From Phycisphaerae bacterium (GTDB lineage: Bacteria; Planctomycetota; Phycisphaerae; UBA1845; PWPN01), in assembly GCA_018003015.1 (NCBI GenBank), contig JAGNEZ010000002.1, positions 1-64,000 on the forward strand: DNA of 64,000 nucleotides, read 5' to 3'. How positions within the stretch are numbered: position 1 is the stretch's first letter; each line of letters opens with the position of its first letter. Position numbers and translations under genes: made by a program. This document shows positions 1-64,000 of this stretch, in pieces. A model generated the notes under the pieces. That model worked only from the letters and a program-made list of their open reading frames with translations, did not search any database and was not told where the DNA came from.

Positions 1-107
1 TAGCCCTGCGGTTCGCGAACCTCACCGCCGGTGAACTCCGGGAGCAACGGCCGCCGGGCACGATTCGCCCGGCCGGGCCGTGCAATTCGGCACCTTCGTG
101 CTGGCTT

Positions 108-1373
108 TTATGCAACTGGGGGGTAGAGTAGGCCACGGTGAATGGCCACCGTCGAGATGCTGTGAGCGAAATCGTCGGCGGTGTATCGCCAGACCGGGGC
201 GGCGCTGACGTCGCCCGACTTGGTCGCATCGATGGCCCAAAGACAGCCGGGACCGTCGTTGCCGCTCTCCGGGGCATGCCCGACGGCGATGAACACCTTG
301 TTGTCGACGAAGACCGGGGTAGCGACGGCATGCCCCAGGGATCCGCGGTCGGCGGCCACATCGGCCGGCAAATGCGAGTTGCAGTTGAACTTCCAGAGCG
401 GTTTCCCGGTGGCAGGCTCAAAGGCGTATATCCAGCCGTCGCCGCCGGGGAATACGACCTGGGGCCGGCCGTTCACCAAGCCACACGCCGGGCCTGACCA
501 CTGGCCGGCCAGGATGCGATCGCCGGGCGAGTGATCACCCCAGACGAGCCGGCCGGTGGTTCGGTCTACGGCGATGAAGCTGGGGGCCTGCGGGGCCGGA
601 ACCTGCTCGGCGGTGATGTCGGTGCCATTGCCGGTGACCACGAAGACCAGATCGTCCCACACCAGCGGCGGGGAGGCCGAGGCTTGGTGGGGCGAGACGC
701 CAAGCTCGTGGACCATATCGAGCGTCCACACAAAATCGGCCGCGGCGAGGCCATGGGCTTTCTCATTCGTGACCGGGCCATCGTTCGTGCCGTCAAGGAA
801 GCCTTCGGTGTCCAGGCAAGCGAGTTCGCCGCGGTTGCTGACGTAGTAGACGCGATCGCCCAGGACACAAGGCACCGAGGAGATCCCAATCTCCGGCCAG
901 TCGAGTTCGGCTGGGGGCTCGAGCTTGTCATGGACGGCCTGCCAGAGGAACCTGCCATCGGCTTCCGCGAAACACATCAGCACGCCCTTGTCGCCCTTGA
1001 TCGCCGGGTTACGCGGCCTGCCGTTGTTGGTGCCGATGAAGACCTTGCCGCCGGCCACAACGGGATTGCCAAAGGTCTGGGAACCCAGAGTGGCTACCCA
1101 TTTGAGGTTGCCCCTGTCGTTGACCCCCCACTCGGTAGGCAGGTTTCGCTGGTTGGAGACCATGTTGCGGTCGGGGCGGCCGCCCCACATGGGCCAGTCC
1201 GCGGTTGACGCGACGGAGGTGGGCTGGGGGGATTCGCCGGGAGCAGGGACGGTGTTGGTGGGGGGGGATGCCTCGGCAAGTGCGGAGAAGGATGCCCAAA
1301 CGAGGATCCTGACTGCCACCCGGGAACGGTGAAGGGAGGCACGACGCGAAGGGGCTGGATCCGCTCGTTTCAT
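108..1373 (-). CDS. PQQ-type beta-propeller repeat protein, C-terminally truncated
   Basis: Predicted secreted beta-propeller protein of 421 residues, of the PQQ/quinoprotein-dehydrogenase-like or BamB-like repeat type; such proteins are usually periplasmic. Blade repeats are visible as recurring VxxGKVFIGTNNG, LGDRVYYVSNRGELACLD and DGWIYAFEPATGKPLWKF segments, each pairing a 'display' strand with a 'GxxLW' strand. The start at 1373 is preceded by a basic N-region and a short hydrophobic stretch (RILVWASFSALAEA) and lies just behind a good promoter. The frame ends abruptly at LLYPPVA, in the middle of a blade where family members continue with further blades. Neither of the other two frames downstream of this stop looks like propeller sequence, so this seems a true loss of the C-terminus. 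The function of this copy is unknown. Confidence 0.75.
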   Translation of the reverse strand: MKRADPAPSRRASLHRSRVAVRILVWASFSALAEASPPTNTVPAPGESPQPTSVASTADWPMWGGRPDRNMVSNQRNLPTEWGVNDRGNLKWVATLGSQTFGNPVVAGGKVFIGTNNGRPRNPAIKGDKGVLMCFAEADGRFLWQAVHDKLEPPAELDWPEIGISSVPCVLGDRVYYVSNRGELACLDTEGFLDGTNDGPVTNEKAHGLAAADFVWTLDMVHELGVSPHQASASPPLVWDDLVFVVTGNGTDITAEQVPAPQAPSFIAVDRTTGRLVWGDHSPGDRILAGQWSGPACGLVNGRPQVVFPGGDGWIYAFEPATGKPLWKFNCNSHLPADVAADRGSLGHAVATPVFVDNKVFIAVGHAPESGNDGPGCLWAIDATKSGDVSAAPVWRYTADDFAHSISTVAIHRGLLYPPVA

Positions 1374-1842
1374 CTTGAGGGTCCTTATACCCAAACCTGG
1401 TATCACTGTCACCGGGGGACTCGGCCTCCCTCCTAAGGACGGGATAACGGGACAGTCCCGTTTATTTCGAACGCCTATTCTCCGGTCAACCGCCACTTCT
1501 CCGCTTGCGTGGACGACCGCACGGACCAAGCGACCGCTCCAGGCCGAGCTTCCGCACCGAGCTTCCGCATCGCGTTGAGTCCGGCCCGACGCCCCGAGCG
1601 AATGCCCCCCAATCTCGCCCCGCCTGCCAGCTGTGCCCAATGGCTTCGTTTGGCCGAGCACCCGTTCCTGTGATCCTCCCTCTTGGAGAGGTTCCCGGGG
1701 TGCAGGCAACGCGTCGGCAGCGGTTGATTCAGGCCCGGCGCCATGACAGAATGGCCCCTGGCCTAGGCCCCAGGCAAACAGCTCGGTGGCCTTGACTCTT
1801 GCCCCGCTTGCCCATGGTCCCCGCAGACGAGGAGACCGCATT
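1374..1842. other. divergent intergenic region
   Basis: About 470 bases between two divergent genes. It contains the promoter at 1384-1412 for the leftward gene. A palindrome GGCCTAGGCC at 1760-1769 lies inside a wider imperfect inverted repeat (CCTGG at 1757-1761, CCAGG at 1770-1774), roughly 70 bases before the rightward gene. I see no convincing promoter for the rightward gene and no credible coding sequence; frames that cross this region lack ribosome-binding sites and family-like sequence. Confidence 0.5.
1384..1412 (-). promoter_or_regulatory. sigma70-like promoter of the beta-propeller gene, near-leaderless
   Basis: Read on the minus strand, GTGACA (1412-1407) is 17 bases from TATAAG (1389-1384); each hexamer matches five of six consensus bases. 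The expected transcript start near 1377 is only about four bases ahead of the ATG at 1373, so the mRNA would have almost no leader. The AAGGA that looks like a ribosome-binding site overlaps the -10 hexamer and would not be in such a transcript. Confidence 0.45.
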
Positions 1843-3249
1843 ATGTCCGTTCGACCTGCCCTGACCTGCGTCGTTGCATGCCTGGCTCTGCTGCCCGTCG
1901 GGAAGACGCACGGGCAGCCGATGACTCGGCCGTCCACCTCTCCCGCTCCCGGTGAACTGCCGCCGGGGCATGTGCAGGGCGACGTGGTCAGCTACTCCTA
2001 CGTGCCCATCCGAACCTGGGCCCCCAAGGAAGGAATCGGGATCCTGCCTTACCTCTTCGAGTACAATCTGATGGCCTTCGACGACCGGCAGCCCCTGGAA
2101 AACCTGCACGCGGAGAACGTCCGCCGGATCGACATTGCCAGTCACTGGTCCACCGCCATCCAGCTCTACAATCGGCACGACCGCTTTCGAGATGAGATCG
2201 TCAACCTGATGATCCGCTGCTACCGACATCGACAGCTGATTATCTTGAGCGCCCGGCCCTCCATCAAGGAGGGGAAAAATGGCTTCGAGAATCTCGGCCA
2301 TATCCTCGACCAGCTCTGGGGTGCTCGGGATACCGAACTGGTCGATCCGGAAGGCGATCGGGCCACTGGAAGCCAGCTGATCAATAACATCCTGGCTGCC
2401 AGCGTGGGCGACGAGGAAGAGTGCGGCCTTGGAACGGACGGTCTCGAGAGGCTCTTCGCCGACTTCGACCGCCAGATCCGGCTTCGCGAAAAGGACGACC
2501 GCCGACCCTTCAGCCACATCAAGGCCTGGTTCAATATGATCGGCTATGCGGCACTGGACTACAACGGCTGCTACGCGGCCAGCCAGAACGACATCGAGAA
2601 GCACCGCCGGGTCAAACTGCCGCCGAATACCCAGGCCATCGGCGTGGACGTGTACCACTACTGGTTCCATCAATACAGCCCCTTTGACCCGGCGGACCTG
2701 TCCATACCGCGGGCCCGGGTCCGAGCCCACGCCGACGAATGGCAGCGCATTCGCACCAGGTACTATCCGGAGGGACTGCAGGTCCGGGTCTGCAAGGACA
2801 GCAGCAATCCCGCAACTTGGACGCCCGAATGCTGGAACGACACCCACGCCCTCATGGACGCGATCCAATTGGCGGAAGCCAGGAACGCCATGATGTGGTA
2901 CATCGCGGTATGCGGCCAGCTCGGACCGGCCGGCAAGGAGACCACCTACACCACGCCCATCGAGACCATGCAGGCTTACTACGACCACCTCAAGGCGGGG
3001 CCCTGGGTCGCACTGGCCTGGTGGGTCTTCGGCTCACACCAGACCTGCCGTGGCGGACTGGAGTACTATGACCGGACGCTCAAACACTACACCCCGGCCC
3101 ACCCCCACGGCGAACCCTACACGCCCGAGATGCTCGACTACTGGCAGAAGGAATACGTGGCCTTCAAAACCCGTATCTTCAACGACGTCGTCTACGGCCA
3201 GTTCCGACATCTCAACGGCTCAACCCCCAAGAAGGTCGGAGGCCGTTGA
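1843..3249 (+). CDS. secreted protein of unknown function, possible glycosidase-like fold
   Basis: A 468-residue protein starting with a signal peptide (MSVRPALTCVVACLALLPVG, probable cleavage after THG). GGAG upstream of the ATG at 1843 supports this start over an upstream in-frame codon. The mature protein is rich in aromatic residues (for example VDVYHYWFHQYSPFDP and NAMMWYIAVC), with alternating hydrophobic strands and helices that would suit a TIM-barrel glycosidase, but I recognise no catalytic signature. It is divergent from the beta-propeller gene, and the next gene is convergent, so it looks monocistronic. An extracellular or periplasmic carbohydrate-related role is only a guess from the neighbourhood. 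Confidence 0.7.
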   Translation: MSVRPALTCVVACLALLPVGKTHGQPMTRPSTSPAPGELPPGHVQGDVVSYSYVPIRTWAPKEGIGILPYLFEYNLMAFDDRQPLENLHAENVRRIDIASHWSTAIQLYNRHDRFRDEIVNLMIRCYRHRQLIILSARPSIKEGKNGFENLGHILDQLWGARDTELVDPEGDRATGSQLINNILAASVGDEEECGLGTDGLERLFADFDRQIRLREKDDRRPFSHIKAWFNMIGYAALDYNGCYAASQNDIEKHRRVKLPPNTQAIGVDVYHYWFHQYSPFDPADLSIPRARVRAHADEWQRIRTRYYPEGLQVRVCKDSSNPATWTPECWNDTHALMDAIQLAEARNAMMWYIAVCGQLGPAGKETTYTTPIETMQAYYDHLKAGPWVALAWWVFGSHQTCRGGLEYYDRTLKHYTPAHPHGEPYTPEMLDYWQKEYVAFKTRIFNDVVYGQFRHLNGSTPKKVGGR

Positions 3250-3337
3250 CCCGCGGCCAGAGGCGGGAGGAGCTCTCACCAAGCCGGCAGGAGCTGTTCA
3301 TTCCCCGGCGGATACAGGCGGAGAGACGCATCGGTAC

Positions 3338-5314
3338 CTAAGGGCTCACCGTGAACCAGACCGTCTCGCTGTGGTCCTCCAGGGCGGTCACCTGGACGTG
3401 GTGACTCCGGCCGGATATACCCACCACCTGAATCACCGTCCCAATCGGGAGATCCTCATAGTTCCACCTAGTGCCGCCAACACGAATCTGCAGGTCTGCG
3501 TCCAGCGGATGCCCGTCCGTGTCCTCCACCTTGATGACGATCCCATCCACCGTGAGCATCTCCTTGCCGGCCACCCGGCTGTCCCGGCTCACCATGCCCT
3601 GGAAAAGGGCTACCGGCATCGGCGACGACGACGGGACCGCCCCCACCGGTCGCTCCACGGCGGCGGCAGGGGCAGGCCCCTGATTCCGGCCAACGGCCGT
3701 AGTGGCCTCCGCCAGGGGCTTGGCATTCAGGAAGAAGTCCGCAATGTCGCCGTCCGCGGCAACCTGGTCCTTGATGTGCCTGAATACCTCCGCGGCGTGC
3801 TCGCGGTCACCGACGAAGTGATAGACGAAACCAACCACCAGCAGAGCGTCGGTATCCCCCGGCACATCCTGCAGCCGCCGCGCCAGCTGGTCCCACTGCC
3901 GATCAAAGTCCGCCGGGTCGCCATACGCGCTACGCACATCCATCGCAGAATCGACTACCTGCGGGAACAGCCGGATCCCGCGGCGAAGGGCCTCCGCCGA
4001 CGCGGCATAGTCGCCGGTCGCAAACCGGGCCATGCCGTACGACAACCATGCATCCACGTTCTGCGGGTCGGCGTTCGCAACCCGCAAGAACAGATCGGCC
4101 GCTTCGTTGTACCGGCCATCCCGGAAGTACTGAGTCCCGGTGGTCACCATCTGCTTCAACTGGTCCGCCGGCAGGGCCAGGGCCGAACCGGTAGTCGCCA
4201 CCGCGGGCTGAACAGGAGGCGCGACAACCACGGTTTGCGCCACCACAGGGGCCGACACCACGTAGGTCGAGGACGCGACGTAAGCGGGGTAGTAGACCGG
4301 GTAGACCCGGGGACGCACGAAGCACGCACTGTAGAAACCAAACCCGAAGTGGTGCCGGTCGGCGCGATGGCCGCGCCAATGATCAGGACGAGGCGGGTAC
4401 GGCGGAGGAATCTCCCCTCGACGCTCGCCGTGCGCCGGACGCAAAAAGCCGGCCAACCCACGATTCCCCGGTCGGTTGAACAGGTCGCGACCGGCCGATG
4501 GCGTCTGCGTGAAACGCCCGGAGAAGGGCATATCACCTCGCTGAGGACCGCTGCGCTGCGACTCGTGACCCTGAAGGGAGCCCTGTCGCGGGGCGTGGTT
4601 GCCGAGGGCAAGCGGCGCGCGACTGCGTTCGCTGCCGTCCGGTCGGGAGACGGTCGGTGCCGACCTGTCAGCATGGTTGGGATTCAGCGCGATCGAGGGG
4701 GTCGAGCGGCGTTCGCCTGCCTGGGACCCCGCTCGGCTCGGCAAGGACGGCAGCCGATCGGCCTCCTTGCGGAGGGCACCCGACAGCGCCTGCGGAATGC
4801 TGGGGCGATCAGCGGATGGCCCCGATCGGAAAATGCTCAGAGGTGACGCCGAGGACGGCACGCGTGCCGGCGCTTGCGCCCCCGGCGCCGGGCGGCCAGT
4901 CGGCGAGGAAGACGACGAAATGCGCGGCGCAAGATTGGGGACCGACTTGGAGAACCCGGCGTTTGGCTCCGAACGACGAATCATGGGAGCCCAATTCGGT
5001 TTCATTTCGCGACCGGCGGGGCTTGACCGCTCAAACGAACGCGATACCGCGGGCCGCGAAGAACGCTCGATCTTGACCGGTGAGGCGGCCGGCGCTCGGA
5101 ACGCCGGCTGACGCTGGCCGCTCCGCCTTTCAGGCCGGGCAGCTCCGTCGGCCGCCGTCGCCGCGAGGAGGAGTACCGCCAGTGCTGTGGAACGAACACG
5201 CCAACCGTAGGGGGCACGAAGAAGATGGAACCAGGCCATCGCAGCCTGCCAACCGCCGCCGGCCGGCTTCAACACCGCCACGGGCGGCACAGCGTTCGGA
5301 GTAGAGCGGTACAT
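3338..5314 (-). CDS. TPR protein with long Ser/Pro/Arg-rich leader
   Basis: A 658-residue predicted exported protein. A near-perfect GGAGG six bases before the ATG at 5314 fixes the start. Residues about 41-58 form a hydrophobic export segment (STALAVLLLAATAADGA). Residues about 60-320 are low complexity, rich in Arg, Ser and Pro, and probably disordered. A Tyr/Val/Pro-rich stretch (about 325-372) follows, then tetratricopeptide-like repeats (about 385-500, for example QYFRDGRYNEAADLFLRVANADPQ spread over one repeat). The last 100 residues form a separate beta-rich domain. TPRs bind other proteins; no enzymatic motif is visible. The cationic leader could contact nucleic acid or anionic cell-surface polymers, but this is speculation. 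Confidence 0.75.
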   Translation of the reverse strand: MYRSTPNAVPPVAVLKPAGGGWQAAMAWFHLLRAPYGWRVRSTALAVLLLAATAADGAARPERRSGQRQPAFRAPAASPVKIERSSRPAVSRSFERSSPAGREMKPNWAPMIRRSEPNAGFSKSVPNLAPRISSSSSPTGRPAPGAQAPARVPSSASPLSIFRSGPSADRPSIPQALSGALRKEADRLPSLPSRAGSQAGERRSTPSIALNPNHADRSAPTVSRPDGSERSRAPLALGNHAPRQGSLQGHESQRSGPQRGDMPFSGRFTQTPSAGRDLFNRPGNRGLAGFLRPAHGERRGEIPPPYPPRPDHWRGHRADRHHFGFGFYSACFVRPRVYPVYYPAYVASSTYVVSAPVVAQTVVVAPPVQPAVATTGSALALPADQLKQMVTTGTQYFRDGRYNEAADLFLRVANADPQNVDAWLSYGMARFATGDYAASAEALRRGIRLFPQVVDSAMDVRSAYGDPADFDRQWDQLARRLQDVPGDTDALLVVGFVYHFVGDREHAAEVFRHIKDQVAADGDIADFFLNAKPLAEATTAVGRNQGPAPAAAVERPVGAVPSSSPMPVALFQGMVSRDSRVAGKEMLTVDGIVIKVEDTDGHPLDADLQIRVGGTRWNYEDLPIGTVIQVVGISGRSHHVQVTALEDHSETVWFTVSP

Positions 5315-5761
5315 GGCAAACCTCCAGGAACGCAACTCCGGGAAACCCCGGCCGCCGGTTCCACGTAGCTTGGTCTCTTGCCAGACGCTCAAGCTACCAC
5401 CCGGCCAGCGTTCCATAATACTTGACACGGAAGAACAATATATGTTTGGAAAATATCGTCCAGGAGGGTCCGCAAAGGCTCAATTCGCTGAAAAAGACAC
5501 CCGGTCGGCTTCCGCCGGCCAGTACGGGCATCAGAAACGACCACCGGGGCGGCCGCTCCTTCTCTCCAGGAAGGAAGGCGGTGCCAGCCAGGAAAGAGCC
5601 TTTTACTTCACGAAGAAAATCCCTACTTTAGTTCCTTTAGACTCTACTGGGTGGTATCGGAGCGGTCGGCACGGGTGCGGCGCGCCCACGAGCCCGCGCT
5701 GACCCAGCCTGGGCTCTTATTCGAACGGTCGATAGTCTCAGCACGGCCGCAGGCGGAGGAA
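5315..5761. other. intergenic region with AT-rich island and possible terminator
   Basis: About 450 bases between two leftward genes. An unusually AT-rich island at about 5412-5455 lies upstream of the TPR gene; on the minus strand it has a TATTAT (5420-5415) that could be a -10 box, but no good -35 partner. A hairpin with a T-run at 5490-5520 may end transcription from the porin gene. No coding sequence in this region is credible. Confidence 0.5.
5490..5520 (-). terminator. possible rho-independent terminator
   Basis: On the minus strand, CCGGCGG and CCGACCGG pair around an AAG loop with one bulged A, followed by GTGTC and five T. It lies about 240 bases beyond the stop of the porin gene, so it may end that transcript; the distance lowers confidence. 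Confidence 0.35.
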
Positions 5762-7189
5762 TCACAGGTTCACTTGCATCCTCACGCCATAGACGACGGA
5801 CACATCGTGAGCCTCGCTTCCACCAGGATCCATGATGACCTGGAGGTCCGGCGAAATATGGAGCCAAGGAGTGATGGCGATGTTGTAGTAGACCTCGACG
5901 CCTTGTTCGCAGTTGTATGCGTCCGGCATCTTGTTGCTCAGATCGAGATAGTAGTAGCCGACGCCGAAGGTGTCGTTGTCGCGTGTGGGAATGACTCCCT
6001 TGCCGCCGACACCAAAGCTGTAGTGGTGGGCAATCGCCGAGGCGTCCTGCCGGGCCCAGCCGAACCGGCCGAAGAGGCCGACGCCCTGGGTCGGATCGTC
6101 GCTTTCGGTGTAGAGGTACTGGTCGAAGTTGTAGAACAGGCCCACTTCGTCAGGGCTGGTGTCAAAGGGCAGGTACGGGGCCATCCAGCCCATGACCTTA
6201 GGCCCAACCACCTTGGTCAAGGTCGGTCCCAGTTCCTTGAAGGGTGACTTGGGTTGCAGATGCTGCTTCTCCATCGAGGTCCACAGGAAGCCAAAACGCT
6301 GGTTGCCCGGCAGGCCGAACGGCTTGACCTTGATATCCCATTCATGGAGCAGCGAGGTATGCGTCGGCCCGTGGAACGTGGTCTCGAAACCGGTCGTCTT
6401 GGCCTGGCCCTCGGCGTCCGTCACCGCAGTGCGGATGGACAATGCCTCGATCGGATTCACCACCGCTCCCACGCCCATCGTCGTGTATGGAAGAAACAAC
6501 GGAATGACCGGATTGTTGCGCAGCGCCAGGTTCATGAACTGGGTGCGCTCGTCATTGGCGAAGACGTTGGTGTCGAAGGCCCGGGAGCCGTCGAGCTTGC
6601 CCGCCAGAAGAATCAGCTTCCCATCGAACAGCACTTGCTGGTAGAAGAACTCCGAGAGGGTCATCATGCAGCCCTCTCCAAAGCCGGGTTTGACCGCATC
6701 CATGTTGACCGGCATCAGCGAACCCACCTTGTTGAGAATGCCGTCGCCCCACTTGGGCTCGGCGTTCAGCACGAAGGTGCCGCCGTCCCACAGACCCATC
6801 TTGGCCGTGTCCAGCGTCAGCGTCAGGTCGCCGGATCCGGAATAGCGGTGACCGTTCTTCGTGTCCACGCCCCCGTGCGCATTGCCCTGCAGGATCTGCG
6901 TGACGTTGATGTCGAAAGTGATGCCGGCATCCGCCATTTGATTCCGGAGACCACCCCAGTCGCCGGTCATCTTCTTCCAGTCCATCCAGTTGTCGCCGGC
7001 GAAGGAGGCCTTCTCGCCGACGGCGGCGGTCTTCTCCTCCGCAACCGCCTTCTCCGCCGCGGCCTTCGAATCGCTGGCCTGGGCCGCCGCGGGGCTTGGT
7101 CCGCCCGGTTCGGCCGCAACCTGGGCAAGAGCCGCCTGGACGCCGATCGAAAGGAAGAACGCCGCTGCCAGTCTCCATTGCCTCATCAT
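5762..7189 (-). CDS. OprB-family carbohydrate-selective porin
   Basis: A 475-residue outer-membrane beta-barrel porin of the OprB family, which passively admits sugars and related small solutes. Signal peptide MMRQWRLAAAFFLSIGVQAALA; AAGGAG five to six bases before the ATG at 7189 supports this start over one 15 codons upstream. The family opening is clear: a 'MTGDWGGLRNQMADAGITF' segment at the first strands, then amphipathic strands such as LTLTLDTAKMGLWDGGTF, and a terminal aromatic-rich barrel ending in MQVNL. An Ala/Glu/Lys-rich stretch between signal peptide and barrel (about residues 25-55) may be a periplasmic linker. It fits an organism that imports oligosaccharides released by the glycosidases elsewhere in the window. 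Its presence is good evidence for an outer membrane. Confidence 0.92.
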   Translation of the reverse strand: MMRQWRLAAAFFLSIGVQAALAQVAAEPGGPSPAAAQASDSKAAAEKAVAEEKTAAVGEKASFAGDNWMDWKKMTGDWGGLRNQMADAGITFDINVTQILQGNAHGGVDTKNGHRYSGSGDLTLTLDTAKMGLWDGGTFVLNAEPKWGDGILNKVGSLMPVNMDAVKPGFGEGCMMTLSEFFYQQVLFDGKLILLAGKLDGSRAFDTNVFANDERTQFMNLALRNNPVIPLFLPYTTMGVGAVVNPIEALSIRTAVTDAEGQAKTTGFETTFHGPTHTSLLHEWDIKVKPFGLPGNQRFGFLWTSMEKQHLQPKSPFKELGPTLTKVVGPKVMGWMAPYLPFDTSPDEVGLFYNFDQYLYTESDDPTQGVGLFGRFGWARQDASAIAHHYSFGVGGKGVIPTRDNDTFGVGYYYLDLSNKMPDAYNCEQGVEVYYNIAITPWLHISPDLQVIMDPGGSEAHDVSVVYGVRMQVNL

Positions 7190-7364
7190 CGAACTCCTTT
7201 TGCCTCTGGTGGGCGAACCCGGGGTCGCGCCCACCGGTCGGAAATGCGCCGGGCCTGCCGCGCCGCAGGGCCGGATTGGCGGTATTCTCTACGCAGATCC
7301 GAAAAAAAACAATCAGCCTTGACATGGGGTAAATACCCTATACCTGGCCGGCGAGTACCTTTCA

Positions 7365-7393
7365 TCGACAAGCGACCGGGCATCGGGTATTAT
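7365..7393 (+). promoter_or_regulatory. sigma70-like promoter of trpB2
   Basis: TCGACA (7365-7370), a 17-base spacer and TATTAT (7388-7393); each hexamer matches five of six consensus bases. The transcript would start near 7400, giving a leader of about 87 bases before the trpB-like gene. A short inverted repeat GGGTA-AA-TACCC at 7327-7338 lies about 27 bases upstream of the -35 box and could bind a regulator. Confidence 0.5.
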
Positions 7394-7486
7394 CGCCCCC
7401 CGCAGTCCTGGTGGCCGTCGTTCCCGATGCGCCTCCATTCGGGCTCGTGAACCCAAGGGCAGTATCTTCTCGAGAAAGGCGATCGC

Positions 7487-8899
7487 ATGCAAATCAAAGT
7501 ATTGCTTGAAGAACACGAGATTCCTCGTCAGTGGTACAATCTGGGTGCGGATCTCCCCAGCCCCATGCAGCCGCCCCTCGGTCCGACGGGGCAGCCGGTC
7601 CGGCCGGAGATGCTCACCCCTGTCTTTCCCATGAATATCATCGAGCAGGAGGTAAGCCGAGAGCGATGGATCACCATTCCAGACGAGATTCTGGAGATGC
7701 TCTATCGCTGGCGACCCACTCCGCTTCACCGGGCGGTCTTCCTGGAGCGAGCCCTGAAGACGCCGGCCCGCATCTATTACAAGGATGAAAGCGTCAGCCC
7801 GCCGGGGAGCCACAAGCCCAATACCGCCGTCGCCCAGGCGTGGTACAACAAGCAGGCCGGCATCAAGCGAATCACCACCGAGACGGGAGCGGGACAGTGG
7901 GGCAGCGCCTTGGCATTCGCCTGTCGCCTGCTGGGTCTGGAGTGCAAGGTGTACATGGTCCGAATCAGCTTCGATCAGAAGCCGTTCCGCCGGTTGATGA
8001 TGGAAACCTGGGGCGGCAAGTGCATCGCCAGTCCAAGCACGGAAACCCAGACCGGCCGGGCGATCCTCGAGCAGGATCCGAACACGCCAGGCAGCCTGGG
8101 CATCGCCATCAGCGAGGCCATCGAGGACGCCGTGGGCGATGAGACCGGCAAGACGCGGTATTCCCTCGGGAGCGTGCTCAACCACGTCATGCTGCATCAG
8201 ACGATCATCGGCCTCGAGGTCAAGAAGCAGTTCGCCAAGATCGGCGAGAAGAAGGTCGATGTGGTCATCGGATGTGCCGGCGGCGGCAGCAACTTCGCGG
8301 GCCTGGCGTTCCCGTTCATGGCCGACAAGATCGCCGGGGCAGACATCACCATCATCCCAACCGAGCCGAGCAGCTGCCCGAAGATGACCCGCGGGCCGTT
8401 CGCCTACGATTTCGGGGATACGGCCGGCATGACCCCTCTGCTTCCGATGTTCACGCTGGGACACACCTTCGTGCCCCCGCCCATCCACGCGGGGGGACTG
8501 CGCTACCACGGCATGGCTCCGCTGGTCTGTCAGTCCATCGTGGAGGGCTTGGCCGAGCCGAGGGCGATCCACCAGATCGAATGCTACGAAGCCGCGGTCC
8601 TCTTTGCCCAGACCGAAGGCATCATCCCCGCTCCGGAGACCAGTCACGCCATCGCAGCCACCATCCAGGAAGCCAACAAAGCCAAGGAAGAGGGCAAGGA
8701 GAAGGTGATTGTCTTCAACTTCAGCGGCCATGGACTGATGGATCTGGTTGGCTACGAGAAGTACTTTGCCGGCCGGCTGGAGGACTACCCGCTGCCCGAG
8801 GAACTGATGAACCGATCGCTGGCCGCGATCAAGGACCTGCCCAAGCCCAAACCGGTCCGCACCGGCCGGTGGAAATCGGCTCGCGCTGACGTGGTGTGA
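7487..8899 (+). CDS. trpB: TrpB2-type tryptophan synthase beta chain, PLP-dependent
   Basis: A 470-residue pyridoxal-phosphate enzyme of the TrpB2 branch, which makes L-tryptophan from indole and serine. The PLP lysine is Lys110 in [10 protein letters not shown]. Further landmarks are the [12 protein letters not shown] loop and the phosphate-binding [11 protein letters not shown] loop. The length (470 against about 400 for TrpB1) and the N-terminal [11 protein letters not shown] and MNIIEQE segments are typical of TrpB2. It stands alone, without trpA, and has its own promoter, so it may salvage free indole rather than channel it from TrpA. The start at 7487 has a GAGAAAGG-like site upstream. 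Functional class is confident; the exact physiological role is inferred. Confidence 0.93.
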
Positions 8900-8933
8900 T
8901 CAGGGCAGGAGGTTGCGGACCGCCCCGGACAGC

Positions 8934-9674
8934 ATGCCCCGAATCGTGAGTGTTGGGCAGATGACGGACGATCCGTGCGTGACTTCGCCGAGCCCAAACG
9001 GCCCTGCCGGCGAGGGGACGCGTGCCGTCAACCTGCTCCTGTTCATCGGCGTGTTCTTCGTGACATGGGCCATCCTCGCCAAGACACTCTGGTACTCGCC
9101 GGCCAAGCCCTGGCTCGACGCGCGGTTGGGCAAGCAGGCGGCCGACGTGGCTCTGTCGTGCCTGAAGGCGGCTATCTGGCTGGGTACCGCCGCAATCTTC
9201 CTGCGATGGCGAGGATGCTCCGACGGGCTCGCTTCGCTGGCTCTCAAGGACCACGTCTGCCGCGGTCTGTTCCTCGGTCTTGCGATCGGGGCGTTGTCCC
9301 TGGCGAAGGACTTCATCCGGGTGACGCATATCGAGCACCGGGAGCCACTGCCGCTGTCCGATCCGGCAGCCTTGGTGATCATGATCATCGGAGCGCCGTT
9401 CATCGAAGAAGTGCTGTTCCGGGGGTGCATCCTGCAGGCGTTGAGGCAGCATGCTCGCTTCGGGTGGGCGAACCTGGCTCAGGCGATTCTCTTCTTTGCC
9501 ATCCACCTGCCCGGCTGGTTCTTCGCCGGTACGCTCACGACCCACCTCCACCCTGGCACGTCACTGTCCATCTTCGTTCTCGGCTTCTTCCAGGGCTATC
9601 TGCTCAAATGGACCCGGAGCCTCTGGCCCTGTGTTTTGCTCCACTTCGCGAACAACTACGGAGCCCGGCTGTGA
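8934..9674 (+). CDS. CPBP-family intramembrane glutamic protease
   Basis: Multi-pass membrane protein of about 246 residues of the CPBP (CAAX protease/Rce1/bacteriocin-processing) family. The three family motifs are present: FIEEVLFRG (EExxxR), FFAIHLPGW (FxxxH) and LHFANNYG (HxxxN). Membrane segments lie at the N-terminus (NLLLFIGVFFVTWAILA), in the middle (ALVIMIIGAPFIEE) and near the end (SIFVLGFFQGYLL). The start is uncertain: a TTG at 8913 abuts a perfect AGGAGG, while ATGs at 8934 and 8961 are in frame but have poor spacing. It is 30-60 bases downstream of trpB and may be co-transcribed. CPBP proteins often process peptides or anchor proteins; the substrate here is unknown. Confidence 0.87.
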   Translation: MPRIVSVGQMTDDPCVTSPSPNGPAGEGTRAVNLLLFIGVFFVTWAILAKTLWYSPAKPWLDARLGKQAADVALSCLKAAIWLGTAAIFLRWRGCSDGLASLALKDHVCRGLFLGLAIGALSLAKDFIRVTHIEHREPLPLSDPAALVIMIIGAPFIEEVLFRGCILQALRQHARFGWANLAQAILFFAIHLPGWFFAGTLTTHLHPGTSLSIFVLGFFQGYLLKWTRSLWPCVLLHFANNYGARL

Positions 9675-9890
9675 CGGCTTGTCCGCCGTGCCTTGAGCCA
9701 AGCGGTGGGCGCTGCCGACCAGGGTCGAGGGGGCGGGATGATCGTCGGACATGCCCCGTGCAGCACCCGTGAAGTGTCTCGAACGTTGCCCGCCTCGCCA
9801 CGGTCAGCCAATCGTCCATCCGCGTACGGTTGGGCTTCAGGTCGATGTCTCCGAGTCATGACTGGACATGGACGGTCCCGAACCGCTGAA

Positions 9891-9919
9891 TTGAACCTCC
9901 GCCAACGGCGGGTCATAAT
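9891..9919 (+). promoter_or_regulatory. leaderless promoter with inverted repeat in the spacer
   Basis: TTGAAC (9891-9896), a 17-base spacer and CATAAT (9914-9919), followed seven bases later by the ATG at 9927. The expected transcript start therefore coincides with the start codon. The spacer holds CCGCC-AAC-GGCGG (9899-9911), an inverted repeat exactly between the two hexamers, where a repressor would block polymerase. Confidence 0.5.
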
Positions 9920-9926
9920 CCCCTGC

Positions 9927-11264
9927 ATGTCACCGCGACGAGCCATGACCATCATGTGTCTGCTGGTCGGCCTGTCGTCCGTCGGCCTCCGTGCGGGGGA
10001 CACGGTCGCGACCGCGCAACCGCGTCATTCGCCCGAAGTCGAGGCCCTGCTGACCCAGGTACAGCAGGCGGGCATCCGCTACTTCGATGCGTTTGGCCAT
10101 CCGGTTTCGGGTCTGGCCCGGGAGGGTACCGGTCACGGCCCCGACGTTTGCGCCGTCGGCGCGACGGGCATGGGGCTCTTCAATCTGATGGTCGGCGTCG
10201 AGCGTGGCTTCCTCACCCGGGCCCAGGCCGCGAGGCGGATTCGCCAGATGCTCCGGTTCCTGGCGACCAAGGCCGACCGATTCCATGGCGCCTTCCCGCA
10301 CTGGCTCGACGGGCGGACCGGGAAGGTCATCCCGTTCAGTCCCAACGACGACGGCGCGGATCTGGTCGAGACCGCGTACCTGGCTCAAGGGCTGATCGCG
10401 GTGCGCGAGTACTTCTCGGCGGACGATCCGGTCGAGACCGAGTTGCGCCGCTTGGCCGAGAAGATGTGGCGGGAGATCGAATGGGACTTCTTCGTGAAGG
10501 AGAAGAACGCCGACGCGTACCTCCTGTGGCATTGGTCGCCGCGGGTCGAGTGGAGGATGAACCACCCGGTGCGCGGTTTCAACGAGTGCCAGATCACCTA
10601 TCTGCTGGCTTTGGCTTCCCCGACCCACGCGGTGCCAGCCAAGTGTTACTGGCAGGGATGGCAGGGCCGTGACTATGCCCGAGAGCGCGAGCACTATGGC
10701 GTTCATGTCTCTCTGGGCCGAGGCCTGGAGATGCCTCTCTTCTTCGTCCACTACTCGTATCTCGGGTTCGACCCCCGAGCGATCTCCTTCGAGGGCAAGA
10801 CCTACTTCGAGCACTTCCGGGATCTGTGCCGCGTGCAGGTTCAGTATGCCCGGGTCAAGAGCGGCACCTTCGCAGGCTATGGCCCCCTGTGGGGCTTGAC
10901 GGCCTGTCTCGGTCCCGACGGCTACAAGGCGTTTGCCCCTGGTGATGGTGACGACGGCACGCTCGCTCCTACCGCCGCCCTGTCCAGCATGCCGTACGTC
11001 CCTCAGGAGAGCCTGTCCTGTCTGCTGGAGCTGGATCAACGCTACCGGGCTCGTCTGTGGGGCGGCTACGGCTTTGCCGACTCCTTCAACCTCTCTCGGG
11101 CCTGGGTGTCGAAGACTTGGCTGGGAATCGACCTCGGGCCGATCGCCCCCATGATCGAGAACTACCGGACCGGACTGTGCTGGCGGGTGTTTATGAAGGC
11201 GTCTGAGATCGAACCCGTCCTGCGGCTTCTCCGCGAGCCGCAATCCGGGCCCAAGCCCAGCTGA
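9927..11264 (+). CDS. glucoamylase-like secreted glycosidase (PF10091 type)
   Basis: A 445-residue exported protein of the 'putative glucoamylase' family that includes GH144 beta-1,2-glucanases. Signal peptide MSPRRAMTIMCLLVGLSSVGLRAG. Family landmarks are NECQITYLLALASPTH, LEMPLFFVHYSYLGFDPR, WGLTACLGPDGYKAFAPGDGD, TAALSSMPYVPQES and LGPIAPMIENYRTG, which line the (alpha/alpha)6 barrel active site in relatives. The start at 9927 is set by the signal peptide and by a leaderless promoter; an ATG at 9945 is also possible. Longer upstream frame is not coding-like. The likely role is endo- or exo-cleavage of a beta-glucan outside the cytoplasm; the substrate cannot be read from the sequence. Confidence 0.85.
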   Translation: MSPRRAMTIMCLLVGLSSVGLRAGDTVATAQPRHSPEVEALLTQVQQAGIRYFDAFGHPVSGLAREGTGHGPDVCAVGATGMGLFNLMVGVERGFLTRAQAARRIRQMLRFLATKADRFHGAFPHWLDGRTGKVIPFSPNDDGADLVETAYLAQGLIAVREYFSADDPVETELRRLAEKMWREIEWDFFVKEKNADAYLLWHWSPRVEWRMNHPVRGFNECQITYLLALASPTHAVPAKCYWQGWQGRDYAREREHYGVHVSLGRGLEMPLFFVHYSYLGFDPRAISFEGKTYFEHFRDLCRVQVQYARVKSGTFAGYGPLWGLTACLGPDGYKAFAPGDGDDGTLAPTAALSSMPYVPQESLSCLLELDQRYRARLWGGYGFADSFNLSRAWVSKTWLGIDLGPIAPMIENYRTGLCWRVFMKASEIEPVLRLLREPQSGPKPS

Positions 11265-11374
11265 ACGCAGGGCGTCCCGCCGGCTTACGGGCTGTGATCA
11301 TGGGCGTTAGAATGGTCCCGTGTTGGTGCATGGCCGACACGGCGAGCGAGCCCGTGCGCACAGGAGGTTGGGTC

Positions 11375-12724
11375 GTGAACAGTATCACTCGACGACGGTT
11401 CTTGAATCGGTCGCTGGTTTCGGCCGGGGCGGCAGGGGCCTCGGCGGCTGCTGCCCGAGCGGCGACGGTATCGTCGCTGGCCTCGGTGAGCACGTCGATT
11501 CTGGGCGCCAACGACCGGGTGCGGTTCGGGGTCATCGGCACCGGCGGGCAGGGCCGCCACGATCTCATGACCTTCTTCAAGCATGACAACCGAGGCCTCG
11601 AATGTCCGGTGATCTGCGACGTCGACGAGGCGATGCTCGATCAGGCCGCCGCGTGGCTGCAGAAGAACGGGAAGAGCCCGCCCGACCGGGTCAAGGATTT
11701 CCGCAGGGTGTGCGATCGCAAGGATGTCGACGTGGTCCTCGTCGCCACCCCGGACCACTGGCACGCCCTGCAGACCATTCAGTGCATGCAGGCGGGCAAG
11801 GACGTCTACTGCGAGAAGCCGCTGGCCAACAGTATCGGCGAAGGCAAGGCCATGCTGGACTGGGCCGGCAGGACCGGCCGGGTCGTGCAGATGGGTACTC
11901 AGTGGAGAATGAGCAGTCATTTCCGCGAGGCGGTCGAGCAGGTGCAGTCGGGCAAGCTGGGGCGGATCCGGCTGGTTCGCTGCTGGGCGGCGTTAGGCTG
12001 GTTCCAGAGCCTGGGCAAGGTGGCGGACTCCGAGGTGCCAGCCGGCGTCGACTACGACATGTGGCTCGGGCCAGCGCCCAGGCGGCCGTTCAACCGGGCC
12101 CGGTTCCACTTTGCGTTCCGCTGGTTCTACGACTACGCGGGCGGGCTGATGACCGACTGGGGCGTGCACCTCCTCAACATCGCTCTGTGGGCGATGAACG
12201 CCAGTGCTCCCAAGCGGGTGGCCTCCACCGGCGGCAAGTACATCTACCCGGACGACACCGCCGAGACGCCGGACACGCAATGCACGCTCTATGATTTCGA
12301 GAAGTTCACGCTGGTCTGGGAGCATCAGGCCGGTACCGGCCACGGGCCCGAGCATCGCGAGCATGGCTGCGCGTTCTACGGCACCAACGGCACCCTGGTT
12401 GTCGACGGCTCCGGCTACGACGTCTATCCCGAGGGCAAGACACCGGTTCCGGCCCTCAAGAAGAACATAGAGGAGGAACCGGAACTGTGCCGGGTGAAGC
12501 TGGTCGGCGATTTCCTGGAGTGCTGCCGCACCCGCAGAAAGCCGGCCGAGGACATCGAACTGGGCCACTGGGTGACCACCGTGGCCCACCTGGGCAACCT
12601 GGCCCTCCGCACCGGTCGATCCATCGAGTACGACGTCGAGAATATGAAGGTCATCGGCAACGATCTGGCCAACGCGATGATCACCAATCCGTACCGCCGC
12701 CCCTGGGAACTGCCCAAGGCGTGA
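11375..12724 (+). CDS. Tat-exported Gfo/Idh/MocA family oxidoreductase
   Basis: NAD(P)-dependent sugar dehydrogenase-type protein of 449 residues. The GTG at 11375 is seven bases after a perfect AGGAGG and directly precedes a twin-arginine signal (ITRRRFLNRS, then an Ala-rich hydrophobic core). The Rossmann fold opens with RFGVIGTGGQGRHD, and EKPLANSIGEGKAML is the conserved EKP region. The C-terminal half (YAGGLMTDWGVHLLNIALWAM) is the planctomycete-type GFO_IDH_MocA C-terminal domain. Folded, cofactor-bound export by Tat is typical of this planctomycete family; reactions on glucosides or inositols are known for relatives, but the substrate here is unknown. It lies about 110 bases downstream of the glycosidase in the same direction. 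Confidence 0.93.
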   Translation: MNSITRRRFLNRSLVSAGAAGASAAAARAATVSSLASVSTSILGANDRVRFGVIGTGGQGRHDLMTFFKHDNRGLECPVICDVDEAMLDQAAAWLQKNGKSPPDRVKDFRRVCDRKDVDVVLVATPDHWHALQTIQCMQAGKDVYCEKPLANSIGEGKAMLDWAGRTGRVVQMGTQWRMSSHFREAVEQVQSGKLGRIRLVRCWAALGWFQSLGKVADSEVPAGVDYDMWLGPAPRRPFNRARFHFAFRWFYDYAGGLMTDWGVHLLNIALWAMNASAPKRVASTGGKYIYPDDTAETPDTQCTLYDFEKFTLVWEHQAGTGHGPEHREHGCAFYGTNGTLVVDGSGYDVYPEGKTPVPALKKNIEEEPELCRVKLVGDFLECCRTRRKPAEDIELGHWVTTVAHLGNLALRTGRSIEYDVENMKVIGNDLANAMITNPYRRPWELPKA

Positions 12725-12750
12725 ATCGCGTCCGGCGGCAACGGCCGGAG

Positions 12751-13215
12751 CTATCGGGCCCGCGATTCGCTGTCCGGCGTTCCTGGCGGACGGGCTTCGA
12801 CGTCGATGAAGTCGTCATCCCGTTGTGGCCCGAATGACCCCGGGGTGAGCAGGGTGATTCTGGTCCGCAGCCTGCGCTTCATGTCGGCCCGGACCAAGGC
12901 CCGCACGGGTGGCAGGAAGAGAAGCAGACCGGCGATGTCGGTGAGCACGCCGGGCGTGATCAGCAGGATACCTCCGATCAGGATGAGCAGCCCGTCGACC
13001 AGGCGATCACCCGGCAGGCGTCCGGCGGCCATGTCGGCCTGAATGCCCTGGATCGTGCGCCATCCCTCATGCCGGGCGACGGCCGCGCCGACGAAGCCGA
13101 TCAGCAAGACCATCGCGATGGTCGTGCCTGCCCCGATGCGGCTCCCGATCTTGATCAGGATGGCCAGCTCAACCAGCGGCACAAGGGTGAACAGCAGCAG
13201 CAAGCGGAGAACCAT
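12751..13215 (-). CDS. fxsA: FxsA family membrane protein
   Basis: A 154-residue integral membrane protein of the FxsA family, named for suppression of phage T7 exclusion by the F plasmid. The family features are the opening LLLLFTLVPLVELAILIKIG, the GxxxTIAMVLLIGFVGAAVARHEG segment, and the hallmark GGILLITPGVLTDIAGLLLFLPPVR. An upstream start at 13254 would add 13 residues of no family similarity, so the ATG at 13215 is preferred. The C-terminal tail is charged and cytoplasmic. It is convergent with the oxidoreductase gene, with a 26-base gap. Confidence 0.9.
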   Translation of the reverse strand: MVLRLLLLFTLVPLVELAILIKIGSRIGAGTTIAMVLLIGFVGAAVARHEGWRTIQGIQADMAAGRLPGDRLVDGLLILIGGILLITPGVLTDIAGLLLFLPPVRALVRADMKRRLRTRITLLTPGSFGPQRDDDFIDVEARPPGTPDSESRAR

Positions 13216-13438
13216 TTCAGCGGGTCGGGCTCCCGAAGGGGCTAGGTTCTGCAAACCGGTTGCATCCTACCAGCACGCGGTCAATGCGACAAGAACGCCT
13301 GAAAGTCTCATAACTCCCGCGGTTTGTCGGTTACGCGTGTCCCTGATTCGATTGGCGATCACTCCCGGCTAAAGCGTCCGGCCGGAAATCCGATAACGCC
13401 AGTGGGGCGCCGCCTCTTGAGCGGGCGCGTGGACGTAG

Positions 13439-14524
13439 ATGGAAGGAATACGCCGAGTGTCAGCCGAATGTTCGATTATCGTTCCGGTGTTCAATGACGG
13501 GGCTTCTCTGCCCAGCCTTCATCTCCGTCTTACCGCCATGCTCCGCCGGCTGGCGATTCCGTATGAGATCCTCTACGTGGATAACGGGAGCACGGACCAG
13601 ACGCCAGACATCATCAGCGCCCTGCACCGCGAAGAGGGTGCGGTCAAAGGGATCATCCTGTCGCGTCGGTTCGGGCGTCAGGCGGCGCTGTGTGCCGGGC
13701 TCGAGGCGGCCACCGGTCGGTCGGTCATCACCATCGACGGCAACCTGGCCGACCCGCCGGAAGTCATTCCTCGGCTCATCGAAGCCTGGCACGAAGGCTA
13801 TGAGGTGATCTTCGCCCGTCGCCGGCGCAACAAGAACCTGGTTCACCGGGTGGCCAGCCGGATCTGCCGTCGGATTCTGCGCCAGGTCAGCGAGGTGCCC
13901 ATTCCGACCGACACGGGCGAGCTGACTCTCATGGACCGCCGGGCGGTGGAGGAACTCAACAGCCTGCCGGAACGCACCCGGTTCATTACCGGTCTGCGGA
14001 GCTGGGTTGGTTTCCGTCAGGCGGTGCTCGAGTACACGCCTGAGTCGCCCAGGTTGGGAGCCGGTCCGGTTTACTCTCTGTCGCGGCAGCTGCATACCGT
14101 CGTGGAGGGCGTGCTGGCTTTCTCGAGTGCTCCGCTCAGGCTCATCACCACACTGGGATGCGCGGTCGGCCTGATTTCGATGGCCGGTCTGTTGATCGCC
14201 GGTTTCCGGTTCGGGATCGTCGATCCGGGAATCGCCGGATCGCTGCTGGTCGGCTGTGGTCTGGGATTACTGGGGGGCATTCAACTGATCTGTCTGGGGA
14301 TCGTGGGCGAGTACATGGCCCGGGTCTACCAGGAAGTCCGCAACCGCCCGCTGTATGTGACGCGCGAGCGAGTCGGTTTCCTTCCGCACCCTCGAGCCGT
14401 TCGCAACATTCTCGAGTTCCTGCCGACAGAACCTACGGGTGTTCAGGAGGTCGCCACGGACGTCCTGGTCCGTGAGACCCGGCTGGTTCAGCCGCTTGAG
14501 CCGCTGCGGGCCGAGACAGCTTGA
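13439..14524 (+). CDS. GT2 glycosyltransferase, DPM1/GtrB-like
   Basis: A 361-residue family 2 glycosyltransferase with two C-terminal membrane helices, like dolichyl- or undecaprenyl-phosphate sugar transferases. Landmarks are CSIIVPVFNDGASLPSL, EILYVDNGSTDQTPD, SVITIDGNLADPPEVI (the usual acidic DADLQ-type motif has become GNLADPP) and DTGELTLMDRRAVEEL. Membrane segments are LITTLGCAVGLISMAGLLIA and SLLVGCGLGLLGGIQLICLG. It probably charges a polyprenyl phosphate with a sugar for surface glycans. A GTG at 13457, nine bases behind an AAGGA, is an equally good start and would remove only six residues. Confidence 0.88.
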   Translation: MEGIRRVSAECSIIVPVFNDGASLPSLHLRLTAMLRRLAIPYEILYVDNGSTDQTPDIISALHREEGAVKGIILSRRFGRQAALCAGLEAATGRSVITIDGNLADPPEVIPRLIEAWHEGYEVIFARRRRNKNLVHRVASRICRRILRQVSEVPIPTDTGELTLMDRRAVEELNSLPERTRFITGLRSWVGFRQAVLEYTPESPRLGAGPVYSLSRQLHTVVEGVLAFSSAPLRLITTLGCAVGLISMAGLLIAGFRFGIVDPGIAGSLLVGCGLGLLGGIQLICLGIVGEYMARVYQEVRNRPLYVTRERVGFLPHPRAVRNILEFLPTEPTGVQEVATDVLVRETRLVQPLEPLRAETA

Positions 14525-14643
14525 TCATCTGCGACGTCCTGGTTCCATGTCCCAATGGTGGTTGACCATCAGCCATGGGCCACGGCCTCCGCGGAGGGGC
14601 TGGCCACGTCTTCGGCCCTGCGGGCCCTCCCCGCTGCTCCGAG

Positions 14644-14672
14644 TTGACAGTCGTCCGGGCATGGGATACGGT
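14644..14672 (+). promoter_or_regulatory. possible promoter of the FlgI-like lipoprotein gene
   Basis: A perfect TTGACA (14644-14649) is 17 bases from TACGGT (14667-14672), which matches only three of six -10 bases. The expected start near 14680 gives a leader of about 20 bases before the ATG at 14700. The strong -35 and correct spacing support it; the poor -10 lowers confidence. Confidence 0.35.
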
Positions 14673-14699
14673 CTTGGCCAACGCCTGAGGTATCATGCC

Positions 14700-16460
14700 A
14701 TGAAGGGTTGGTTTTCCCTTGCGACATCGTGTTCGGGCATGCTTGCGGTGGTGCTGGTTGCGGGCTGCAGCGACTGGATGGGCAAGTCCAAGAAGCCGAC
14801 GACTCGCCCCGCCGGCACGACCGACAGCATCTCCACTGCATCCCCCCAGCAGGCCACGCTGGCCCTGCAGGGTGCCATAGGTGCGGCCACCTACGTCGAG
14901 GGCGGCCGGCTGCTGCCCGTTCGCGGCTACGGTCTGGTGGTCGGGCTCGGTGGAAAGGGCAGCCGGAATTGCCCGCCCAGTGTTCGTGACTACCTCCGCA
15001 AGGAACTCGCCCGCCAGCGGGTGACCAGCACCGGCGACGATGACAATGTCCCCAGCCCCGACGCACTCCTCAACAGTCTGGACACGGCGGTCGTCGTCGT
15101 GGATGCGGAGGTACCGGCCGCCGCCGCCAAGCAGCGCGCCTTCGACGTCCGCGTTCAAGCGATGGATCCCGACACCCAGTCGATCGCCGGCGGTATCCTC
15201 CTGCCGTGCGACCTGAAGATCTACCGCGAGGTCGGGCCGGCCGAGGTGATTGAAGGCAAGACCCATGCTCAAGCCCAGGGGCCGGTCTTCACCAATCCGT
15301 TTGTCGGAGGAGCGAATGCCGGGACCACCGTCGACCCGCGGGAAGGGCTGGTCATCGGTGGTGGCTCGAACCTGGTCGTGCGCAAGGTGGAGATGGTCTG
15401 TGTGGTCGAATCGTACTCCGTGGTCCGCCAGATTCGCGACGTCATCAACCGCCGTTTTCCCACCACACCCCCCGCTGCAGATGCGATCAGCCCAACGACG
15501 GTGCAGTTGACGATCCCGGCCGAGTACCGGGGGCGCGAGAACCGTTTCATCGAGAAGGTCCGCTATCTGCCCTTGACATCGTCCAACGCCCAGCTGGAAG
15601 CCCGGGCCAAGGCGTTGATTGTGGAGTTCACCCGCGAGAACGCGCCCCTGGAGGAACTCAGTCTCGCGGTCGAGGGCGTCGGGCTCTCGGCAGTGCGGAT
15701 GCTTCAGCCTCTCTACACTCACCCGCGCAAGGCAGTCAACTACTACGCCGCCCGGGCCGGCTTGCGGCTGGGAGACAATCTGGGCGTCGAGGTGGTGGTC
15801 CGACATGCCGAGGACCCCAAGAGCAGCTATCGCCGGATGGCCGTCCGGGAACTGGGGCATTGTGTCCACAATCCTCGAGCGATCGCCGCACTCCGTACGC
15901 TGTTGACCGACCCGGAAGTTCAGCTTCGCCTTCTGGCCTACGAGTCGCTCCGCGACGCGGATCCGGAGGGCATTTCCCAGGTCGTGGTCGGCAAGAAGCC
16001 TCAGAACTTCGTCCTCGAGGTCGTCGAATCCAGTGGCCCGGCGACGGTCTATGCCCGCCGCAGCCAGTTTCGGCGCATCGCCCTCATCGGGGGCGACCGA
16101 ATGGTCTGTCGACCTCCGCTACTCTACTCCCAGCAGGGCAAGCCGATCACTCTCTCGGCCGATGAGGGCGACAGGAGCTTGACTTTGATCCGCAAGAACG
16201 CCTCGGGGGGCATCCTCATCGGTCCCATCCAGGTCCCGCCAGACGTGCCCACCCTGGTTCGGTTCCTCGGCCAGGACCTGAGCCGCAACTTCGAAGGCAA
16301 GGTCGAGGGGCTCGGGCTCGACTATGCGGTCATTCTCGATCTTCTGTACCGGCTCAGCGAGCAGGGCGGACTCAGCGCGGATGTCCGCTGGGAGGAGTCC
16401 AGCATCGAGGACCTGTTCGGCCCGGTGGCTCCGGTTGGGCGCCCCGAATCCGAACTCTGA
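14700..16460 (+). CDS. FlgI-like (flagellar P-ring) lipoprotein with HEAT-like extension
   Basis: A 586-residue predicted lipoprotein: signal peptide with lipobox LVAGC (Cys23). Residues about 70-300 resemble FlgI, the periplasmic P-ring protein: RGYGLVVGLGGKGS (75-88), GGILLPCDLK near 164-173, and the RQIRDVINRRFP plus SPTTVQLTIPAEYR segments that correspond to FlgI's 'ARRIADAIN...ATVRVRVP' region. Residues about 335-420 look like HEAT repeats (RRMAVRELGHCV, RAIAALRTLLTDPEVQLR), and about 165 further residues are not recognised. FlgI is normally about 370 residues, Sec-secreted and not lipidated, so this is an unusual architecture. No flgH or other basal-body gene is visible here. It could be a ring-like assembly factor unrelated to motility. 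Confidence 0.72.
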   Translation: MKGWFSLATSCSGMLAVVLVAGCSDWMGKSKKPTTRPAGTTDSISTASPQQATLALQGAIGAATYVEGGRLLPVRGYGLVVGLGGKGSRNCPPSVRDYLRKELARQRVTSTGDDDNVPSPDALLNSLDTAVVVVDAEVPAAAAKQRAFDVRVQAMDPDTQSIAGGILLPCDLKIYREVGPAEVIEGKTHAQAQGPVFTNPFVGGANAGTTVDPREGLVIGGGSNLVVRKVEMVCVVESYSVVRQIRDVINRRFPTTPPAADAISPTTVQLTIPAEYRGRENRFIEKVRYLPLTSSNAQLEARAKALIVEFTRENAPLEELSLAVEGVGLSAVRMLQPLYTHPRKAVNYYAARAGLRLGDNLGVEVVVRHAEDPKSSYRRMAVRELGHCVHNPRAIAALRTLLTDPEVQLRLLAYESLRDADPEGISQVVVGKKPQNFVLEVVESSGPATVYARRSQFRRIALIGGDRMVCRPPLLYSQQGKPITLSADEGDRSLTLIRKNASGGILIGPIQVPPDVPTLVRFLGQDLSRNFEGKVEGLGLDYAVILDLLYRLSEQGGLSADVRWEESSIEDLFGPVAPVGRPESEL

Positions 16461-16780
16461 GCCCTGACTCGGCTAGTCGGGCATGCTGTCGTCGCACGGG
16501 GCATGGCGGGCAAGGCCGGGACGCCGAGCAAGAGCCTCCCGTCATCGAAGCCTGCGAGAAGGCGGCGCGTCGAACACCGGTCTACGCCGGTCCCGGGCGA
16601 TGTGGGGCGCGTTCCTCGGCGTGCCTGCCCGCGGTCTCACCTTTTCATCGGCGGTGTGGGTTCTCGGACTCCTCGCTTGAAGTTCCGGTAACTGCAGCAT
16701 CGTGGTTATCGATTGCTGCGCGGTCGGATTCGAAGGTCAAGTCGTTCCCTCGCTGACCCGAAAATCAGGCTAGTATTACC
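16461..16780. other. gap between the FlgI-like and first PilZ genes
   Basis: About 320 bases. No ribosome-binding site plus family-like frame is visible. Just ahead of the next gene, TAGTAT (16771-16776) lies four bases before the ATG without a matching -35, so I do not call a promoter. I see no terminator hairpin with a T-run. Confidence 0.4.
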
Positions 16781-17605
16781 ATGCCATACGCAATCGATCT
16801 CAACTCGCGGCAGTCCGTCCGGACGCTGGAACAGGCGATCCGGCATGGGGCTGAAGTCCTGATTGAGCCGAGAATCTGGCCTGACGGTGAGCCGATCCCG
16901 TGCCGGATGCAACCGCCGTCCGTCGCCGGCTCCAGGGCGGCGCTGGCTTGCCGGATCATGGCTGCGGCCGATGCTTCTTCCGCCAGCCGCGAAGCTCAAG
17001 TGGTCTTGGCCAACGAGGCGGCCTTCACCACCATGCTGGCCCGCATCGACGCCCTGGTCGGCACCTACTGCGACCTTTCCATCAGGCTGGGCGACCATCT
17101 GTACCTCTGTTCCTGCGACGTCTTGCGGATCGAGAAACCCGCGGCCGCAGATCACCACCCCGTGGTTCATCTCACTCGGCCGGAGACGATCCAGGTGACG
17201 CAGCGACGCCGGTTCCACCGGATTTCGCTCGCGGATTCGACCAAGATTCGCCTTCACTGGATTCGCTCCGACGATACCGCCGACGAGGGCATCGGCTGGA
17301 TCTGCAACATCAGTGCCGACGGTCTGGCCTGCCGAGTGGATGCTCATGTCGCTGACCGGCTCTGGATCGGGGAACAGATCCAGGTCAATTTCGCGCTCTC
17401 GCCGACGGACACCCAGCGGTTCATGCTCGAAGCCACCATCTGCAGCAAGACGCCGACCGGTACCGAAGGCAAGGTGATGATCGGGGTTCAGTTCCTCACC
17501 GGACCGTCACATCAGTATTCCACGCAGGCCGTGGAGTCGCTTCGTCGCCGGCTGCTCAGCCGCCACCTGCTGACCAGTCGGCCTGCGAAGGAGGAGGGAC
17601 TATGA
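16781..17605 (+). CDS. PilZ-domain protein, YcgR-like, first of a pair
   Basis: A 274-residue cytoplasmic protein with a divergent N-terminal half and a C-terminal PilZ domain, the c-di-GMP receptor fold. The nucleotide-binding signature is present: QRRRFHR at about 141-147 (RxxxR) and NISADG at 176-181 (D/NxSxxG). In YcgR this two-domain layout couples c-di-GMP to flagellar braking. The ATG at 16781 has no clear Shine-Dalgarno sequence. Its stop overlaps the start of the second PilZ gene by four bases, so the two are translationally coupled. The upstream FlgI-like gene makes a link to an envelope or motility structure plausible, but not proven. Confidence 0.85.
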   Translation: MPYAIDLNSRQSVRTLEQAIRHGAEVLIEPRIWPDGEPIPCRMQPPSVAGSRAALACRIMAAADASSASREAQVVLANEAAFTTMLARIDALVGTYCDLSIRLGDHLYLCSCDVLRIEKPAAADHHPVVHLTRPETIQVTQRRRFHRISLADSTKIRLHWIRSDDTADEGIGWICNISADGLACRVDAHVADRLWIGEQIQVNFALSPTDTQRFMLEATICSKTPTGTEGKVMIGVQFLTGPSHQYSTQAVESLRRRLLSRHLLTSRPAKEEGL

Positions 17606-18357
17606 CGAACATGCATCCCCTGGGGGCCGATCAGCAGGCGGAGTGGCTTCAGGAAGCGGCCGGTGATCGGGTTTCGCTCACCATCAACTACCACGGTGTT
17701 GGAGCCTGGGCCACGCTGAAGTCCCGTCTGTTGCGCGCCGATCGATCCGGCGATCTGTTGGTGATCCTCTATCCGTACGTTGCCGACGGCGCTCAGCCTG
17801 AGATCGTCGTCGGGGAGAGCCTGGGCGTCGCATTCCGCCGTGGACACGAGAAGTGTGTCTTCGAAAGCCAGGTGATCGGTCGCACGAACTATCCCATGGG
17901 TGGGGGGATCGAGGCACCGGTCCTGGAGATCGCCTGGCCGGACAGCGTTCACGAATTGCAGCGGCGCCTCTTTTCGCGGACCCGGGTTCCGCCCCGGGTC
18001 GTTATTCCTGTCGATGTGGCTCGCTGCCAGCCGGCCGCCGACAAGCTTGGGCAGTCCGCCCGCGGCGTGCTGCTGGATCTCTCGGCCGGGGGCATCAGTG
18101 TCGCCTTGCCGGAAGCCAAGGGGCCTCGCTGGAGGGCCGGTGACATCCTGACCTGCAGCTTCGCTCTGGAGTCCGGCCGCTCGGTGCAGAAAGTGACCGG
18201 GACATTGCGGCACTGTGACAAGACTCCCGACGGCCGGCGGCGCCTTGGCCTTCAGTTCGTGGGCCTGGAGACATCGGCCAGCGGCCGGCGGACCATCGAA
18301 TCCATCGCCCGGGTTGCCAGCCGGTTCCGCCGCCTGGAAATCCCCGAGTGCCGCTGA
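17602..18357 (+). CDS. PilZ-domain protein, YcgR-like, second of a pair
   Basis: A 251-residue protein with a YcgR-N-like first half (SLTINYHGVGAWATLKSRLL) and a C-terminal PilZ domain. The c-di-GMP signature is RRLFSR at 121-126 followed by DLSAGG at 159-164. The PilZ domain ends with RRRLGLQFVGL, matching the usual 'xxxlGvqFvdl' strand. The ATG is inside the stop region of the previous gene (ATGA overlap) and four bases after AGGAGG. Two tandem PilZ proteins that differ in their first halves could act as heterodimer partners or sense different outputs. Confidence 0.87.
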   Translation: MTNMHPLGADQQAEWLQEAAGDRVSLTINYHGVGAWATLKSRLLRADRSGDLLVILYPYVADGAQPEIVVGESLGVAFRRGHEKCVFESQVIGRTNYPMGGGIEAPVLEIAWPDSVHELQRRLFSRTRVPPRVVIPVDVARCQPAADKLGQSARGVLLDLSAGGISVALPEAKGPRWRAGDILTCSFALESGRSVQKVTGTLRHCDKTPDGRRRLGLQFVGLETSASGRRTIESIARVASRFRRLEIPECR

Positions 18358-18534
18358 GGGGTGCCTGCCTCATTGCCATCCGGGGGGATCGGCTTCGGGT
18401 TGAATCCGCTTCTCTCATGCCTGTAGACTGTCTCCGGTGTTGTTCGCGCCCGCGGGCCGAACGGCGCCATCCCTCGCCAGGCGGAAGCGTCTGCCGCCCA
18501 GGTTGAAGGACCTGCCTGACACGGGAGTGGTGGA

Positions 18535-19500
18535 ATGCGCATCCGTGGAGCCCGGGTCGTTGCGGCGATCGTGGTTGGACTGGTCCCTTCGCCGTGTTTT
18601 GCATGGGCTGGGGACGGGCACCGGATCATCGCCGAGATTGCCGCTCGCCAGTTGGATCCCAGAACCGAGCAGGAGATTCGGGCCTTGCTCGGCGACAAGT
18701 CGATCGTAGAGGTGGCCAACTGGGCCGATGAAATCAAGAGTGACCGCAGCTACGATTGGGCCAAGCCGTTGCACTACGTGAACGTGCCGGCGGGGGCCAC
18801 CTCGTTCAAGATGGATCGCGACTGCGCGAAGAGCGGGTGCGTCGTCTCCGCCATTCTCGACTATCAGACTGTGCTTCTCGACGAGAAGGCCACAACCGCC
18901 CAGCGGGCTGAAGCGCTGAAGTTCCTGATCCACTTCGTCGGCGACATCCATCAGCCTCTGCATGTGGGGCGGGCCGTGGACCGGGGAGGAAACGACATCA
19001 AGGTCGAGTTCTTCTTCGATCGGACGAATCTGCATGTGGTCTGGGACGAGCTGCTGATTCGCCGTGTGAGGAAACCCTGGTTTCAGTACGCCGAGGAGCT
19101 TCGTACGAGGATTACGCCCGAGAGGCTCGCCCATTGGCAACGGAGCAGGGATGTCTGCGCGTGGGCGACGGAATCCGCCAAGCTGGCCGCGGACTTCGCC
19201 TACCAGGTCCCCAGGGATGGCCAGATCGCCGAGGCGTATTTCGACCGGACCATCCCCGTCGTGGAGGATCGTCTGTTGGCGGCCGGGGTACGATTGGCGG
19301 TGTTGCTGAACGGAATCTGCGGGGATCGAAAAGCGACCGCGACGGCACCGGCTTCCGGGCCGGCTCCGAACGTTCCGGAGGGGAGCAGACCCGCGATCGC
19401 CGGGCGTTTGCCGCGGGGGGTGGCAGCAGTCCGAGGACAGAAGAACACCGGGGCAGGCGGTCGCCCGCTCGCCCCGGCGCGGTTTCGGTTCTCACCGTGA
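18535..19500 (+). CDS. S1/P1-type zinc nuclease
   Basis: A 321-residue secreted nuclease of the S1/P1 family, which degrades single-stranded nucleic acid through a trinuclear zinc site. The signal peptide ends at CFA, leaving Trp24 as the mature N-terminal residue, as required because its amino group binds zinc. The other ligands are visible: His29 (WAGDGH), Asp in NWADEIKSD, His in HYVNVP, HFVGDIHQPLH and LHVVWDE. The C-terminal 60 residues are an Ala/Pro/Arg-rich tail that is not part of the fold. GGAG sits about eight bases ahead of the ATG. Probable role: nucleic-acid scavenging for phosphate or nucleosides outside the cytoplasm. Confidence 0.93.
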   Translation: MRIRGARVVAAIVVGLVPSPCFAWAGDGHRIIAEIAARQLDPRTEQEIRALLGDKSIVEVANWADEIKSDRSYDWAKPLHYVNVPAGATSFKMDRDCAKSGCVVSAILDYQTVLLDEKATTAQRAEALKFLIHFVGDIHQPLHVGRAVDRGGNDIKVEFFFDRTNLHVVWDELLIRRVRKPWFQYAEELRTRITPERLAHWQRSRDVCAWATESAKLAADFAYQVPRDGQIAEAYFDRTIPVVEDRLLAAGVRLAVLLNGICGDRKATATAPASGPAPNVPEGSRPAIAGRLPRGVAAVRGQKNTGAGGRPLAPARFRFSP

Positions 19501-19518
19501 TTCCATCTGCTCCGGTCG

Positions 19519-21783
19519 TTACTTCGATTCCTCTCTCTGCTCCTTTTCCTTCACCGGGGCCCCCTCGTTTTCTTCGCCGGCTTTCAGCGGCCGGCCGAGG
19601 CGCTCCGCCGTGTTCTTCAGGGCTTCCTCGAAGGCGGTCATGCTCATCCGTTCTGCGTGGCCGTCCAGGAAGAGTACGCCGATGCGTTCCTTGCCGCCGC
19701 TCGGTGGTCGCTCGTAGGCCAGAATGTCGCCCGGATTGCTCTTATCGGTATGGCCGGCGACGTAGATGTAGGAACACTTGCGGCTCGGGTCTCGATCGAG
19801 AGGTGAAATGAGTATCTCGGGCTTGATCGTGCCGGCCTTGAGCAGAGTGTTGAGATCGGGAGGGAAGTTGCCGTGGTGCTCGCTTGCATACATGTGCAGG
19901 CCGATACCGATACTCTTCAAATTGGTGAGGGAGACCATCTCCCTCGCGGTCTCCCGGGCCCGAGCCAAGGACGGGAGCAGGATCGAGACCGCCAGCGGGA
20001 TCGCCATGCCACCTTCACCCATCGAAGGGATCTCGACGGGCAGCGGGCCGTGCCCGACCATCATCCAACCGTCGGGTACCGCCACGAGACACCCAACGTC
20101 CCCGAACAGGTGCTTGCTGATACAGGTCAGCGAGGGCAGCACGCTCGCGTCGAGCTCGAGTCCCTCCCCCTGGCCGATGGACAGCAGCAGTTGGGAGACG
20201 GGCAGGCCGATGGCATAGAGTTGACGTACCCCTTCGGCCGTATCGCTGTAGACGACTGAGCTTGCCCCCTTGGGCAGCAGCTGGTAGCCCCGCTGGAAGT
20301 CGGCATTGTCCAGCAGCGACGGCCCCTGGTTCATCATGTGGTCGAGGGCCGTACGAACCATCTGCGGGTACAGAGCCATGACCCACCGATTCTTGTAGAT
20401 CGTCCAGGCCGGGGCGATCGGCATGGGGACGCCCGGGCAGTTCACGAAGGTGATCGTCTGGTCGCGGTAGGTCTCATGTTGGACAGTGACCTGGTCCTCG
20501 GCGTCGGCGGCTTCCGCGATCGCCTTGACGATGGCCTGCAAACCTTGATCGAGTTTATTGTCCGCCTTGACCTCGGCGATGACGGTCAGCCCGGTGAACC
20601 AGAAGCCCCCGGCGCTGGGCGAGTTGTACCAGACCCACGTATCCCCGAACCCGGCTAACAGGTCCTCGTCTACCTTCATCCCGAGCCGTTTCTCGACCTC
20701 GGCGATTCCCTGTGAGACGGGATCTGCCACCTCCGGGCCGAGAATCTTCGTCAGATTCAGCCCCCACCGGTATAGCTCAGCCACGTCCCCGTTGTCGACC
20801 GATGCGCTGGTGGCGTCCTTGGGAACGAGGGCTAGATCCGCGTCGGTCAGCGGCTCGCCGCACAGCCCGTTGCCTTCGCTGCGGCCCATGCCGGGGACGC
20901 GGGCGAAGAAGGTCGTTCTGAACCCACCCGCTTGCGGGGTCTGGACCAGAGTGAGCGACTCCAGCTTACCGAGGCCGGTCTCGTCCAGAACCTTGCGCAG
21001 TCCGCCAGGCACACCCAGGATCGGCACATCGCCGGCCGCGAACATGGCCTGAAACGCCTCGAGCGTTCTCACCGTCTCGGCCAAGTCGAGATACAGCAGG
21101 GGGGGGGCACCCGAGCCGCCGGTGGCCTTCATGGCGGCCGTGAAGTGCGGCGAGCCGGTCAGTCGCTTGACCCCGTCACTGCCAATGAGCAGGTCCGTCG
21201 TCTTGGTGCCCAAGGAGACGATGAAGTCATCACCGACCACACCCCAGCGAATCGGCATCAGTGGGCCGAGGATGGCCAGTTCCTTCATCTTCAGCTTCGA
21301 GTCTGCCGGCAGCGTGGTGGCGGCGTCGAGCGGCAACTCCGCCCGCCGGGCCAGCTTCTCAACCTGGTCCTGCAGCTTGGGTGCGTCCTTCCCCGCACGC
21401 ACCACGAGGGCCGCATCGACCATCGTGCCGCCGCCGCCCACACTCCCCAGACCGACCGCGAAGGGATACTTGCCCAAACTCCGCGCCAGATCACAAGCTA
21501 CGCCCGCGAGCTCCTCCTCCGCCTGGCTGGCCGCCTGTTTCTTGATCAGAGCGACCAGTGCCGGCATGAGCTTCTCGCGGAGTGGGGCCATCTGAGGCTC
21601 GGCCATGATTCTGCCCAGGGCGGTATCCTCGCAGCTCTGGGACAACTGGTCGAGGCCCGGCCAGTTCAGGTACAAGATCGTTCCTTCCGGGAACAGGTCC
21701 GACATCTCGCCTGCCGAAACGGCTGGACAAGCCACCCCCAGCCAAAGCACCCCGATCCAACTCCATCGCGCGACCCGACTCAT
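19519..21783 (-). CDS. large secreted protein with pseudopilin-like C-terminal segment
   Basis: A 754-residue protein beginning with a signal peptide (VARWSWIGVLWLGVACPAVSAG). AAGGAG upstream of the ATG at 21783 fixes the start. The first 550 residues resemble large DUF3352-type periplasmic proteins, with repeated FAVGLG, LYLDLAETV and TWVWYNSP elements. Near residue 600, PLAVSILLPSLARARETARE is followed by SLTNLKSIGIGLHMYASEH, the exact pattern of planctomycete/verrucomicrobial type II pseudopilin-like (DUF1559-type) proteins, and VLFLDGHAERMSM matches their 'fxDGHv' end. Normally that pattern sits at the N-terminus behind a prepilin signal; here it is internal. The tail is Glu/Lys-rich. The function is unknown. 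Confidence 0.75.
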   Translation of the reverse strand: MSRVARWSWIGVLWLGVACPAVSAGEMSDLFPEGTILYLNWPGLDQLSQSCEDTALGRIMAEPQMAPLREKLMPALVALIKKQAASQAEEELAGVACDLARSLGKYPFAVGLGSVGGGGTMVDAALVVRAGKDAPKLQDQVEKLARRAELPLDAATTLPADSKLKMKELAILGPLMPIRWGVVGDDFIVSLGTKTTDLLIGSDGVKRLTGSPHFTAAMKATGGSGAPPLLYLDLAETVRTLEAFQAMFAAGDVPILGVPGGLRKVLDETGLGKLESLTLVQTPQAGGFRTTFFARVPGMGRSEGNGLCGEPLTDADLALVPKDATSASVDNGDVAELYRWGLNLTKILGPEVADPVSQGIAEVEKRLGMKVDEDLLAGFGDTWVWYNSPSAGGFWFTGLTVIAEVKADNKLDQGLQAIVKAIAEAADAEDQVTVQHETYRDQTITFVNCPGVPMPIAPAWTIYKNRWVMALYPQMVRTALDHMMNQGPSLLDNADFQRGYQLLPKGASSVVYSDTAEGVRQLYAIGLPVSQLLLSIGQGEGLELDASVLPSLTCISKHLFGDVGCLVAVPDGWMMVGHGPLPVEIPSMGEGGMAIPLAVSILLPSLARARETAREMVSLTNLKSIGIGLHMYASEHHGNFPPDLNTLLKAGTIKPEILISPLDRDPSRKCSYIYVAGHTDKSNPGDILAYERPPSGGKERIGVLFLDGHAERMSMTAFEEALKNTAERLGRPLKAGEENEGAPVKEKEQREESK

Positions 21784-21878
21784 CCTTCGCTCCTTTGTGT
21801 TGAAGTTGTCAGCTGTCAGTGAATACGTGTCATCGGCGCTATACGCGCACCCGGCCTTCAGGGTCTCATGATCATCCC

Positions 21879-21900
21879 TGGTCCCGGGGGTCCAGGACCA
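21879..21900. repeat. inverted repeat between two minus-strand genes
   Basis: TGGTCC (21879-21884) and GGACCA (21895-21900) flank a ten-base GC-rich loop. It lies between the stop of the rhomboid gene and the start of the next gene on the same strand. There is no T-run, so it is not a standard intrinsic terminator, but it may form a hairpin in the transcript. Confidence 0.35.
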
Positions 21901-22010
21901 TGCTATATTGACGTGTCGAGACCGCCCCATGACAGAATTCCGGGAATCCGTCGCGGGTGTCACATCGCTTCGCCGACCGCTGGCCGGCTGGCGGCCATGT
22001 GGCCCGAGCC

Positions 22011-23237
22011 TCACGCAGTTCCCAGCCCCGGCTTGCCCAGGGACGTCAGGGCGACATTGAGCCAGTACCGGCACTTCTCATCGTGCTTGGCGTCCGGGAG
22101 CCTGCCGAGCACCTTGGCGAGGTGACCCTCGGCGATCTCGTACTGGTGCAAATCGCGGACGTAGATGATCCCCAGGAGCAACCGCACCTGGTCTGCCTCC
22201 TGGGCGGTGGGGTATTGGTTGAGGAACTTCTCGTAGGTGGCGGCTGCCTGGGGCAGTCGGCCGCTGAAACAGAGTTGGTTGCCGATGTCGAGCTGCTGCT
22301 GGCGGGGCAGGACCTGCCGGGGGTCGATCTCCATCAGCTTCTCGTACAAGCTGGCCGCGGCATCCCGTTCGTTGCGATCCAGGGCGTCGGTGATCTCGGA
22401 TCGAAGCGTGACGATCGGGTCCGAGACGATCACGGGTTCCCCGTGGGGCCCGGCCACCGCGTCGACGGAGACGGGGCGTGCGACCCGCCCGTACTGGGCC
22501 CGAGCCTGGGCGTTGGGGTCGCCCATGGCCGTCGCCATGGCCTGCCGCTGCAGCCACCGGCGCCACAGGGCAACGACGTCGAACTGGTCGCGTGGCATGG
22601 CGTGCAGCCAGAGCATGAACACCAGGGCAAGGAAGCCGAAGAAGTAGCCCGCGAGATGGGCACCAAACGCAACATTGGAGCCGCCGACCATCTTCGGAGC
22701 CATGATGTTGTCCCACAGGATCAGCTTGAAGACGATCATGAGCATGCTCGGCAGCTCGAACGTGCCGATCACGATGAACCAGTAGAGGACAGTGATGTGG
22801 CTGCGCGGGAAGAGGGCCAGGTAGGCGCCGGTGACGGCCGCGATCGACCCCGAAGCACCGATCAAGGCCTGGTCGTTGCCGAAGCCGTACGCTGTGGCGG
22901 CAAACACGCCGCCGGCCAGGTAGAACAGGAGGTACGGTGCGTGACCCATCTTCGCGTTGACCGCGTTGCCAAACACCCACAGGAACAGCATGTTGCCCGC
23001 GATATGGGCGAAGTTGGCATGCAGGAACTGGTAGGTGAAAAACTGGTAGAGCTCCGGCGACTGGCCGTCGAGGACGCCGCCGCCCAGCCACACCGCAAGC
23101 GTGGATGGCTCAGTGTGCCGACCGCCCGTGTGGCTTGCCTGGGTGAGCAGGAACGCAATCAGGTTCGCGGTCACCAAGCCGTAGTTGACCCACGGCGTGC
23201 GGCGGATGGAAGTATCCGTTGAGATGGGAATGAACAT
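22011..23237 (-). CDS. rhomboid intramembrane serine protease with TPR tail
   Basis: A 408-residue protein with six or so membrane helices followed by a soluble domain. The rhomboid core is intact: HANFAHIAGNMLFLWVFGN (from residue 73), catalytic Ser129 in IGASGSIAAVTG and catalytic His194 in FGAHLAGYFFGF. After residue about 255 the chain becomes soluble and ends with TPR-like helices (AASLYEKLMEIDP, QAAATYEKFLNQYP). The start at 23237 opens directly into FIPISTDTSIRRTPWVNYGL; a longer frame upstream is Arg-rich and unlike the family. It follows the DUF1844 gene by 115 bases on the same strand. The TPR tail may recruit substrates or partners. Confidence 0.93.
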   Translation of the reverse strand: MFIPISTDTSIRRTPWVNYGLVTANLIAFLLTQASHTGGRHTEPSTLAVWLGGGVLDGQSPELYQFFTYQFLHANFAHIAGNMLFLWVFGNAVNAKMGHAPYLLFYLAGGVFAATAYGFGNDQALIGASGSIAAVTGAYLALFPRSHITVLYWFIVIGTFELPSMLMIVFKLILWDNIMAPKMVGGSNVAFGAHLAGYFFGFLALVFMLWLHAMPRDQFDVVALWRRWLQRQAMATAMGDPNAQARAQYGRVARPVSVDAVAGPHGEPVIVSDPIVTLRSEITDALDRNERDAAASLYEKLMEIDPRQVLPRQQQLDIGNQLCFSGRLPQAAATYEKFLNQYPTAQEADQVRLLLGIIYVRDLHQYEIAEGHLAKVLGRLPDAKHDEKCRYWLNVALTSLGKPGLGTA

Positions 23238-23352
23238 CTTCTGCTCTCGGCCCCTTTGGGAGCGGGACCCGCTCCGCGTGGTCTGCTCCCCGGCCCTGCC
23301 TTGGGGCGCCCGTCGGGCGGCATGCCTCTGCCAGATCTTGTAGCTCGCCGGC

Positions 23353-23760
23353 CTACTTCGGTGAGGTTTCCTGGTTGCCGCCCGCCGGTCCGCCGCTGGC
23401 AACATGCACAAACGCCATCTGCAGTTCGTACAGCGTACCCTCGACGATCTTCTTCTCGACGTCGTCCAGGTTGTCGCCCGTCTTCTGCCGCAAGAGAGTC
23501 AGCAGGTCGATGAAGTGCTTGGCGACTGCCAGGTCGGGCGGAATCGGCTGGCCGCTGCGGGGGTCGGTCACCAGGCCCAGTCCGACGCTGGCCTGCAAGG
23601 CGATCATCTGCACGATCTCGGCCAGATGCGCCGCGGGCAGGCTTCCGCTCTCCTCGTGCTCCCGGGTCTGTCGGTCTGCTTCTTCTTTCTCGCGCTGGGC
23701 TTGGGCTTTCCAGTCGTCATCGACGATGATCTTCGGCTGCTCGTTGTTGGGGTCCGGCAT
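23353..23760 (-). CDS. DUF1844 domain protein
   Basis: A 135-residue soluble protein of the DUF1844 family: LPAAHLAEIVQMIALQASVGLG, then DLAVAKHFIDLLTLLRQKTGDNLDDVEKKIVEGTLYELQMAFV broken over the usual helices. The N-terminal 40 residues are charged (ADRQTREHEESG). Function in the family is unknown. It is well conserved in planctomycetes and myxobacteria. Here it is directly upstream of the rhomboid gene. Confidence 0.88.
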   Translation of the reverse strand: MPDPNNEQPKIIVDDDWKAQAQREKEEADRQTREHEESGSLPAAHLAEIVQMIALQASVGLGLVTDPRSGQPIPPDLAVAKHFIDLLTLLRQKTGDNLDDVEKKIVEGTLYELQMAFVHVASGGPAGGNQETSPK

Positions 23761-24341
23761 TACTCACTCCCGTCACTGTCGCATCAGAGGACGTCCTGGA
23801 ACCCGTGCGGCCCCGGCGTCATGCCGGCGAGTGTTCAGGGTTGGAGGACGTACTCCCGGTGCAGCTATTGTAGCCATGCCGTCCTGGCAAGCCCGTACCC
23901 GCCACGCGGCACCGCTATCATAGCAGCTCGGGACGCTGGGCGATAGGGTTCACAACCGAGCTGCCGTACGCCAACCGTGAGGACGTCGAGAACGGGATGA
24001 GCCGGCCGCTGATCGCCGCGTGCCGGGCACACGGGGAGCGGCAGGGCCAATGCTGCCTGGGCCGGTCACTCGACGTACGGGATCAGCTTGTGTGTGGGCG
24101 AAAGCAGCTGCTGTCAACGGATGAGGAAGGCTCGCGAAGGCGGGATGGCCTCGACCCATCAACTGGCCACCGGAAATCTCGACCATGCCCAGCGAGCAGG
24201 GCCCGAGCGATACCACGCCATTCTTGAAGGCCAATCAGGTGTTCTCGGGTGCGACCCGAGCCGGGTGCGGGATGGCGTCGCAGTACTAGTCAACCGGTGT
24301 TCGCTGTCTGTCGCTCCCCGCTCGGCACCCAGGGCAACGCC
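23761..24341. other. orphan intergenic region with a strong short hairpin
   Basis: About 580 bases without a credible gene. Short frames on both strands lack ribosome-binding sites and family-like sequence. A perfect hairpin is at 24244-24260. A short palindrome, GCTAT-C-ATAGC, lies at about 23914-23924. I checked by eye for tmRNA, RNase P and SRP RNA landmarks and did not see them, but a structured RNA cannot be excluded without covariance models. Confidence 0.4.
24244..24260. repeat. perfect 7-bp hairpin
   Basis: CTCGGGT (24244-24250) and ACCCGAG (24254-24260) pair perfectly around a GCG loop. On the minus strand it is about 80 bases past the stop of the 516-residue gene and could stall polymerase or stabilise the 3' end; no T-run follows. 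Confidence 0.4.
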
Positions 24342-25892
24342 TTACTCGGCTTGTTCCCATACCCGCTCCGCCAGCCAGGTTAACCGCGCGGGCGGTTGGA
24401 GAGCATAGAAAAACTCCCGGTTGTCCGCCACCTTGTTGCTCGCCAGGTCCAGTTGCAGTTGTTCCACTCGCGTCTGGCAATTCCGTTCGAGACCGGGTTG
24501 AGATGCGATCAGTCGTTCGTTGAGCGTGCGGATGTCGCTGAACACCTGCCGTCGAGTCAATCGATTGCCGCGAGCGAGTCGCACTTGCGTTGATTGCCCG
24601 ATGAGACTCTCACGCTGCCTGAGCAGGTCGGCCGGTGCATTCTCCAGGTATCGTTGCGGATTGAATCGCAGGTCGCGGATATGCAGCCGAGCGCGGGCCA
24701 GATCGCCGGCTGAGGCGGGCTGCCTCGGCAGGGGAGGGCGGAGTGTGGCCGTCACGCACGCGTAGGCGGGGGGCTCACATTGGCAGTAGGTTCGGATGAT
24801 GCCATCGGCGATGCGGTCGTACTTGGCTCCCCCGATGCCGTGTATGAACAGATCGCATGCCAGCAGCCGGATCCACAGGGTCAACGCCAGAGCTCGCGGG
24901 CGAATCAGCCACGGCCGCAACTCGGCTAACGCGGCGTCGGGATTCACCTGCAGGGCTCTCTCGGCGACAGTCCCAACGCACGTCTGACCGGCCATCAAGT
25001 GGATCGTGTCACCCCGTCGGATCACCCACAGCCGCCGACGTCGCTGGCGGAGCTGGTAGATCCACAACGCGGTCTCGATTTGGTCGCCGTCGCGAGCCAG
25101 GTCCGGCAGCGGGCGGTTGGGACTGCGGACGCCGTACCGGCCTCGGTACTCGGCCAAGGCTGCGTTATATGCGGCCGCAAACCGCTCGGCGTTCAGCAGC
25201 AGGTCGGCCACGAACGGGCCGCCAAACGTATGGCTCACCCGGTGTTCCGGCAGGTTGGCCCTGAAAGACGCGTCGATCTGGGCTCTGCCCGCCAGATGCC
25301 CGGTGACGAGGTCGTCGTCCGGCTCCCGGTTTGGATTCGTGGCGTGATTCGCCCAGCCCTCCAAATACTCGCCGAGCAGCGATTGACCGTACAGATGGCC
25401 CATGGCGCTTCGCAGCCGCTCGCCCGCGACGGTCAACTCGGCCGGACCGAGTCCCGGCCATCCCTCATAGGCTGCGCCAGCCATCGCCTCGCCCATGAAC
25501 GGGATGGCATGCGTCGTACACCGCCCATCGGTCCCGATACCCGGCACAACCACGTTCGGCGAGGGTGGAGCGTCGTTGTCTACCACGAAGTCGATTCCGG
25601 CCACCCCGCGGGATCGGGCGAAGTGGCTGACCGCCAAATGCTTGGCCCATACCCCGGGATGCACGAAAGCCGGCTGGTGGCCGCAAGCGATCGTCAGGCG
25701 GGTCGTGTCCAGCCCCAACTCGGCCCGCACCCTGGCTCGTGCCTCGCGGATCGGTATCCCGGCCAGCTGGAGCTCAAGTTGCGGCCCGGCCCGCGCGTTC
25801 TTCTCCATCAGCTGCAACCATGACTCACCCACCGGCTCGACGAGCACGTCGCCGTCCCCGGGCGGGGTCTGGATTCGATCGAAGTCAAGCAT
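24342..25892 (-). CDS. conserved-looking protein of unknown function, 516 aa
   Basis: I do not recognise this 516-residue cytoplasmic protein with confidence. It has no signal peptide or membrane helix. Notable motifs are IACGHQPAFVHPGVWAKHLA (about 70-90), DFVVDNDAPPSPNVVVP, HTFGGPFVADLL, LFIHGIGGAKYDRIADGIIR and EFFYALQPPARL. The combination of GHQPAFVHPGVWAKH with the later helical region recalls BshC, the cysteine-adding enzyme of bacillithiol synthesis, but the match is weak. The HGIGG...KYD motif suggests a catalytic or ligand loop. The ATG at 25892 lacks a clear Shine-Dalgarno sequence; upstream codons in the frame are Arg-rich and not protein-like. The next gene upstream is a GT2 on the same strand. 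Confidence 0.7.
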   Translation of the reverse strand: MLDFDRIQTPPGDGDVLVEPVGESWLQLMEKNARAGPQLELQLAGIPIREARARVRAELGLDTTRLTIACGHQPAFVHPGVWAKHLAVSHFARSRGVAGIDFVVDNDAPPSPNVVVPGIGTDGRCTTHAIPFMGEAMAGAAYEGWPGLGPAELTVAGERLRSAMGHLYGQSLLGEYLEGWANHATNPNREPDDDLVTGHLAGRAQIDASFRANLPEHRVSHTFGGPFVADLLLNAERFAAAYNAALAEYRGRYGVRSPNRPLPDLARDGDQIETALWIYQLRQRRRRLWVIRRGDTIHLMAGQTCVGTVAERALQVNPDAALAELRPWLIRPRALALTLWIRLLACDLFIHGIGGAKYDRIADGIIRTYCQCEPPAYACVTATLRPPLPRQPASAGDLARARLHIRDLRFNPQRYLENAPADLLRQRESLIGQSTQVRLARGNRLTRRQVFSDIRTLNERLIASQPGLERNCQTRVEQLQLDLASNKVADNREFFYALQPPARLTWLAERVWEQAE

Positions 25893-26057
25893 GGATGAGG
25901 TTCGTTCCCGCCTCTTCCGAACCAGCTGTAGGAGGCATTGTCCGCTCTTCAAGTGCGTGCCGCGCTTTCGCCCACGAACCTGAACCCTCGGGCTGCCCCG
26001 GAGGTCTCGAGGAGACACCGGCCAGACGCCGGTGCCACCCCACTCCGAAGGCAAACC

Positions 26058-26819
26058 CTAGCCCGGTTCCAGGGCGTCGCAGCTGCAAATGACGCGGTCA
26101 ACCGCCTTCTGCTTGAGCTCGTCGAGCGAGCCACCCAGCTCGTGGACGAGCACGTCATAATAGTACATCAGGCGGGCGTCGGGGTCATCAAGAGCCCCGC
26201 CGAAGTGCCGGTTGGGGTCGTTGTAGATCAGACGGATGGGAATCTCGCGGATGCGGAGGTCCCGGCAAGCCGCTTGGACCCACAGCTGCAGGGGCATGGC
26301 ATAGCCAGGAATGGTGATATTCAGATGCCTCAGGGCGGAAACCCGGTAGGCCTTGAACCCGCAGAACGCGTCGGTGATGCCCAAGTGGAGGATTTCGTTG
26401 AGCAGGTCGGTGACTTTCTGGTTGACCGCCCGGCGGTCCAGCGGCGGCTGCGAGTTGCCGGGCATCTCCTGCAGATAACGCGAGCCGCTGATGATGTCGG
26501 CGTCGTCGGCGGCCGCCGACCACAGGAAGTACGGGATCCAGGCCGCTTCATGCTGCTCGTCGCAATCCATGGTGATGAGCCAGTCGTAGCCGCGCTCGAC
26601 CGCGAACGCGAAGGCGTCGATCAGGCTCTGGCCATACCCGCGGTTGTCCACGTGGCGGATGTGGTGGATACCCCTTTCGGCGGCCAGCAGTTGCGGCGTT
26701 TCATCGGTCGAGCCGTCGTCAATGACCAGAATGTCAGGTGCGTAGTAGCGAACCTGCTCGAGGACCCTGGGCAGCGAGCGGGCCTCATTGTAGATGGGTA
26801 TGGCGACCAGATAGCGCAC
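26058..26819 (-). CDS. GT2 glycosyltransferase without membrane anchor
   Basis: A 253-residue family 2 glycosyltransferase. The start is set by a perfect AGGAGG eight bases before a GTG at 26819, giving VRYLVAIPIYNEARSLP; an in-frame ATG at 26840 lies upstream of that site and is probably not used. Landmarks: DILVIDDGSTDETPQLL, WLITMDCDEQHEAAWIP (nucleotide-sugar DxD-like acidic motif), ADIISGSRY and CGFKAYRV. There are no C-terminal helices, unlike the GT2 at 13439. Relatives are polyprenyl-phosphate-mannose or -glucose synthase-like. Translation begins right after an upstream divergent region shared with the fucose-isomerase-like gene. Confidence 0.9.
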   Translation of the reverse strand: MRYLVAIPIYNEARSLPRVLEQVRYYAPDILVIDDGSTDETPQLLAAERGIHHIRHVDNRGYGQSLIDAFAFAVERGYDWLITMDCDEQHEAAWIPYFLWSAAADDADIISGSRYLQEMPGNSQPPLDRRAVNQKVTDLLNEILHLGITDAFCGFKAYRVSALRHLNITIPGYAMPLQLWVQAACRDLRIREIPIRLIYNDPNRHFGGALDDPDARLMYYYDVLVHELGGSLDELKQKAVDRVICSCDALEPG

Positions 26820-27054
26820 GGCGGCATCCTCCTGCCACATTAACCGGTCCGGTTCGCGCGCCCCACGCGCGCCCCATAGTGTAGGACGGTTGACCGGCCG
26901 GTGACAAGCGGTTTCGCCTCGATCGCTAGCTGGTGACCGCGACGGGAAACGGGTATGCTGGGTATTCACACGCCAGAGCCGGCGCTCCCGCTGAGCGGTC
27001 GCCTGCAAACCAGGAACGGGTGAGGTCCGAGACAAGGTCCTGAAGGAGCCAACC

Positions 27055-28638
27055 ATGAGCGAGCCCATGCGTCAGTCAGTGAGTTCTCGATTGGCCGGCA
27101 ACTGTGCCTGTTGCATGTTGAATCGGCGACGGTTTCTCGCCGGTTGTGCGGCCTGTGTGGCCGGCGCCGGCGGGGCGGGCCTGCTGCACCCGAGGCGAGC
27201 GGCGGCGGCCGAGGACGCCACCAAGCCCAAGGTCCGGCTCGTCTACTCCTACGCCCCGTCGACCGGACCAATCTGGCCGAACATCGGCTACGACTTCGAC
27301 CGTCGCAAGAAGGAACTGACGGCGGCACTCGAGGCGGCTTGTCCGGGCATCGAGTTCAAGCCGATCAGCGTTCAGAACGCCGACGAAGCCAAGAAGATGC
27401 TTGACCAGGACAAGGGCATCGACGGCTACCTGGTGTACATCCTCGGCTTGTGGACCGGTGCCCCTAGGGTCATCGGGGCTTCCGGCCGTCCAACCGTGTA
27501 TGCCGACGATCTCTACGGCGGATCCGGCGAGTTTCTCATTGCCAATGCCGCGGCGAGGCGTGCGAAGCTGAACGTGGTGGGCGTGTCGTCGTCTCGGGTC
27601 GAGGATGTGGCCGCCGTGGCTCGGTGCTTCGAAGTCCTCAAGAAGCCGGGCGCGACCGCGGATGCCTTCATGGCTGCCGCCGAGGCGGCTCGGAGGAAGG
27701 GGCTCAAGAAGCCCGGCGACCTGAAGTGCGCCGAGGATAAGGCGAAGATCGCCGATCCCGCGGACTGCCTCAAGAAGCTCGAGGCAGCGACCATGCTTGT
27801 CGTGGGCGCCAGCAACCCGACGATAGCCAAGGGGATCCAGGACGTCTTCGGCACCAAGGTCATCCCGATCGACTTCAAGGAGCTGCACGGGGCGTACGAA
27901 CAGGCTGATCAGGACGAGGCTGCCAAGTGGGCGGATCGCTGGATGAAAGGGGCCGAGAAAACTGTCGAGCCCGGGCGGGACGAGATCGTTCGCTCCGGGG
28001 CGATGTATCTGGCCGAACTCGCCTTGCTCAAGAAGTACAGTGCCCAGGCCATTACCATCAACTGCCTTGGCGGTTTCTACGACAACCACATCAAGGCCTA
28101 TCCCTGCCTGGGCTTCGCCCAGCTCAACGACGACGGCCTGATCGGTGCCTGCGAAGCCGACCAGCTGTCCACCATCACCATGCTGGCGATGAATGCCCTC
28201 ACCGGCCGGCCAGGCTACATTTCCGACCCGGTTATCGATACGGCGAAGAACCAGATCATCTACGCTCACTGTGTGGCCTCCACCAAGGTCTTCGGCCCGG
28301 ATGGCAGGTCCAACCCTTATCTCATCCGCAGTCATTCGGAGGATCGCAAGGGCGCTGTGGTGCAGTCCCTGATGCCGCTGGGGTTCATGACCACCACAGT
28401 CGAGTTCCACCCGGTCAAGAAGGCGGTGATCTTCCATCAGGGCAAGGCCGTGGCCAACGTCGACGAGGATAAGGCTTGTCGCAGCAAACTGGCCGTCGAG
28501 GTCAAGGGCGACATGGACAAGCTGCTGGCCGAGTGGGACCAGTGGGGCTGGCATCGGGTGACCGTCTACGGCGACCTGAAAGAGCCGGTCAACGAACTGG
28601 CCAAGGCTCTGGACCTGAAGGTGGTCAACGAGGCCTGA
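27055..28638 (+). CDS. Tat-exported L-fucose/arabinose isomerase-like protein
   Basis: A 527-residue protein with a twin-arginine signal (LNRRRFLAGCAACVAGAGGAG, arginines near residues 24-26). The C-terminal half resembles L-fucose isomerase: INCLGGFYDNHIKAYPCLGF, GLIGACEADQLSTITMLAMNALTGRPGYISDPVID (acidic residues at the metal-ligand positions in this segment), then YAHCVASTKVFGPDG. Known fucose and arabinose isomerases are cytoplasmic, so export by Tat is notable. It may act on a sugar released in the periplasm or may bind sugar without isomerising it. AAGGAG seven bases before the ATG fixes the start. It opens the six-gene plus-strand block. Confidence 0.78.
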   Translation: MSEPMRQSVSSRLAGNCACCMLNRRRFLAGCAACVAGAGGAGLLHPRRAAAAEDATKPKVRLVYSYAPSTGPIWPNIGYDFDRRKKELTAALEAACPGIEFKPISVQNADEAKKMLDQDKGIDGYLVYILGLWTGAPRVIGASGRPTVYADDLYGGSGEFLIANAAARRAKLNVVGVSSSRVEDVAAVARCFEVLKKPGATADAFMAAAEAARRKGLKKPGDLKCAEDKAKIADPADCLKKLEAATMLVVGASNPTIAKGIQDVFGTKVIPIDFKELHGAYEQADQDEAAKWADRWMKGAEKTVEPGRDEIVRSGAMYLAELALLKKYSAQAITINCLGGFYDNHIKAYPCLGFAQLNDDGLIGACEADQLSTITMLAMNALTGRPGYISDPVIDTAKNQIIYAHCVASTKVFGPDGRSNPYLIRSHSEDRKGAVVQSLMPLGFMTTTVEFHPVKKAVIFHQGKAVANVDEDKACRSKLAVEVKGDMDKLLAEWDQWGWHRVTVYGDLKEPVNELAKALDLKVVNEA

Positions 28639-28905
28639 TGCCGGCCGGGGCGACTGGTCCCAATGCCCCCTGCCGGCGGAGCGCCGGGCGCGCTTCCCTC
28701 GCGACCGGCTGAGGAGGGCACGGCAGCGGTGCGCAGAAGCAGGGGCCCTGCCCCGTCCCGTCGATTCGGCTGGCTGTCGGATGGAGGATCAGGGGTGATT
28801 GCCGAAACCGGCCGCCCGGTCGCGGCTGTGTGCGCGAAGCTGGAATGGGCCTGGGACGTCACCAAAGGCTCGTGACCGCGGTACACCATCGGTGGAGCAT
28901 CTGGA

Positions 28906-30018
28906 ATGGAGCCAAACACTCCGGTATCCGCGAGCGGCCGGCTGATGTCCATCGACGCCCTGCGGGGCTTCGATATGTTCTGGATCATCGGTGGCGAACG
29001 GATGGTCCGCGGGCTGGACGCCGGCCTGAAAAGTCCGTGGTTCAGCGATCATGTCACCCGGCAGATGGGCCATGTACCCTGGGAAGGGTTCCAGTTCATG
29101 GACCTGATCATGCCGCTGTTCCTGTTCATATCCGGCGTGGCCATGCCGTTCTCGTTTGCCAAGCGGCTGGGTTCCGGACACGATCAGCGCGGGCTCTATG
29201 CCCACGTCGCGAAGCGGTTCGCCATTCTGTTCGTCCTGGGCATGGTCGCCCAGGGCAACCTGCTGGCCTACGACCTGTCAAAGCTGCACATCTTCTGCAA
29301 TACGCTGCAGGCCATCGCCGCGGGCTATCTGATCGCCGCACTCTGCCTGATAAACCTCCGACTCGTCGGGCAGATCGCGGTTGCAGTCGGCCTGTTGCTG
29401 GGCTTCTGGGCGTTGATGGCCTGGGTGCCGGTCCCCGGGCATGGGGCCGGGAAGCTGACTCCCGACGGCAATCTGGCGATCTGGCTGGATCATCGGATCC
29501 TCGGTGCCTTCCAGGACCGCACAACCTACTCCTGGATTCTGAGCAGCATGACCTTCGGATGCACGGTTCTGCTGGGGGCGTTCGCCGGACAGCTGCTGCG
29601 GTCCAGCCTGCGGTCATGGCTCAAGGCCATGGTCCTGTTGATCGCTGGCGGCGCGTGCTTCCTTGTCGGCCTGGGCTGGAACCCGTGGTTCCCGATCATC
29701 AAGCACCTCTGGACCAGCTCGTTCGTGCTCTACTCGGGCGGTATGAGCCTGGCCCTGATGGGGCTGTTCTACCTGCTCATCGACGTTTGGGGCCTGCGGC
29801 GGTGGGCATTCGTGTTCATGGTGATCGGCATGAACGCCATCGCCGTGTACATGGCCAACATGCTGTTCGATTTCCGCCGCATCGCGGATATCTTCGTGGG
29901 CGGCCTCGGCAAGTGGACCGGCTCATGGCAGGACCTGATACGGGCCGCGGGTGGTTTCGCCGTGGTCTGGCTGATCCTCCTCTACATGTACCGGAAGAAA
30001 ACGTTCGTCAAAGTGTAG
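28906..30018 (+). CDS. HGSNAT/NagX-type membrane acyltransferase (DUF5009)
   Basis: A 370-residue protein with about ten membrane helices, related to heparan-alpha-glucosaminide N-acetyltransferase and bacterial NagX/DUF5009 proteins, which pass an acetyl group across the membrane to amino sugars. The opening RLMSIDALRGFDMFWIIGGE and the GHVPWEGFQFMDLIMPLFLFISGVAMPFSF region are typical, including the His-Trp pair near the predicted active site. Further helices include FMVIGMNAIAVYMANMLF and a terminal FAVVWLILLYMYRKKTF. GGAG lies eight bases before the ATG. In this context it could modify amino sugars produced by neighbouring enzymes. Confidence 0.85.
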   Translation: MEPNTPVSASGRLMSIDALRGFDMFWIIGGERMVRGLDAGLKSPWFSDHVTRQMGHVPWEGFQFMDLIMPLFLFISGVAMPFSFAKRLGSGHDQRGLYAHVAKRFAILFVLGMVAQGNLLAYDLSKLHIFCNTLQAIAAGYLIAALCLINLRLVGQIAVAVGLLLGFWALMAWVPVPGHGAGKLTPDGNLAIWLDHRILGAFQDRTTYSWILSSMTFGCTVLLGAFAGQLLRSSLRSWLKAMVLLIAGGACFLVGLGWNPWFPIIKHLWTSSFVLYSGGMSLALMGLFYLLIDVWGLRRWAFVFMVIGMNAIAVYMANMLFDFRRIADIFVGGLGKWTGSWQDLIRAAGGFAVVWLILLYMYRKKTFVKV

Positions 30019-30070
30019 GCTCTGCCGCTGCGTCCGTCACCGCAAGGAGTCCAGAAATGGAAGGTGGGTG

Positions 30071-32017
30071 GTGAGAGGGGGGCGGAATCTCGCGAAGGTC
30101 ATGACGCTCTTGCGCTGTCTCGTCCTTCAGGCCTGCATGGCCTTCCCGGCATGGGCCGATCTTCGGATGGCGGAGGATCGGTCAGCCGACGGCGTGGCAC
30201 CGCGCGTTCTCGACGGCGATCGGCCGGTCTTCACCCCCATCGAGAAAGACTCGTCCCTGCTGATCGTCCAACCGTCCGGTAGAACACCGGTGGTCTGCAG
30301 GGAATCCGAAACGCAGGATGGAACCCTACGCTTGACGGGTGGAGCCGCGCCGGGGTTAACCGTCGCGGAAACGTACCGCGTGATCACTCCCGGCCTGATC
30401 GAGCGAGCCGTCACCGTGACCGCGGCCAGCGACCAGCGGTACTACGTCGACCTGGGCTGGTCCGTGGCCCAGCCGGGCGAGTTCTGCTCCTTCATGGGTC
30501 CGGAGCTGGCCACCAGGAGCTACACCCCAACCTGTGCCGGCCCGGAATTCGGAGGCGGCTCATTGCAGACCTTTCCCTTTCTGGGGCTCCGTACCGAAAA
30601 CACACTCTACGGCCTGATGGGCGACACCCCCGGCCTCTGGGAAAACCGCTGCTTCCTCCTATTCGACATCGAGAAGCGGCGGTTCGGCCTCACCACCGGC
30701 GACGGTAGCCCGCGACGCGTCATCACCATCCCGCGGAACGTGGACGCCACCAGCGTCTACCGGACCACGTTCGACGGGTGGCAGCACATCGAGGCCGGCC
30801 AGAGCCAGACGTTCAGGACTTGGCTCTTCTCCTCGCCGGTCCAATCGCTCTACGACGTCCAGTTGGCCGCCCATCTGGCCCTGGCCAACGCCAAAGGCTT
30901 CAACCACTCCGCCATCGAGGCCATCCTGCGCAATACCTCTTACCTGCTCCTGCGGCGCAACCTGCTCCGCACCGAGAGCGACTACTTGTTCATCTCCGGT
31001 GTCGGCTACGGCTGGAAACAGTGGGTCAGCGACGGCTTCTGGACCAGTCGCGGCCTGGACGACCCGGCCTATGACGCCCAGGCTCACGCGGCCGTTTTCT
31101 TCGAGCGGATCAACTACGAGGACAACGCCCAGTACTACCTCATCTGGTCAGCTATGGTCAGGCGTGCGGGCGGCGACCTGGACGAACGGACTGTCGGCCG
31201 AGCCTATCGTTTCATCCGCGAGCACGAACGCGACGGGCTTTACATCCCGCCCCGACTCAATCCCGAAAAGCCCATCCTTAAGACCTACCACGACCAGCTT
31301 CCCTATGACGATGATGACGCCCCTTCGTCCAACCAGGGCTTCCATTGCGGGGCACTCCTGGCCGCCAGGGAACTTGGCTTCTCGGTCACCGACGCGGACA
31401 TCGACCGAGCCACGGCCGGATACCGGCGGATGTTCAACACCTCGGGCGGCTACATGGCCACCAGCCTCAAACAGCAAGACCATGTTGGTCAGGACGCCCT
31501 CTACGGCGAGGTGCTGACCTTCGCGGTCTTTGGCCGAAAGCTCCTGCCCGATGAAATGGTTCGCCGCCACCTTGAAACCTCGGTGCGGATTCAGTCGCCG
31601 CACGGCATGCGGGTCATCTCCAAACCGGACGGCAGCCTGCTCGACGGCCACAGCGGAGCCTACGTCTACGGCGGTTCGTGGTTCCTCAACGATGCAGCCA
31701 ACTACCTCGACGGGTTGATCCACGGCATGGATCCGACATGGGTGGACGACCGGCTGCTCTGGCGCCTGTGCCGGGAACTGGCCTACATGCCGGCCTTCCA
31801 CGAGTCGCTGGACACGGCCAAGGGCCAGCCCTACGGGCACCACCTGTACTGCTGGAACTCCGGCTTCTGGTGGCTGCGGCGCGAGGTGCTCAGGCGACTC
31901 GGGGGCCAGCCCGCCAGTTCGCTCGAATCCCGGCTGGACGACGAGTTGGGCGTGGTTCGCAAGGGCGGTTTCCTGTCCCTTGAGCCGACCTCCGCCAGGC
32001 TACGCCCCAGGGAGTAG
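30071..32017 (+). CDS. secreted (alpha/alpha)6-type protein, possible glycoside hydrolase
   Basis: A 648-residue exported protein. A GTG at 30071, six bases behind GGAAGG, gives a signal peptide (LLRCLVLQACMAFPAWA). The first 250 residues form a beta-sandwich-like domain; the second half has paired helices and Tyr/Trp/His-rich loops (GVGYGWKQWVSDGFWTSRGL, YHDQLPYDDDDAPSSNQGFH, GSWFLNDAANYLDGLIHG, YGHHLYCWNSGFWWLRR) reminiscent of (alpha/alpha)6-barrel glycosidases. No family-defining catalytic pair is identifiable by eye. It sits between the acyltransferase and the C45 acylase-like gene and may provide the backbone-cleaving activity of that set. Confidence 0.72.
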   Translation: MRGGRNLAKVMTLLRCLVLQACMAFPAWADLRMAEDRSADGVAPRVLDGDRPVFTPIEKDSSLLIVQPSGRTPVVCRESETQDGTLRLTGGAAPGLTVAETYRVITPGLIERAVTVTAASDQRYYVDLGWSVAQPGEFCSFMGPELATRSYTPTCAGPEFGGGSLQTFPFLGLRTENTLYGLMGDTPGLWENRCFLLFDIEKRRFGLTTGDGSPRRVITIPRNVDATSVYRTTFDGWQHIEAGQSQTFRTWLFSSPVQSLYDVQLAAHLALANAKGFNHSAIEAILRNTSYLLLRRNLLRTESDYLFISGVGYGWKQWVSDGFWTSRGLDDPAYDAQAHAAVFFERINYEDNAQYYLIWSAMVRRAGGDLDERTVGRAYRFIREHERDGLYIPPRLNPEKPILKTYHDQLPYDDDDAPSSNQGFHCGALLAARELGFSVTDADIDRATAGYRRMFNTSGGYMATSLKQQDHVGQDALYGEVLTFAVFGRKLLPDEMVRRHLETSVRIQSPHGMRVISKPDGSLLDGHSGAYVYGGSWFLNDAANYLDGLIHGMDPTWVDDRLLWRLCRELAYMPAFHESLDTAKGQPYGHHLYCWNSGFWWLRREVLRRLGGQPASSLESRLDDELGVVRKGGFLSLEPTSARLRPRE

Positions 32018-32109
32018 AGCCGTTATAATGGCCGGGGCTCGTACAGGTCCGACGGGTAACGGCCGTTCGCCGGGGTCGGGGTGGGTCTCTTGCATAGGAC
32101 AGTCTTGGC

Positions 32110-33270
32110 ATGAAAGCTATCTTCTTCCTGGTACGCTTCTCGCTGCTACTGGTGGTCTGCGTTTCATCCTTCGCCCGGTCGCCGGCGACGCAGCCCGCCC
32201 GCGAGCTGGTGGCCACCGAGGGCAAGGGCTACCTGGAGAAGGTGGACGACTACCTGGTCCTGCACCTCAAGGGCACGCCGGAGGAAATGGGTTACCAACA
32301 CGGCGTGCTGCTCAAGGATCACGTCCGCGAGAACATGGCCTTTCTGCTCGACCAGGCCCAGGATGAGGAATTTGAGGTCGGGGGCTTCAAGCTGACCCGG
32401 CCGATGATCGCCGCGTTTCTGAATACCCTGTTCGTCGACAAGGTCCCCGAGCGATTCGTCAAGGAAATGAACGCGCTGGCCAGGGGCGCGGATCTGCCCG
32501 GCGCCAAAGTCATTGCCGCCAACCTGATCCCGGAGCTGTTCCATTGCAGTGGCTTCGCCCTGCTGAAGGAGGCGACGGCCACGGGCAAGCTGTATCACGG
32601 GAGAGTGCTCGACTATGGCGTGGATTGGAGGCTCCAGGAGCACGCGGTCCTGATCATCCAGGAGCCCGATGGTCGGATCCCCTTCGTCAACGTCTCGTAT
32701 GCCGGCTTCATCGGCTCAGTCACCGGCATGAACGCCGAGCAGATCGGTATCGGGGAGATGGGCGGGCGAGGCGAGGGCAAGTGGCAGGGCATCCCCATGT
32801 CCTTCCTGGTCCGCATGGTGCTCGAGCAGGCCAGGACGCTCGACCAGGCGATCGGCGTGTTCCAGGACAATCCCCGCACCTGCGAGTACTACTACGTGAT
32901 TTCCGATGCCCGGGCGGACTCCGCGGTCGGCATGAGGGCCGTCCCCGAGAAGGTCGAGCTCATTCGCCCCGGCGCCCAACACCCGCTGCTGCCCAGCCCA
33001 GTCAAGAACACCGTCCTCATGTCCGCGGGTGACCGATACAAGGCCCTCAGCGAACTGGTGGCCGCCGGCTACGGCATGTTCACCGAGCAGAAGGCCGTGC
33101 GGCTGATGGACGCGCCGGTGGCCATGAGAGAGAATCTGCACGACGTCCTGATGGTCCCGGCCGACGGCGTGCTCTACGTCGCCAACGCCGCCAAGGATCA
33201 GAGCCCGGCCTGGAAGCAGAAGTACTACCGCTTCAACTGGCTGGAGCTGATGAAGAAACGGCCGGGATAG
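32110..33270 (+). CDS. C45-family acyltransferase/acylase-like Ntn hydrolase, exported
   Basis: A 386-residue protein of the C45 family (acyl-CoA:6-aminopenicillanate acyltransferase-like), which are N-terminal nucleophile hydrolases that self-cleave before a catalytic Cys. The candidate nucleophile is Cys146 in IPELFHCSGFAL. It is followed by the strand GRVLDYGVDW (usual 'xRNxDw' motif) and VNVSYAGFIGSVTGMNAEQIGI. A signal peptide (MKAIFFLVRFSLLLVVCVSSFA) implies export. A TATAAT at 32024-32029 lies 80 bases ahead but lacks a good -35. With the next gene 36 bases away, it could deacylate N-acylated amino sugars or amino acids; the substrate is not known. Confidence 0.83.
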   Translation: MKAIFFLVRFSLLLVVCVSSFARSPATQPARELVATEGKGYLEKVDDYLVLHLKGTPEEMGYQHGVLLKDHVRENMAFLLDQAQDEEFEVGGFKLTRPMIAAFLNTLFVDKVPERFVKEMNALARGADLPGAKVIAANLIPELFHCSGFALLKEATATGKLYHGRVLDYGVDWRLQEHAVLIIQEPDGRIPFVNVSYAGFIGSVTGMNAEQIGIGEMGGRGEGKWQGIPMSFLVRMVLEQARTLDQAIGVFQDNPRTCEYYYVISDARADSAVGMRAVPEKVELIRPGAQHPLLPSPVKNTVLMSAGDRYKALSELVAAGYGMFTEQKAVRLMDAPVAMRENLHDVLMVPADGVLYVANAAKDQSPAWKQKYYRFNWLELMKKRPG

Positions 33271-33306
33271 CCTCGCCTCTTGGAACCTGACTTGAGGGAC
33301 GAACTG

Positions 33307-34500
33307 ATGGCCTGGGACTTCGCCGGACTGAAGAGACTGTATCGGCACAATCTGCTGAACGACGTGATCCCGTTCTGGGAAAAGCACTCCATCGACCGCG
33401 AGTGCGGGGGTTACTACAGCTGCCTGGACCGGAGCGGCGACGTCTTCGACAGCGATAAGTTCCTCTGGATGCAGGGCCGCCAGATGTGGACGTTCGCCAT
33501 GCTCTACCGCAACCTCGAGCAGCGGTCGGCGTGGCTCGACATCGCCCGCCACGGGGCCGAGTTCCTCAAGCGGTACGGGCGCGACGGGCAGGGCAACTGG
33601 TACTTCTCGCTCACCCGCGAGGGCCAGCCTCTCGTCCAGCCCTACAACTGGTTCACCGACTGCTACGTGGGCATGGGTTTCGCCCAGTACGCCCTGGCGT
33701 CGGGCGATGACGAGGCCCGCGACATCGCCCTGCACACCTGGCGGAACGTCCTCGGTCGGCGCGACAATCCCAAGGGCAAGTACAACAAGGTCTTTCCCGG
33801 CACCCGGCCGACCAAGGCCCTGGCCGTGCCGCTCATGCTCCTGAATCTCGCCCTGGAAATGGAGGGCATCCTCTCCGACGACGAACTCCAGCTGATCCTC
33901 GATGACTGCCGCCGCGAGATCATGACCCAGTTCTACGATCACCAGCGGCGAATCACCTGGGAGAACATCGCCCCCGATGGCATGCACCTCGATACCTTTG
34001 CCGGTCGGGCGATTATCCCCGGCCACGGGCTGGAAGCCATGTGGCTGGTCCTCGAGGCCATTCGCCGCCATGGGGGCGATCGCAAGACCATCGACCGGGC
34101 CGCCGACGCCATCCTCAACCTCGTCGAGTTCGGGTGGGACAAGGACTACGACGGCATCCTGTACTTCGTCGACTCGCTGAACAAGCCGCTCGAAAAACTC
34201 GAGTGGGATCAGAAACTCTGGTGGGTACACCTCGAGGCACTCGTCGCCTTGACCATGGCTTACGCATTCACCGGCCGCAAGGACTGCCGCAAGTGGTTCG
34301 ACCGGGTCCACAAGTACACCTGGAAGCGATTCCCCGATCCCAAGCACGGCGAATGGTTCGGTTACCTGACCCGCCGGGGCAAGCGGCTGCTCGAACTCAA
34401 AGGCGGAAAATGGAAAGGCTGCTTCCACGTCCCCCGGGCCCTGTACCTCTGCTACCGCGAGTTCGAGCGAATGGAAGCGGAGCCGCCAATCAAGGAATGA
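33307..34500 (+). CDS. N-acylglucosamine 2-epimerase (AGE) family protein
   Basis: A 397-residue cytoplasmic (alpha/alpha)6-barrel enzyme of the AGE/renin-binding-protein family, which interconvert N-acylglucosamine and N-acylmannosamine or related sugars (mannose, cellobiose). Family landmarks are GRQMWTFAMLYRNL, IIPGHGLEAMWLVLEA (catalytic His region) and KLWWVHLEALVALTMAYAFTG. The ATG at 33307 is nine bases after GAGG; an upstream TTG at 33280 would add nine residues and has no site. Its gene is 36 bases downstream of the C45 gene and 23 bases upstream of the isomerase gene. This supports a co-transcribed sugar-modifying set. Confidence 0.92.
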   Translation: MAWDFAGLKRLYRHNLLNDVIPFWEKHSIDRECGGYYSCLDRSGDVFDSDKFLWMQGRQMWTFAMLYRNLEQRSAWLDIARHGAEFLKRYGRDGQGNWYFSLTREGQPLVQPYNWFTDCYVGMGFAQYALASGDDEARDIALHTWRNVLGRRDNPKGKYNKVFPGTRPTKALAVPLMLLNLALEMEGILSDDELQLILDDCRREIMTQFYDHQRRITWENIAPDGMHLDTFAGRAIIPGHGLEAMWLVLEAIRRHGGDRKTIDRAADAILNLVEFGWDKDYDGILYFVDSLNKPLEKLEWDQKLWWVHLEALVALTMAYAFTGRKDCRKWFDRVHKYTWKRFPDPKHGEWFGYLTRRGKRLLELKGGKWKGCFHVPRALYLCYREFERMEAEPPIKE

Positions 34501-34523
34501 CATTGAGTCGGGAGACATCGACC

Positions 34524-35444
34524 ATGGAGGCAACAGATCGATTGGGGCGGAGAGACTTCTTGAAGGGCGCGACCGCTGCCGGGGCCTTCCTGGCGGTCGG
34601 CTGTTCGGAAACCGGCCCGCTTGGCGGAAGACCAATGCCCGCGAATCCCCCCAAAAAGGCCTGGCAGATCGGCTGCTACACCCGGCCTTGGGACCAGCAT
34701 GACTACAGGGTCGCACTCGACGCCATCGCCGAGGCCGGCTTCAAGTACGTTGGGCTGATGACAACCAAGGCCCAGCCACCACTGGTGATCTCCGCGGCAA
34801 ACAGGGTGGAGGAGGCCGAAGCCATCGGCCGGGAAGTCGCTAAACGGGGCTTGATCGCGCCGTCCGTCTACGGCGGGGATATTCCTGTCCACGAATCCCT
34901 GGAGGCCGGCATCAACGCCCTCCGGCGGCTCATCGACAACTGCGCCGCCGCCCGAGTGGGTAACCTGATGATGGGCGGCATCGGTGACCAGAGGCTCTAC
35001 ACAGCCTACTACAAGGCCATCGCCGAATGCTGCGACTACGCGGCCGATAAGAAGGTCGGCATCAGCGTCAAGCCGCACGGCGGGCTGAATGCCACCGGGC
35101 CGCAATGCCGAAAAGCCATCGAAAGCGTCGGCCACCGCAACTTCCGCCTGTGGTACGATCCGGGGAACATCCTCTACTACTCGGACGGGCGGCTCGATCC
35201 GATCGATGATGCCGCGACGGTCGACGGCCTCGTCGTCGGCATGTCCGTCAAGGACTACCGGCACCCCAAGAACGTCGATGTGACGCCGGGCAGCGGCCAG
35301 GTGAACTTCCTCGCGGTGATGGACCGGCTCAAGAAGGGCGGCTTCACCCACGGGCCGCTCATTGTCGAGACCTTGACTCGGGGCGACCTGCCCAGACTGC
35401 TCGAGGAGGCCAGGAAAGCCCGGGCCTTCCTCGAAACGCTCTGA
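34524..35444 (+). CDS. Tat-exported sugar phosphate isomerase/epimerase-like TIM barrel
   Basis: A 306-residue xylose-isomerase-like TIM barrel of the sugar isomerase/epimerase family. The N-terminus carries both a twin-arginine motif (GRRDFLKGA, residues about 8-16) and a lipobox-like AVGC (Cys27), so it is probably exported folded and lipid-anchored. Family strands are YVGLMTTKAQPPLVI, VGISVKPHGGLNAT, FRLWYDPGNILYYS and GPLIVETL. Acidic and His residues at the metal site (E/D/H) are present in these segments. GGAG is ten bases ahead of the ATG; an alternative ATG at 34497 overlaps the previous stop by four bases. It ends the six-gene block and its 3' end overlaps a convergent gene. Confidence 0.87.
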   Translation: MEATDRLGRRDFLKGATAAGAFLAVGCSETGPLGGRPMPANPPKKAWQIGCYTRPWDQHDYRVALDAIAEAGFKYVGLMTTKAQPPLVISAANRVEEAEAIGREVAKRGLIAPSVYGGDIPVHESLEAGINALRRLIDNCAAARVGNLMMGGIGDQRLYTAYYKAIAECCDYAADKKVGISVKPHGGLNATGPQCRKAIESVGHRNFRLWYDPGNILYYSDGRLDPIDDAATVDGLVVGMSVKDYRHPKNVDVTPGSGQVNFLAVMDRLKKGGFTHGPLIVETLTRGDLPRLLEEARKARAFLETL

Positions 35445-36028
35445 GTCGGGGGGGATCTGCCTTCCGGAGGCTTCTGGAGGGGACTGGGCTCCCTGGGCAT
35501 GGGAACATGATCCAGGGACACCTTCAGCCCCTCGGCCACGATGGCGTGCGCCCGCTCGCCCTCGAGATCAACCGCAACCACCCGACCGTCCAGGGTGACA
35601 AGCAGACTCGCCGGTATCGCCCGAACAGCCAACCTGCGGCTGGGACGGAGGTCGCCGCTGTCCGAAACGATCGGCCAGGGCAGTTGCCATCGAGCGGCCA
35701 GGTTCAGGATGTCATCCTCCGAGTTTGCCCGGCAGAGCGTGAGCACCTCCAGCCCTCGGTCGTGAAATCGCCGGAACAGCATGAGAGACGACTTGGCCAA
35801 CGCGTCGATTTGCGGGCTTCTCATGTCCCACGCGAGGAGCAGCAGGAATCTGCCGTCCGGCGGCCGGGTGGTCACCACCATACCTTCAACGCTGGTGAAC
35901 TCCAGTTTGGGGATGACATCGCCCGGCCGGTGGCGGCGAGGCGGAGCATCCTGGCCGTGCATGACCAGGGGATGGACGGACATCAGTCCGGCAACGTAAA
36001 TGCACAGTCGCATCGCGCGAGGGGTCAT
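35255..36028 (-). CDS. redoxin/TlpA-like protein with antisense-coded tail
   Basis: A 257-residue protein with a signal peptide and a thioredoxin-like fold: KLEFTSVEGMVVTTRPPDGRFLLLLAWDMRSPQIDALAKSSLMLFRRFHDRGLEVLTL, spread over the usual first half, then VSDSGDLRPSRRLAVRAIPASLLVTLDGRVVAVDLEG (cis-Pro in AIPAS). The CxxC pair is absent (WDMRSPQ at that place), so disulfide chemistry is unlikely. GGAGG seven bases before the ATG at 36028 fixes the start. The last 63 codons are antisense to the 3' end of the sugar isomerase gene, because no stop occurs until 35255. This tail is probably an accretion. Confidence 0.72.
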   Translation of the reverse strand: MTPRAMRLCIYVAGLMSVHPLVMHGQDAPPRRHRPGDVIPKLEFTSVEGMVVTTRPPDGRFLLLLAWDMRSPQIDALAKSSLMLFRRFHDRGLEVLTLCRANSEDDILNLAARWQLPWPIVSDSGDLRPSRRLAVRAIPASLLVTLDGRVVAVDLEGERAHAIVAEGLKVSLDHVPMPREPSPLQKPPEGRSPPTQSVSRKARAFLASSSSLGRSPRVKVSTMSGPWVKPPFLSRSITARKFTWPLPGVTSTFLGCR

Positions 36029-36246
36029 CGAGCACCTCCAGGCCGAGATCATGCTAAGGGGGCAGCGCGCCCAGCTCAAGTCGGCCGGCATGACGGTCCC
36101 CCTGCATCCCTGACCGACACCGTCATCCGACAGGACCACGTCACCCTCGCCGACCACACGGCAAGCCGAAGGCGCGTCATCACGCGGCTTTCGCGAAAAC
36201 CGTGCGACCAGTCTCTGGGCACGCGTCTGTCGCACGGCCGTGGTGC

Positions 36247-36849
36247 TCACCGGAGGCCGGTGATCGCCCATACGTAGTACTCGTCGCGGTGGTTCCGCAG
36301 CGACAGACCATCGTGACGTGAAACCAGCTGCGCAAACGCCACCCGCTGCTGACCGTCGGTGTTGGTGTTGACGAGCAGGCCCTGGGGGCTGAATCCGACG
36401 GCCAGGACAAAATGATCGACGAGCCAGGTGGGGTTCTCATCCGGGTAGATCTTGACCCCACAGATCAAGGGGTAGCCGCGGCGGAGCTGCTCAACGATCC
36501 AGGCGACACAGGCGTCCGCGTCATGGTGGGAGCGGTCCCAGGTTACGTACGCGACCGACAGGGATTCGAGGGCTTTCTCGATGTCGTTCTCGTAGAGGTC
36601 AGGCTGCGCCGGCCGGCCGGCCCGGTTGATCGCGACTTGTGACACCTCCTTGCCAAAAAAGCCCATGGCCATCTGAATACAGGTCTCGCCACACCATCCG
36701 ACGGTCTTGTCCGGTCGGTTCGGATCCCAGCCGCGATCCGGGATTCCGAGATCGACGCTGTCTCGCACCGGCGGGGGCCCGGCCGAACACCCGGCGAGCA
36801 ACAGGGCGAGTACAGCCAACCCTGCGGCAGTCTCTACGTTCCGGTTCAT
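36247..36849 (-). CDS. C39-like papain-fold lipoprotein
   Basis: A 200-residue lipoprotein (LALLLAGC, Cys21) of the peptidase-C39-like family. Candidate catalytic residues are Cys53 in TVGWCGETCIQMAMGFFG, His in WLVDHFVLAVGF and Asn or Asp in LVNTNTDGQQRV. Classic C39 domains cleave double-glycine leaders, but stand-alone lipoproteins of this fold have unknown substrates. It lies about 220 bases upstream of the redoxin gene on the same strand. The GH16 gene is divergent. Confidence 0.8.
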   Translation of the reverse strand: MNRNVETAAGLAVLALLLAGCSAGPPPVRDSVDLGIPDRGWDPNRPDKTVGWCGETCIQMAMGFFGKEVSQVAINRAGRPAQPDLYENDIEKALESLSVAYVTWDRSHHDADACVAWIVEQLRRGYPLICGVKIYPDENPTWLVDHFVLAVGFSPQGLLVNTNTDGQQRVAFAQLVSRHDGLSLRNHRDEYYVWAITGLR

Positions 36850-37113
36850 CAGGACGCTCCTCTTCGCCGGGGCGGGTCACCGAACGGCCCGGCATGCCAT
36901 CGGGCCCGGCCAGACCTGTCTCCCGGCAATGCCGGGTACCGATGTCGCCCCGGTCGGGCGGCAACGCCGGGTCGCATGGTACTCTCTTCCGGTGTCGGAG
37001 GCACGGGGGAGGGGTCGCGGCTTCGACGGGGTCTCGCTGGCGTATCCGGGCCGGTTGCGCGTATAGTGTCATCTCAGCGGGAGTCAATTGGCGCAATGCT
37101 GGAGGAGCGGTCG

Positions 37114-38037
37114 ATGAAGTGCTTGATTGGGCTTTGCCTCGCCGTCGTCGCGGTTAACCCTGCTCTCGGGGCGGAATGGAAACTGGTGTGGTCCGACGAG
37201 TTCGACAAGCCCGGCTTGCCGGACGCGAAGAAATGGGACTACGAGGTGGGTTTCGTGCGCAACAACGAGGCCCAGTTCTATACCCGTGCCCGAAGTGAGA
37301 ACGCACGCGTCGAGGACGGCCGCCTGGTAATCGAGGGTCGCCGGGAGAAGTGGAAGAACCCCGATTTCAGACCAGAGGCCGGATCTGGCAGCCGGAGCCG
37401 TCGAGGTCAGGAGTTCGCGGAGTACACTTCGGCCAGCCTGATCACCAAGGGCAAGGCCGCCTGGACGCACGGGCGGGTCGAAGTGCGGGCCAAGATGCCG
37501 ACCGCGCGCGGCACCTGGCCGGCGATCTGGATGCTCGGGACGAATATCCGCGAAGTGGGCTGGCCCAGGTGCGGAGAGATCGACATCATGGAGTTCGTCG
37601 GCTTCGAGCCGGGCGTGATTCATGCGAACGTTCATACCCAGAAGTACAACCACACCAAGGGCAACGGCAAGGGCGACAAGATCACCATCCGTGACGCCTC
37701 GGAGACGTTCCACGTGTATGCCGTGGAGTGGGACGTGGAGAAGATGAGCTTCTTCGTCGATGAGAAGAAGTACTTTACCTATCGCAACGAGAGAAGCGGC
37801 ACGGACGCCTGGCCCTTCGACAAGGACCACTACCTCATTCTGAACCTGGCCATCGGGGGAGCCTGGGGCGGGCAGAAGGGTATCGACGAAAGCGCGTTCC
37901 CGCAGCAGTTCTGCATCGATTATGTGCGGGTGTACCAGCCCGCGGATGGGAAGGTGGATCGTTCACCGCGAACCCCAGCGAGCACGCCGAGCGACACCAA
38001 GCCGCCAAGCACCCCCGCTGCGGCAGCACCAAAGTGA
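37114..38037 (+). CDS. GH16 endo-beta-glucanase-type glycoside hydrolase
   Basis: A 307-residue secreted GH16 enzyme, a jelly-roll fold that cleaves beta-1,3 or beta-1,4 linkages (laminarin, agar, lichenan and others in different subfamilies). The catalytic motif is GEIDIME at 154-160, with Glu155 as nucleophile, Asp157 and Glu160 as acid/base. WKLVWSDEFD and the TWPAIWMLG segment are also typical. Signal peptide MKCLIGLCLAVVAVNPALGA. GGAGGAG is six bases before the ATG at 37114. TATAGT at 37062-37067 could be a -10 box, but no -35 is found. The C-terminal 30 residues are Pro/Ser/Thr/Ala-rich. Substrate unknown. Confidence 0.95.
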   Translation: MKCLIGLCLAVVAVNPALGAEWKLVWSDEFDKPGLPDAKKWDYEVGFVRNNEAQFYTRARSENARVEDGRLVIEGRREKWKNPDFRPEAGSGSRSRRGQEFAEYTSASLITKGKAAWTHGRVEVRAKMPTARGTWPAIWMLGTNIREVGWPRCGEIDIMEFVGFEPGVIHANVHTQKYNHTKGNGKGDKITIRDASETFHVYAVEWDVEKMSFFVDEKKYFTYRNERSGTDAWPFDKDHYLILNLAIGGAWGGQKGIDESAFPQQFCIDYVRVYQPADGKVDRSPRTPASTPSDTKPPSTPAAAAPK

Positions 38038-38070
38038 GGTCCCCTAACGCCTGAGAATAAGGAGGGGCGG

Positions 38071-38736
38071 TCAGGAACAACGGCCGGCGATATCCATATG
38101 CCGGTCAGTGATCATTTGGAGTTGGAGAGAACCCAGACCCGCCTTGGCCAGCTGGGAACGCACCTCATCAGGCGTGTAGGCTGCCAGAAGCGAGCGGTAG
38201 TACGCCTCCTGCAGCAGGGGCGACTCCTGGCCCGCGTGCCGCTCGACGATGCACCGGGCGGCCTCAGCGGTCGCCGGGCGAGCAAGGTCGCGAACGAAAA
38301 CCACCGCCCCTGGGCGAGCCAGCCGCTTCACCTCCCACCATAGGTCCTCCGTCGCGCTGATGTGATGGAGGATGCTGTTGGAGAAGATCACGTCAAAGCT
38401 CTTTGAGGCCAGAGGCAGCCGCTTGGCGTCCCCAAGCACCAGAACGAGTGACGAACTCAACCCGCGATCTCGAATCCCGGAAACAGCGAGCTTGAGCATG
38501 GCCAGCGAGGCGTCTGCCGCCACGACTCTCCAGTGCGGCCGGCGCTCCAGCAGACGCATGGGAATGTCGGCCGGACCGGTGCCCAGATCCAGGGCTCGGG
38601 CTTGGCGGCATGGACCGGCCCATTCGACCAGCCGATCGACGAACGCCTGATTGACCTCGGAGAAATCCGCCCGGGCATACGCCTCGGCCTCCTCCGGCAA
38701 ATCCATGTACTCCGGTTCCGGCTGACGCGGAAGCAT
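38071..38736 (-). CDS. class I SAM-dependent methyltransferase
   Basis: A 221-residue methyltransferase with motif I LDLGTGPADIPMRLL, motif II VVAADASLAMLKLA and post-motif FDVIFSNSILHHISATEDL. The ATG is three bases beyond the stop of the DUF2961 gene, so it is probably co-translated. The substrate is unknown. Members with similar size methylate small molecules or lipids. Confidence 0.92.
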   Translation of the reverse strand: MLPRQPEPEYMDLPEEAEAYARADFSEVNQAFVDRLVEWAGPCRQARALDLGTGPADIPMRLLERRPHWRVVAADASLAMLKLAVSGIRDRGLSSSLVLVLGDAKRLPLASKSFDVIFSNSILHHISATEDLWWEVKRLARPGAVVFVRDLARPATAEAARCIVERHAGQESPLLQEAYYRSLLAAYTPDEVRSQLAKAGLGSLQLQMITDRHMDIAGRCS

Positions 38737-38739
38737 CCT

Positions 38740-40746
38740 CTACCCCCGTATGGACCACGCCTGGTAGCCGAATACGTTCCAGGAGCCGGTTTCGACCTCA
38801 ATGCGGATGGCGAGCTTGTCCTTGCCCGCGGTCAACGGCGGGGGCAGGATGAAATCCTCCTCACGCCAGCGATCGACCTTGCAGTCGTCCGGCGTACCCA
38901 TGAAACCGACCGGCGAATCATCTACGCTCACGCGGGCACGGTGCCGACCTTCCGATTGGAGGTACAACCGCCGGAGCAACACACCCTTGTTGGCCGGGTC
39001 GATCTTCATCGTGAAGGACTCCTCGGTCGCCCCCTTGCGGCCGTCCACCTGCAACGTGAGCGAGGCCGGATCGCTCTCATCTCCCGTGAAAGTCGCCTTG
39101 GCTCCGGCCACGGATTCGCCCCCCTCGGCTCGGTAGGTGTGGGACTGCTCGCTGGAACCGTTACCGAGCTCGAGCATGTCGGTCGGGACCATGCCCGGCT
39201 GATCATCGAGGTAGCAGTAGGCCACGCTGGCGTAGTTCGTGACAACCACGTTGTTCAGGCCATGCTCCGTGCTGACCTTGATGCCCGATCGAAACGGGAT
39301 TCCACCCGCGAAGAAGCGATAGGCGGTGATCGCTCCGTTCCACTGGCCGTCAGCTCGCTCGCGGAACAGGTCGACTGCGGGCAGGCCGTGAAGCGGGAGC
39401 GAGTAGGGACCCTCCAGCCAGCGGTTGGACCAGCCGCCAAGGAACTCGTCCTCGTGGCCGGTGCCATTCAGGATCGGGTGCCGCCGACGGTCCGGCCAGA
39501 CACGCAGGTCGCCTTCCCACCATTGCTTGTTGTCGGCCGCATAGGGCTGCACCATGAGGCAGTGGCCCAGGTAGAGACCACGCCCTTCGTCGAAGTGCAG
39601 GATCAGATGGTCCTTTCCTGCGGTCGTGGGCCATTCACGATGGTAGACGGCCGTGAACAGCCCGGGCGGGCAGTCCTCCCCGCGGGCAGGCAAATCACTG
39701 ACCGCGATCTCGTAGTGAATCCCGTTGATCGAGCTGAACTGGTGATTCTCGAGGACGATCCTGGCCGCCTTGCGAAACGGCATGGGCAGATAGCAGTAAT
39801 ACGGGCCGCTGGAGCTCATGCCGATCGCCAGCGAGCGAACCGCCGTCTCGCCCAGGGCACTGCCGAAAAACGGTCCAAGAGGAACATCAACCGAGGGCTT
39901 CTCCTGGCCATCCCACCAGATTTTGAGCCAGAGGTGGTTCAGGTTGAACCCAGCTTGCGGCTGGCCGGGGTTGAGGCGAATGGCCCGGATCATCCCCGAC
40001 GTCTGGAGGTTCAGCAGCTCGGCCACCTTGGGCTTGTCGCGACGTTCATTGCCCGCGACCCCGACCGCGCCCCGGTACCACTTCATGCCGGACGAGCGGG
40101 CGGGCGGTGCCCCCACCGCGTCCCAGGCCGCAATCGCCGCCGTCAGATCCTCCTTGCCGGTCCAGGTCTGAACCCGCGTGCCGGGGGGAAAACGGTGATG
40201 GAAGGCATTGTAGAAACCGGCCAGCTTCTCCGTGGTGATAATCAAGCGTCGCTGGAAGGGGATGGGTACATACGCGACGTTCCCACCCGTGGCGATGTAG
40301 TCGTTGGCTACAAGCGGGGCCGGGAACATGGGATGGTCGCCGGTAAACAGCTCCCGTGCCTCCACCGCCGCTCGGGGCGTGTCCTCGCCATCGAGGTAAA
40401 AGCGGATCTGCCCGATGGGCAACTCATAGCCCTCGTGGATGCCCGTGAACCAGAGAGTGTAAAGGCAGCCGGGACCGTCAAGATCGACGATCACGTGCTC
40501 GCCGTTCGCAAGCCGGTATAGGGCTGAGTAGGTGCCCTCGAAGCCGTCGTTGTTACCGCCCGTCCGATCATAGCTCGAGAAGTAGCCGGCCTGCACCAGC
40601 CACTGAGGGCCTGGACACGAGCCGAACCTGAACAAGGCGTCAGACGGCCGAATCTCGGCCTGGGCCGCCGCTCTGAAGGGGCCCGCAGCCAAGACCAAAG
40701 CCATTAACGCCATTCCGAGGAAGCCGTTCGCGAACGATCTCAGCAT
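38740..40746 (-). CDS. DUF2961 (GH172) family protein, long form
   Basis: A 668-residue exported protein of the DUF2961/GH172 family, which includes difructose dianhydride-processing alpha-fructofuranosidases and exo-D-arabinofurananases. Signal peptide up to FRAAAQA. The core is PGCLYTLWFTGI (usual 'GpGvi.RiW'), FQRRLIITTE, PYYCYLPMPFRKAARIVLEN and GTGHEDEFLGGWSNRW, which replaces the more common GTGTEDYF. The last 130 residues are an extra beta-rich domain. It is the promoter-proximal partner of the methyltransferase. It shares family but not length with the copy at 45027. Confidence 0.87.
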   Translation of the reverse strand: MLRSFANGFLGMALMALVLAAGPFRAAAQAEIRPSDALFRFGSCPGPQWLVQAGYFSSYDRTGGNNDGFEGTYSALYRLANGEHVIVDLDGPGCLYTLWFTGIHEGYELPIGQIRFYLDGEDTPRAAVEARELFTGDHPMFPAPLVANDYIATGGNVAYVPIPFQRRLIITTEKLAGFYNAFHHRFPPGTRVQTWTGKEDLTAAIAAWDAVGAPPARSSGMKWYRGAVGVAGNERRDKPKVAELLNLQTSGMIRAIRLNPGQPQAGFNLNHLWLKIWWDGQEKPSVDVPLGPFFGSALGETAVRSLAIGMSSSGPYYCYLPMPFRKAARIVLENHQFSSINGIHYEIAVSDLPARGEDCPPGLFTAVYHREWPTTAGKDHLILHFDEGRGLYLGHCLMVQPYAADNKQWWEGDLRVWPDRRRHPILNGTGHEDEFLGGWSNRWLEGPYSLPLHGLPAVDLFRERADGQWNGAITAYRFFAGGIPFRSGIKVSTEHGLNNVVVTNYASVAYCYLDDQPGMVPTDMLELGNGSSEQSHTYRAEGGESVAGAKATFTGDESDPASLTLQVDGRKGATEESFTMKIDPANKGVLLRRLYLQSEGRHRARVSVDDSPVGFMGTPDDCKVDRWREEDFILPPPLTAGKDKLAIRIEVETGSWNVFGYQAWSIRG

Positions 40747-40858
40747 GGGACCAACTCCTTCTGTGAAGATAGCGTGAATTGTGCTCAGTTGGATCGGAAA
40801 CGCAAGCAGCCTCGAGGCTCAGGATCACCGGCCAACGTCGCGAAGACCCGGTCACAGC

Positions 40859-40886
40859 TTGACGTAACCTCTTCTCGCGTTAGAGT
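40859..40886 (+). promoter_or_regulatory. sigma70-like promoter of eno
   Basis: TTGACG (40859-40864), a 16-base spacer and TAGAGT (40881-40886). The -35 matches five bases and the -10 four. The expected transcript start near 40893 leaves about 74 bases before the enolase ATG. Confidence 0.45.
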
Positions 40887-40948
40887 ATGCGGCAATCTGG
40901 CCGGAATGTTCCCGGCTCGCGAACGGCATCGCCGCAAGGCGTTTTTGA

Positions 40949-42274
<1,326 letters not shown>

Positions 42275-42493
42275 GTACCGCCCAGGGAAGGAGTGACGGG
42301 CACGTGAGGTGAGAATCGCTCCCGGGTGCGCCGGATACGCCGCGGGGCGTTAAGCCCGACAGGGGCCATCGGCCGAGGAGGCCTGGCGGCAGTCAAGCGG
42401 CGGGCAGCTTAACGGTTTGCATGGTTCTCTCCGTCACTCCTTTTCTCGGCCGGTTCGACCCCTCCTGCCGATGGTGTACAAGGAGGTACGCTC

Positions 42494-43066
42494 GTGACTG
42501 ACCAACCCTTTCCGGTGGACTCCCGTCCGGCGATGTACCAGCCGCCCGCCCACCCCATCATGTTCTGGGTCCTGACCGGTCTGGCTCTGGCGATATTCAT
42601 TCCCTGCGTCCTCGTGCCCATGTGGATGGATACCGAGCAACTGCGCGAGGAAGAGCAAGCCATGGCCGCTCAGGTCACCGAACTCAAGGACCAGATTGCC
42701 CGTAACCAGGCTCGCATCGAGGCTTTGCTGGCCGATCCCCTGGTCAACGAACGGATTGCCCGGCGCGAACTCAACTATCGCCCGGAAGGGGAAGAAGTCA
42801 TCCACTGGTCCCCCTACGAACTCAGCACGGCTCACACCGTTCGATCAGAGGAGCCCCTCGCCACCTCGGCCGATGATCCCAACGGGCTCGATCGCTGGGT
42901 CGCCACGCTGTCTCACTGGCTGCCCCCGTGGCCTTGGCGAGACCTGTTCGGCCGGGCCCCCAATCGCTCTCTCTTCCTCCTGATGGCCGGTGGCCTGCTC
43001 CTCGCCGCCTTCGTCCTGTACACACCTGTCTTCGGACGGGCCCCACGCAAGGCCGGTCGGCCCTGA
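42494..43066 (+). CDS. DivIC/FtsB-like septum protein with second membrane segment
   Basis: A 190-residue protein of the septum-formation-initiator family. The GTG at 42494 is seven bases after a perfect AGGAGG. The first membrane helix (HPIMFWVLTGLALAIFIPCVL) is followed by a coiled coil (LREEEQAMAAQVTELKDQ onward) and by the typical end ARRELNYRPEGEEVI. Normal FtsB and DivIC are bitopic and near 100 residues; here a Pro/Trp-rich linker leads to a second helix (LFLLMAGGLLLAAFVLYTP), so the two ends would face the same side. In the family the coiled coil binds FtsL and FtsQ in the divisome. It follows eno by 220 bases. Confidence 0.8.
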   Translation: MTDQPFPVDSRPAMYQPPAHPIMFWVLTGLALAIFIPCVLVPMWMDTEQLREEEQAMAAQVTELKDQIARNQARIEALLADPLVNERIARRELNYRPEGEEVIHWSPYELSTAHTVRSEEPLATSADDPNGLDRWVATLSHWLPPWPWRDLFGRAPNRSLFLLMAGGLLLAAFVLYTPVFGRAPRKAGRP

Positions 43067-43205
43067 TGTCATCCGGCGTCAGGGCTACAGTCTCCAATCC
43101 CTCCAATAACCAGCTAATGCGCTCAACGGGGAGTCGATGCTCGGCGGTGAGGGGATACCCGGAATGCGGCCGTCGGCGGACGCGGGAAGCGGGCCCAGAA
43201 AAAGT

Positions 43206-43253
43206 GCCATCCTGGCGGCCGGTCGGGGGTCGTGGAGTAGCTGCCAGGATGGC
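43206..43253. repeat. perfect 11-bp inverted repeat, 26-base loop
   Basis: GCCATCCTGGC (43206-43216) and GCCAGGATGGC (43243-43253) are exact reverse complements around a G-rich loop. It lies about 140 bases past the FtsB-like gene. No T-run follows, so its role as terminator, RNA element or protein site is open. Confidence 0.55.
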
Positions 43254-43415
43254 GTTGGTCCGTGCCTGCTGGGTCCTTGACCCACGGCTTGATCGCATAT
43301 CCACACGTATTGTCGGCTCTCGCCATCGTTTGTGGTATGGGGAATATGCCTCAATCGTGACAGAATTCATTGAACCGTCACCGGCCCTCGGCAACCAGCC
43401 CGGCTGGCGGAAAAC

Positions 43416-43433
43416 GGGGCATTAGGGTGCCCC
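43416..43433. repeat. short perfect hairpin
   Basis: GGGGCA (43416-43421) and TGCCCC (43428-43433) pair around TTAGGG. It is about 75 bases upstream of the -35 box of the next gene; function unknown. Confidence 0.3.
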
Positions 43434-43508
43434 ATTCTGGCGACACGGGCCGGCGCGGACCTCAAGCAGCAATTCACAGGGCACACGGCAGAGATGTTCT
43501 TGGGTTGT

Positions 43509-43538
43509 TTGACACCCGTCGGCCGGGGTTCGTAGCAT
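43509..43538 (+). promoter_or_regulatory. promoter of the RdgC-like gene
   Basis: A perfect TTGACA (43509-43514), an 18-base spacer and TAGCAT (43533-43538; four of six). The transcript would start near 43545, 40 bases before the gene. Confidence 0.5.
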
Positions 43539-43549
43539 CCCCCTGCGAT

Positions 43550-43562
43550 CACAACGGTTGTG
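43550..43562. promoter_or_regulatory. 13-bp palindrome, probable operator
   Basis: CACAAC-G-GTTGTG is a perfect dyad just downstream of the predicted transcript start. That position fits a repressor site controlling the RdgC-like gene. Confidence 0.45.
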
Positions 43563-43584
43563 CTGACAAGGGAGGTTAGCGACC

Positions 43585-44790
43585 ATGGGGTTTTCAAGCG
43601 GCGCAGTGACGTTGAAACGGTTCTTCGTCCAGGGAAGCCTCCTCGATCGGGTGGACGAGTCTCTGCTGGAGAAGCTCACAACCCACGCCATAGGTCAGAG
43701 CGACGAGACAGCGACAGACAAGACCCACTTCGGCTGGGTAACCGGTGAACACCTCCTCGATACCCACTTCGAATGGTCCAAGAACGTAGTGGGCGACGGC
43801 CTGCATTTCGCCCTGCGCATCGACACGAACAAGCCGCCGGCCGATCTGGTCCGTAGCTACCAGCGAATGAATGAGCAGGCCATGCTTGAGGCAAGCGGCC
43901 GGCCCTTCCTGTCCAAGATCGAGCGGCGGGACGCTCGCGACCAGGCGATCGCTCGCGCCGATGCCGAGGCGGAATCGGGGACCTTTCGCCGAATGAAGCA
44001 GGTGCCGGTGTACTGGGATTTCAATCGGAACGAAGTCTACCTCGGCACCGCCGCGGCCTCGGCCGTGGACCGCTTCCTGCTCCTCTTCAGGCACACCTTC
44101 GACCGCGGCGCGGTGCCAGCTTCTGCTGGCGAACTGGCCAGCCGGTGGGCGACCAAGGCCGGGGAGGGCTCCGCTCTGGATAACGCTCGCCCAGCCCACC
44201 TGGTGAAGCCGCCGGAAGGAGCGGCCGAGCAGGACGACCCCCTCATCCCCGGTGAGCCCCGGAGCCGCGACTTCCTGGGAACCGAGTGGCTCACCTGGCT
44301 GTGGTACGCCTCTCACGTCGAGTCACCCGACGTGGCCACCTCGCAGGGCCATCCGGTGACTGTGCTCTTCGAGCGATGCCTCCAAATGGAGTGCGCTTTC
44401 AGGGTCAGTGGCACAACCACGATCACCGCGGACGGCCCCACCCGCCTGCCCGAGTCTTCCGCGGCCCTGGCGAGCGGCAAGCGGCCGGTGCGGGCCGGGC
44501 TTCATGTCGCCGTCCATGCTGATGTGTACGCGTTGACCGTCCGCGGCGACGCCATGAACTTCAGCGCGATCCGACTCCCCGACCCGGAAGACGGGGCCGA
44601 CCGGCAAACGGTGTTCGAGAGCCGAGTCGAGCACCTGCGGAACCTCATCGAGGGCATCGACGCCCTGTATCACGCGTTCCTGAAACGCCGTCTGTCGACC
44701 AAGTGGCCCCAGACCCTCGGCATCCTCCGCAACTGGGTGGCCGGCGGCGCGGCTCCGGGCAAGAGGACCGCCGAACTGGCCGTGTCCTGA
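43585..44790 (+). CDS. RdgC-like recombination-associated protein
   Basis: A 401-residue protein that I assign to the RdgC family from overall pattern: the opening MGFSSGAVTLKRFFVQG, then KTHFGWVTGEHLLDTHFEWSKNV, a helical charged middle, and a C-terminal half with TEWLTWLWYASH ('FLTWLWF' in relatives). E. coli RdgC (about 300 residues) is a ring-shaped DNA-binding protein that limits RecA. The version here is longer, as in other long RdgC-like proteins. GGGAGG lies upstream of the ATG. A promoter with an adjoining palindrome suggests regulated expression. An unrelated function remains possible because residue-level identity is low. Confidence 0.62.
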   Translation: MGFSSGAVTLKRFFVQGSLLDRVDESLLEKLTTHAIGQSDETATDKTHFGWVTGEHLLDTHFEWSKNVVGDGLHFALRIDTNKPPADLVRSYQRMNEQAMLEASGRPFLSKIERRDARDQAIARADAEAESGTFRRMKQVPVYWDFNRNEVYLGTAAASAVDRFLLLFRHTFDRGAVPASAGELASRWATKAGEGSALDNARPAHLVKPPEGAAEQDDPLIPGEPRSRDFLGTEWLTWLWYASHVESPDVATSQGHPVTVLFERCLQMECAFRVSGTTTITADGPTRLPESSAALASGKRPVRAGLHVAVHADVYALTVRGDAMNFSAIRLPDPEDGADRQTVFESRVEHLRNLIEGIDALYHAFLKRRLSTKWPQTLGILRNWVAGGAAPGKRTAELAVS

Positions 44791-45026
44791 ACCGCGCCCG
44801 GTCCTGATCAGCCGCCCGCGACCTTCGACGCCGATGACGCCCTTGGACACGAGGTGCAAAGGGCTTCCGACCGGCACCGCCTCAGCCGAGCCTCCCCCGG
44901 CCCTGCAGCGGCCGCGAGATCGTGTTGGACCTATAAGGTGGTTTCGTGTGGCCTCCGCTGTCTTGCACGGACCACCCGCCCCGCGTGACGATTGACCGGG
45001 AGCGCGGCTTCGCGTAGCTTCCCGCC

Positions 45027-46691
45027 ATGCCCACACTCAACACCAACCACGCTGGCGGACGGGTGCGCCGTCGCCTCCTGTCGGCTCTCGTGTTCCTGCT
45101 GCTCGCGACCTGGGCTTGGGCTCAGGGCGCGTTGTCGGAGCTCGCTCGCCCCGTGCAGGGCAGAAGCATGAGGGCAACCTCTTCGTTCCGGCAAGGCTCC
45201 GACGGCAAGTATGATGCCCATGCCAACCCCCTCGGCGACGAGCAGGAGAAAAGCAACTTCGACAACCGGCTCGTGCCCCCCGGCGATCAGGTCGTTCTGC
45301 TCGACGCCCAGGGCCCTGGGCTCGTCACCCACATGTGGTTCACGTTTCTGGAACCCCAGCCCAGGCGAGACAACAAGCCCGGCCGGGCGAACCACCAGGA
45401 ATTCCTGCTGCGGATGTACTGGGACGGAAGCGAGCGGCCCGGCGTCGAAGCGCCGTTCGGCGATTTCTTCGCCAGCTGCTTCGGTAAACGCCGCGAGGTG
45501 AACAGCGTCCCCGTGGCCGTCGAGGGCGGCGATTCGTACAACTGCTACTGGCACATGCCTTTCCGCAAATCGGCCCGCATCGAAATCGCTAACGATAGCG
45601 ACCGCCCCCTGGTTCTGCTCTATTACAACATCGACTGGATCAAAAAGGACAACCTGCCGGAGGACACACCCTACTTCTACGCCCAGTACCGCCAGGAGTA
45701 TCCCCAGACCAGCAGCCAGGACTACGTGATCCTCGACACCCGGGGCAAAGGACACTACGTCGGCACCGTCCTGGCGATTCGCACCCGCAGCCCCCTGTGG
45801 TTCGGCGAGGGCGATGAGAAGATCTACATCGATGGCGAGACGAAACCGTCCATCTGGGGAACAGGAACCGAGGACTTCTTCTGCTGCGCCATGGGGCTGG
45901 CAAACTGCAGCCTGCCCTATTTCGGCGTCCCCTACTTCAATCAGTTCGAGATCGTCGGGAGTATGACCGCCGCCTATCGCTGGCATGTCGGCGATCCGCT
46001 GGTGTTCAACACGGGTATCAAGGTCACACTCGAACACAAGAGCTGGATATCGGAAGATGAGAACCCCGACCACAAGCGGATGAGCTGGAATGAACGCGAG
46101 GACGATTACGCCAGCGTCGCATTCTGGTATCAGACCGGAACCCCGACCTTCGCGGCCCGAGCCCCGAACGCCAACGAACGGCGACTGCCCAGCCTGGATC
46201 GTGTCGTGGCCTTGGCCAGGAACTTCACCGATGCCAGGTACCACGGCAACGGCCACGCCGGCCCCCAGCCGATCCCAGATCTCTTCGACGAGCCGCAGCT
46301 CTTCTACCGGCCCGAAAAGGCCGACGGTGCTTTCGTCGAGGTCCCCTTCGAGGTCAAACGCAAGGAGCCGCTCCGATTGCTGATCAACGTCACCTGCGCC
46401 CCGGACTACGGCCGGTACCAGGCATCCTTGGAGGGGGTGAAACTCGGCGGGGTGATGGACTTCCACGCAGAGACACTGATCGACCGGGAATTCCACCTGC
46501 TCGACTTCTGGCCCGAGCCGGGTACCTACACGCTCCGGCTGGAGTGCGTCGGCAAAAGTAACCGCTCGGAGGGATACTGCCTCGGCCTCGAGTCCGTTCG
46601 ACTCCGCGAACGCCGTCCCCGAGTCGAGCAATACGGCTTCGACAAGGACAAGGACTGGCGCAAGCGGCCGATTCTGTACACGAAAGAGTAG
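45027..46691 (+). CDS. DUF2961 (GH172) family protein, short form
   Basis: A 554-residue exported DUF2961/GH172 protein. Signal peptide ending near TWAWA. The family core is GPGLVTHMWFTFL, EAPFGDFFASCFG, YNCYWHMPFRKSARIEI, PSIWGTGTEDFFCCAMG (canonical GTGTEDFF) and EIVGSMTAAYRWHVGDPLVFNTGIKVTLEH spread over the following strands. A C-terminal beta-domain ends in LRLECVGKSNRSEGYCLGLE. Relatives act on fructofuranosyl or arabinofuranosyl linkages. It is a paralogue of the protein at 38740 but keeps the canonical motif. Confidence 0.88.
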   Translation: MPTLNTNHAGGRVRRRLLSALVFLLLATWAWAQGALSELARPVQGRSMRATSSFRQGSDGKYDAHANPLGDEQEKSNFDNRLVPPGDQVVLLDAQGPGLVTHMWFTFLEPQPRRDNKPGRANHQEFLLRMYWDGSERPGVEAPFGDFFASCFGKRREVNSVPVAVEGGDSYNCYWHMPFRKSARIEIANDSDRPLVLLYYNIDWIKKDNLPEDTPYFYAQYRQEYPQTSSQDYVILDTRGKGHYVGTVLAIRTRSPLWFGEGDEKIYIDGETKPSIWGTGTEDFFCCAMGLANCSLPYFGVPYFNQFEIVGSMTAAYRWHVGDPLVFNTGIKVTLEHKSWISEDENPDHKRMSWNEREDDYASVAFWYQTGTPTFAARAPNANERRLPSLDRVVALARNFTDARYHGNGHAGPQPIPDLFDEPQLFYRPEKADGAFVEVPFEVKRKEPLRLLINVTCAPDYGRYQASLEGVKLGGVMDFHAETLIDREFHLLDFWPEPGTYTLRLECVGKSNRSEGYCLGLESVRLRERRPRVEQYGFDKDKDWRKRPILYTKE

Positions 46692-46757
46692 CCGCCGACA
46701 CCGGCGGGACCGGCGATGGCACCCTCGCCGGCATCCGTCCAACTGCCCGGTGGCCCA

Positions 46758-47192
46758 TCAACAGTCCGCGGCGGTCGAAAGAACGAGCTCCCGGTAGGCC
46801 CAGGCTGGCCGCTGCGTCAGCGGACCGGGCCTCTCCCCGGCGATGGCTTTCCGCTCCACCCGGGTGACCGGTATCACCTCCATGATCGCATTCGTCAGGA
46901 AGACTCCGTCCGCTTGTCGCAAATCCCTGATGGTGCGGGGCCACTCCTCAGCCGGAATGCCCAATTGCCCGGCCAGCTCCAGAACGGCTGCCCGGGTAAC
47001 GCCATGTAACCCCCATTCCACCGTCATGACCGGGTCGAACGCCGCGATCGTGAAACGTCCCTCCGGGGCCCGCGTACCGACGCTGTCCAGCACGACCGGC
47101 CGGCGGCGGGCGGCCACACGGGCCAGGACCGCTTCGACCGGCAGATTCACCGCGGCTTGGACACTTCGGATCCTCACGTTTCTCGTTGACAT
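46758..47192 (-). pseudogene. remnant joining PabB N-terminus to PabC C-terminus
   Basis: A 144-residue frame that looks like an internally deleted pabB-pabC fusion. Residues about 14-54 (AAVNLPVEAVLARVAARRRP, VVLDSV, GRFTIAAFDP) match the start of aminodeoxychorismate synthase component I, the segment before its chorismate-binding domain. Residues about 64-135 (GVTRAAVLELAGQLGIP, ADGVFLTNAIMEVIPVTRVE, RPGPLTQRPAWAYREL) match the end of aminodeoxychorismate lyase, a class IV aminotransferase. The whole catalytic core of PabB and the PLP lysine half of PabC, about 600 residues, are missing. The frame is still open and has an AAGGGTG upstream of its ATG, so a short peptide may be made, but neither reaction is possible. 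Confidence 0.7.
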
Positions 47193-47386
47193 TATCACCC
47201 TTGGAGGGTAGTTTCCATAGCCTGGACAGCCAATGACGAGTGTGCACGTGGGTGCCGGCACGGCGCGGTAGTCGGCCCCGTCCCTCGGTCGTTGGCACAA
47301 GATTCGCCCGGGAGGAGAGTTGCGCGGCCCGGACCTTCGCCTCGGTGCGGCTGCGGACCCGCCACGGATTGTTGAGGAATGGAATC

Positions 47387-48778
47387 ATGAACGCTTGTCG
47401 ACAGCAGGTTGCATGGACGTGCTGGATCGTACTGTCTGCATTCGCGACCGCCGCGTGGGCTCAGGCGACGACCCAGCCTGCGGCCGAGGTCAAGCCTGCG
47501 GCCGAGACCGCTCCGCCGGCCACGAAACCCGCGGCCGAAACAACCGCCGGTGAATCCAAGACCGGCCGCGTGCGGGGCAACGACGTCTACGTCCGCAGCG
47601 GGTATGACGCAAGCTACTACCCGGTCACCAAGCTGAATCGCGGAGACGAGGTCACTGTCTTGGGCTCGGTTTTCGGATGGCTGGAGATTATGCCACCTGC
47701 TGGAACCTACAGCCTTGTCGAGAAGACCCGCGTCGATCGCCCGACCGCAGACGATCAGGTCGGCGTGCTGAACGATACCGCTCAGGTCTTCGCGGGCAGC
47801 AATCTCAACGACCGCAAGTACGCCAAGCAGATCAAGCTCGTCAAGGGCGACCGGGTGAAGATCATCGGCGAGAGCGCCGACGGCGGTTTCTACAAGATCG
47901 AGCCGCCGCCGGGCGCCACCCTGTGGATCAAGGGCGATCTGGTCGACCGCACCGGCCGGCTGGACGACGAGGTGGCTACCAGGCCCGCCAAGATCGAAAC
48001 CGTCCGGCCGGGCGAACTGGCCGGCGAAAAAGCAACAACCGGTAAGGTGACGCTCGACGGCGGCCAGCCCCGGCTCGAGAAGCCAAGACCCACGACGGCT
48101 CCCGCGGAGCCTGAAACCGGTGTGGGGAAGTACCAGATGGAAATCACGGCCATCGAGGCCGAGATCGCGGCCGAGACCGTCAAGCCGGTCGATCAGCGCA
48201 GGTACGAGCCGATCATCAAGAAGATTCAGCCGCTGGCCGACCAGTCCGAAGACCTGACCGCCCAAACCTACGGCAAGTACCGCATCACCCAGCTCCAGCG
48301 GATGATCGAACTGGTCGCCGCGGTCCGCGAAATGCGCGAGCTCAAGGACCGGGCCCTGACCGATGCCGAGCGGATCGCACGCGAGCGAGCGAAGATCACC
48401 GTCAAGCCCGCCCCTCCGCCAGACGAGATCGCGGTGCGCGGCGAGATCCGGGTGAGCGGCTTGTACGACGGTTCGTCCAACCGGCCAAAGCGGTGGCGGG
48501 TGGTGGATCCGAAGACCGATCGCACCTTGGCCTACATCGAGGTGCCGGCTGGCAGCCCGATCGATCCAGTCCACTACTACGGCAAGTACGTGGGCATCCG
48601 GGCCAGCGAACAGCGCTTCCTGCAGAACACGCTCCCGCCGGTGCCCGTTTTCGTGGTTCGGGAAATCACCGTCCAGGACCCCGCCGCCGCGCCGACCAGG
48701 TCCACGGTCATGCCCGTGCCGTCGACTTCGGAGCCCACGCGAACCACCATGCGGCCCACAACGGGTGCCGCGAAGTAA
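47387..48778 (+). CDS. secreted protein with two bacterial SH3 domains
   Basis: A 463-residue exported protein. Signal peptide MNACRQQVAWTCWIVLSAFATAAWA, then an Ala/Pro/Thr-rich linker (about 27-55). Two SH3b-like domains follow: VRGNDVYVRSGYDASYYPVTKLNRGD (about 60 onward) and VLNDTAQVFAG...LVKGDRVKIIGES (about 125 onward). A helical segment (about 255-330) and a C-terminal domain VRGEIRVSGLYDGSSN precede the end. SH3b domains often bind cell-wall peptides; here no catalytic domain is attached. The start is set by the signal peptide. It is divergent from the PabB-PabC remnant. Confidence 0.82.
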   Translation: MNACRQQVAWTCWIVLSAFATAAWAQATTQPAAEVKPAAETAPPATKPAAETTAGESKTGRVRGNDVYVRSGYDASYYPVTKLNRGDEVTVLGSVFGWLEIMPPAGTYSLVEKTRVDRPTADDQVGVLNDTAQVFAGSNLNDRKYAKQIKLVKGDRVKIIGESADGGFYKIEPPPGATLWIKGDLVDRTGRLDDEVATRPAKIETVRPGELAGEKATTGKVTLDGGQPRLEKPRPTTAPAEPETGVGKYQMEITAIEAEIAAETVKPVDQRRYEPIIKKIQPLADQSEDLTAQTYGKYRITQLQRMIELVAAVREMRELKDRALTDAERIARERAKITVKPAPPPDEIAVRGEIRVSGLYDGSSNRPKRWRVVDPKTDRTLAYIEVPAGSPIDPVHYYGKYVGIRASEQRFLQNTLPPVPVFVVREITVQDPAAAPTRSTVMPVPSTSEPTRTTMRPTTGAAK

Positions 48779-48854
48779 CCGTATCCCCAACACTCAGCGG
48801 ATAGCCCGCCCGGTGCCGGCGCAGCCGTCCGTTCGTAAGACAAGCGAGGTGTGT

Positions 48855-49046
48855 GTGGTCGCACGATTGTTCCGCAAGAAGCGTTACCTGGCCTGGATGG
48901 CCGCGGGCGGCATTCTTCTCCAGAGTAGCTGCAACACAATGGCCGCCCAGGTCGTGGGTGGAATCCTCTCCAGTGCCGCCAATGATTACGTCCGCACCGT
49001 CCTGAGCCACTGGCTCAACATCAGCGGCAGTAGTCTGTCCTTCTAG
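48855..49046 (+). CDS. small lipoprotein-like peptide
   Basis: A 63-residue protein from a GTG at 48855 with GAGG five bases upstream. Basic N-terminus (ARLFRKKRYL), hydrophobic core (AWMAAGGILLQ) and SSC at a lipobox-like position, then an amphipathic tail (QVVGGILSSAANDYVRTVLSHWLN). Similar tiny Cys-containing proteins are common in planctomycetes, but I know no function. It lies between the SH3 gene and the GT39-like gene. Confidence 0.6.
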   Translation: MVARLFRKKRYLAWMAAGGILLQSSCNTMAAQVVGGILSSAANDYVRTVLSHWLNISGSSLSF

Positions 49047-49094
49047 AATGGCCGCGGACCGGCTTGTGCTCCTCCGCGTGCGTCCGCCGGTTTC

Positions 49095-50684
49095 ATGTCA
49101 ACCGAGAGCAGCCATCATCCGAAACACGCCGTCGCGGTGTGGGCGTCGGCGGCTTCCGTGCTTGCCCTCGCCCTCGTGTGGCGCCTCCTCGGCGTCACCA
49201 GCACCCAGGTGTGGCGCGATGAAGCCATCACCCTGATTCACGCTCGGGCACCCTGGTGGGAGCTCCTGGCCAAGCTGCCCTGGGTGGAAGATAGTCCCTC
49301 GCTGGGTTTCCTGGCGTTCAAGCTCTGGTCGCTCGTGGCCAGTTCCGAACTCGAGTTCCGCCTCCTTCCGGTGCTGGCGGGCGTGGCCACGGTCGGCGTG
49401 GTCATGGCGACCGCGGCACGAATCCGAAAGGGAAGCGGGTGGATCGCCGGACTGCTGAGCGCGTTCTCCCACGTCCTCCTTCACTACAGCCAGGAAATCC
49501 GATCCTACAGCTTCCTCGCCTTGGCGACAGCGGCATGTTTCTGGTTCGCCGAAAACGCCGCTCGAGGCGAACGCGGCTACCGATCGCTGCTGCTTCTGGC
49601 CGTCAGTGCCCTGCTGGCCGCCCACTGCCACGTCGCCGGGCTCCTGGTCTGCCCAATGGTGGTCGTCTACCTCCTGGTCCGATCCGAGGGCCCCGCCCGC
49701 CGCCGCCTCCTGTGGTGGCCGGCACCTGTCCTGTGGCTGGCGGCTGTCGTCCCGGTGATCTGCCTCGCCCGTCACTGGGCGCCGATCCATGCCGCAGACA
49801 GCAGCTGGTGGGTGCCACCCCTGACTGGCTCACGAATCGCCGGTCTCCTCGAGGCATTCTTCGGAATCGACCCCTTGCGGTTCTGTGATCTGGTCGGCGG
49901 GCCACCCCTGAGAAGGTGGGCCCTCTTCGGACTCGAACGCTGGCTGATCGCGGCCCCCGCAATCCTCGCCGTGGCCGGCTTGTTCCTCCAGCAAACCCGC
50001 CGCCAGACGCTTGCCTTGGCGGCCGCCGTCGCTACTTACACCAGCCTCCTGGTCATCGCCGGGACCGCAAGCGCGCCCGGAACCGCGATCCGCACTCTGC
50101 TGCCCGCCTGGATCCCGGCGGTGTTGCTCATGAGTGTCGGCGGGGCCGCGGCTGCGCGTCGACCGGGGCGAGTCGGCCTGGGCATCGTCAGCGCGGCCCT
50201 CGCTTTGAGCTACGCCGGAGTCTGGGTCGGCTACGTCTGCTGGGGACCCGATCGGCGCCCCCCGGACCAAGCCCCCTTCGCGTGGTTGAGCGAACGACTG
50301 GGACCGGACGACATGATCGTCACCCATCCGGCTCTGTTCGAGGACGAAGTCGTCTACTACCTTGGCCACAACGTCGCCGGAGAACAGCTGTTCACCACGG
50401 CCAACCCGGTCTACCACGGGCAACCCCCGGTGCACCGCATGGTGCCGCGGACCCTCGATCCACACTTCCAGGAGCGTCTTCGGGCCGCCGCCAACACCGG
50501 CCCTCGTGGCAACGGTCAACGCGGAGCACTCTTCGTGATCTCGCCGATCGTCGGCCGCGAACCGGCCATGGACGAGGCCCTCCACACCCTCCTGCCGGAC
50601 CGGTACACCCCGTCCGCGTCGACGGCGTCAGCCCACGAGTCGGGCGTCAGCATCCAGCGCTACGCGCCCGCGACTACTCGGTGA
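49095..50684 (+). CDS. GT39-like polytopic glycosyltransferase
   Basis: A 529-residue protein with about ten membrane helices and the GT39 (PMT/ArnT-like) arrangement. The first luminal loop has the acidic pair VWRDEAITLIHARAPWW, matching the catalytic 'DE' of polyprenyl-phosphate-dependent transferases. It is followed by LSAFSHVLLHYSQEIRSYSF, the typical second loop. The C-terminal 150 residues are soluble. It probably transfers a sugar from a polyprenyl-phosphate carrier to a protein, lipid or glycan on the outer face. Its 3' end overlaps that of the VIT/VWA gene by 11 bases. Confidence 0.85.
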   Translation: MSTESSHHPKHAVAVWASAASVLALALVWRLLGVTSTQVWRDEAITLIHARAPWWELLAKLPWVEDSPSLGFLAFKLWSLVASSELEFRLLPVLAGVATVGVVMATAARIRKGSGWIAGLLSAFSHVLLHYSQEIRSYSFLALATAACFWFAENAARGERGYRSLLLLAVSALLAAHCHVAGLLVCPMVVVYLLVRSEGPARRRLLWWPAPVLWLAAVVPVICLARHWAPIHAADSSWWVPPLTGSRIAGLLEAFFGIDPLRFCDLVGGPPLRRWALFGLERWLIAAPAILAVAGLFLQQTRRQTLALAAAVATYTSLLVIAGTASAPGTAIRTLLPAWIPAVLLMSVGGAAAARRPGRVGLGIVSAALALSYAGVWVGYVCWGPDRRPPDQAPFAWLSERLGPDDMIVTHPALFEDEVVYYLGHNVAGEQLFTTANPVYHGQPPVHRMVPRTLDPHFQERLRAAANTGPRGNGQRGALFVISPIVGREPAMDEALHTLLPDRYTPSASTASAHESGVSIQRYAPATTR

Positions 50685-52983
50685 CCTCGTAGGCCGTGCC
50701 GCTCAGCACGACCACCAGACGCGAGCCCAGAGCCAGATACTTGCCCAGATCAGGCTTGTCGCCCAGCACCTTGAAGTACGCGTCGCTGAACGCCTTGACC
50801 TTCTGAGTCTCGGCCTTGGCATCATACTCGCTGTCGACCCACCGCTCCCCGTCGCGGTAGAAGGTCTTGCTTCCGATCAAACGAACCGGGCTCGTGCCGG
50901 CCTCCTTCTCGCCCGGCCCGGCCGGAATCATCAGGGCCATACCCTCTCCCTTGTCGCCGGCGTCCAACCCCAATCCGCCGTAGGTCCCCCACGCGCCGCC
51001 GGCGGGACTCGCCGAACGCATGGCCAAGGCCTCCTTGGAGGCATCGACAGCGACTCGCCCGCTGGACGCGCGCGAGAACGAACCGGCCGCATCGATCTCC
51101 GATCGCGCTCTCTCGTTGCTCCTCCTGCTCCTGTTCAGCAGCTCGGGCAACAACGCATCGCCCCCTCTGCTTCGCCCGCCCGCGATCGTGATCTGCTTCT
51201 CGTCCTCGATGACTAGATACGACGTGTAGGGCGTAATGATCGCGTAGCGCTTGGCGAGCCGAACGATCTCGTCCTTCAGTTCCCGGTTCTCCCCATGGAG
51301 CCGGATATCGTCCATCAGGTAGCCAATCTTCCTCGTGGCCCACAGCCGCGGCAGGAAGTCGTTTGACGTCCTCCCGTCCGCGAACGCGCTCGGGTACTCC
51401 CAGACCACCGCGTCCTTGCCCCGCTGGCCGTGGATGACCACATCGTGCCTGCCCGCCCTGCGGTAGCGACCCAAAACCACCATCTCCCCGCCATGGAAGA
51501 GGTCGGGCAGCTCCTTCGGGTACACCTCGGCTACCTCGGCACCGCCGAACCGCAGCTCGATATCGCTCAGAACCGGATCAGCGACCTTCTTGAAGAAGCC
51601 CGAAACCTTGACCTCGATGTCCTCCTTCTCGTCGATGTACTCGCGGGCTCCCCGATTGTCGTCAGCAAGCCGATCCAGCAGCTTGGCGTTCAAATTATGC
51701 CCAACCCCAAAGACAAACAATCGGCACCGCCCCTTGTTCAGGTCCTTCACGTTGGCCTGAATCACCTCCGGCACTCGCTCGCCAACCGTTGGTTCTCCGT
51801 CGGTCATGAAGACAATCATGTAGGGGCGATCCTTGTCAGCCTCGGTTCCCGCCTTGACGGCCTCACGCAGGGCAGAGTGGATGTCCGTGCCTCCGGCGGC
51901 AACGACCCGCTCAACCTCCTCCTTGGCCGCTTCCACGTTCTGCCGGTTGGCGGGTATGAGCGAGTCGCGGAACAGCCGGGTCTCCGTGGCGAAGGAAATG
52001 ACGTTGAAGCGGTCCTCCGGCCTCAAACTTGACAGGCAGAAACGCATGGCTCGCTTGGCCTGCATGATCTTGTCGCCAGCCATGCTGCCCGACGTGTCGA
52101 AGACGAAACACACGTTCTTCGGAATCGTCTTGCCGACCGGGGCGTCGAACGGCGGGGCTATCCTCGCCATGAAGTAGCCGTCCTCGCCCGCCGGGCGGTA
52201 ACTGACCACCGACAGCCCAAAGTCCCTCCGGCTCATCTGATAGTGGATGATGAAGTCCTGGTCAGGCTTGACCATGTGGGCCTCGAAGCCGATGCGCGCC
52301 TCGCGGTCGCCCTTGCGGCTGACCGTGGCGTTGTGCGATGGGCAGTAGATGTTCTTGAGGGGCAACTCGCTCTTGAGATCCACCACGATGCTGACGTCCT
52401 CGAGGTCCTTGGCACTGAACTTCTCGGTGTTGAGAGGATAACGGTACACCGCCAGACCATCGTTCACCGCGATCGTCTCGGTATACTCCAGGGCAACGCG
52501 AACGTCACCGTTGGCCGGGATCGGAAACACCCGGGCCTTGTACAATCGGGATCCGACGTACTCGAGCAGGGCCGGATCGCGCATGTTGCGAACGATCTCC
52601 TCGTAGGTCGCACGAGCCTTCTCCGCATCCAGCAGCTCGCCATGCACCTCCTTGCCATTCATCCACATCGAGAACTTCTGTACCGCGGCCGTCTCCGGCA
52701 ACGGAAACATGTAGGTGCCCTCGAGGATGTGCGCATTCGGGTTGTGGAAGACCTGATCCACACGCGTCACCCCGACGGTGTCGCGGATGCTGCACTCGAC
52801 GTTGTGCTTCTTGACCTCCAGGGGAAAGTGGGCAGCTCTCGGCGGAAGACCCGGCCTGATGATCGGCATCGGCGGCCGCTCAATGATGATGAGCCCGTCG
52901 CCCAGGGCCGGCAACACCGGTATCCAGGCGGCGACAGCTGCGATCACGACGCCCAAGCCCGTAACGCTTCGATATGCTGACAT
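50674..52983 (-). CDS. VIT and VWA domain protein, exported
   Basis: A 769-residue protein with an N-terminal signal peptide (GLGVVIAAVAAWIPVLPALG), a VIT domain (about 55-190; DQVFHNPNAHILEGTYMFPLP and EEIVRNMRDPALLEYVG are hallmarks) and a von Willebrand factor A domain (about 285-470). The metal-ion site DTSGS is at 296-300, with MTDGEPTVGE as the later MIDAS part. The C-terminal third is a Ser/Arg/Gly-rich region followed by a short folded end. Related bacterial proteins resemble inter-alpha-trypsin inhibitor heavy chain and are often paired with proteases or sortases; here no partner is obvious. GGAG precedes the ATG. Confidence 0.95.
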   Translation of the reverse strand: MSAYRSVTGLGVVIAAVAAWIPVLPALGDGLIIIERPPMPIIRPGLPPRAAHFPLEVKKHNVECSIRDTVGVTRVDQVFHNPNAHILEGTYMFPLPETAAVQKFSMWMNGKEVHGELLDAEKARATYEEIVRNMRDPALLEYVGSRLYKARVFPIPANGDVRVALEYTETIAVNDGLAVYRYPLNTEKFSAKDLEDVSIVVDLKSELPLKNIYCPSHNATVSRKGDREARIGFEAHMVKPDQDFIIHYQMSRRDFGLSVVSYRPAGEDGYFMARIAPPFDAPVGKTIPKNVCFVFDTSGSMAGDKIMQAKRAMRFCLSSLRPEDRFNVISFATETRLFRDSLIPANRQNVEAAKEEVERVVAAGGTDIHSALREAVKAGTEADKDRPYMIVFMTDGEPTVGERVPEVIQANVKDLNKGRCRLFVFGVGHNLNAKLLDRLADDNRGAREYIDEKEDIEVKVSGFFKKVADPVLSDIELRFGGAEVAEVYPKELPDLFHGGEMVVLGRYRRAGRHDVVIHGQRGKDAVVWEYPSAFADGRTSNDFLPRLWATRKIGYLMDDIRLHGENRELKDEIVRLAKRYAIITPYTSYLVIEDEKQITIAGGRSRGGDALLPELLNRSRRSNERARSEIDAAGSFSRASSGRVAVDASKEALAMRSASPAGGAWGTYGGLGLDAGDKGEGMALMIPAGPGEKEAGTSPVRLIGSKTFYRDGERWVDSEYDAKAETQKVKAFSDAYFKVLGDKPDLGKYLALGSRLVVVLSGTAYEVTE

Positions 52984-53297
52984 CTGGGTCTCCTTCTTGA
53001 CCAGCCCCGCATTCAGGCCTCTCAGCTATCGGCTTAGACGCCGGCCGATGGACCCAGTTCCCGCGGGCGCGAGAAACGCCACCGACTCGCGACGGAAGCC
53101 GCCCAGGCCACGGCCCCCGGGCTCGGCACCGACCCGCTCCTTCAGGACGCCACGGCCGCCAAGGCAGGGCCCCCAGGCCCACGGCCCGGTCGAAACTCTT
53201 CCGGCCCGGGTGTTGTTCTCGGACCGGTTTTGGGGGTATGCTACGGGGAATACGGTTGCTTACCCGCGTTAGCACTCGTTCCCAGGAGGACAGTGAA

Positions 53298-54533
53298 GTG
53301 AGCAAGCATCTGGCGATCGGCGGCGGCAGACCCGTTCGCACCACCCCCTTTCCCCCTTGGCCGGTCTACGGGAAACCCGAAGAGCAGGCCCTCCTCCGCG
53401 TCCTGCACAGCGGAAAGTGGGGCAGGATCGACGGGCAAGAGACGGCCACATTCGAACGGCGGTTCGCCGAATACCAGAACGCAAAACACGGCATCGCGGT
53501 CGTCAACGGAACCGTGTCTCTTCGCCTCGCCCTCATCGCCGGCGGAATCAGGGCCGGCGACGAGGTCCTCGTTCCACCGTTCACCTTCCTGGCGACCGCC
53601 AGCGCGGTCCTCGAGGCCAACGCGACCCCGGTGTTCGTGGATCTGGAACCGGATACCTACAACATCGATCCCGCTCTGCTCGAGAAGGCCATCACCCCGC
53701 GTACCAAGGCGATTATTCCCGTGCATCTGGCCGGACTGCCCGCCGATATGGAGGCGATCATGGCCATCGCCGAGCGGCATAACCTGCTGGTGATCGAAGA
53801 CGCCGCCCACGCCCACGGAGCGGAGTACAAGGGGCGACGAGTCGGCGCCATCGGCCACCTTGGCTCATTCTCATTCCAGTCATCCAAGAATCTCTGCTGC
53901 GGCGAGGGGGGGATCATCGTGACCAACGATGATCGACTGTGTGAGGCCTGCAAATCGGCCCACAACTGCGGGCGGGTCCCCGGCGGGGCCTGGTACGATC
54001 ATCATCACATGGGCGGCAACTACCGCCTCGGCGAGTTCCAGGCGGGTATTCTCAACGCCCAACTCGACCGGCTGGAAGAACAGTGCCGACGACGCGAAGA
54101 AAACGGCCGCTACCTGCACGAACGTCTGAGCAGAGTGCCGGGAATCAGGCCCCAGGCCCGCGGCAAGGGCGAGACCCGACACGGTTACCACCTCTTCGTG
54201 TTCCGGTATGACGAATCCGTCTTCGGCGTGCCTCGGGCGAGATTCCTGAAGGCCCTGGAAGCCGAAGGCATCCCCGCGTCACCCGGCTACGTCGTGCCAC
54301 TGCACCGCCAACCGATGTTCACCAACCAGGACTTCGGCCCCTACACCGCTCCCCTTGACACCCATCCCGGCCTTGATTATCGCAAGGTGTCGTTGCCGGT
54401 GTGCGAACGCGCCTCATCCTCCGAAGGCGCCTGGCTCTATCAGAGCGTGCTTCTGGGGCCAAGGTCGGATATGGACGATATCGCCACCGCGTTCGAGAAA
54501 ATCTACCAGCATCGGGCCGAGTTGCCGGCCTAG
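53298..54533 (+). CDS. DegT/DnrJ/EryC1/StrS family sugar aminotransferase
   Basis: A 411-residue PLP-dependent aminotransferase that makes amino sugars on nucleotide-sugar substrates. The GTG at 53298 is eight bases after a perfect AGGAGG. PLP lysine is Lys197 in SFQSSKNLCCGEGG; other landmarks are VNGTVSLRLAL, VPPFTFLATASAV, VIEDAAHAHGAEY and GNYRLGEFQAGIL. The gene reads directly into the membrane-protein cluster, so its product probably feeds surface-glycan assembly. Confidence 0.95.
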   Translation: MSKHLAIGGGRPVRTTPFPPWPVYGKPEEQALLRVLHSGKWGRIDGQETATFERRFAEYQNAKHGIAVVNGTVSLRLALIAGGIRAGDEVLVPPFTFLATASAVLEANATPVFVDLEPDTYNIDPALLEKAITPRTKAIIPVHLAGLPADMEAIMAIAERHNLLVIEDAAHAHGAEYKGRRVGAIGHLGSFSFQSSKNLCCGEGGIIVTNDDRLCEACKSAHNCGRVPGGAWYDHHHMGGNYRLGEFQAGILNAQLDRLEEQCRRREENGRYLHERLSRVPGIRPQARGKGETRHGYHLFVFRYDESVFGVPRARFLKALEAEGIPASPGYVVPLHRQPMFTNQDFGPYTAPLDTHPGLDYRKVSLPVCERASSSEGAWLYQSVLLGPRSDMDDIATAFEKIYQHRAELPA

Positions 54534-54557
54534 GTGCGCTATCCCACAGGTGGGTGC

Positions 54558-55826
54558 ATGACTTGGTCGGCCCGGCGGCTGCCTTTCTTCCTGAGCGGAC
54601 CGGCCACGCTGGTGACCTTGGCGATCCTGATGCACTGTGTCGGCCGGGCGGCCGCTTTCTGCTCCCCGGTCAAGGTGGATAGCTTCGTCTACACGGTGGC
54701 CGCCTATCAACTCTACGCCCCCGGCGCCACCGTCGCGTGCCTGATTCCAGACAAGCCCCCCGGCCAGGCCATGCTGAGCGGCTGGGTCTTTCATGTCTGG
54801 CCCGGGCCGCCCAGTCGGGTGAAGCTACTTCCCGTCGAATCGGCCTTCCTGATCGCAGGATACGTGGCGTTCTGGCTGCTGGCTTCGCGCCTGTTCGGCC
54901 GGCAAACGGCGGCGGCAATGACCCTCTTCTTTGTCGTTGCTCAGAATACCTACAACGCCTGCGACATCACCACCGATGGCTTCAACCTCGGAGAAAACTA
55001 CCTGGTCCTCCCAGTGCTCGCAGCAGTGTACGCACACCTGGTGATCGAGCGTCCGCTAAAGCGAGGTCTCCTGCGCGGCCTGGCGATCGGGGCAGCCCTG
55101 GCGGTGAAGCAGACGGCCGCAACACTCCTCGTGGCGTTCGTGATCCATGATCTCCTGACGGCCCTGATCGCCGGGCGCCCCCGTCGGAATGCCTTGGCCG
55201 GCCTCGGGACCTTGGCAGGCATGGCCCTGGTCGCCCTGCCGCTGGTCGGCTTCCTGCACGCCCAAGGCTGGCTGGAAACGCACCTTCATGATCTGGGCCG
55301 CTTCTCGGGCAAGCATCTGACCGTGATGCCCTTCGAGTGCCCGCCATGGTACAACATCTCCCCGTTGTTGCCCTGCCTGTGGTGGCTGCTTCTCGGAGCC
55401 GCAGCGTGGTGCTGCCGGCCGCGGCCGGTGGACCCGCCGCAGCACAGATCCGGCGACTGGTCGGTGACCGCGTTCGTGTGGCTCTGGCTGGCCATCGAGG
55501 CAACCTCGGTCTGGGCAATGACCAAGCCGTCAACCCACTACTACCAGCAACTCGTCGCCCCCGTGGCCCTGGCGGCGGGCCTGGCCCTCGTCGGAGTGAC
55601 TCGGCGCTTCGCGGATCTGACTCGTCGCGACCGGCTGCGTCTCTGGATCTGGGTGGGCGCGACCACCGCCGGCTTTGCGATCGTGGCTGCTCTCCCCCTC
55701 GCGGCGGAGGCATCTAAACGGGTCCATACGTTCGACCCGAAGAACGAGGTGGTCGAGTTCGATCACTGGGTGAAGACATGGTCGCCGAGCACGGCAGCCG
55801 ATCACCTGATCAAGGACGAGCATTGA
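54558..55826 (+). CDS. GT39-like membrane protein, paralogue A
   Basis: A 422-residue polytopic protein with about nine helices. Its N-terminal third is clearly paralogous to the protein at 56820: both have DSxxYTVAAxQxY or a close variant, DKPxGQAxLxGW, ESAFLxAGYxAFW, TxGFNxxENYLxLP and ALxVKQTA. The FNxxENY and DKPPGQ elements are typical of GT39/ArnT-like transferases. The GTG at 54534 is right after the DegT stop; ATG 54558 is preferred because of a nearby AGGTGGG. Confidence 0.82.
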   Translation: MTWSARRLPFFLSGPATLVTLAILMHCVGRAAAFCSPVKVDSFVYTVAAYQLYAPGATVACLIPDKPPGQAMLSGWVFHVWPGPPSRVKLLPVESAFLIAGYVAFWLLASRLFGRQTAAAMTLFFVVAQNTYNACDITTDGFNLGENYLVLPVLAAVYAHLVIERPLKRGLLRGLAIGAALAVKQTAATLLVAFVIHDLLTALIAGRPRRNALAGLGTLAGMALVALPLVGFLHAQGWLETHLHDLGRFSGKHLTVMPFECPPWYNISPLLPCLWWLLLGAAAWCCRPRPVDPPQHRSGDWSVTAFVWLWLAIEATSVWAMTKPSTHYYQQLVAPVALAAGLALVGVTRRFADLTRRDRLRLWIWVGATTAGFAIVAALPLAAEASKRVHTFDPKNEVVEFDHWVKTWSPSTAADHLIKDEH

Positions 55827-56767
55827 TGGTCGGACGAGCTTCCCTCTGGCTGACGATCGTGACCTGCGGCCTTCTGGCCGCGCCGGCGGCGTTGCCGGGT
55901 GCCTTGGATCATCGAAAGGGCGAGTTCGATCTGGCCGAGTGGCTGCCCGTGTTCCTCTGTTTCTGGGTGGCTTCCGCAGCCTTGCTGGTCTCGACCGCCC
56001 GCGTGTTCGGCCGTTCGACCCCTGCCTGGTCGCGGATTGCGGCCGCCATGGCGATGGCCGCACTTGTCCCGCTGGCCGTGGAGGAGACTCAGCACCACCT
56101 TCAGGCCGCAGCCGCTTTCGTGGTAACGGCCCTGGCAGTCTGGGCCGGCCTGGCGACTGGGTGGTGGCTGCGCACCCCGCTCGGATTCGTATTCACGGCG
56201 GCGTCCTGCGGCTTGGATGCGACCGGCTTCGTGTGGCCGCTGGGTGTCCTGTGTGCAGGAACCAGACGAGGCGGTCCGTTCGTCCGCGGCGTGGGCCTGT
56301 TGATCGCGGGTTCTCTCGGGTGCATCGCGGGACGCCTGATCGGACTGCCCGCGCTGACCGGTTACTCTCATGACGGGGTGGCGTACGCCCTGCACCGCGA
56401 TCTGCTGCTGTGCCTTCCAGTGGTAGTGCTCGGTGCGGCCGGTCTGGCCCGCTGCCGTCGGAGCGACGACGAAGGGTCCGTTCGCGCGTTGACCGGCTGC
56501 GCCGCCATCAGCCTGCTCGCCATCCTGCCGATCGTTCTGGGCTTTCCTCTGAACGTCCGGCTGGTGGTGCTGGCGGTGTGGTGGTTCGCGCCTCTCGGAA
56601 TGACGGACGCGGCGGACATGCTCTCCCGACGACGCGAGCGCCCGGCGATCGAGGCAATGCTCGGAGCCCTGTCGATCCTGGCGGTCTTGGGACTCTCCTG
56701 GCCGGGCGTCAGCGCCTGGTTCAACGCCGTCTTGCTGGCCGGCGCGGCATGGATGTCTCCATTCTGA
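55826..56767 (+). CDS. polytopic membrane protein of unknown function
   Basis: A 313-residue protein with about nine predicted helices (for example LWLTIVTCGLLAAPAALPG, FVVTALAVWAGLATGWWL, LLAILPIVLGFPLNVRLVVLAVWW). The ATG overlaps the previous TGA by one base, so translation is coupled. It has the late-helix pattern of GT39-like proteins but no acidic catalytic loop, and shares little with its neighbours by eye. It may be a partner subunit or a degenerate transferase. Confidence 0.72.
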   Translation: MVGRASLWLTIVTCGLLAAPAALPGALDHRKGEFDLAEWLPVFLCFWVASAALLVSTARVFGRSTPAWSRIAAAMAMAALVPLAVEETQHHLQAAAAFVVTALAVWAGLATGWWLRTPLGFVFTAASCGLDATGFVWPLGVLCAGTRRGGPFVRGVGLLIAGSLGCIAGRLIGLPALTGYSHDGVAYALHRDLLLCLPVVVLGAAGLARCRRSDDEGSVRALTGCAAISLLAILPIVLGFPLNVRLVVLAVWWFAPLGMTDAADMLSRRRERPAIEAMLGALSILAVLGLSWPGVSAWFNAVLLAGAAWMSPF

Positions 56768-56819
56768 GTGGAAACCATTGGGTAGCGACACGGGCGATTT
56801 CGACGCGGGACGGACCGGG

Positions 56820-58082
56820 ATGGGCCCGGCCGCTGCATTACCTCGGCGCCCCGATGAGGCCTCTCGGTTCCCGTTCCTGGTATTCCTGACTCTGGCCATC
56901 GCCGCCGCGCACGTCCTGGCCCGGGTGAGCGCCATCTGCACCAGCGCCAACTACGACAGCCTCACCTACGCCGTCGCCGCTTGGCAATTCTACAGCCCGG
57001 ACGCTCTCGCCGCCGACCTCGTCGCCGACAAACCGGCCGGCCAGGCCCTGTTGACCGGCTGGTGCTACCGGCTGTGGCCTGGATCCCCCTCGCGGTTGGC
57101 CCTCGTTCCCATCGAGTCAGCGTTCCTTCTCGCGGGCTACGCGGCATTCTGGCATCTGGCACGCCGTCTCCACGGTTCCCGCGTCGCCTCCCTACAGCTG
57201 GCAATGCTGGTTCTCGCGTTCAATGCCTACAACACGCTTGACGATAGTACGGCCGGCTTCAATGTCAATGAGAACTACTTGCTGTTGCCCGCACTCGTCG
57301 CCGTGCTGGCTCATCTGGCCATGCCCGACCGGCGACGGCGCGCCTTGGTTCGAGGCCTCGGCCTGGGCCTCGCCCTGTCAGTCAAACAGACGGCTGTCGG
57401 TCTGCTGGTCGCTCTCCTGGTCCACGGGGCGATTCGTGCATGGCGATCGGGCCGCCGGCGGGAGGCCGTCTGGTCAGCCGCATGGACTGGCGCGGGACTG
57501 TTGCTCGCGGTGTCGCCCCTGGTCGTAGTGCTGGCCGCTCGCAACTGGCTGGCTCCCCACCTGTACGGCCTCGCCTGTCTGTCCGGCGGACATCTGCAAC
57601 CGCCACGGCTGGGACTGCCGCCGTGGATTCGCGTCGTCCCACTCGTGCCGATCGCCTGGTGGCTGTTGGTCGGCGCGGCCGCACGGTGGGGGGAGGGATC
57701 GGCAGATCGGTCGGAACAAACGGATTCGTCCCCGGAAATCACCGGCCACTCGGACGCCGGTTCGTTCCTGTGGATCTGGCTGACCATGGAGGTGGCCGTC
57801 CTCACGATGCTGAATCGCCATTCAGCGCATTACTACCAACCCCTCGTGGTTCCGGCGGCATTGCTCACCGGTACCGGTCTGGCGTGGGTCGTTCGGTCGG
57901 CGCGGTCTCTACCACCCGTCCAGCGGGCCCGAGTCGTGCACTGGTCAGTCCTGATCACCTTGGCCCTGGCCATGCCCGCAGTAATGTCTTTTGCGGTCGA
58001 GATCCAACGGCGATGGGTCGGCTACGATATCACCCGGGAGGCAGGCGAGTTTGCCCGCCGGTTGGCAGACGGCTCCCCGTAA
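56820..58082 (+). CDS. GT39-like membrane protein, paralogue B
   Basis: A 420-residue paralogue of the protein at 54558, sharing the DSLTYAVAAWQFY, DKPAGQALLTGW, ESAFLLAGYAAFW, FNVNENYLLLPALVAVLAHL and ALSVKQTAVG segments. The start is uncertain: a TTG at 56778 and the ATG at 56820 are in frame and neither has a strong site. The HSAHYYQPLVVPAALL loop matches STHYYQQLVAPVALAAG of paralogue A. It ends the cluster. Two paralogues around one divergent membrane protein suggest a duplication followed by specialisation. Confidence 0.82.
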   Translation: MGPAAALPRRPDEASRFPFLVFLTLAIAAAHVLARVSAICTSANYDSLTYAVAAWQFYSPDALAADLVADKPAGQALLTGWCYRLWPGSPSRLALVPIESAFLLAGYAAFWHLARRLHGSRVASLQLAMLVLAFNAYNTLDDSTAGFNVNENYLLLPALVAVLAHLAMPDRRRRALVRGLGLGLALSVKQTAVGLLVALLVHGAIRAWRSGRRREAVWSAAWTGAGLLLAVSPLVVVLAARNWLAPHLYGLACLSGGHLQPPRLGLPPWIRVVPLVPIAWWLLVGAAARWGEGSADRSEQTDSSPEITGHSDAGSFLWIWLTMEVAVLTMLNRHSAHYYQPLVVPAALLTGTGLAWVVRSARSLPPVQRARVVHWSVLITLALAMPAVMSFAVEIQRRWVGYDITREAGEFARRLADGSP

Positions 58083-58214
58083 AGGCCGGATTCGACAGAG
58101 AGTACGCGCCAGTCCTGCTGATCGACCTGCTGGGCGGCACACACGCCATCCACCGCCTCCGTCCGCGCCGGCCTCTACCGTCCGCACCAGAACAACCGCC
58201 AGACCGACCGACCG

Positions 58215-59450
58215 TCAGGTTCGACCATTCTCCGGTTGATCCAGCGAGAAGGCCCCGTGCAGAACCTGAATCGCCCGCTCGCCGTCCTTCTCGTCGACAA
58301 TACAGCTGATGACGATCTCGCTCGTCGTGATGTTCTGAATGTTGATCTGGGCCTCCGCCAGGGCGGCAAACATGCGCGAGGCGACGCCGGTGTGCGTCTT
58401 CATGCCCACGCCGACAATGCTGACTTTGGCCAGCTTCTCCTCCACCTCAACCTGGCCGATGCTCAGATCCCTGGCCATCTCCTCACAAACCGTGGCGGCT
58501 TCCTTGGCGTCCGCCCGCGAGGTGGTGAAGCCGATGTTGGCCGCCTTGGCCTTCTCCACAATGTTCTGGATGATGTCGTCCACCACAATGCTGTGCCGGG
58601 CGATTCGGGCGAAGATGCTCGAGGCGATACCCGGGTGGTTGGGCACGCCCATCAGCAACACCCGAGCCAGATCCTTCTTGAGCGTCACCCCGCGAACGAC
58701 GATGTCTTCCATACCCTTCGTCTCAGCCACGATCATGGTCCCTTCTGTATCAGTCAGCGAACTCCGCACGTGGATCGGCACGTGGTACTTCTTGCCGAAC
58801 TCGATCGATCGCGAGTGCATCACCTTGGCCCCGAGCGAGGCCAGTTCCAGCATCTCGTCGTAGTTGATCTCCTTCATCTTGCGGGCCTGCGGCACAATCC
58901 GCGGGTCGGTCGAGTAAACCCCGTCAACGTCGGTGTAGATCTCACACACCGAGTCCTTCAAGACCGCGGCCAGCGCCACCGCCGTCGTGTCCGAGCCGCC
59001 ACGCCCCAGCGTGGTCAAGGCACCCTCCTCGGTCACCCCCTGAAAACCGGCCACGATGACGATCTTCCCCTCGTCCAGCTCTCGGTAGATGCGGTCCGCG
59101 TCGATCGACCGGATCCGGGCCTTGGTGTGCGAACTGTCCGTGATCAGCCCAATTTGGCCACCGGTGAAGCTGATCGCTTGGTGACCCGACGCTTCGATGG
59201 CCATGGCCATGAGCGAGATCGAAACCTGCTCGCCCGTGGCCAGAAGCATGTCCATCTCCCGCTTGGGTGGGTTCGGATTGACCTCCAGAGCCAGGGCAAT
59301 CAGCTTGTCCGTCGTCTTGCCCATCGCCGAGACCACGATGACCACCTTGTGGCCTTCAATCTTCGCTTTGATCGCCCGCCGCGCGGCCCGGTGGATCTTC
59401 TCCGCGTCCGCCACGCTGCTTCCGCCGAACTTCTGAACAATGATGCTCAT
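58215..59450 (-). CDS. lysC: aspartate kinase with ACT domains
   Basis: A 411-residue aspartokinase, first step of the lysine, threonine and methionine pathway. N-terminal KFGGSSVADAEKI, GGSDTTAVALAAVLKD and YTDVDGVYSTDPRIV are the kinase signatures. Two ACT domains (from about residue 265) end in the INIQNITTSEIVISCIV region, which is the usual feedback-inhibition site. The start at 59450 fits the family length; an ATG at 59459 would add three residues. It is the last gene of the minus-strand operon, 75 bases after the phosphoglycerate-mutase-like gene. Confidence 0.97.
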   Translation of the reverse strand: MSIIVQKFGGSSVADAEKIHRAARRAIKAKIEGHKVVIVVSAMGKTTDKLIALALEVNPNPPKREMDMLLATGEQVSISLMAMAIEASGHQAISFTGGQIGLITDSSHTKARIRSIDADRIYRELDEGKIVIVAGFQGVTEEGALTTLGRGGSDTTAVALAAVLKDSVCEIYTDVDGVYSTDPRIVPQARKMKEINYDEMLELASLGAKVMHSRSIEFGKKYHVPIHVRSSLTDTEGTMIVAETKGMEDIVVRGVTLKKDLARVLLMGVPNHPGIASSIFARIARHSIVVDDIIQNIVEKAKAANIGFTTSRADAKEAATVCEEMARDLSIGQVEVEEKLAKVSIVGVGMKTHTGVASRMFAALAEAQINIQNITTSEIVISCIVDEKDGERAIQVLHGAFSLDQPENGRT

Positions 59451-59525
59451 GGTCGCCATTCTACCCGGCCGGTGGCTATTCTCCAGAAACCCACCAGCAT
59501 CGCAACTCAATCGCCCTTCCGGAAA

Positions 59526-60725
59526 TCAGCTCTCCCGGCCTGATTTGAGAAAATACTCCATCAGCTCGTGGCCGGGGTCGATATGCAGATCGCTTTCACC
59601 CGCCGCAGTCTCCGAGAAGCTGGTCGCCTCGTCCGGCACCAAGCCCCTCCCGGCCATGCAGAAGGGCACCGGAGCCGCTGTATGGGTCTTCAGCCGCACC
59701 GGCGTAGGATGGTCCGGAACGCACAGAATCCGCCATGCGTCCAAGGTCCGTAGCTTCTCCAGAACCGGTCCGACAATGTGCTCGTCCACCCGCTCCAGGG
59801 CCTTGATCTTGGCCGCAGCATCACCGTTATGCCCCGCTTCGTCCGGCGCCTCCACGTGCACGGCTACGAAATCCGCCTCGTCCAGGGCCCTGACCGCCGC
59901 CTCACCCTTGCCGTGGTAGTTCGTGTCCAGATAACCGGTCGCCCCTTCAACTTCGATCAGCTTCCAACCGACGCACGCCGCAATGCCGCGAATGAGATCC
60001 ACCGCGGCAATGGCGATGCCATGAACACCGAACCGATCCCGGAAACTCGGCAGCCGCGGGCTCCCACCCTGCCCCCATAACCAAATCGACGTCGCCGGAT
60101 TCTCGCCCAGGTCGCGGCGGACCTGGTTGATCTTGTGGTTGCCCAGAACCGCCGCCGACCGCTCCATCAACTCACGAACCGCCTCGCTCCCCTTGCCGCT
60201 CGGAAGATGCCCCCCAACCGGCTGGCCCGGGATGTCGTGCGGCGGCGTACACTTGACCTTCATCCACCCCGCTTCCTTCATCTTCACCAGGTGCCGGTAG
60301 CTCACCCCGGAATGGAAGCTCACCTTGTCGTCGCCAAGCGTCGCCTGCAGCTCGGCGATCAGCTGCTCGGCTTCCGGCTGGCTGATGTGCCCGGCGGCAA
60401 AATCGACCATCACCCCATCCACGATCGTCACCAGGTTGCAGCGAAAGACCAGATCGTCCGGTCCGATCGGAATGCGGCGAGCGGCCGCCTCCAGCGGGGC
60501 CCGCCCCGTGTAATACTTCTCCGGACTGTACCCCACGACGCTCAGCGTGGCCACATCACTCCCAGGCGTGAAACCCTTCGGGATCGTCTTTACCGTGCCG
60601 ATCCGCCCGTTGGTCACGATCCAATCCATGTGCGGAATGCGAGCCACTTCCAGGGGCGTCCGTCCGCCTAGGTCGGGATTCGGCTCATCCGCCGCCCCGT
60701 CGGGTAAAACCAGTACGTACTTCAT
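59526..60725 (-). CDS. ApgM-like phosphoglycerate mutase; candidate homoserine kinase analogue
   Basis: A 399-residue protein of the cofactor-independent phosphoglycerate mutase (archaeal-type, ApgM) family in the alkaline phosphatase superfamily. Metal and catalytic segments are VLPDGAADE, FTPGSDVATLSVVGY (catalytic Ser), HVEAPDEAGHNGD and PDHPTPV. The ATG overlaps the end of the homoserine dehydrogenase gene by four bases. From established comparative genomics, ApgM-like proteins next to hom have been proposed as functional homoserine kinase analogues in bacteria lacking thrB. That fits this operon well, but activity cannot be told from sequence; a glycolytic mutase role is the alternative. 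Confidence 0.92.
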   Translation of the reverse strand: MKYVLVLPDGAADEPNPDLGGRTPLEVARIPHMDWIVTNGRIGTVKTIPKGFTPGSDVATLSVVGYSPEKYYTGRAPLEAAARRIPIGPDDLVFRCNLVTIVDGVMVDFAAGHISQPEAEQLIAELQATLGDDKVSFHSGVSYRHLVKMKEAGWMKVKCTPPHDIPGQPVGGHLPSGKGSEAVRELMERSAAVLGNHKINQVRRDLGENPATSIWLWGQGGSPRLPSFRDRFGVHGIAIAAVDLIRGIAACVGWKLIEVEGATGYLDTNYHGKGEAAVRALDEADFVAVHVEAPDEAGHNGDAAAKIKALERVDEHIVGPVLEKLRTLDAWRILCVPDHPTPVRLKTHTAAPVPFCMAGRGLVPDEATSFSETAAGESDLHIDPGHELMEYFLKSGRES

Positions 60726-62047
60726 GAGGAGTACTCTTCGTGCTCTTCCACCAGACGAATCGTCACCGGCTCCGCCCGCACCGCGTCCAGGGCCGCAATG
60801 GCCCCCAAGGCCCTCTTCATCTCACCCTCCCGGGTCTTGTGCGTCAGAACCACGACCGGAACTGTCCCGTCCGGGGCGTCGTCCGTCGGCTCGTGCTGCG
60901 TGATCGCCCGCAGCCCAATCCCCAGATCGCCAAAACAACGGGTGATCTGGGCCATGACCCCCGCCCGGTCCGCAACCATCAGCCGCACATAGTAACGTAG
61001 GTGCAGATCGTCAATCGGCACGTACACCGGCTCAGCATTGACATCGTTCAGCATGCGAAACCGCTCAAAAGCCCGCGGAATGTTGCCCACCGCAATTCCA
61101 ACCAGATCGGCCACCACGGCGCTCGCCGTCGGCTTCTGCCCCGCCCCACGCCCATAGTAGAGCGTGTGGCCCACCCAGTTTCCGTAGACGCTGATCGCAT
61201 TGAACGAACCGCTGCTGCCGGCCAACGGATGACTCCTGCTCACAAACGCAGGATGAACACGCAGACTCAGCCCCGCCTCCGTACGCCCCGCAATCCCGAG
61301 CAGCTTGCACACATATCCCAGCTCCCGCCCGGCCGCTAGATCCTGAGCCTCCAGACTCTCGATGCCTTCAATGTGGATCCGGTCAAACTCCACATCCGCC
61401 ATGAACGCCAGCGACGCCAGCACGGCCAGCTTGTGGGCCGTATCCGTCCCATTCACGTCCAGCGTCGGATCCAGCTCCGCGTAGCCCGCCTGCTGGGCCT
61501 CGGATAACGCCTGAGCATACGACTTCCCCTTCTGGTCCATCTCGCTCAGAATGTAATTGCACGTGCCGTTCAGAATGCCGTAAATCGCGCTGATCCGGTT
61601 GGCCACCAGCCCCTCCCGGATGGGCAGAATCAGCGGAATCCCACCCCCACAACTGGCCTCAAAACCAACACACCGGCCAGCCTCGCGGGCCGTGCGGTAA
61701 ATCTCACGACCATGCTTGGCGAGCAGGGCTTTGTTGGCCGTCACCACGTGCTTGCCAGCCCCCAACGCCTCAAGAACCAACTCCTTGGCGATAGTCGTCC
61801 CTCCCACCAGCTCGATCACCACCGAGATGGAAGGATCGTCCAGGATGTCCCTCACGTTCGTCGTAATCCGGTCCGCGGGAACCCCAGCCTTGGCCGGTTG
61901 ACCTCGGTCCTTGTCCGCCACACGAGCTAAGTCAAGCCTTAAACCGACTTTACGGGCGATCTCGTCCCCCTCGACACGGAGCAGCTCCACGACCCCTTGA
62001 CCCACAGTGCCGCAGCCAATCAAGCCAATTTTCAAAACATCCGTCAT
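60722..62047 (-). CDS. hom: homoserine dehydrogenase
   Basis: A 441-residue homoserine dehydrogenase with a C-terminal ACT domain. The NAD(P) motif is GLIGCGTVGQG (8-18). Catalytic-domain signatures are VVTANKALLAKHG, ASCGGGIPLI, ILNGTCNYILSEM and ADPTLDVNGTDTAHKLA-like (here ELDPTLDVNGTDTAHK). The ACT domain begins near YYVRLMVADRAGVMAQIT and could bind threonine. GGAGG lies ten bases before the ATG. It is first in a coupled hom-apgM-lysC operon. Confidence 0.97.
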   Translation of the reverse strand: MTDVLKIGLIGCGTVGQGVVELLRVEGDEIARKVGLRLDLARVADKDRGQPAKAGVPADRITTNVRDILDDPSISVVIELVGGTTIAKELVLEALGAGKHVVTANKALLAKHGREIYRTAREAGRCVGFEASCGGGIPLILPIREGLVANRISAIYGILNGTCNYILSEMDQKGKSYAQALSEAQQAGYAELDPTLDVNGTDTAHKLAVLASLAFMADVEFDRIHIEGIESLEAQDLAAGRELGYVCKLLGIAGRTEAGLSLRVHPAFVSRSHPLAGSSGSFNAISVYGNWVGHTLYYGRGAGQKPTASAVVADLVGIAVGNIPRAFERFRMLNDVNAEPVYVPIDDLHLRYYVRLMVADRAGVMAQITRCFGDLGIGLRAITQHEPTDDAPDGTVPVVVLTHKTREGEMKRALGAIAALDAVRAEPVTIRLVEEHEEYSS

Positions 62048-62241
62048 GAACGAGAACCTCCGGCCATCTTACCCATCTTCGCCCCTCCCCCCGACGCACC
62101 CCTCGAGTCACGCCAAGCAAGGGCTTCAGCGGCCGCACCGTCCGCGCAGGGCACCAAATGTAGGGGGCCACGGCCCAGGATGCAAGATGAGTGCCGCCAG
62201 ATACCGACCGGCCCAGCATCGTCATCGTCGCCGCAGGATCC

Positions 62242-63060
62242 TCAGCGGAGCGCGCCCCCGAGCAGCTCATCGACCCGCACCAGCTCGTAACCCCGCTTGG
62301 CCAGTTCGTCGAGCAGAGGTGCAACGTAGCCGTGCATCTTGTCCGTCCGCCCCGGACCCGCCCCAAGGTGCAGCAGAAGCAGGAAACCGTTCAGACCATC
62401 CGCGTGCCCGGCCTCGTACGCCAGGATGCTCTCGTACAGCTTCCTCGACGACACGAACCGCGGATCGCGGTCCGGCACGTAGTCGGCATTCGATCGCGTG
62501 CCGGGCGTGAAGTTGAACAGCACGATACCCATCGCGGTAGCCCAGGTCGAAATGTCGCTGTTGTACCACTCGTACGGCGGAATGAAGAAACGCATCTGGC
62601 CCCGACCGGGGCCATAACGAGCCAAATCCTCGAGGTTCTTGTCGAGATCCGCCCGGAAGAACGCCTCCGTCACCAGCGTCTTGCCCCGGTTCTCCCACGC
62701 ACAGTACAGCGGATGCGAGTCTGAATGCGGCCCCAGGTAATGGCCCTCAGCCACCATCCGGCGCAGGATCGGCCGGTGAGCCTCGATACGTATGAAATCG
62801 CCGGTAACGAAGAACGATGCCTTCCGTCCGCGATGCTTCAGGGCGTCCAGGATCGCCTCCGCGCCCTCACCATGCTGCCCGCCGGTGAATACCAGGGCCA
62901 GCCGCTTGCGATCGGTCGGCCCACGGACAATCCCGCCATGCTCGTAGCTGAACGCCGGTTGCGATGCCGCTGTAATAGGTCCACGCCGCTCGACGCTCGT
63001 GAAGTCAACACAACCGCCGACCAGGATCAGACCGAGAATCGCTGCGACTCGGCAAGGCAA
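62242..63060 (-). CDS. polysaccharide-deacetylase-fold lipoprotein, atypical active site
   Basis: A 272-residue lipoprotein (LILVGGC, Cys17) with a NodB/polysaccharide-deacetylase fold: ASFFVTGDFIR, GHYLGPHSDSHPLY (zinc-ligand HSxxH at 112-116), FIPPYEWYNSDISTW and FLLLLHLGAGPGRTDK. In typical enzymes the first motif is TFDDG, carrying the catalytic base and a metal-binding Asp; here it is VFTGGQHGEG (57-66), with both Asp lost. A group with FTGH/FTGG and PPYEWYN is known in Bacteroidota and planctomycetes, so the change is a family trait, not decay. Catalysis may differ. It overlaps the glycosyltransferase gene by 34 bases. Confidence 0.87.
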   Translation of the reverse strand: MPCRVAAILGLILVGGCVDFTSVERRGPITAASQPAFSYEHGGIVRGPTDRKRLALVFTGGQHGEGAEAILDALKHRGRKASFFVTGDFIRIEAHRPILRRMVAEGHYLGPHSDSHPLYCAWENRGKTLVTEAFFRADLDKNLEDLARYGPGRGQMRFFIPPYEWYNSDISTWATAMGIVLFNFTPGTRSNADYVPDRDPRFVSSRKLYESILAYEAGHADGLNGFLLLLHLGAGPGRTDKMHGYVAPLLDELAKRGYELVRVDELLGGALR

Positions 63061-64000
63061 GTCATATCCCTCGGTTGTATGAGCAGCTGTTCGTGGTCCT
63101 GAACATACCGACCCACGTCGAACAGCCGCTCCGCCAGCTTGCGAGCGGCCACGGCCCGACGACCGAGTTCATCACCCGACTCCATCGCCTCGCGAATCGC
63201 GATCGCCAGCCGATGAGGCAGCCCCGGTTCGCAGAGAAAACCGGTTTCCCCCTCGGTGATCAACTCGGTGACCGACGGAACCGCCGTGCCGATCACCGGA
63301 ATACCCGCCGCCATGGCCATCGCCAGCCAGCCGGTCGGCACGTCCCCCAGCGGCGTGAACAGCATGGCGTCACTGACGGCTAGTAGGGCCGCCGGCGAGT
63401 AACGGTCCCCGACCGGAATGAACACCTCCGGGCAGTAGATGTCATCGAACAACCGCCCCAGCCGACTGGCTTCGCGCGAAAGCCCAGGCACGATCAGGCG
63501 GACATCCGGGCGAATCTGGTGCACGATCGCCATCGCCCACGCCGCGTAGTATTGCCCACCCTCCCGCGAGGGCGGCGAGGCCGTCAGAAAAACCTCCGTT
63601 TCAGCGCCTAGCCCCAGATCGGAACGGGTAACGATCGGTTCGGGCGATCGCAGCCCGTCAGCATCAACCCCCGGCCGGACGACAACCGTCGCTTCACGCG
63701 GTAGCCCCGAGCTGATTAGCCGCTGCCGCACCCGTTCGCAGCTGCAGATGACACAGGGATTCCCCCCGGCTCGCCTCAGTGGCCACCATTTCTGGAGATT
63801 CGCGGCATCCGCCGGATCCGAGAGCGTGACCACGAGTCGCAGTCCGTCAGGGCACACCGACCGCACCGCGGCCGCCACTCGACCACCCCAGGCATGAACC
63901 ACCCCGGAGTACTGCTGCTCGAGCACCCGGCGGAGGTCCCGCGAGGGAATACCTAGGTTCACGTCCCAGCGGGCAACACGGGTTAGGTCCGCAGCGGCGG
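63027..64000 (-). CDS. GT4-like glycosyltransferase, 5' end beyond the window
   Basis: Partial gene; the frame stays open through the right edge (residues ADLTRVARWDVNLG upstream of an internal GTG at 63962), so at least 324 residues are seen. GT-B fold of the GT4 type: the second Rossmann domain has FLTASPPSREGGQYYAAWAMA, VRLIVPGLSREA, YSPAALLAVSDAMLFTPLGDVPTGWLAMAMAAGIPVIGTAVPSVTELITEGETGFL (donor-binding E(x7)E-like region, with the first Glu replaced by the DVP loop), and a C-terminal helix. Likely a surface-glycan transferase. It overlaps the start of the deacetylase-like gene by 34 bases, suggesting coupled expression. Confidence 0.85.
   Translation of the reverse strand, partial: AAADLTRVARWDVNLGIPSRDLRRVLEQQYSGVVHAWGGRVAAAVRSVCPDGLRLVVTLSDPADAANLQKWWPLRRAGGNPCVICSCERVRQRLISSGLPREATVVVRPGVDADGLRSPEPIVTRSDLGLGAETEVFLTASPPSREGGQYYAAWAMAIVHQIRPDVRLIVPGLSREASRLGRLFDDIYCPEVFIPVGDRYSPAALLAVSDAMLFTPLGDVPTGWLAMAMAAGIPVIGTAVPSVTELITEGETGFLCEPGLPHRLAIAIREAMESGDELGRRAVAARKLAERLFDVGRYVQDHEQLLIQPRDMTCLAESQRFSV

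Follow-up and report, generated by a model that had tools for sequence, protein, structure and literature searches.

Aminodeoxychorismate synthase component I (PabB) is described by two Pfam domains, the N-terminal PF04715 (Anth_synt_I_N) and the chorismate-binding PF00425, and aminodeoxychorismate lyase (PabC) by the class IV aminotransferase domain PF01063 (Aminotran_4), with a lysine that is expected to bind PLP. Fusions of PabB with PabC are known in other bacteria. Auxotrophy through loss of PABA synthesis, with the rest of the pathway retained, is familiar, and chimeric pseudogenes that arise by deletion are also known. Our literature search returned no work on the pabB-pabC locus.

The window analyzed here is a stretch of 64,000 nucleotides from a Phycisphaerae metagenome-assembled genome (MAG), hereafter G000, and contains a 144-codon frame that begins like pabB and ends like pabC. 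Compared with PabB, residues 1-64 of the hybrid are homologous to the start of the protein of a same-genus relative, G001, but the hybrid lacks the chorismate-binding domain and the greater part of the N-terminal domain, and so cannot be a PabB enzyme. Compared with PabC, residues 65-144 align with the terminal part of both the family profile and the G001 protein, but residues 1-204 are gone, including the lysine expected to bind PLP, and the hybrid cannot be a PLP enzyme. It does not correspond to a PabB-PabC fusion enzyme either, given that the two domains are encoded by separate genes in the relatives rather than in one ancestral frame. The likeness is instead to chimeric pseudogenes made by deletion, with which the locus shares the position in adjacent genes, 4 bp of homology at the ends of the lost segment, a chance in-frame join and an excess of changes at conserved sites; the sole difference is that the frame happens to remain open. 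Ordinary gene decay by short-homology deletion of this kind is already known.

Structure of the hybrid frame

The hybrid frame lies on the minus strand, running from an ATG at 47192 to a stop at 46758, with neither a stop codon nor a frameshift within its 144 codons (Table 1). A sequence-only reading of the window had described it as an open frame with a PabB-like start and a PabC-like end, which the translation, the Pfam matches and the comparison with G001 bear out. That reading had also proposed profile searches of both halves, and a clear match was obtained for the second half only. Hybrid residues 61-112 align with the last 52 positions of Aminotran_4 (172-223 of 223, E = 4.5e-12), the remainder of the profile being absent, and NCBIfam and PDB searches likewise identified this part as the end of a class IV aminotransferase. 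For the first half, residues 20-59 gave a weak match to the start of Anth_synt_I_N (profile positions 6-43 of 140, E = 0.03), below the gathering cut-off, and PF00425 was not detected at all. The PabB origin of this part is settled by direct comparison with G001: identity to the start of G001 PabB is 88%, over residues 1-64 as well as 1-65, and identity of residues 62-143 to the end of G001 PabC is 87%. All but one of the 30 bases preceding the hybrid ATG are also the same as in G001. Between the two halves, about 440 PabB residues and 204 PabC residues are missing, in agreement with the roughly 600 residues of catalytic core that had been estimated from the sequence.

Table 1. Features of the pabB-pabC locus, with positions in the window
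Feature	Position	Strand	Basis
Hybrid frame of 144 codons (pabB start, pabC end), interpreted as a putative pseudogene	46758..47192	-	Translation, Pfam, NCBIfam, G001 comparison
pabB remnant, residues 1-64 of 504	47001..47192	-	88% amino-acid identity to G001; start codon and upstream bases retained
pabC remnant, approximately the C-terminal 80 of 285 residues	46758..46999	-	Pfam and G001 comparison
Deletion junction, GGCG	47000..47003	-	4-bp microhomology, at both ends of the lost segment in G001; 1,952 bp missing
Upstream neighbor, SH3_3-domain protein, divergent	47387..48778	+	Same neighbor in G001, G003, G004, G009 and G010
Downstream neighbor, DUF2961 protein, convergent	45027..46691	+	Same neighbor in G001

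A second DUF2961-type protein, a distant relative of the one in Table 1, is encoded near the locus, at 38740-40746. The product of its G001 counterpart, at 17806-19812 of the G001 region described below, gives a 33% match to the DUF2961 protein of Table 1.

The intact locus in relatives

As the reference for the intact locus we used G001, a Planctomycetota MAG (record JAKLEZ010000001), within the region G001:C1 724000-743999 (L055). Here pabB (504 aa) and pabC (285 aa) are separate adjoining genes in different frames, pabB ending at position 10917 of the region and pabC starting at 10932, with a stop codon and 14 bp between them. G001 PabB contains both expected Pfam domains and G001 PabC the whole of Aminotran_4, but both proteins score below the NCBI equivalog cut-offs for their families. 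Because the equivalog models are not passed, the names rest on the domains, on the adjacency of the two genes in relatives and on the presence of a separate trpE and a separate ilvE-like gene, and PabB and PabC activities are presumed for these proteins. Within the reach of their contigs, G003, G004, G007, G009 and the remaining relatives that we examined show the same arrangement of separate neighbors.

A probable single deletion between neighboring genes

The window and G001 are collinear, with about 93% identity on both sides of the locus and a single large gap at pabB-pabC, where the window is 1,952 bp shorter. Thus an intact locus with collinear flanks exists at the same place in a relative, as expected for a pseudogene formed by internal deletion. 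In G001 each end of the deleted segment carries the motif GGCG, which is present once at the junction in the window (47003-47000 on the minus strand). The lost segment extends from pabB codon 64 to pabC codon 205, and its length fits the frame offset between the two G001 genes exactly; when the 1,952 bp were removed from G001 in silico, a 144-codon frame with an identical junction was obtained. Residue 146 of G001 PabC, the lysine of an HKT motif which we take from family knowledge to be the PLP-binding lysine, lies inside the deleted part.

As judged from this comparison, a deletion between neighboring genes explains the hybrid frame, and a single event would suffice. The ends of pabB and pabC were probably joined by a microhomology-mediated process (slippage or end joining). 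As the deletion took away the chorismate-binding domain entirely, together with the PLP lysine, the 144-aa product, if made, would have no catalytic activity. The alignment of the window with G001 is also broken at two other places, 1424-1695 and 9084-9814, the latter comprising about 730 bases where G001 has about 45.

Probable decay of the remnant

The dN/dS values against G001 were 0.35 for the pabB remnant and 0.29 for the pabC remnant, compared with 0.15-0.23 for four flanking genes. Since they also span the period preceding the deletion and the G001 branch, on which the genes are intact, even a pseudogene should show a value below 1 here. At conserved sites the difference was larger: 6 of 57 had changed on the G000 branch in the remnant, compared with 1 of 532 in the control enzymes TrpE and IlvE (p = 4e-6), which together with the raised dN/dS indicates relaxed constraint. 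When amino-acid changes were polarized with outgroups from the family, 11 (one of them the junction residue) fell on the G000 branch and 2 on the other. A stricter count gave 10:2 (G000:other) against 7:10 for the controls, which is borderline (p = 0.053). Among the changes on the G000 branch are L to R, E to G, M to I and L to P, each at a position where the relatives show little or no variation. On the strength of the excess of changed residues on this branch, the deletion may, by a rough estimate, date to about the final third of the interval since G000 and G001 diverged. The suggestion in the sequence-only reading that the deletion was recent is borne out on an evolutionary scale.

Searches of 60 relatives did not recover the short hybrid form in any of them. 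The open frame itself is weak evidence for function, because the chance of an in-frame joining is 1 in 3 and about 46-76% of frames stayed open in a neutral simulation with 10-30 substitutions. Given the raised dN/dS, the loss of conserved sites on the G000 branch and the lack of the short form in every relative searched, a dead gene is favored: the hybrid frame looks like a decaying pseudogene and would now drift without constraint.

Alternative readings of the locus

We consider it very likely that the hybrid is the scar of one 1,952-bp deletion in a two-gene pabB-pabC unit, that the remnant is now a pseudogene, and that the cell takes PABA or a folate precursor from outside or has an unrecognized route. 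A deletion inside an ancestrally fused PabBC gene, as had been proposed from the sequence, is supported by the existence of such fusions in other bacteria and accounts correctly for one deletion with an in-frame join, which the collinearity with G001 confirms. The fused ancestor, in contrast, has next to nothing to recommend it among these genomes: pabB and pabC are separate neighbors in all the relatives listed above, the G001 genes differ in frame with a stop codon between them, and the deletion length matches precisely that offset. As the genes are separate in G001 and other relatives, the fusion is the product of the deletion and not its ancestor. The gap might alternatively be an artifact of assembly or strain mixing, the species being intact and the segment having been dropped or a minority allele followed. 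The G000 MAG comprises 144 contigs and is 3.4% contaminated, and an alternative allele of 1.9 kb could vanish at binning. We nevertheless regard such an artifact, including the chimeric assembly that the earlier reading had raised against itself, as improbable, considering that the 4 bp common to the ends should be far below any assembly word length, that both flanks are collinear with G001, that G000 does not contain the deleted DNA, and that the remnant is substituted at invariant sites, which would not be so if a functional gene had been misassembled in its middle.

Slightly less probable still is the retention of the hybrid as a small non-catalytic protein, for example one that binds the TrpG/PabA glutaminase or another partner in the folate pathway. 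The open frame, the almost unaltered region around the pabB start and the presence of trpG/pabA in G000 would all fit such a role. Against it, sites conserved among relatives have been altered on the G000 branch far more often than in the control enzymes, the absence of the short form extends to every other genome searched, an open frame would be expected without selection about half of the time or more, and the hybrid holds just part of the PabB N-terminal domain. The narrower version, in which the hybrid is expressed and was kept as a small partner (e.g. of a shared TrpG/PabA glutaminase) after PABA synthesis had been abandoned, is a shade more doubtful again. The deletion scar thus remains the preferred reading: the gene loss is real and well resolved, but ordinary. 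It provides a base-exact example of how a deletion across neighboring genes can produce a plausible-looking hybrid frame, and cautions against reading an open frame alone as a gene.

PABA synthesis in G000 and its order

Searches of the 6.86-Mb G000 genome with the deleted segment gave no match elsewhere except a short cross-match to trpE, and no intact pabB or pabC, fused or separate, is left. A single full Chorismate_bind gene is present, the orthologue of G001 TrpE, and likewise a single full class IV aminotransferase, which is orthologous to the G001 IlvE-like gene; a genome-wide search revealed no other pabB or pabC. The genes folP, folK, trpE and trpG/pabA are retained. Two possible bypasses were considered and rejected: an alternative, CADD-type route to PABA (TIGR04305) and AbgT-type transport of p-aminobenzoyl-glutamate (PF03806) were found neither in G000 nor in 12 other relatives searched. 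The IlvE-like enzyme might substitute for PabC in G000; no candidate replacement for PabB was found in this genome. Since G000 has no intact pabB or pabC, no CADD route and no AbgT transporter, it would depend on an external supply of PABA or of a precursor further along the pathway. The best reading is that PABA synthesis was recently lost and that G000 is a predicted PABA auxotroph, a prediction drawn from gene absence in a MAG that is 98.7% complete, in 144 contigs. With folP, folK and trpG/pabA kept, the cell would have to rely on imported PABA, on an imported folate precursor or on an unrecognized route. The predicted dependence of a planctomycete on outside PABA would be a small case of vitamin-precursor dependence.

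Across the order, a PabB-type gene was present in 70 of 73 genomes with a completeness of at least 90%, the exceptions being G000, with its remnant only, G010 and G020. G020 (94% complete) lacks a Chorismate_bind gene of either kind, TrpE or PabB, and gave no match to PabB, which suggests either that the entry steps to both tryptophan and PABA have been lost or that contigs are missing. In G010, which belongs to the same family as G000, no PabB was found elsewhere in the genome; at the locus itself the SH3 gene and an intact pabC are kept and pabB is cleanly gone from between them (5353-5909 of L106, G010:C63:1-12000). Because this loss is independent of the deletion in G000, pabB has been lost at least two times in the family.
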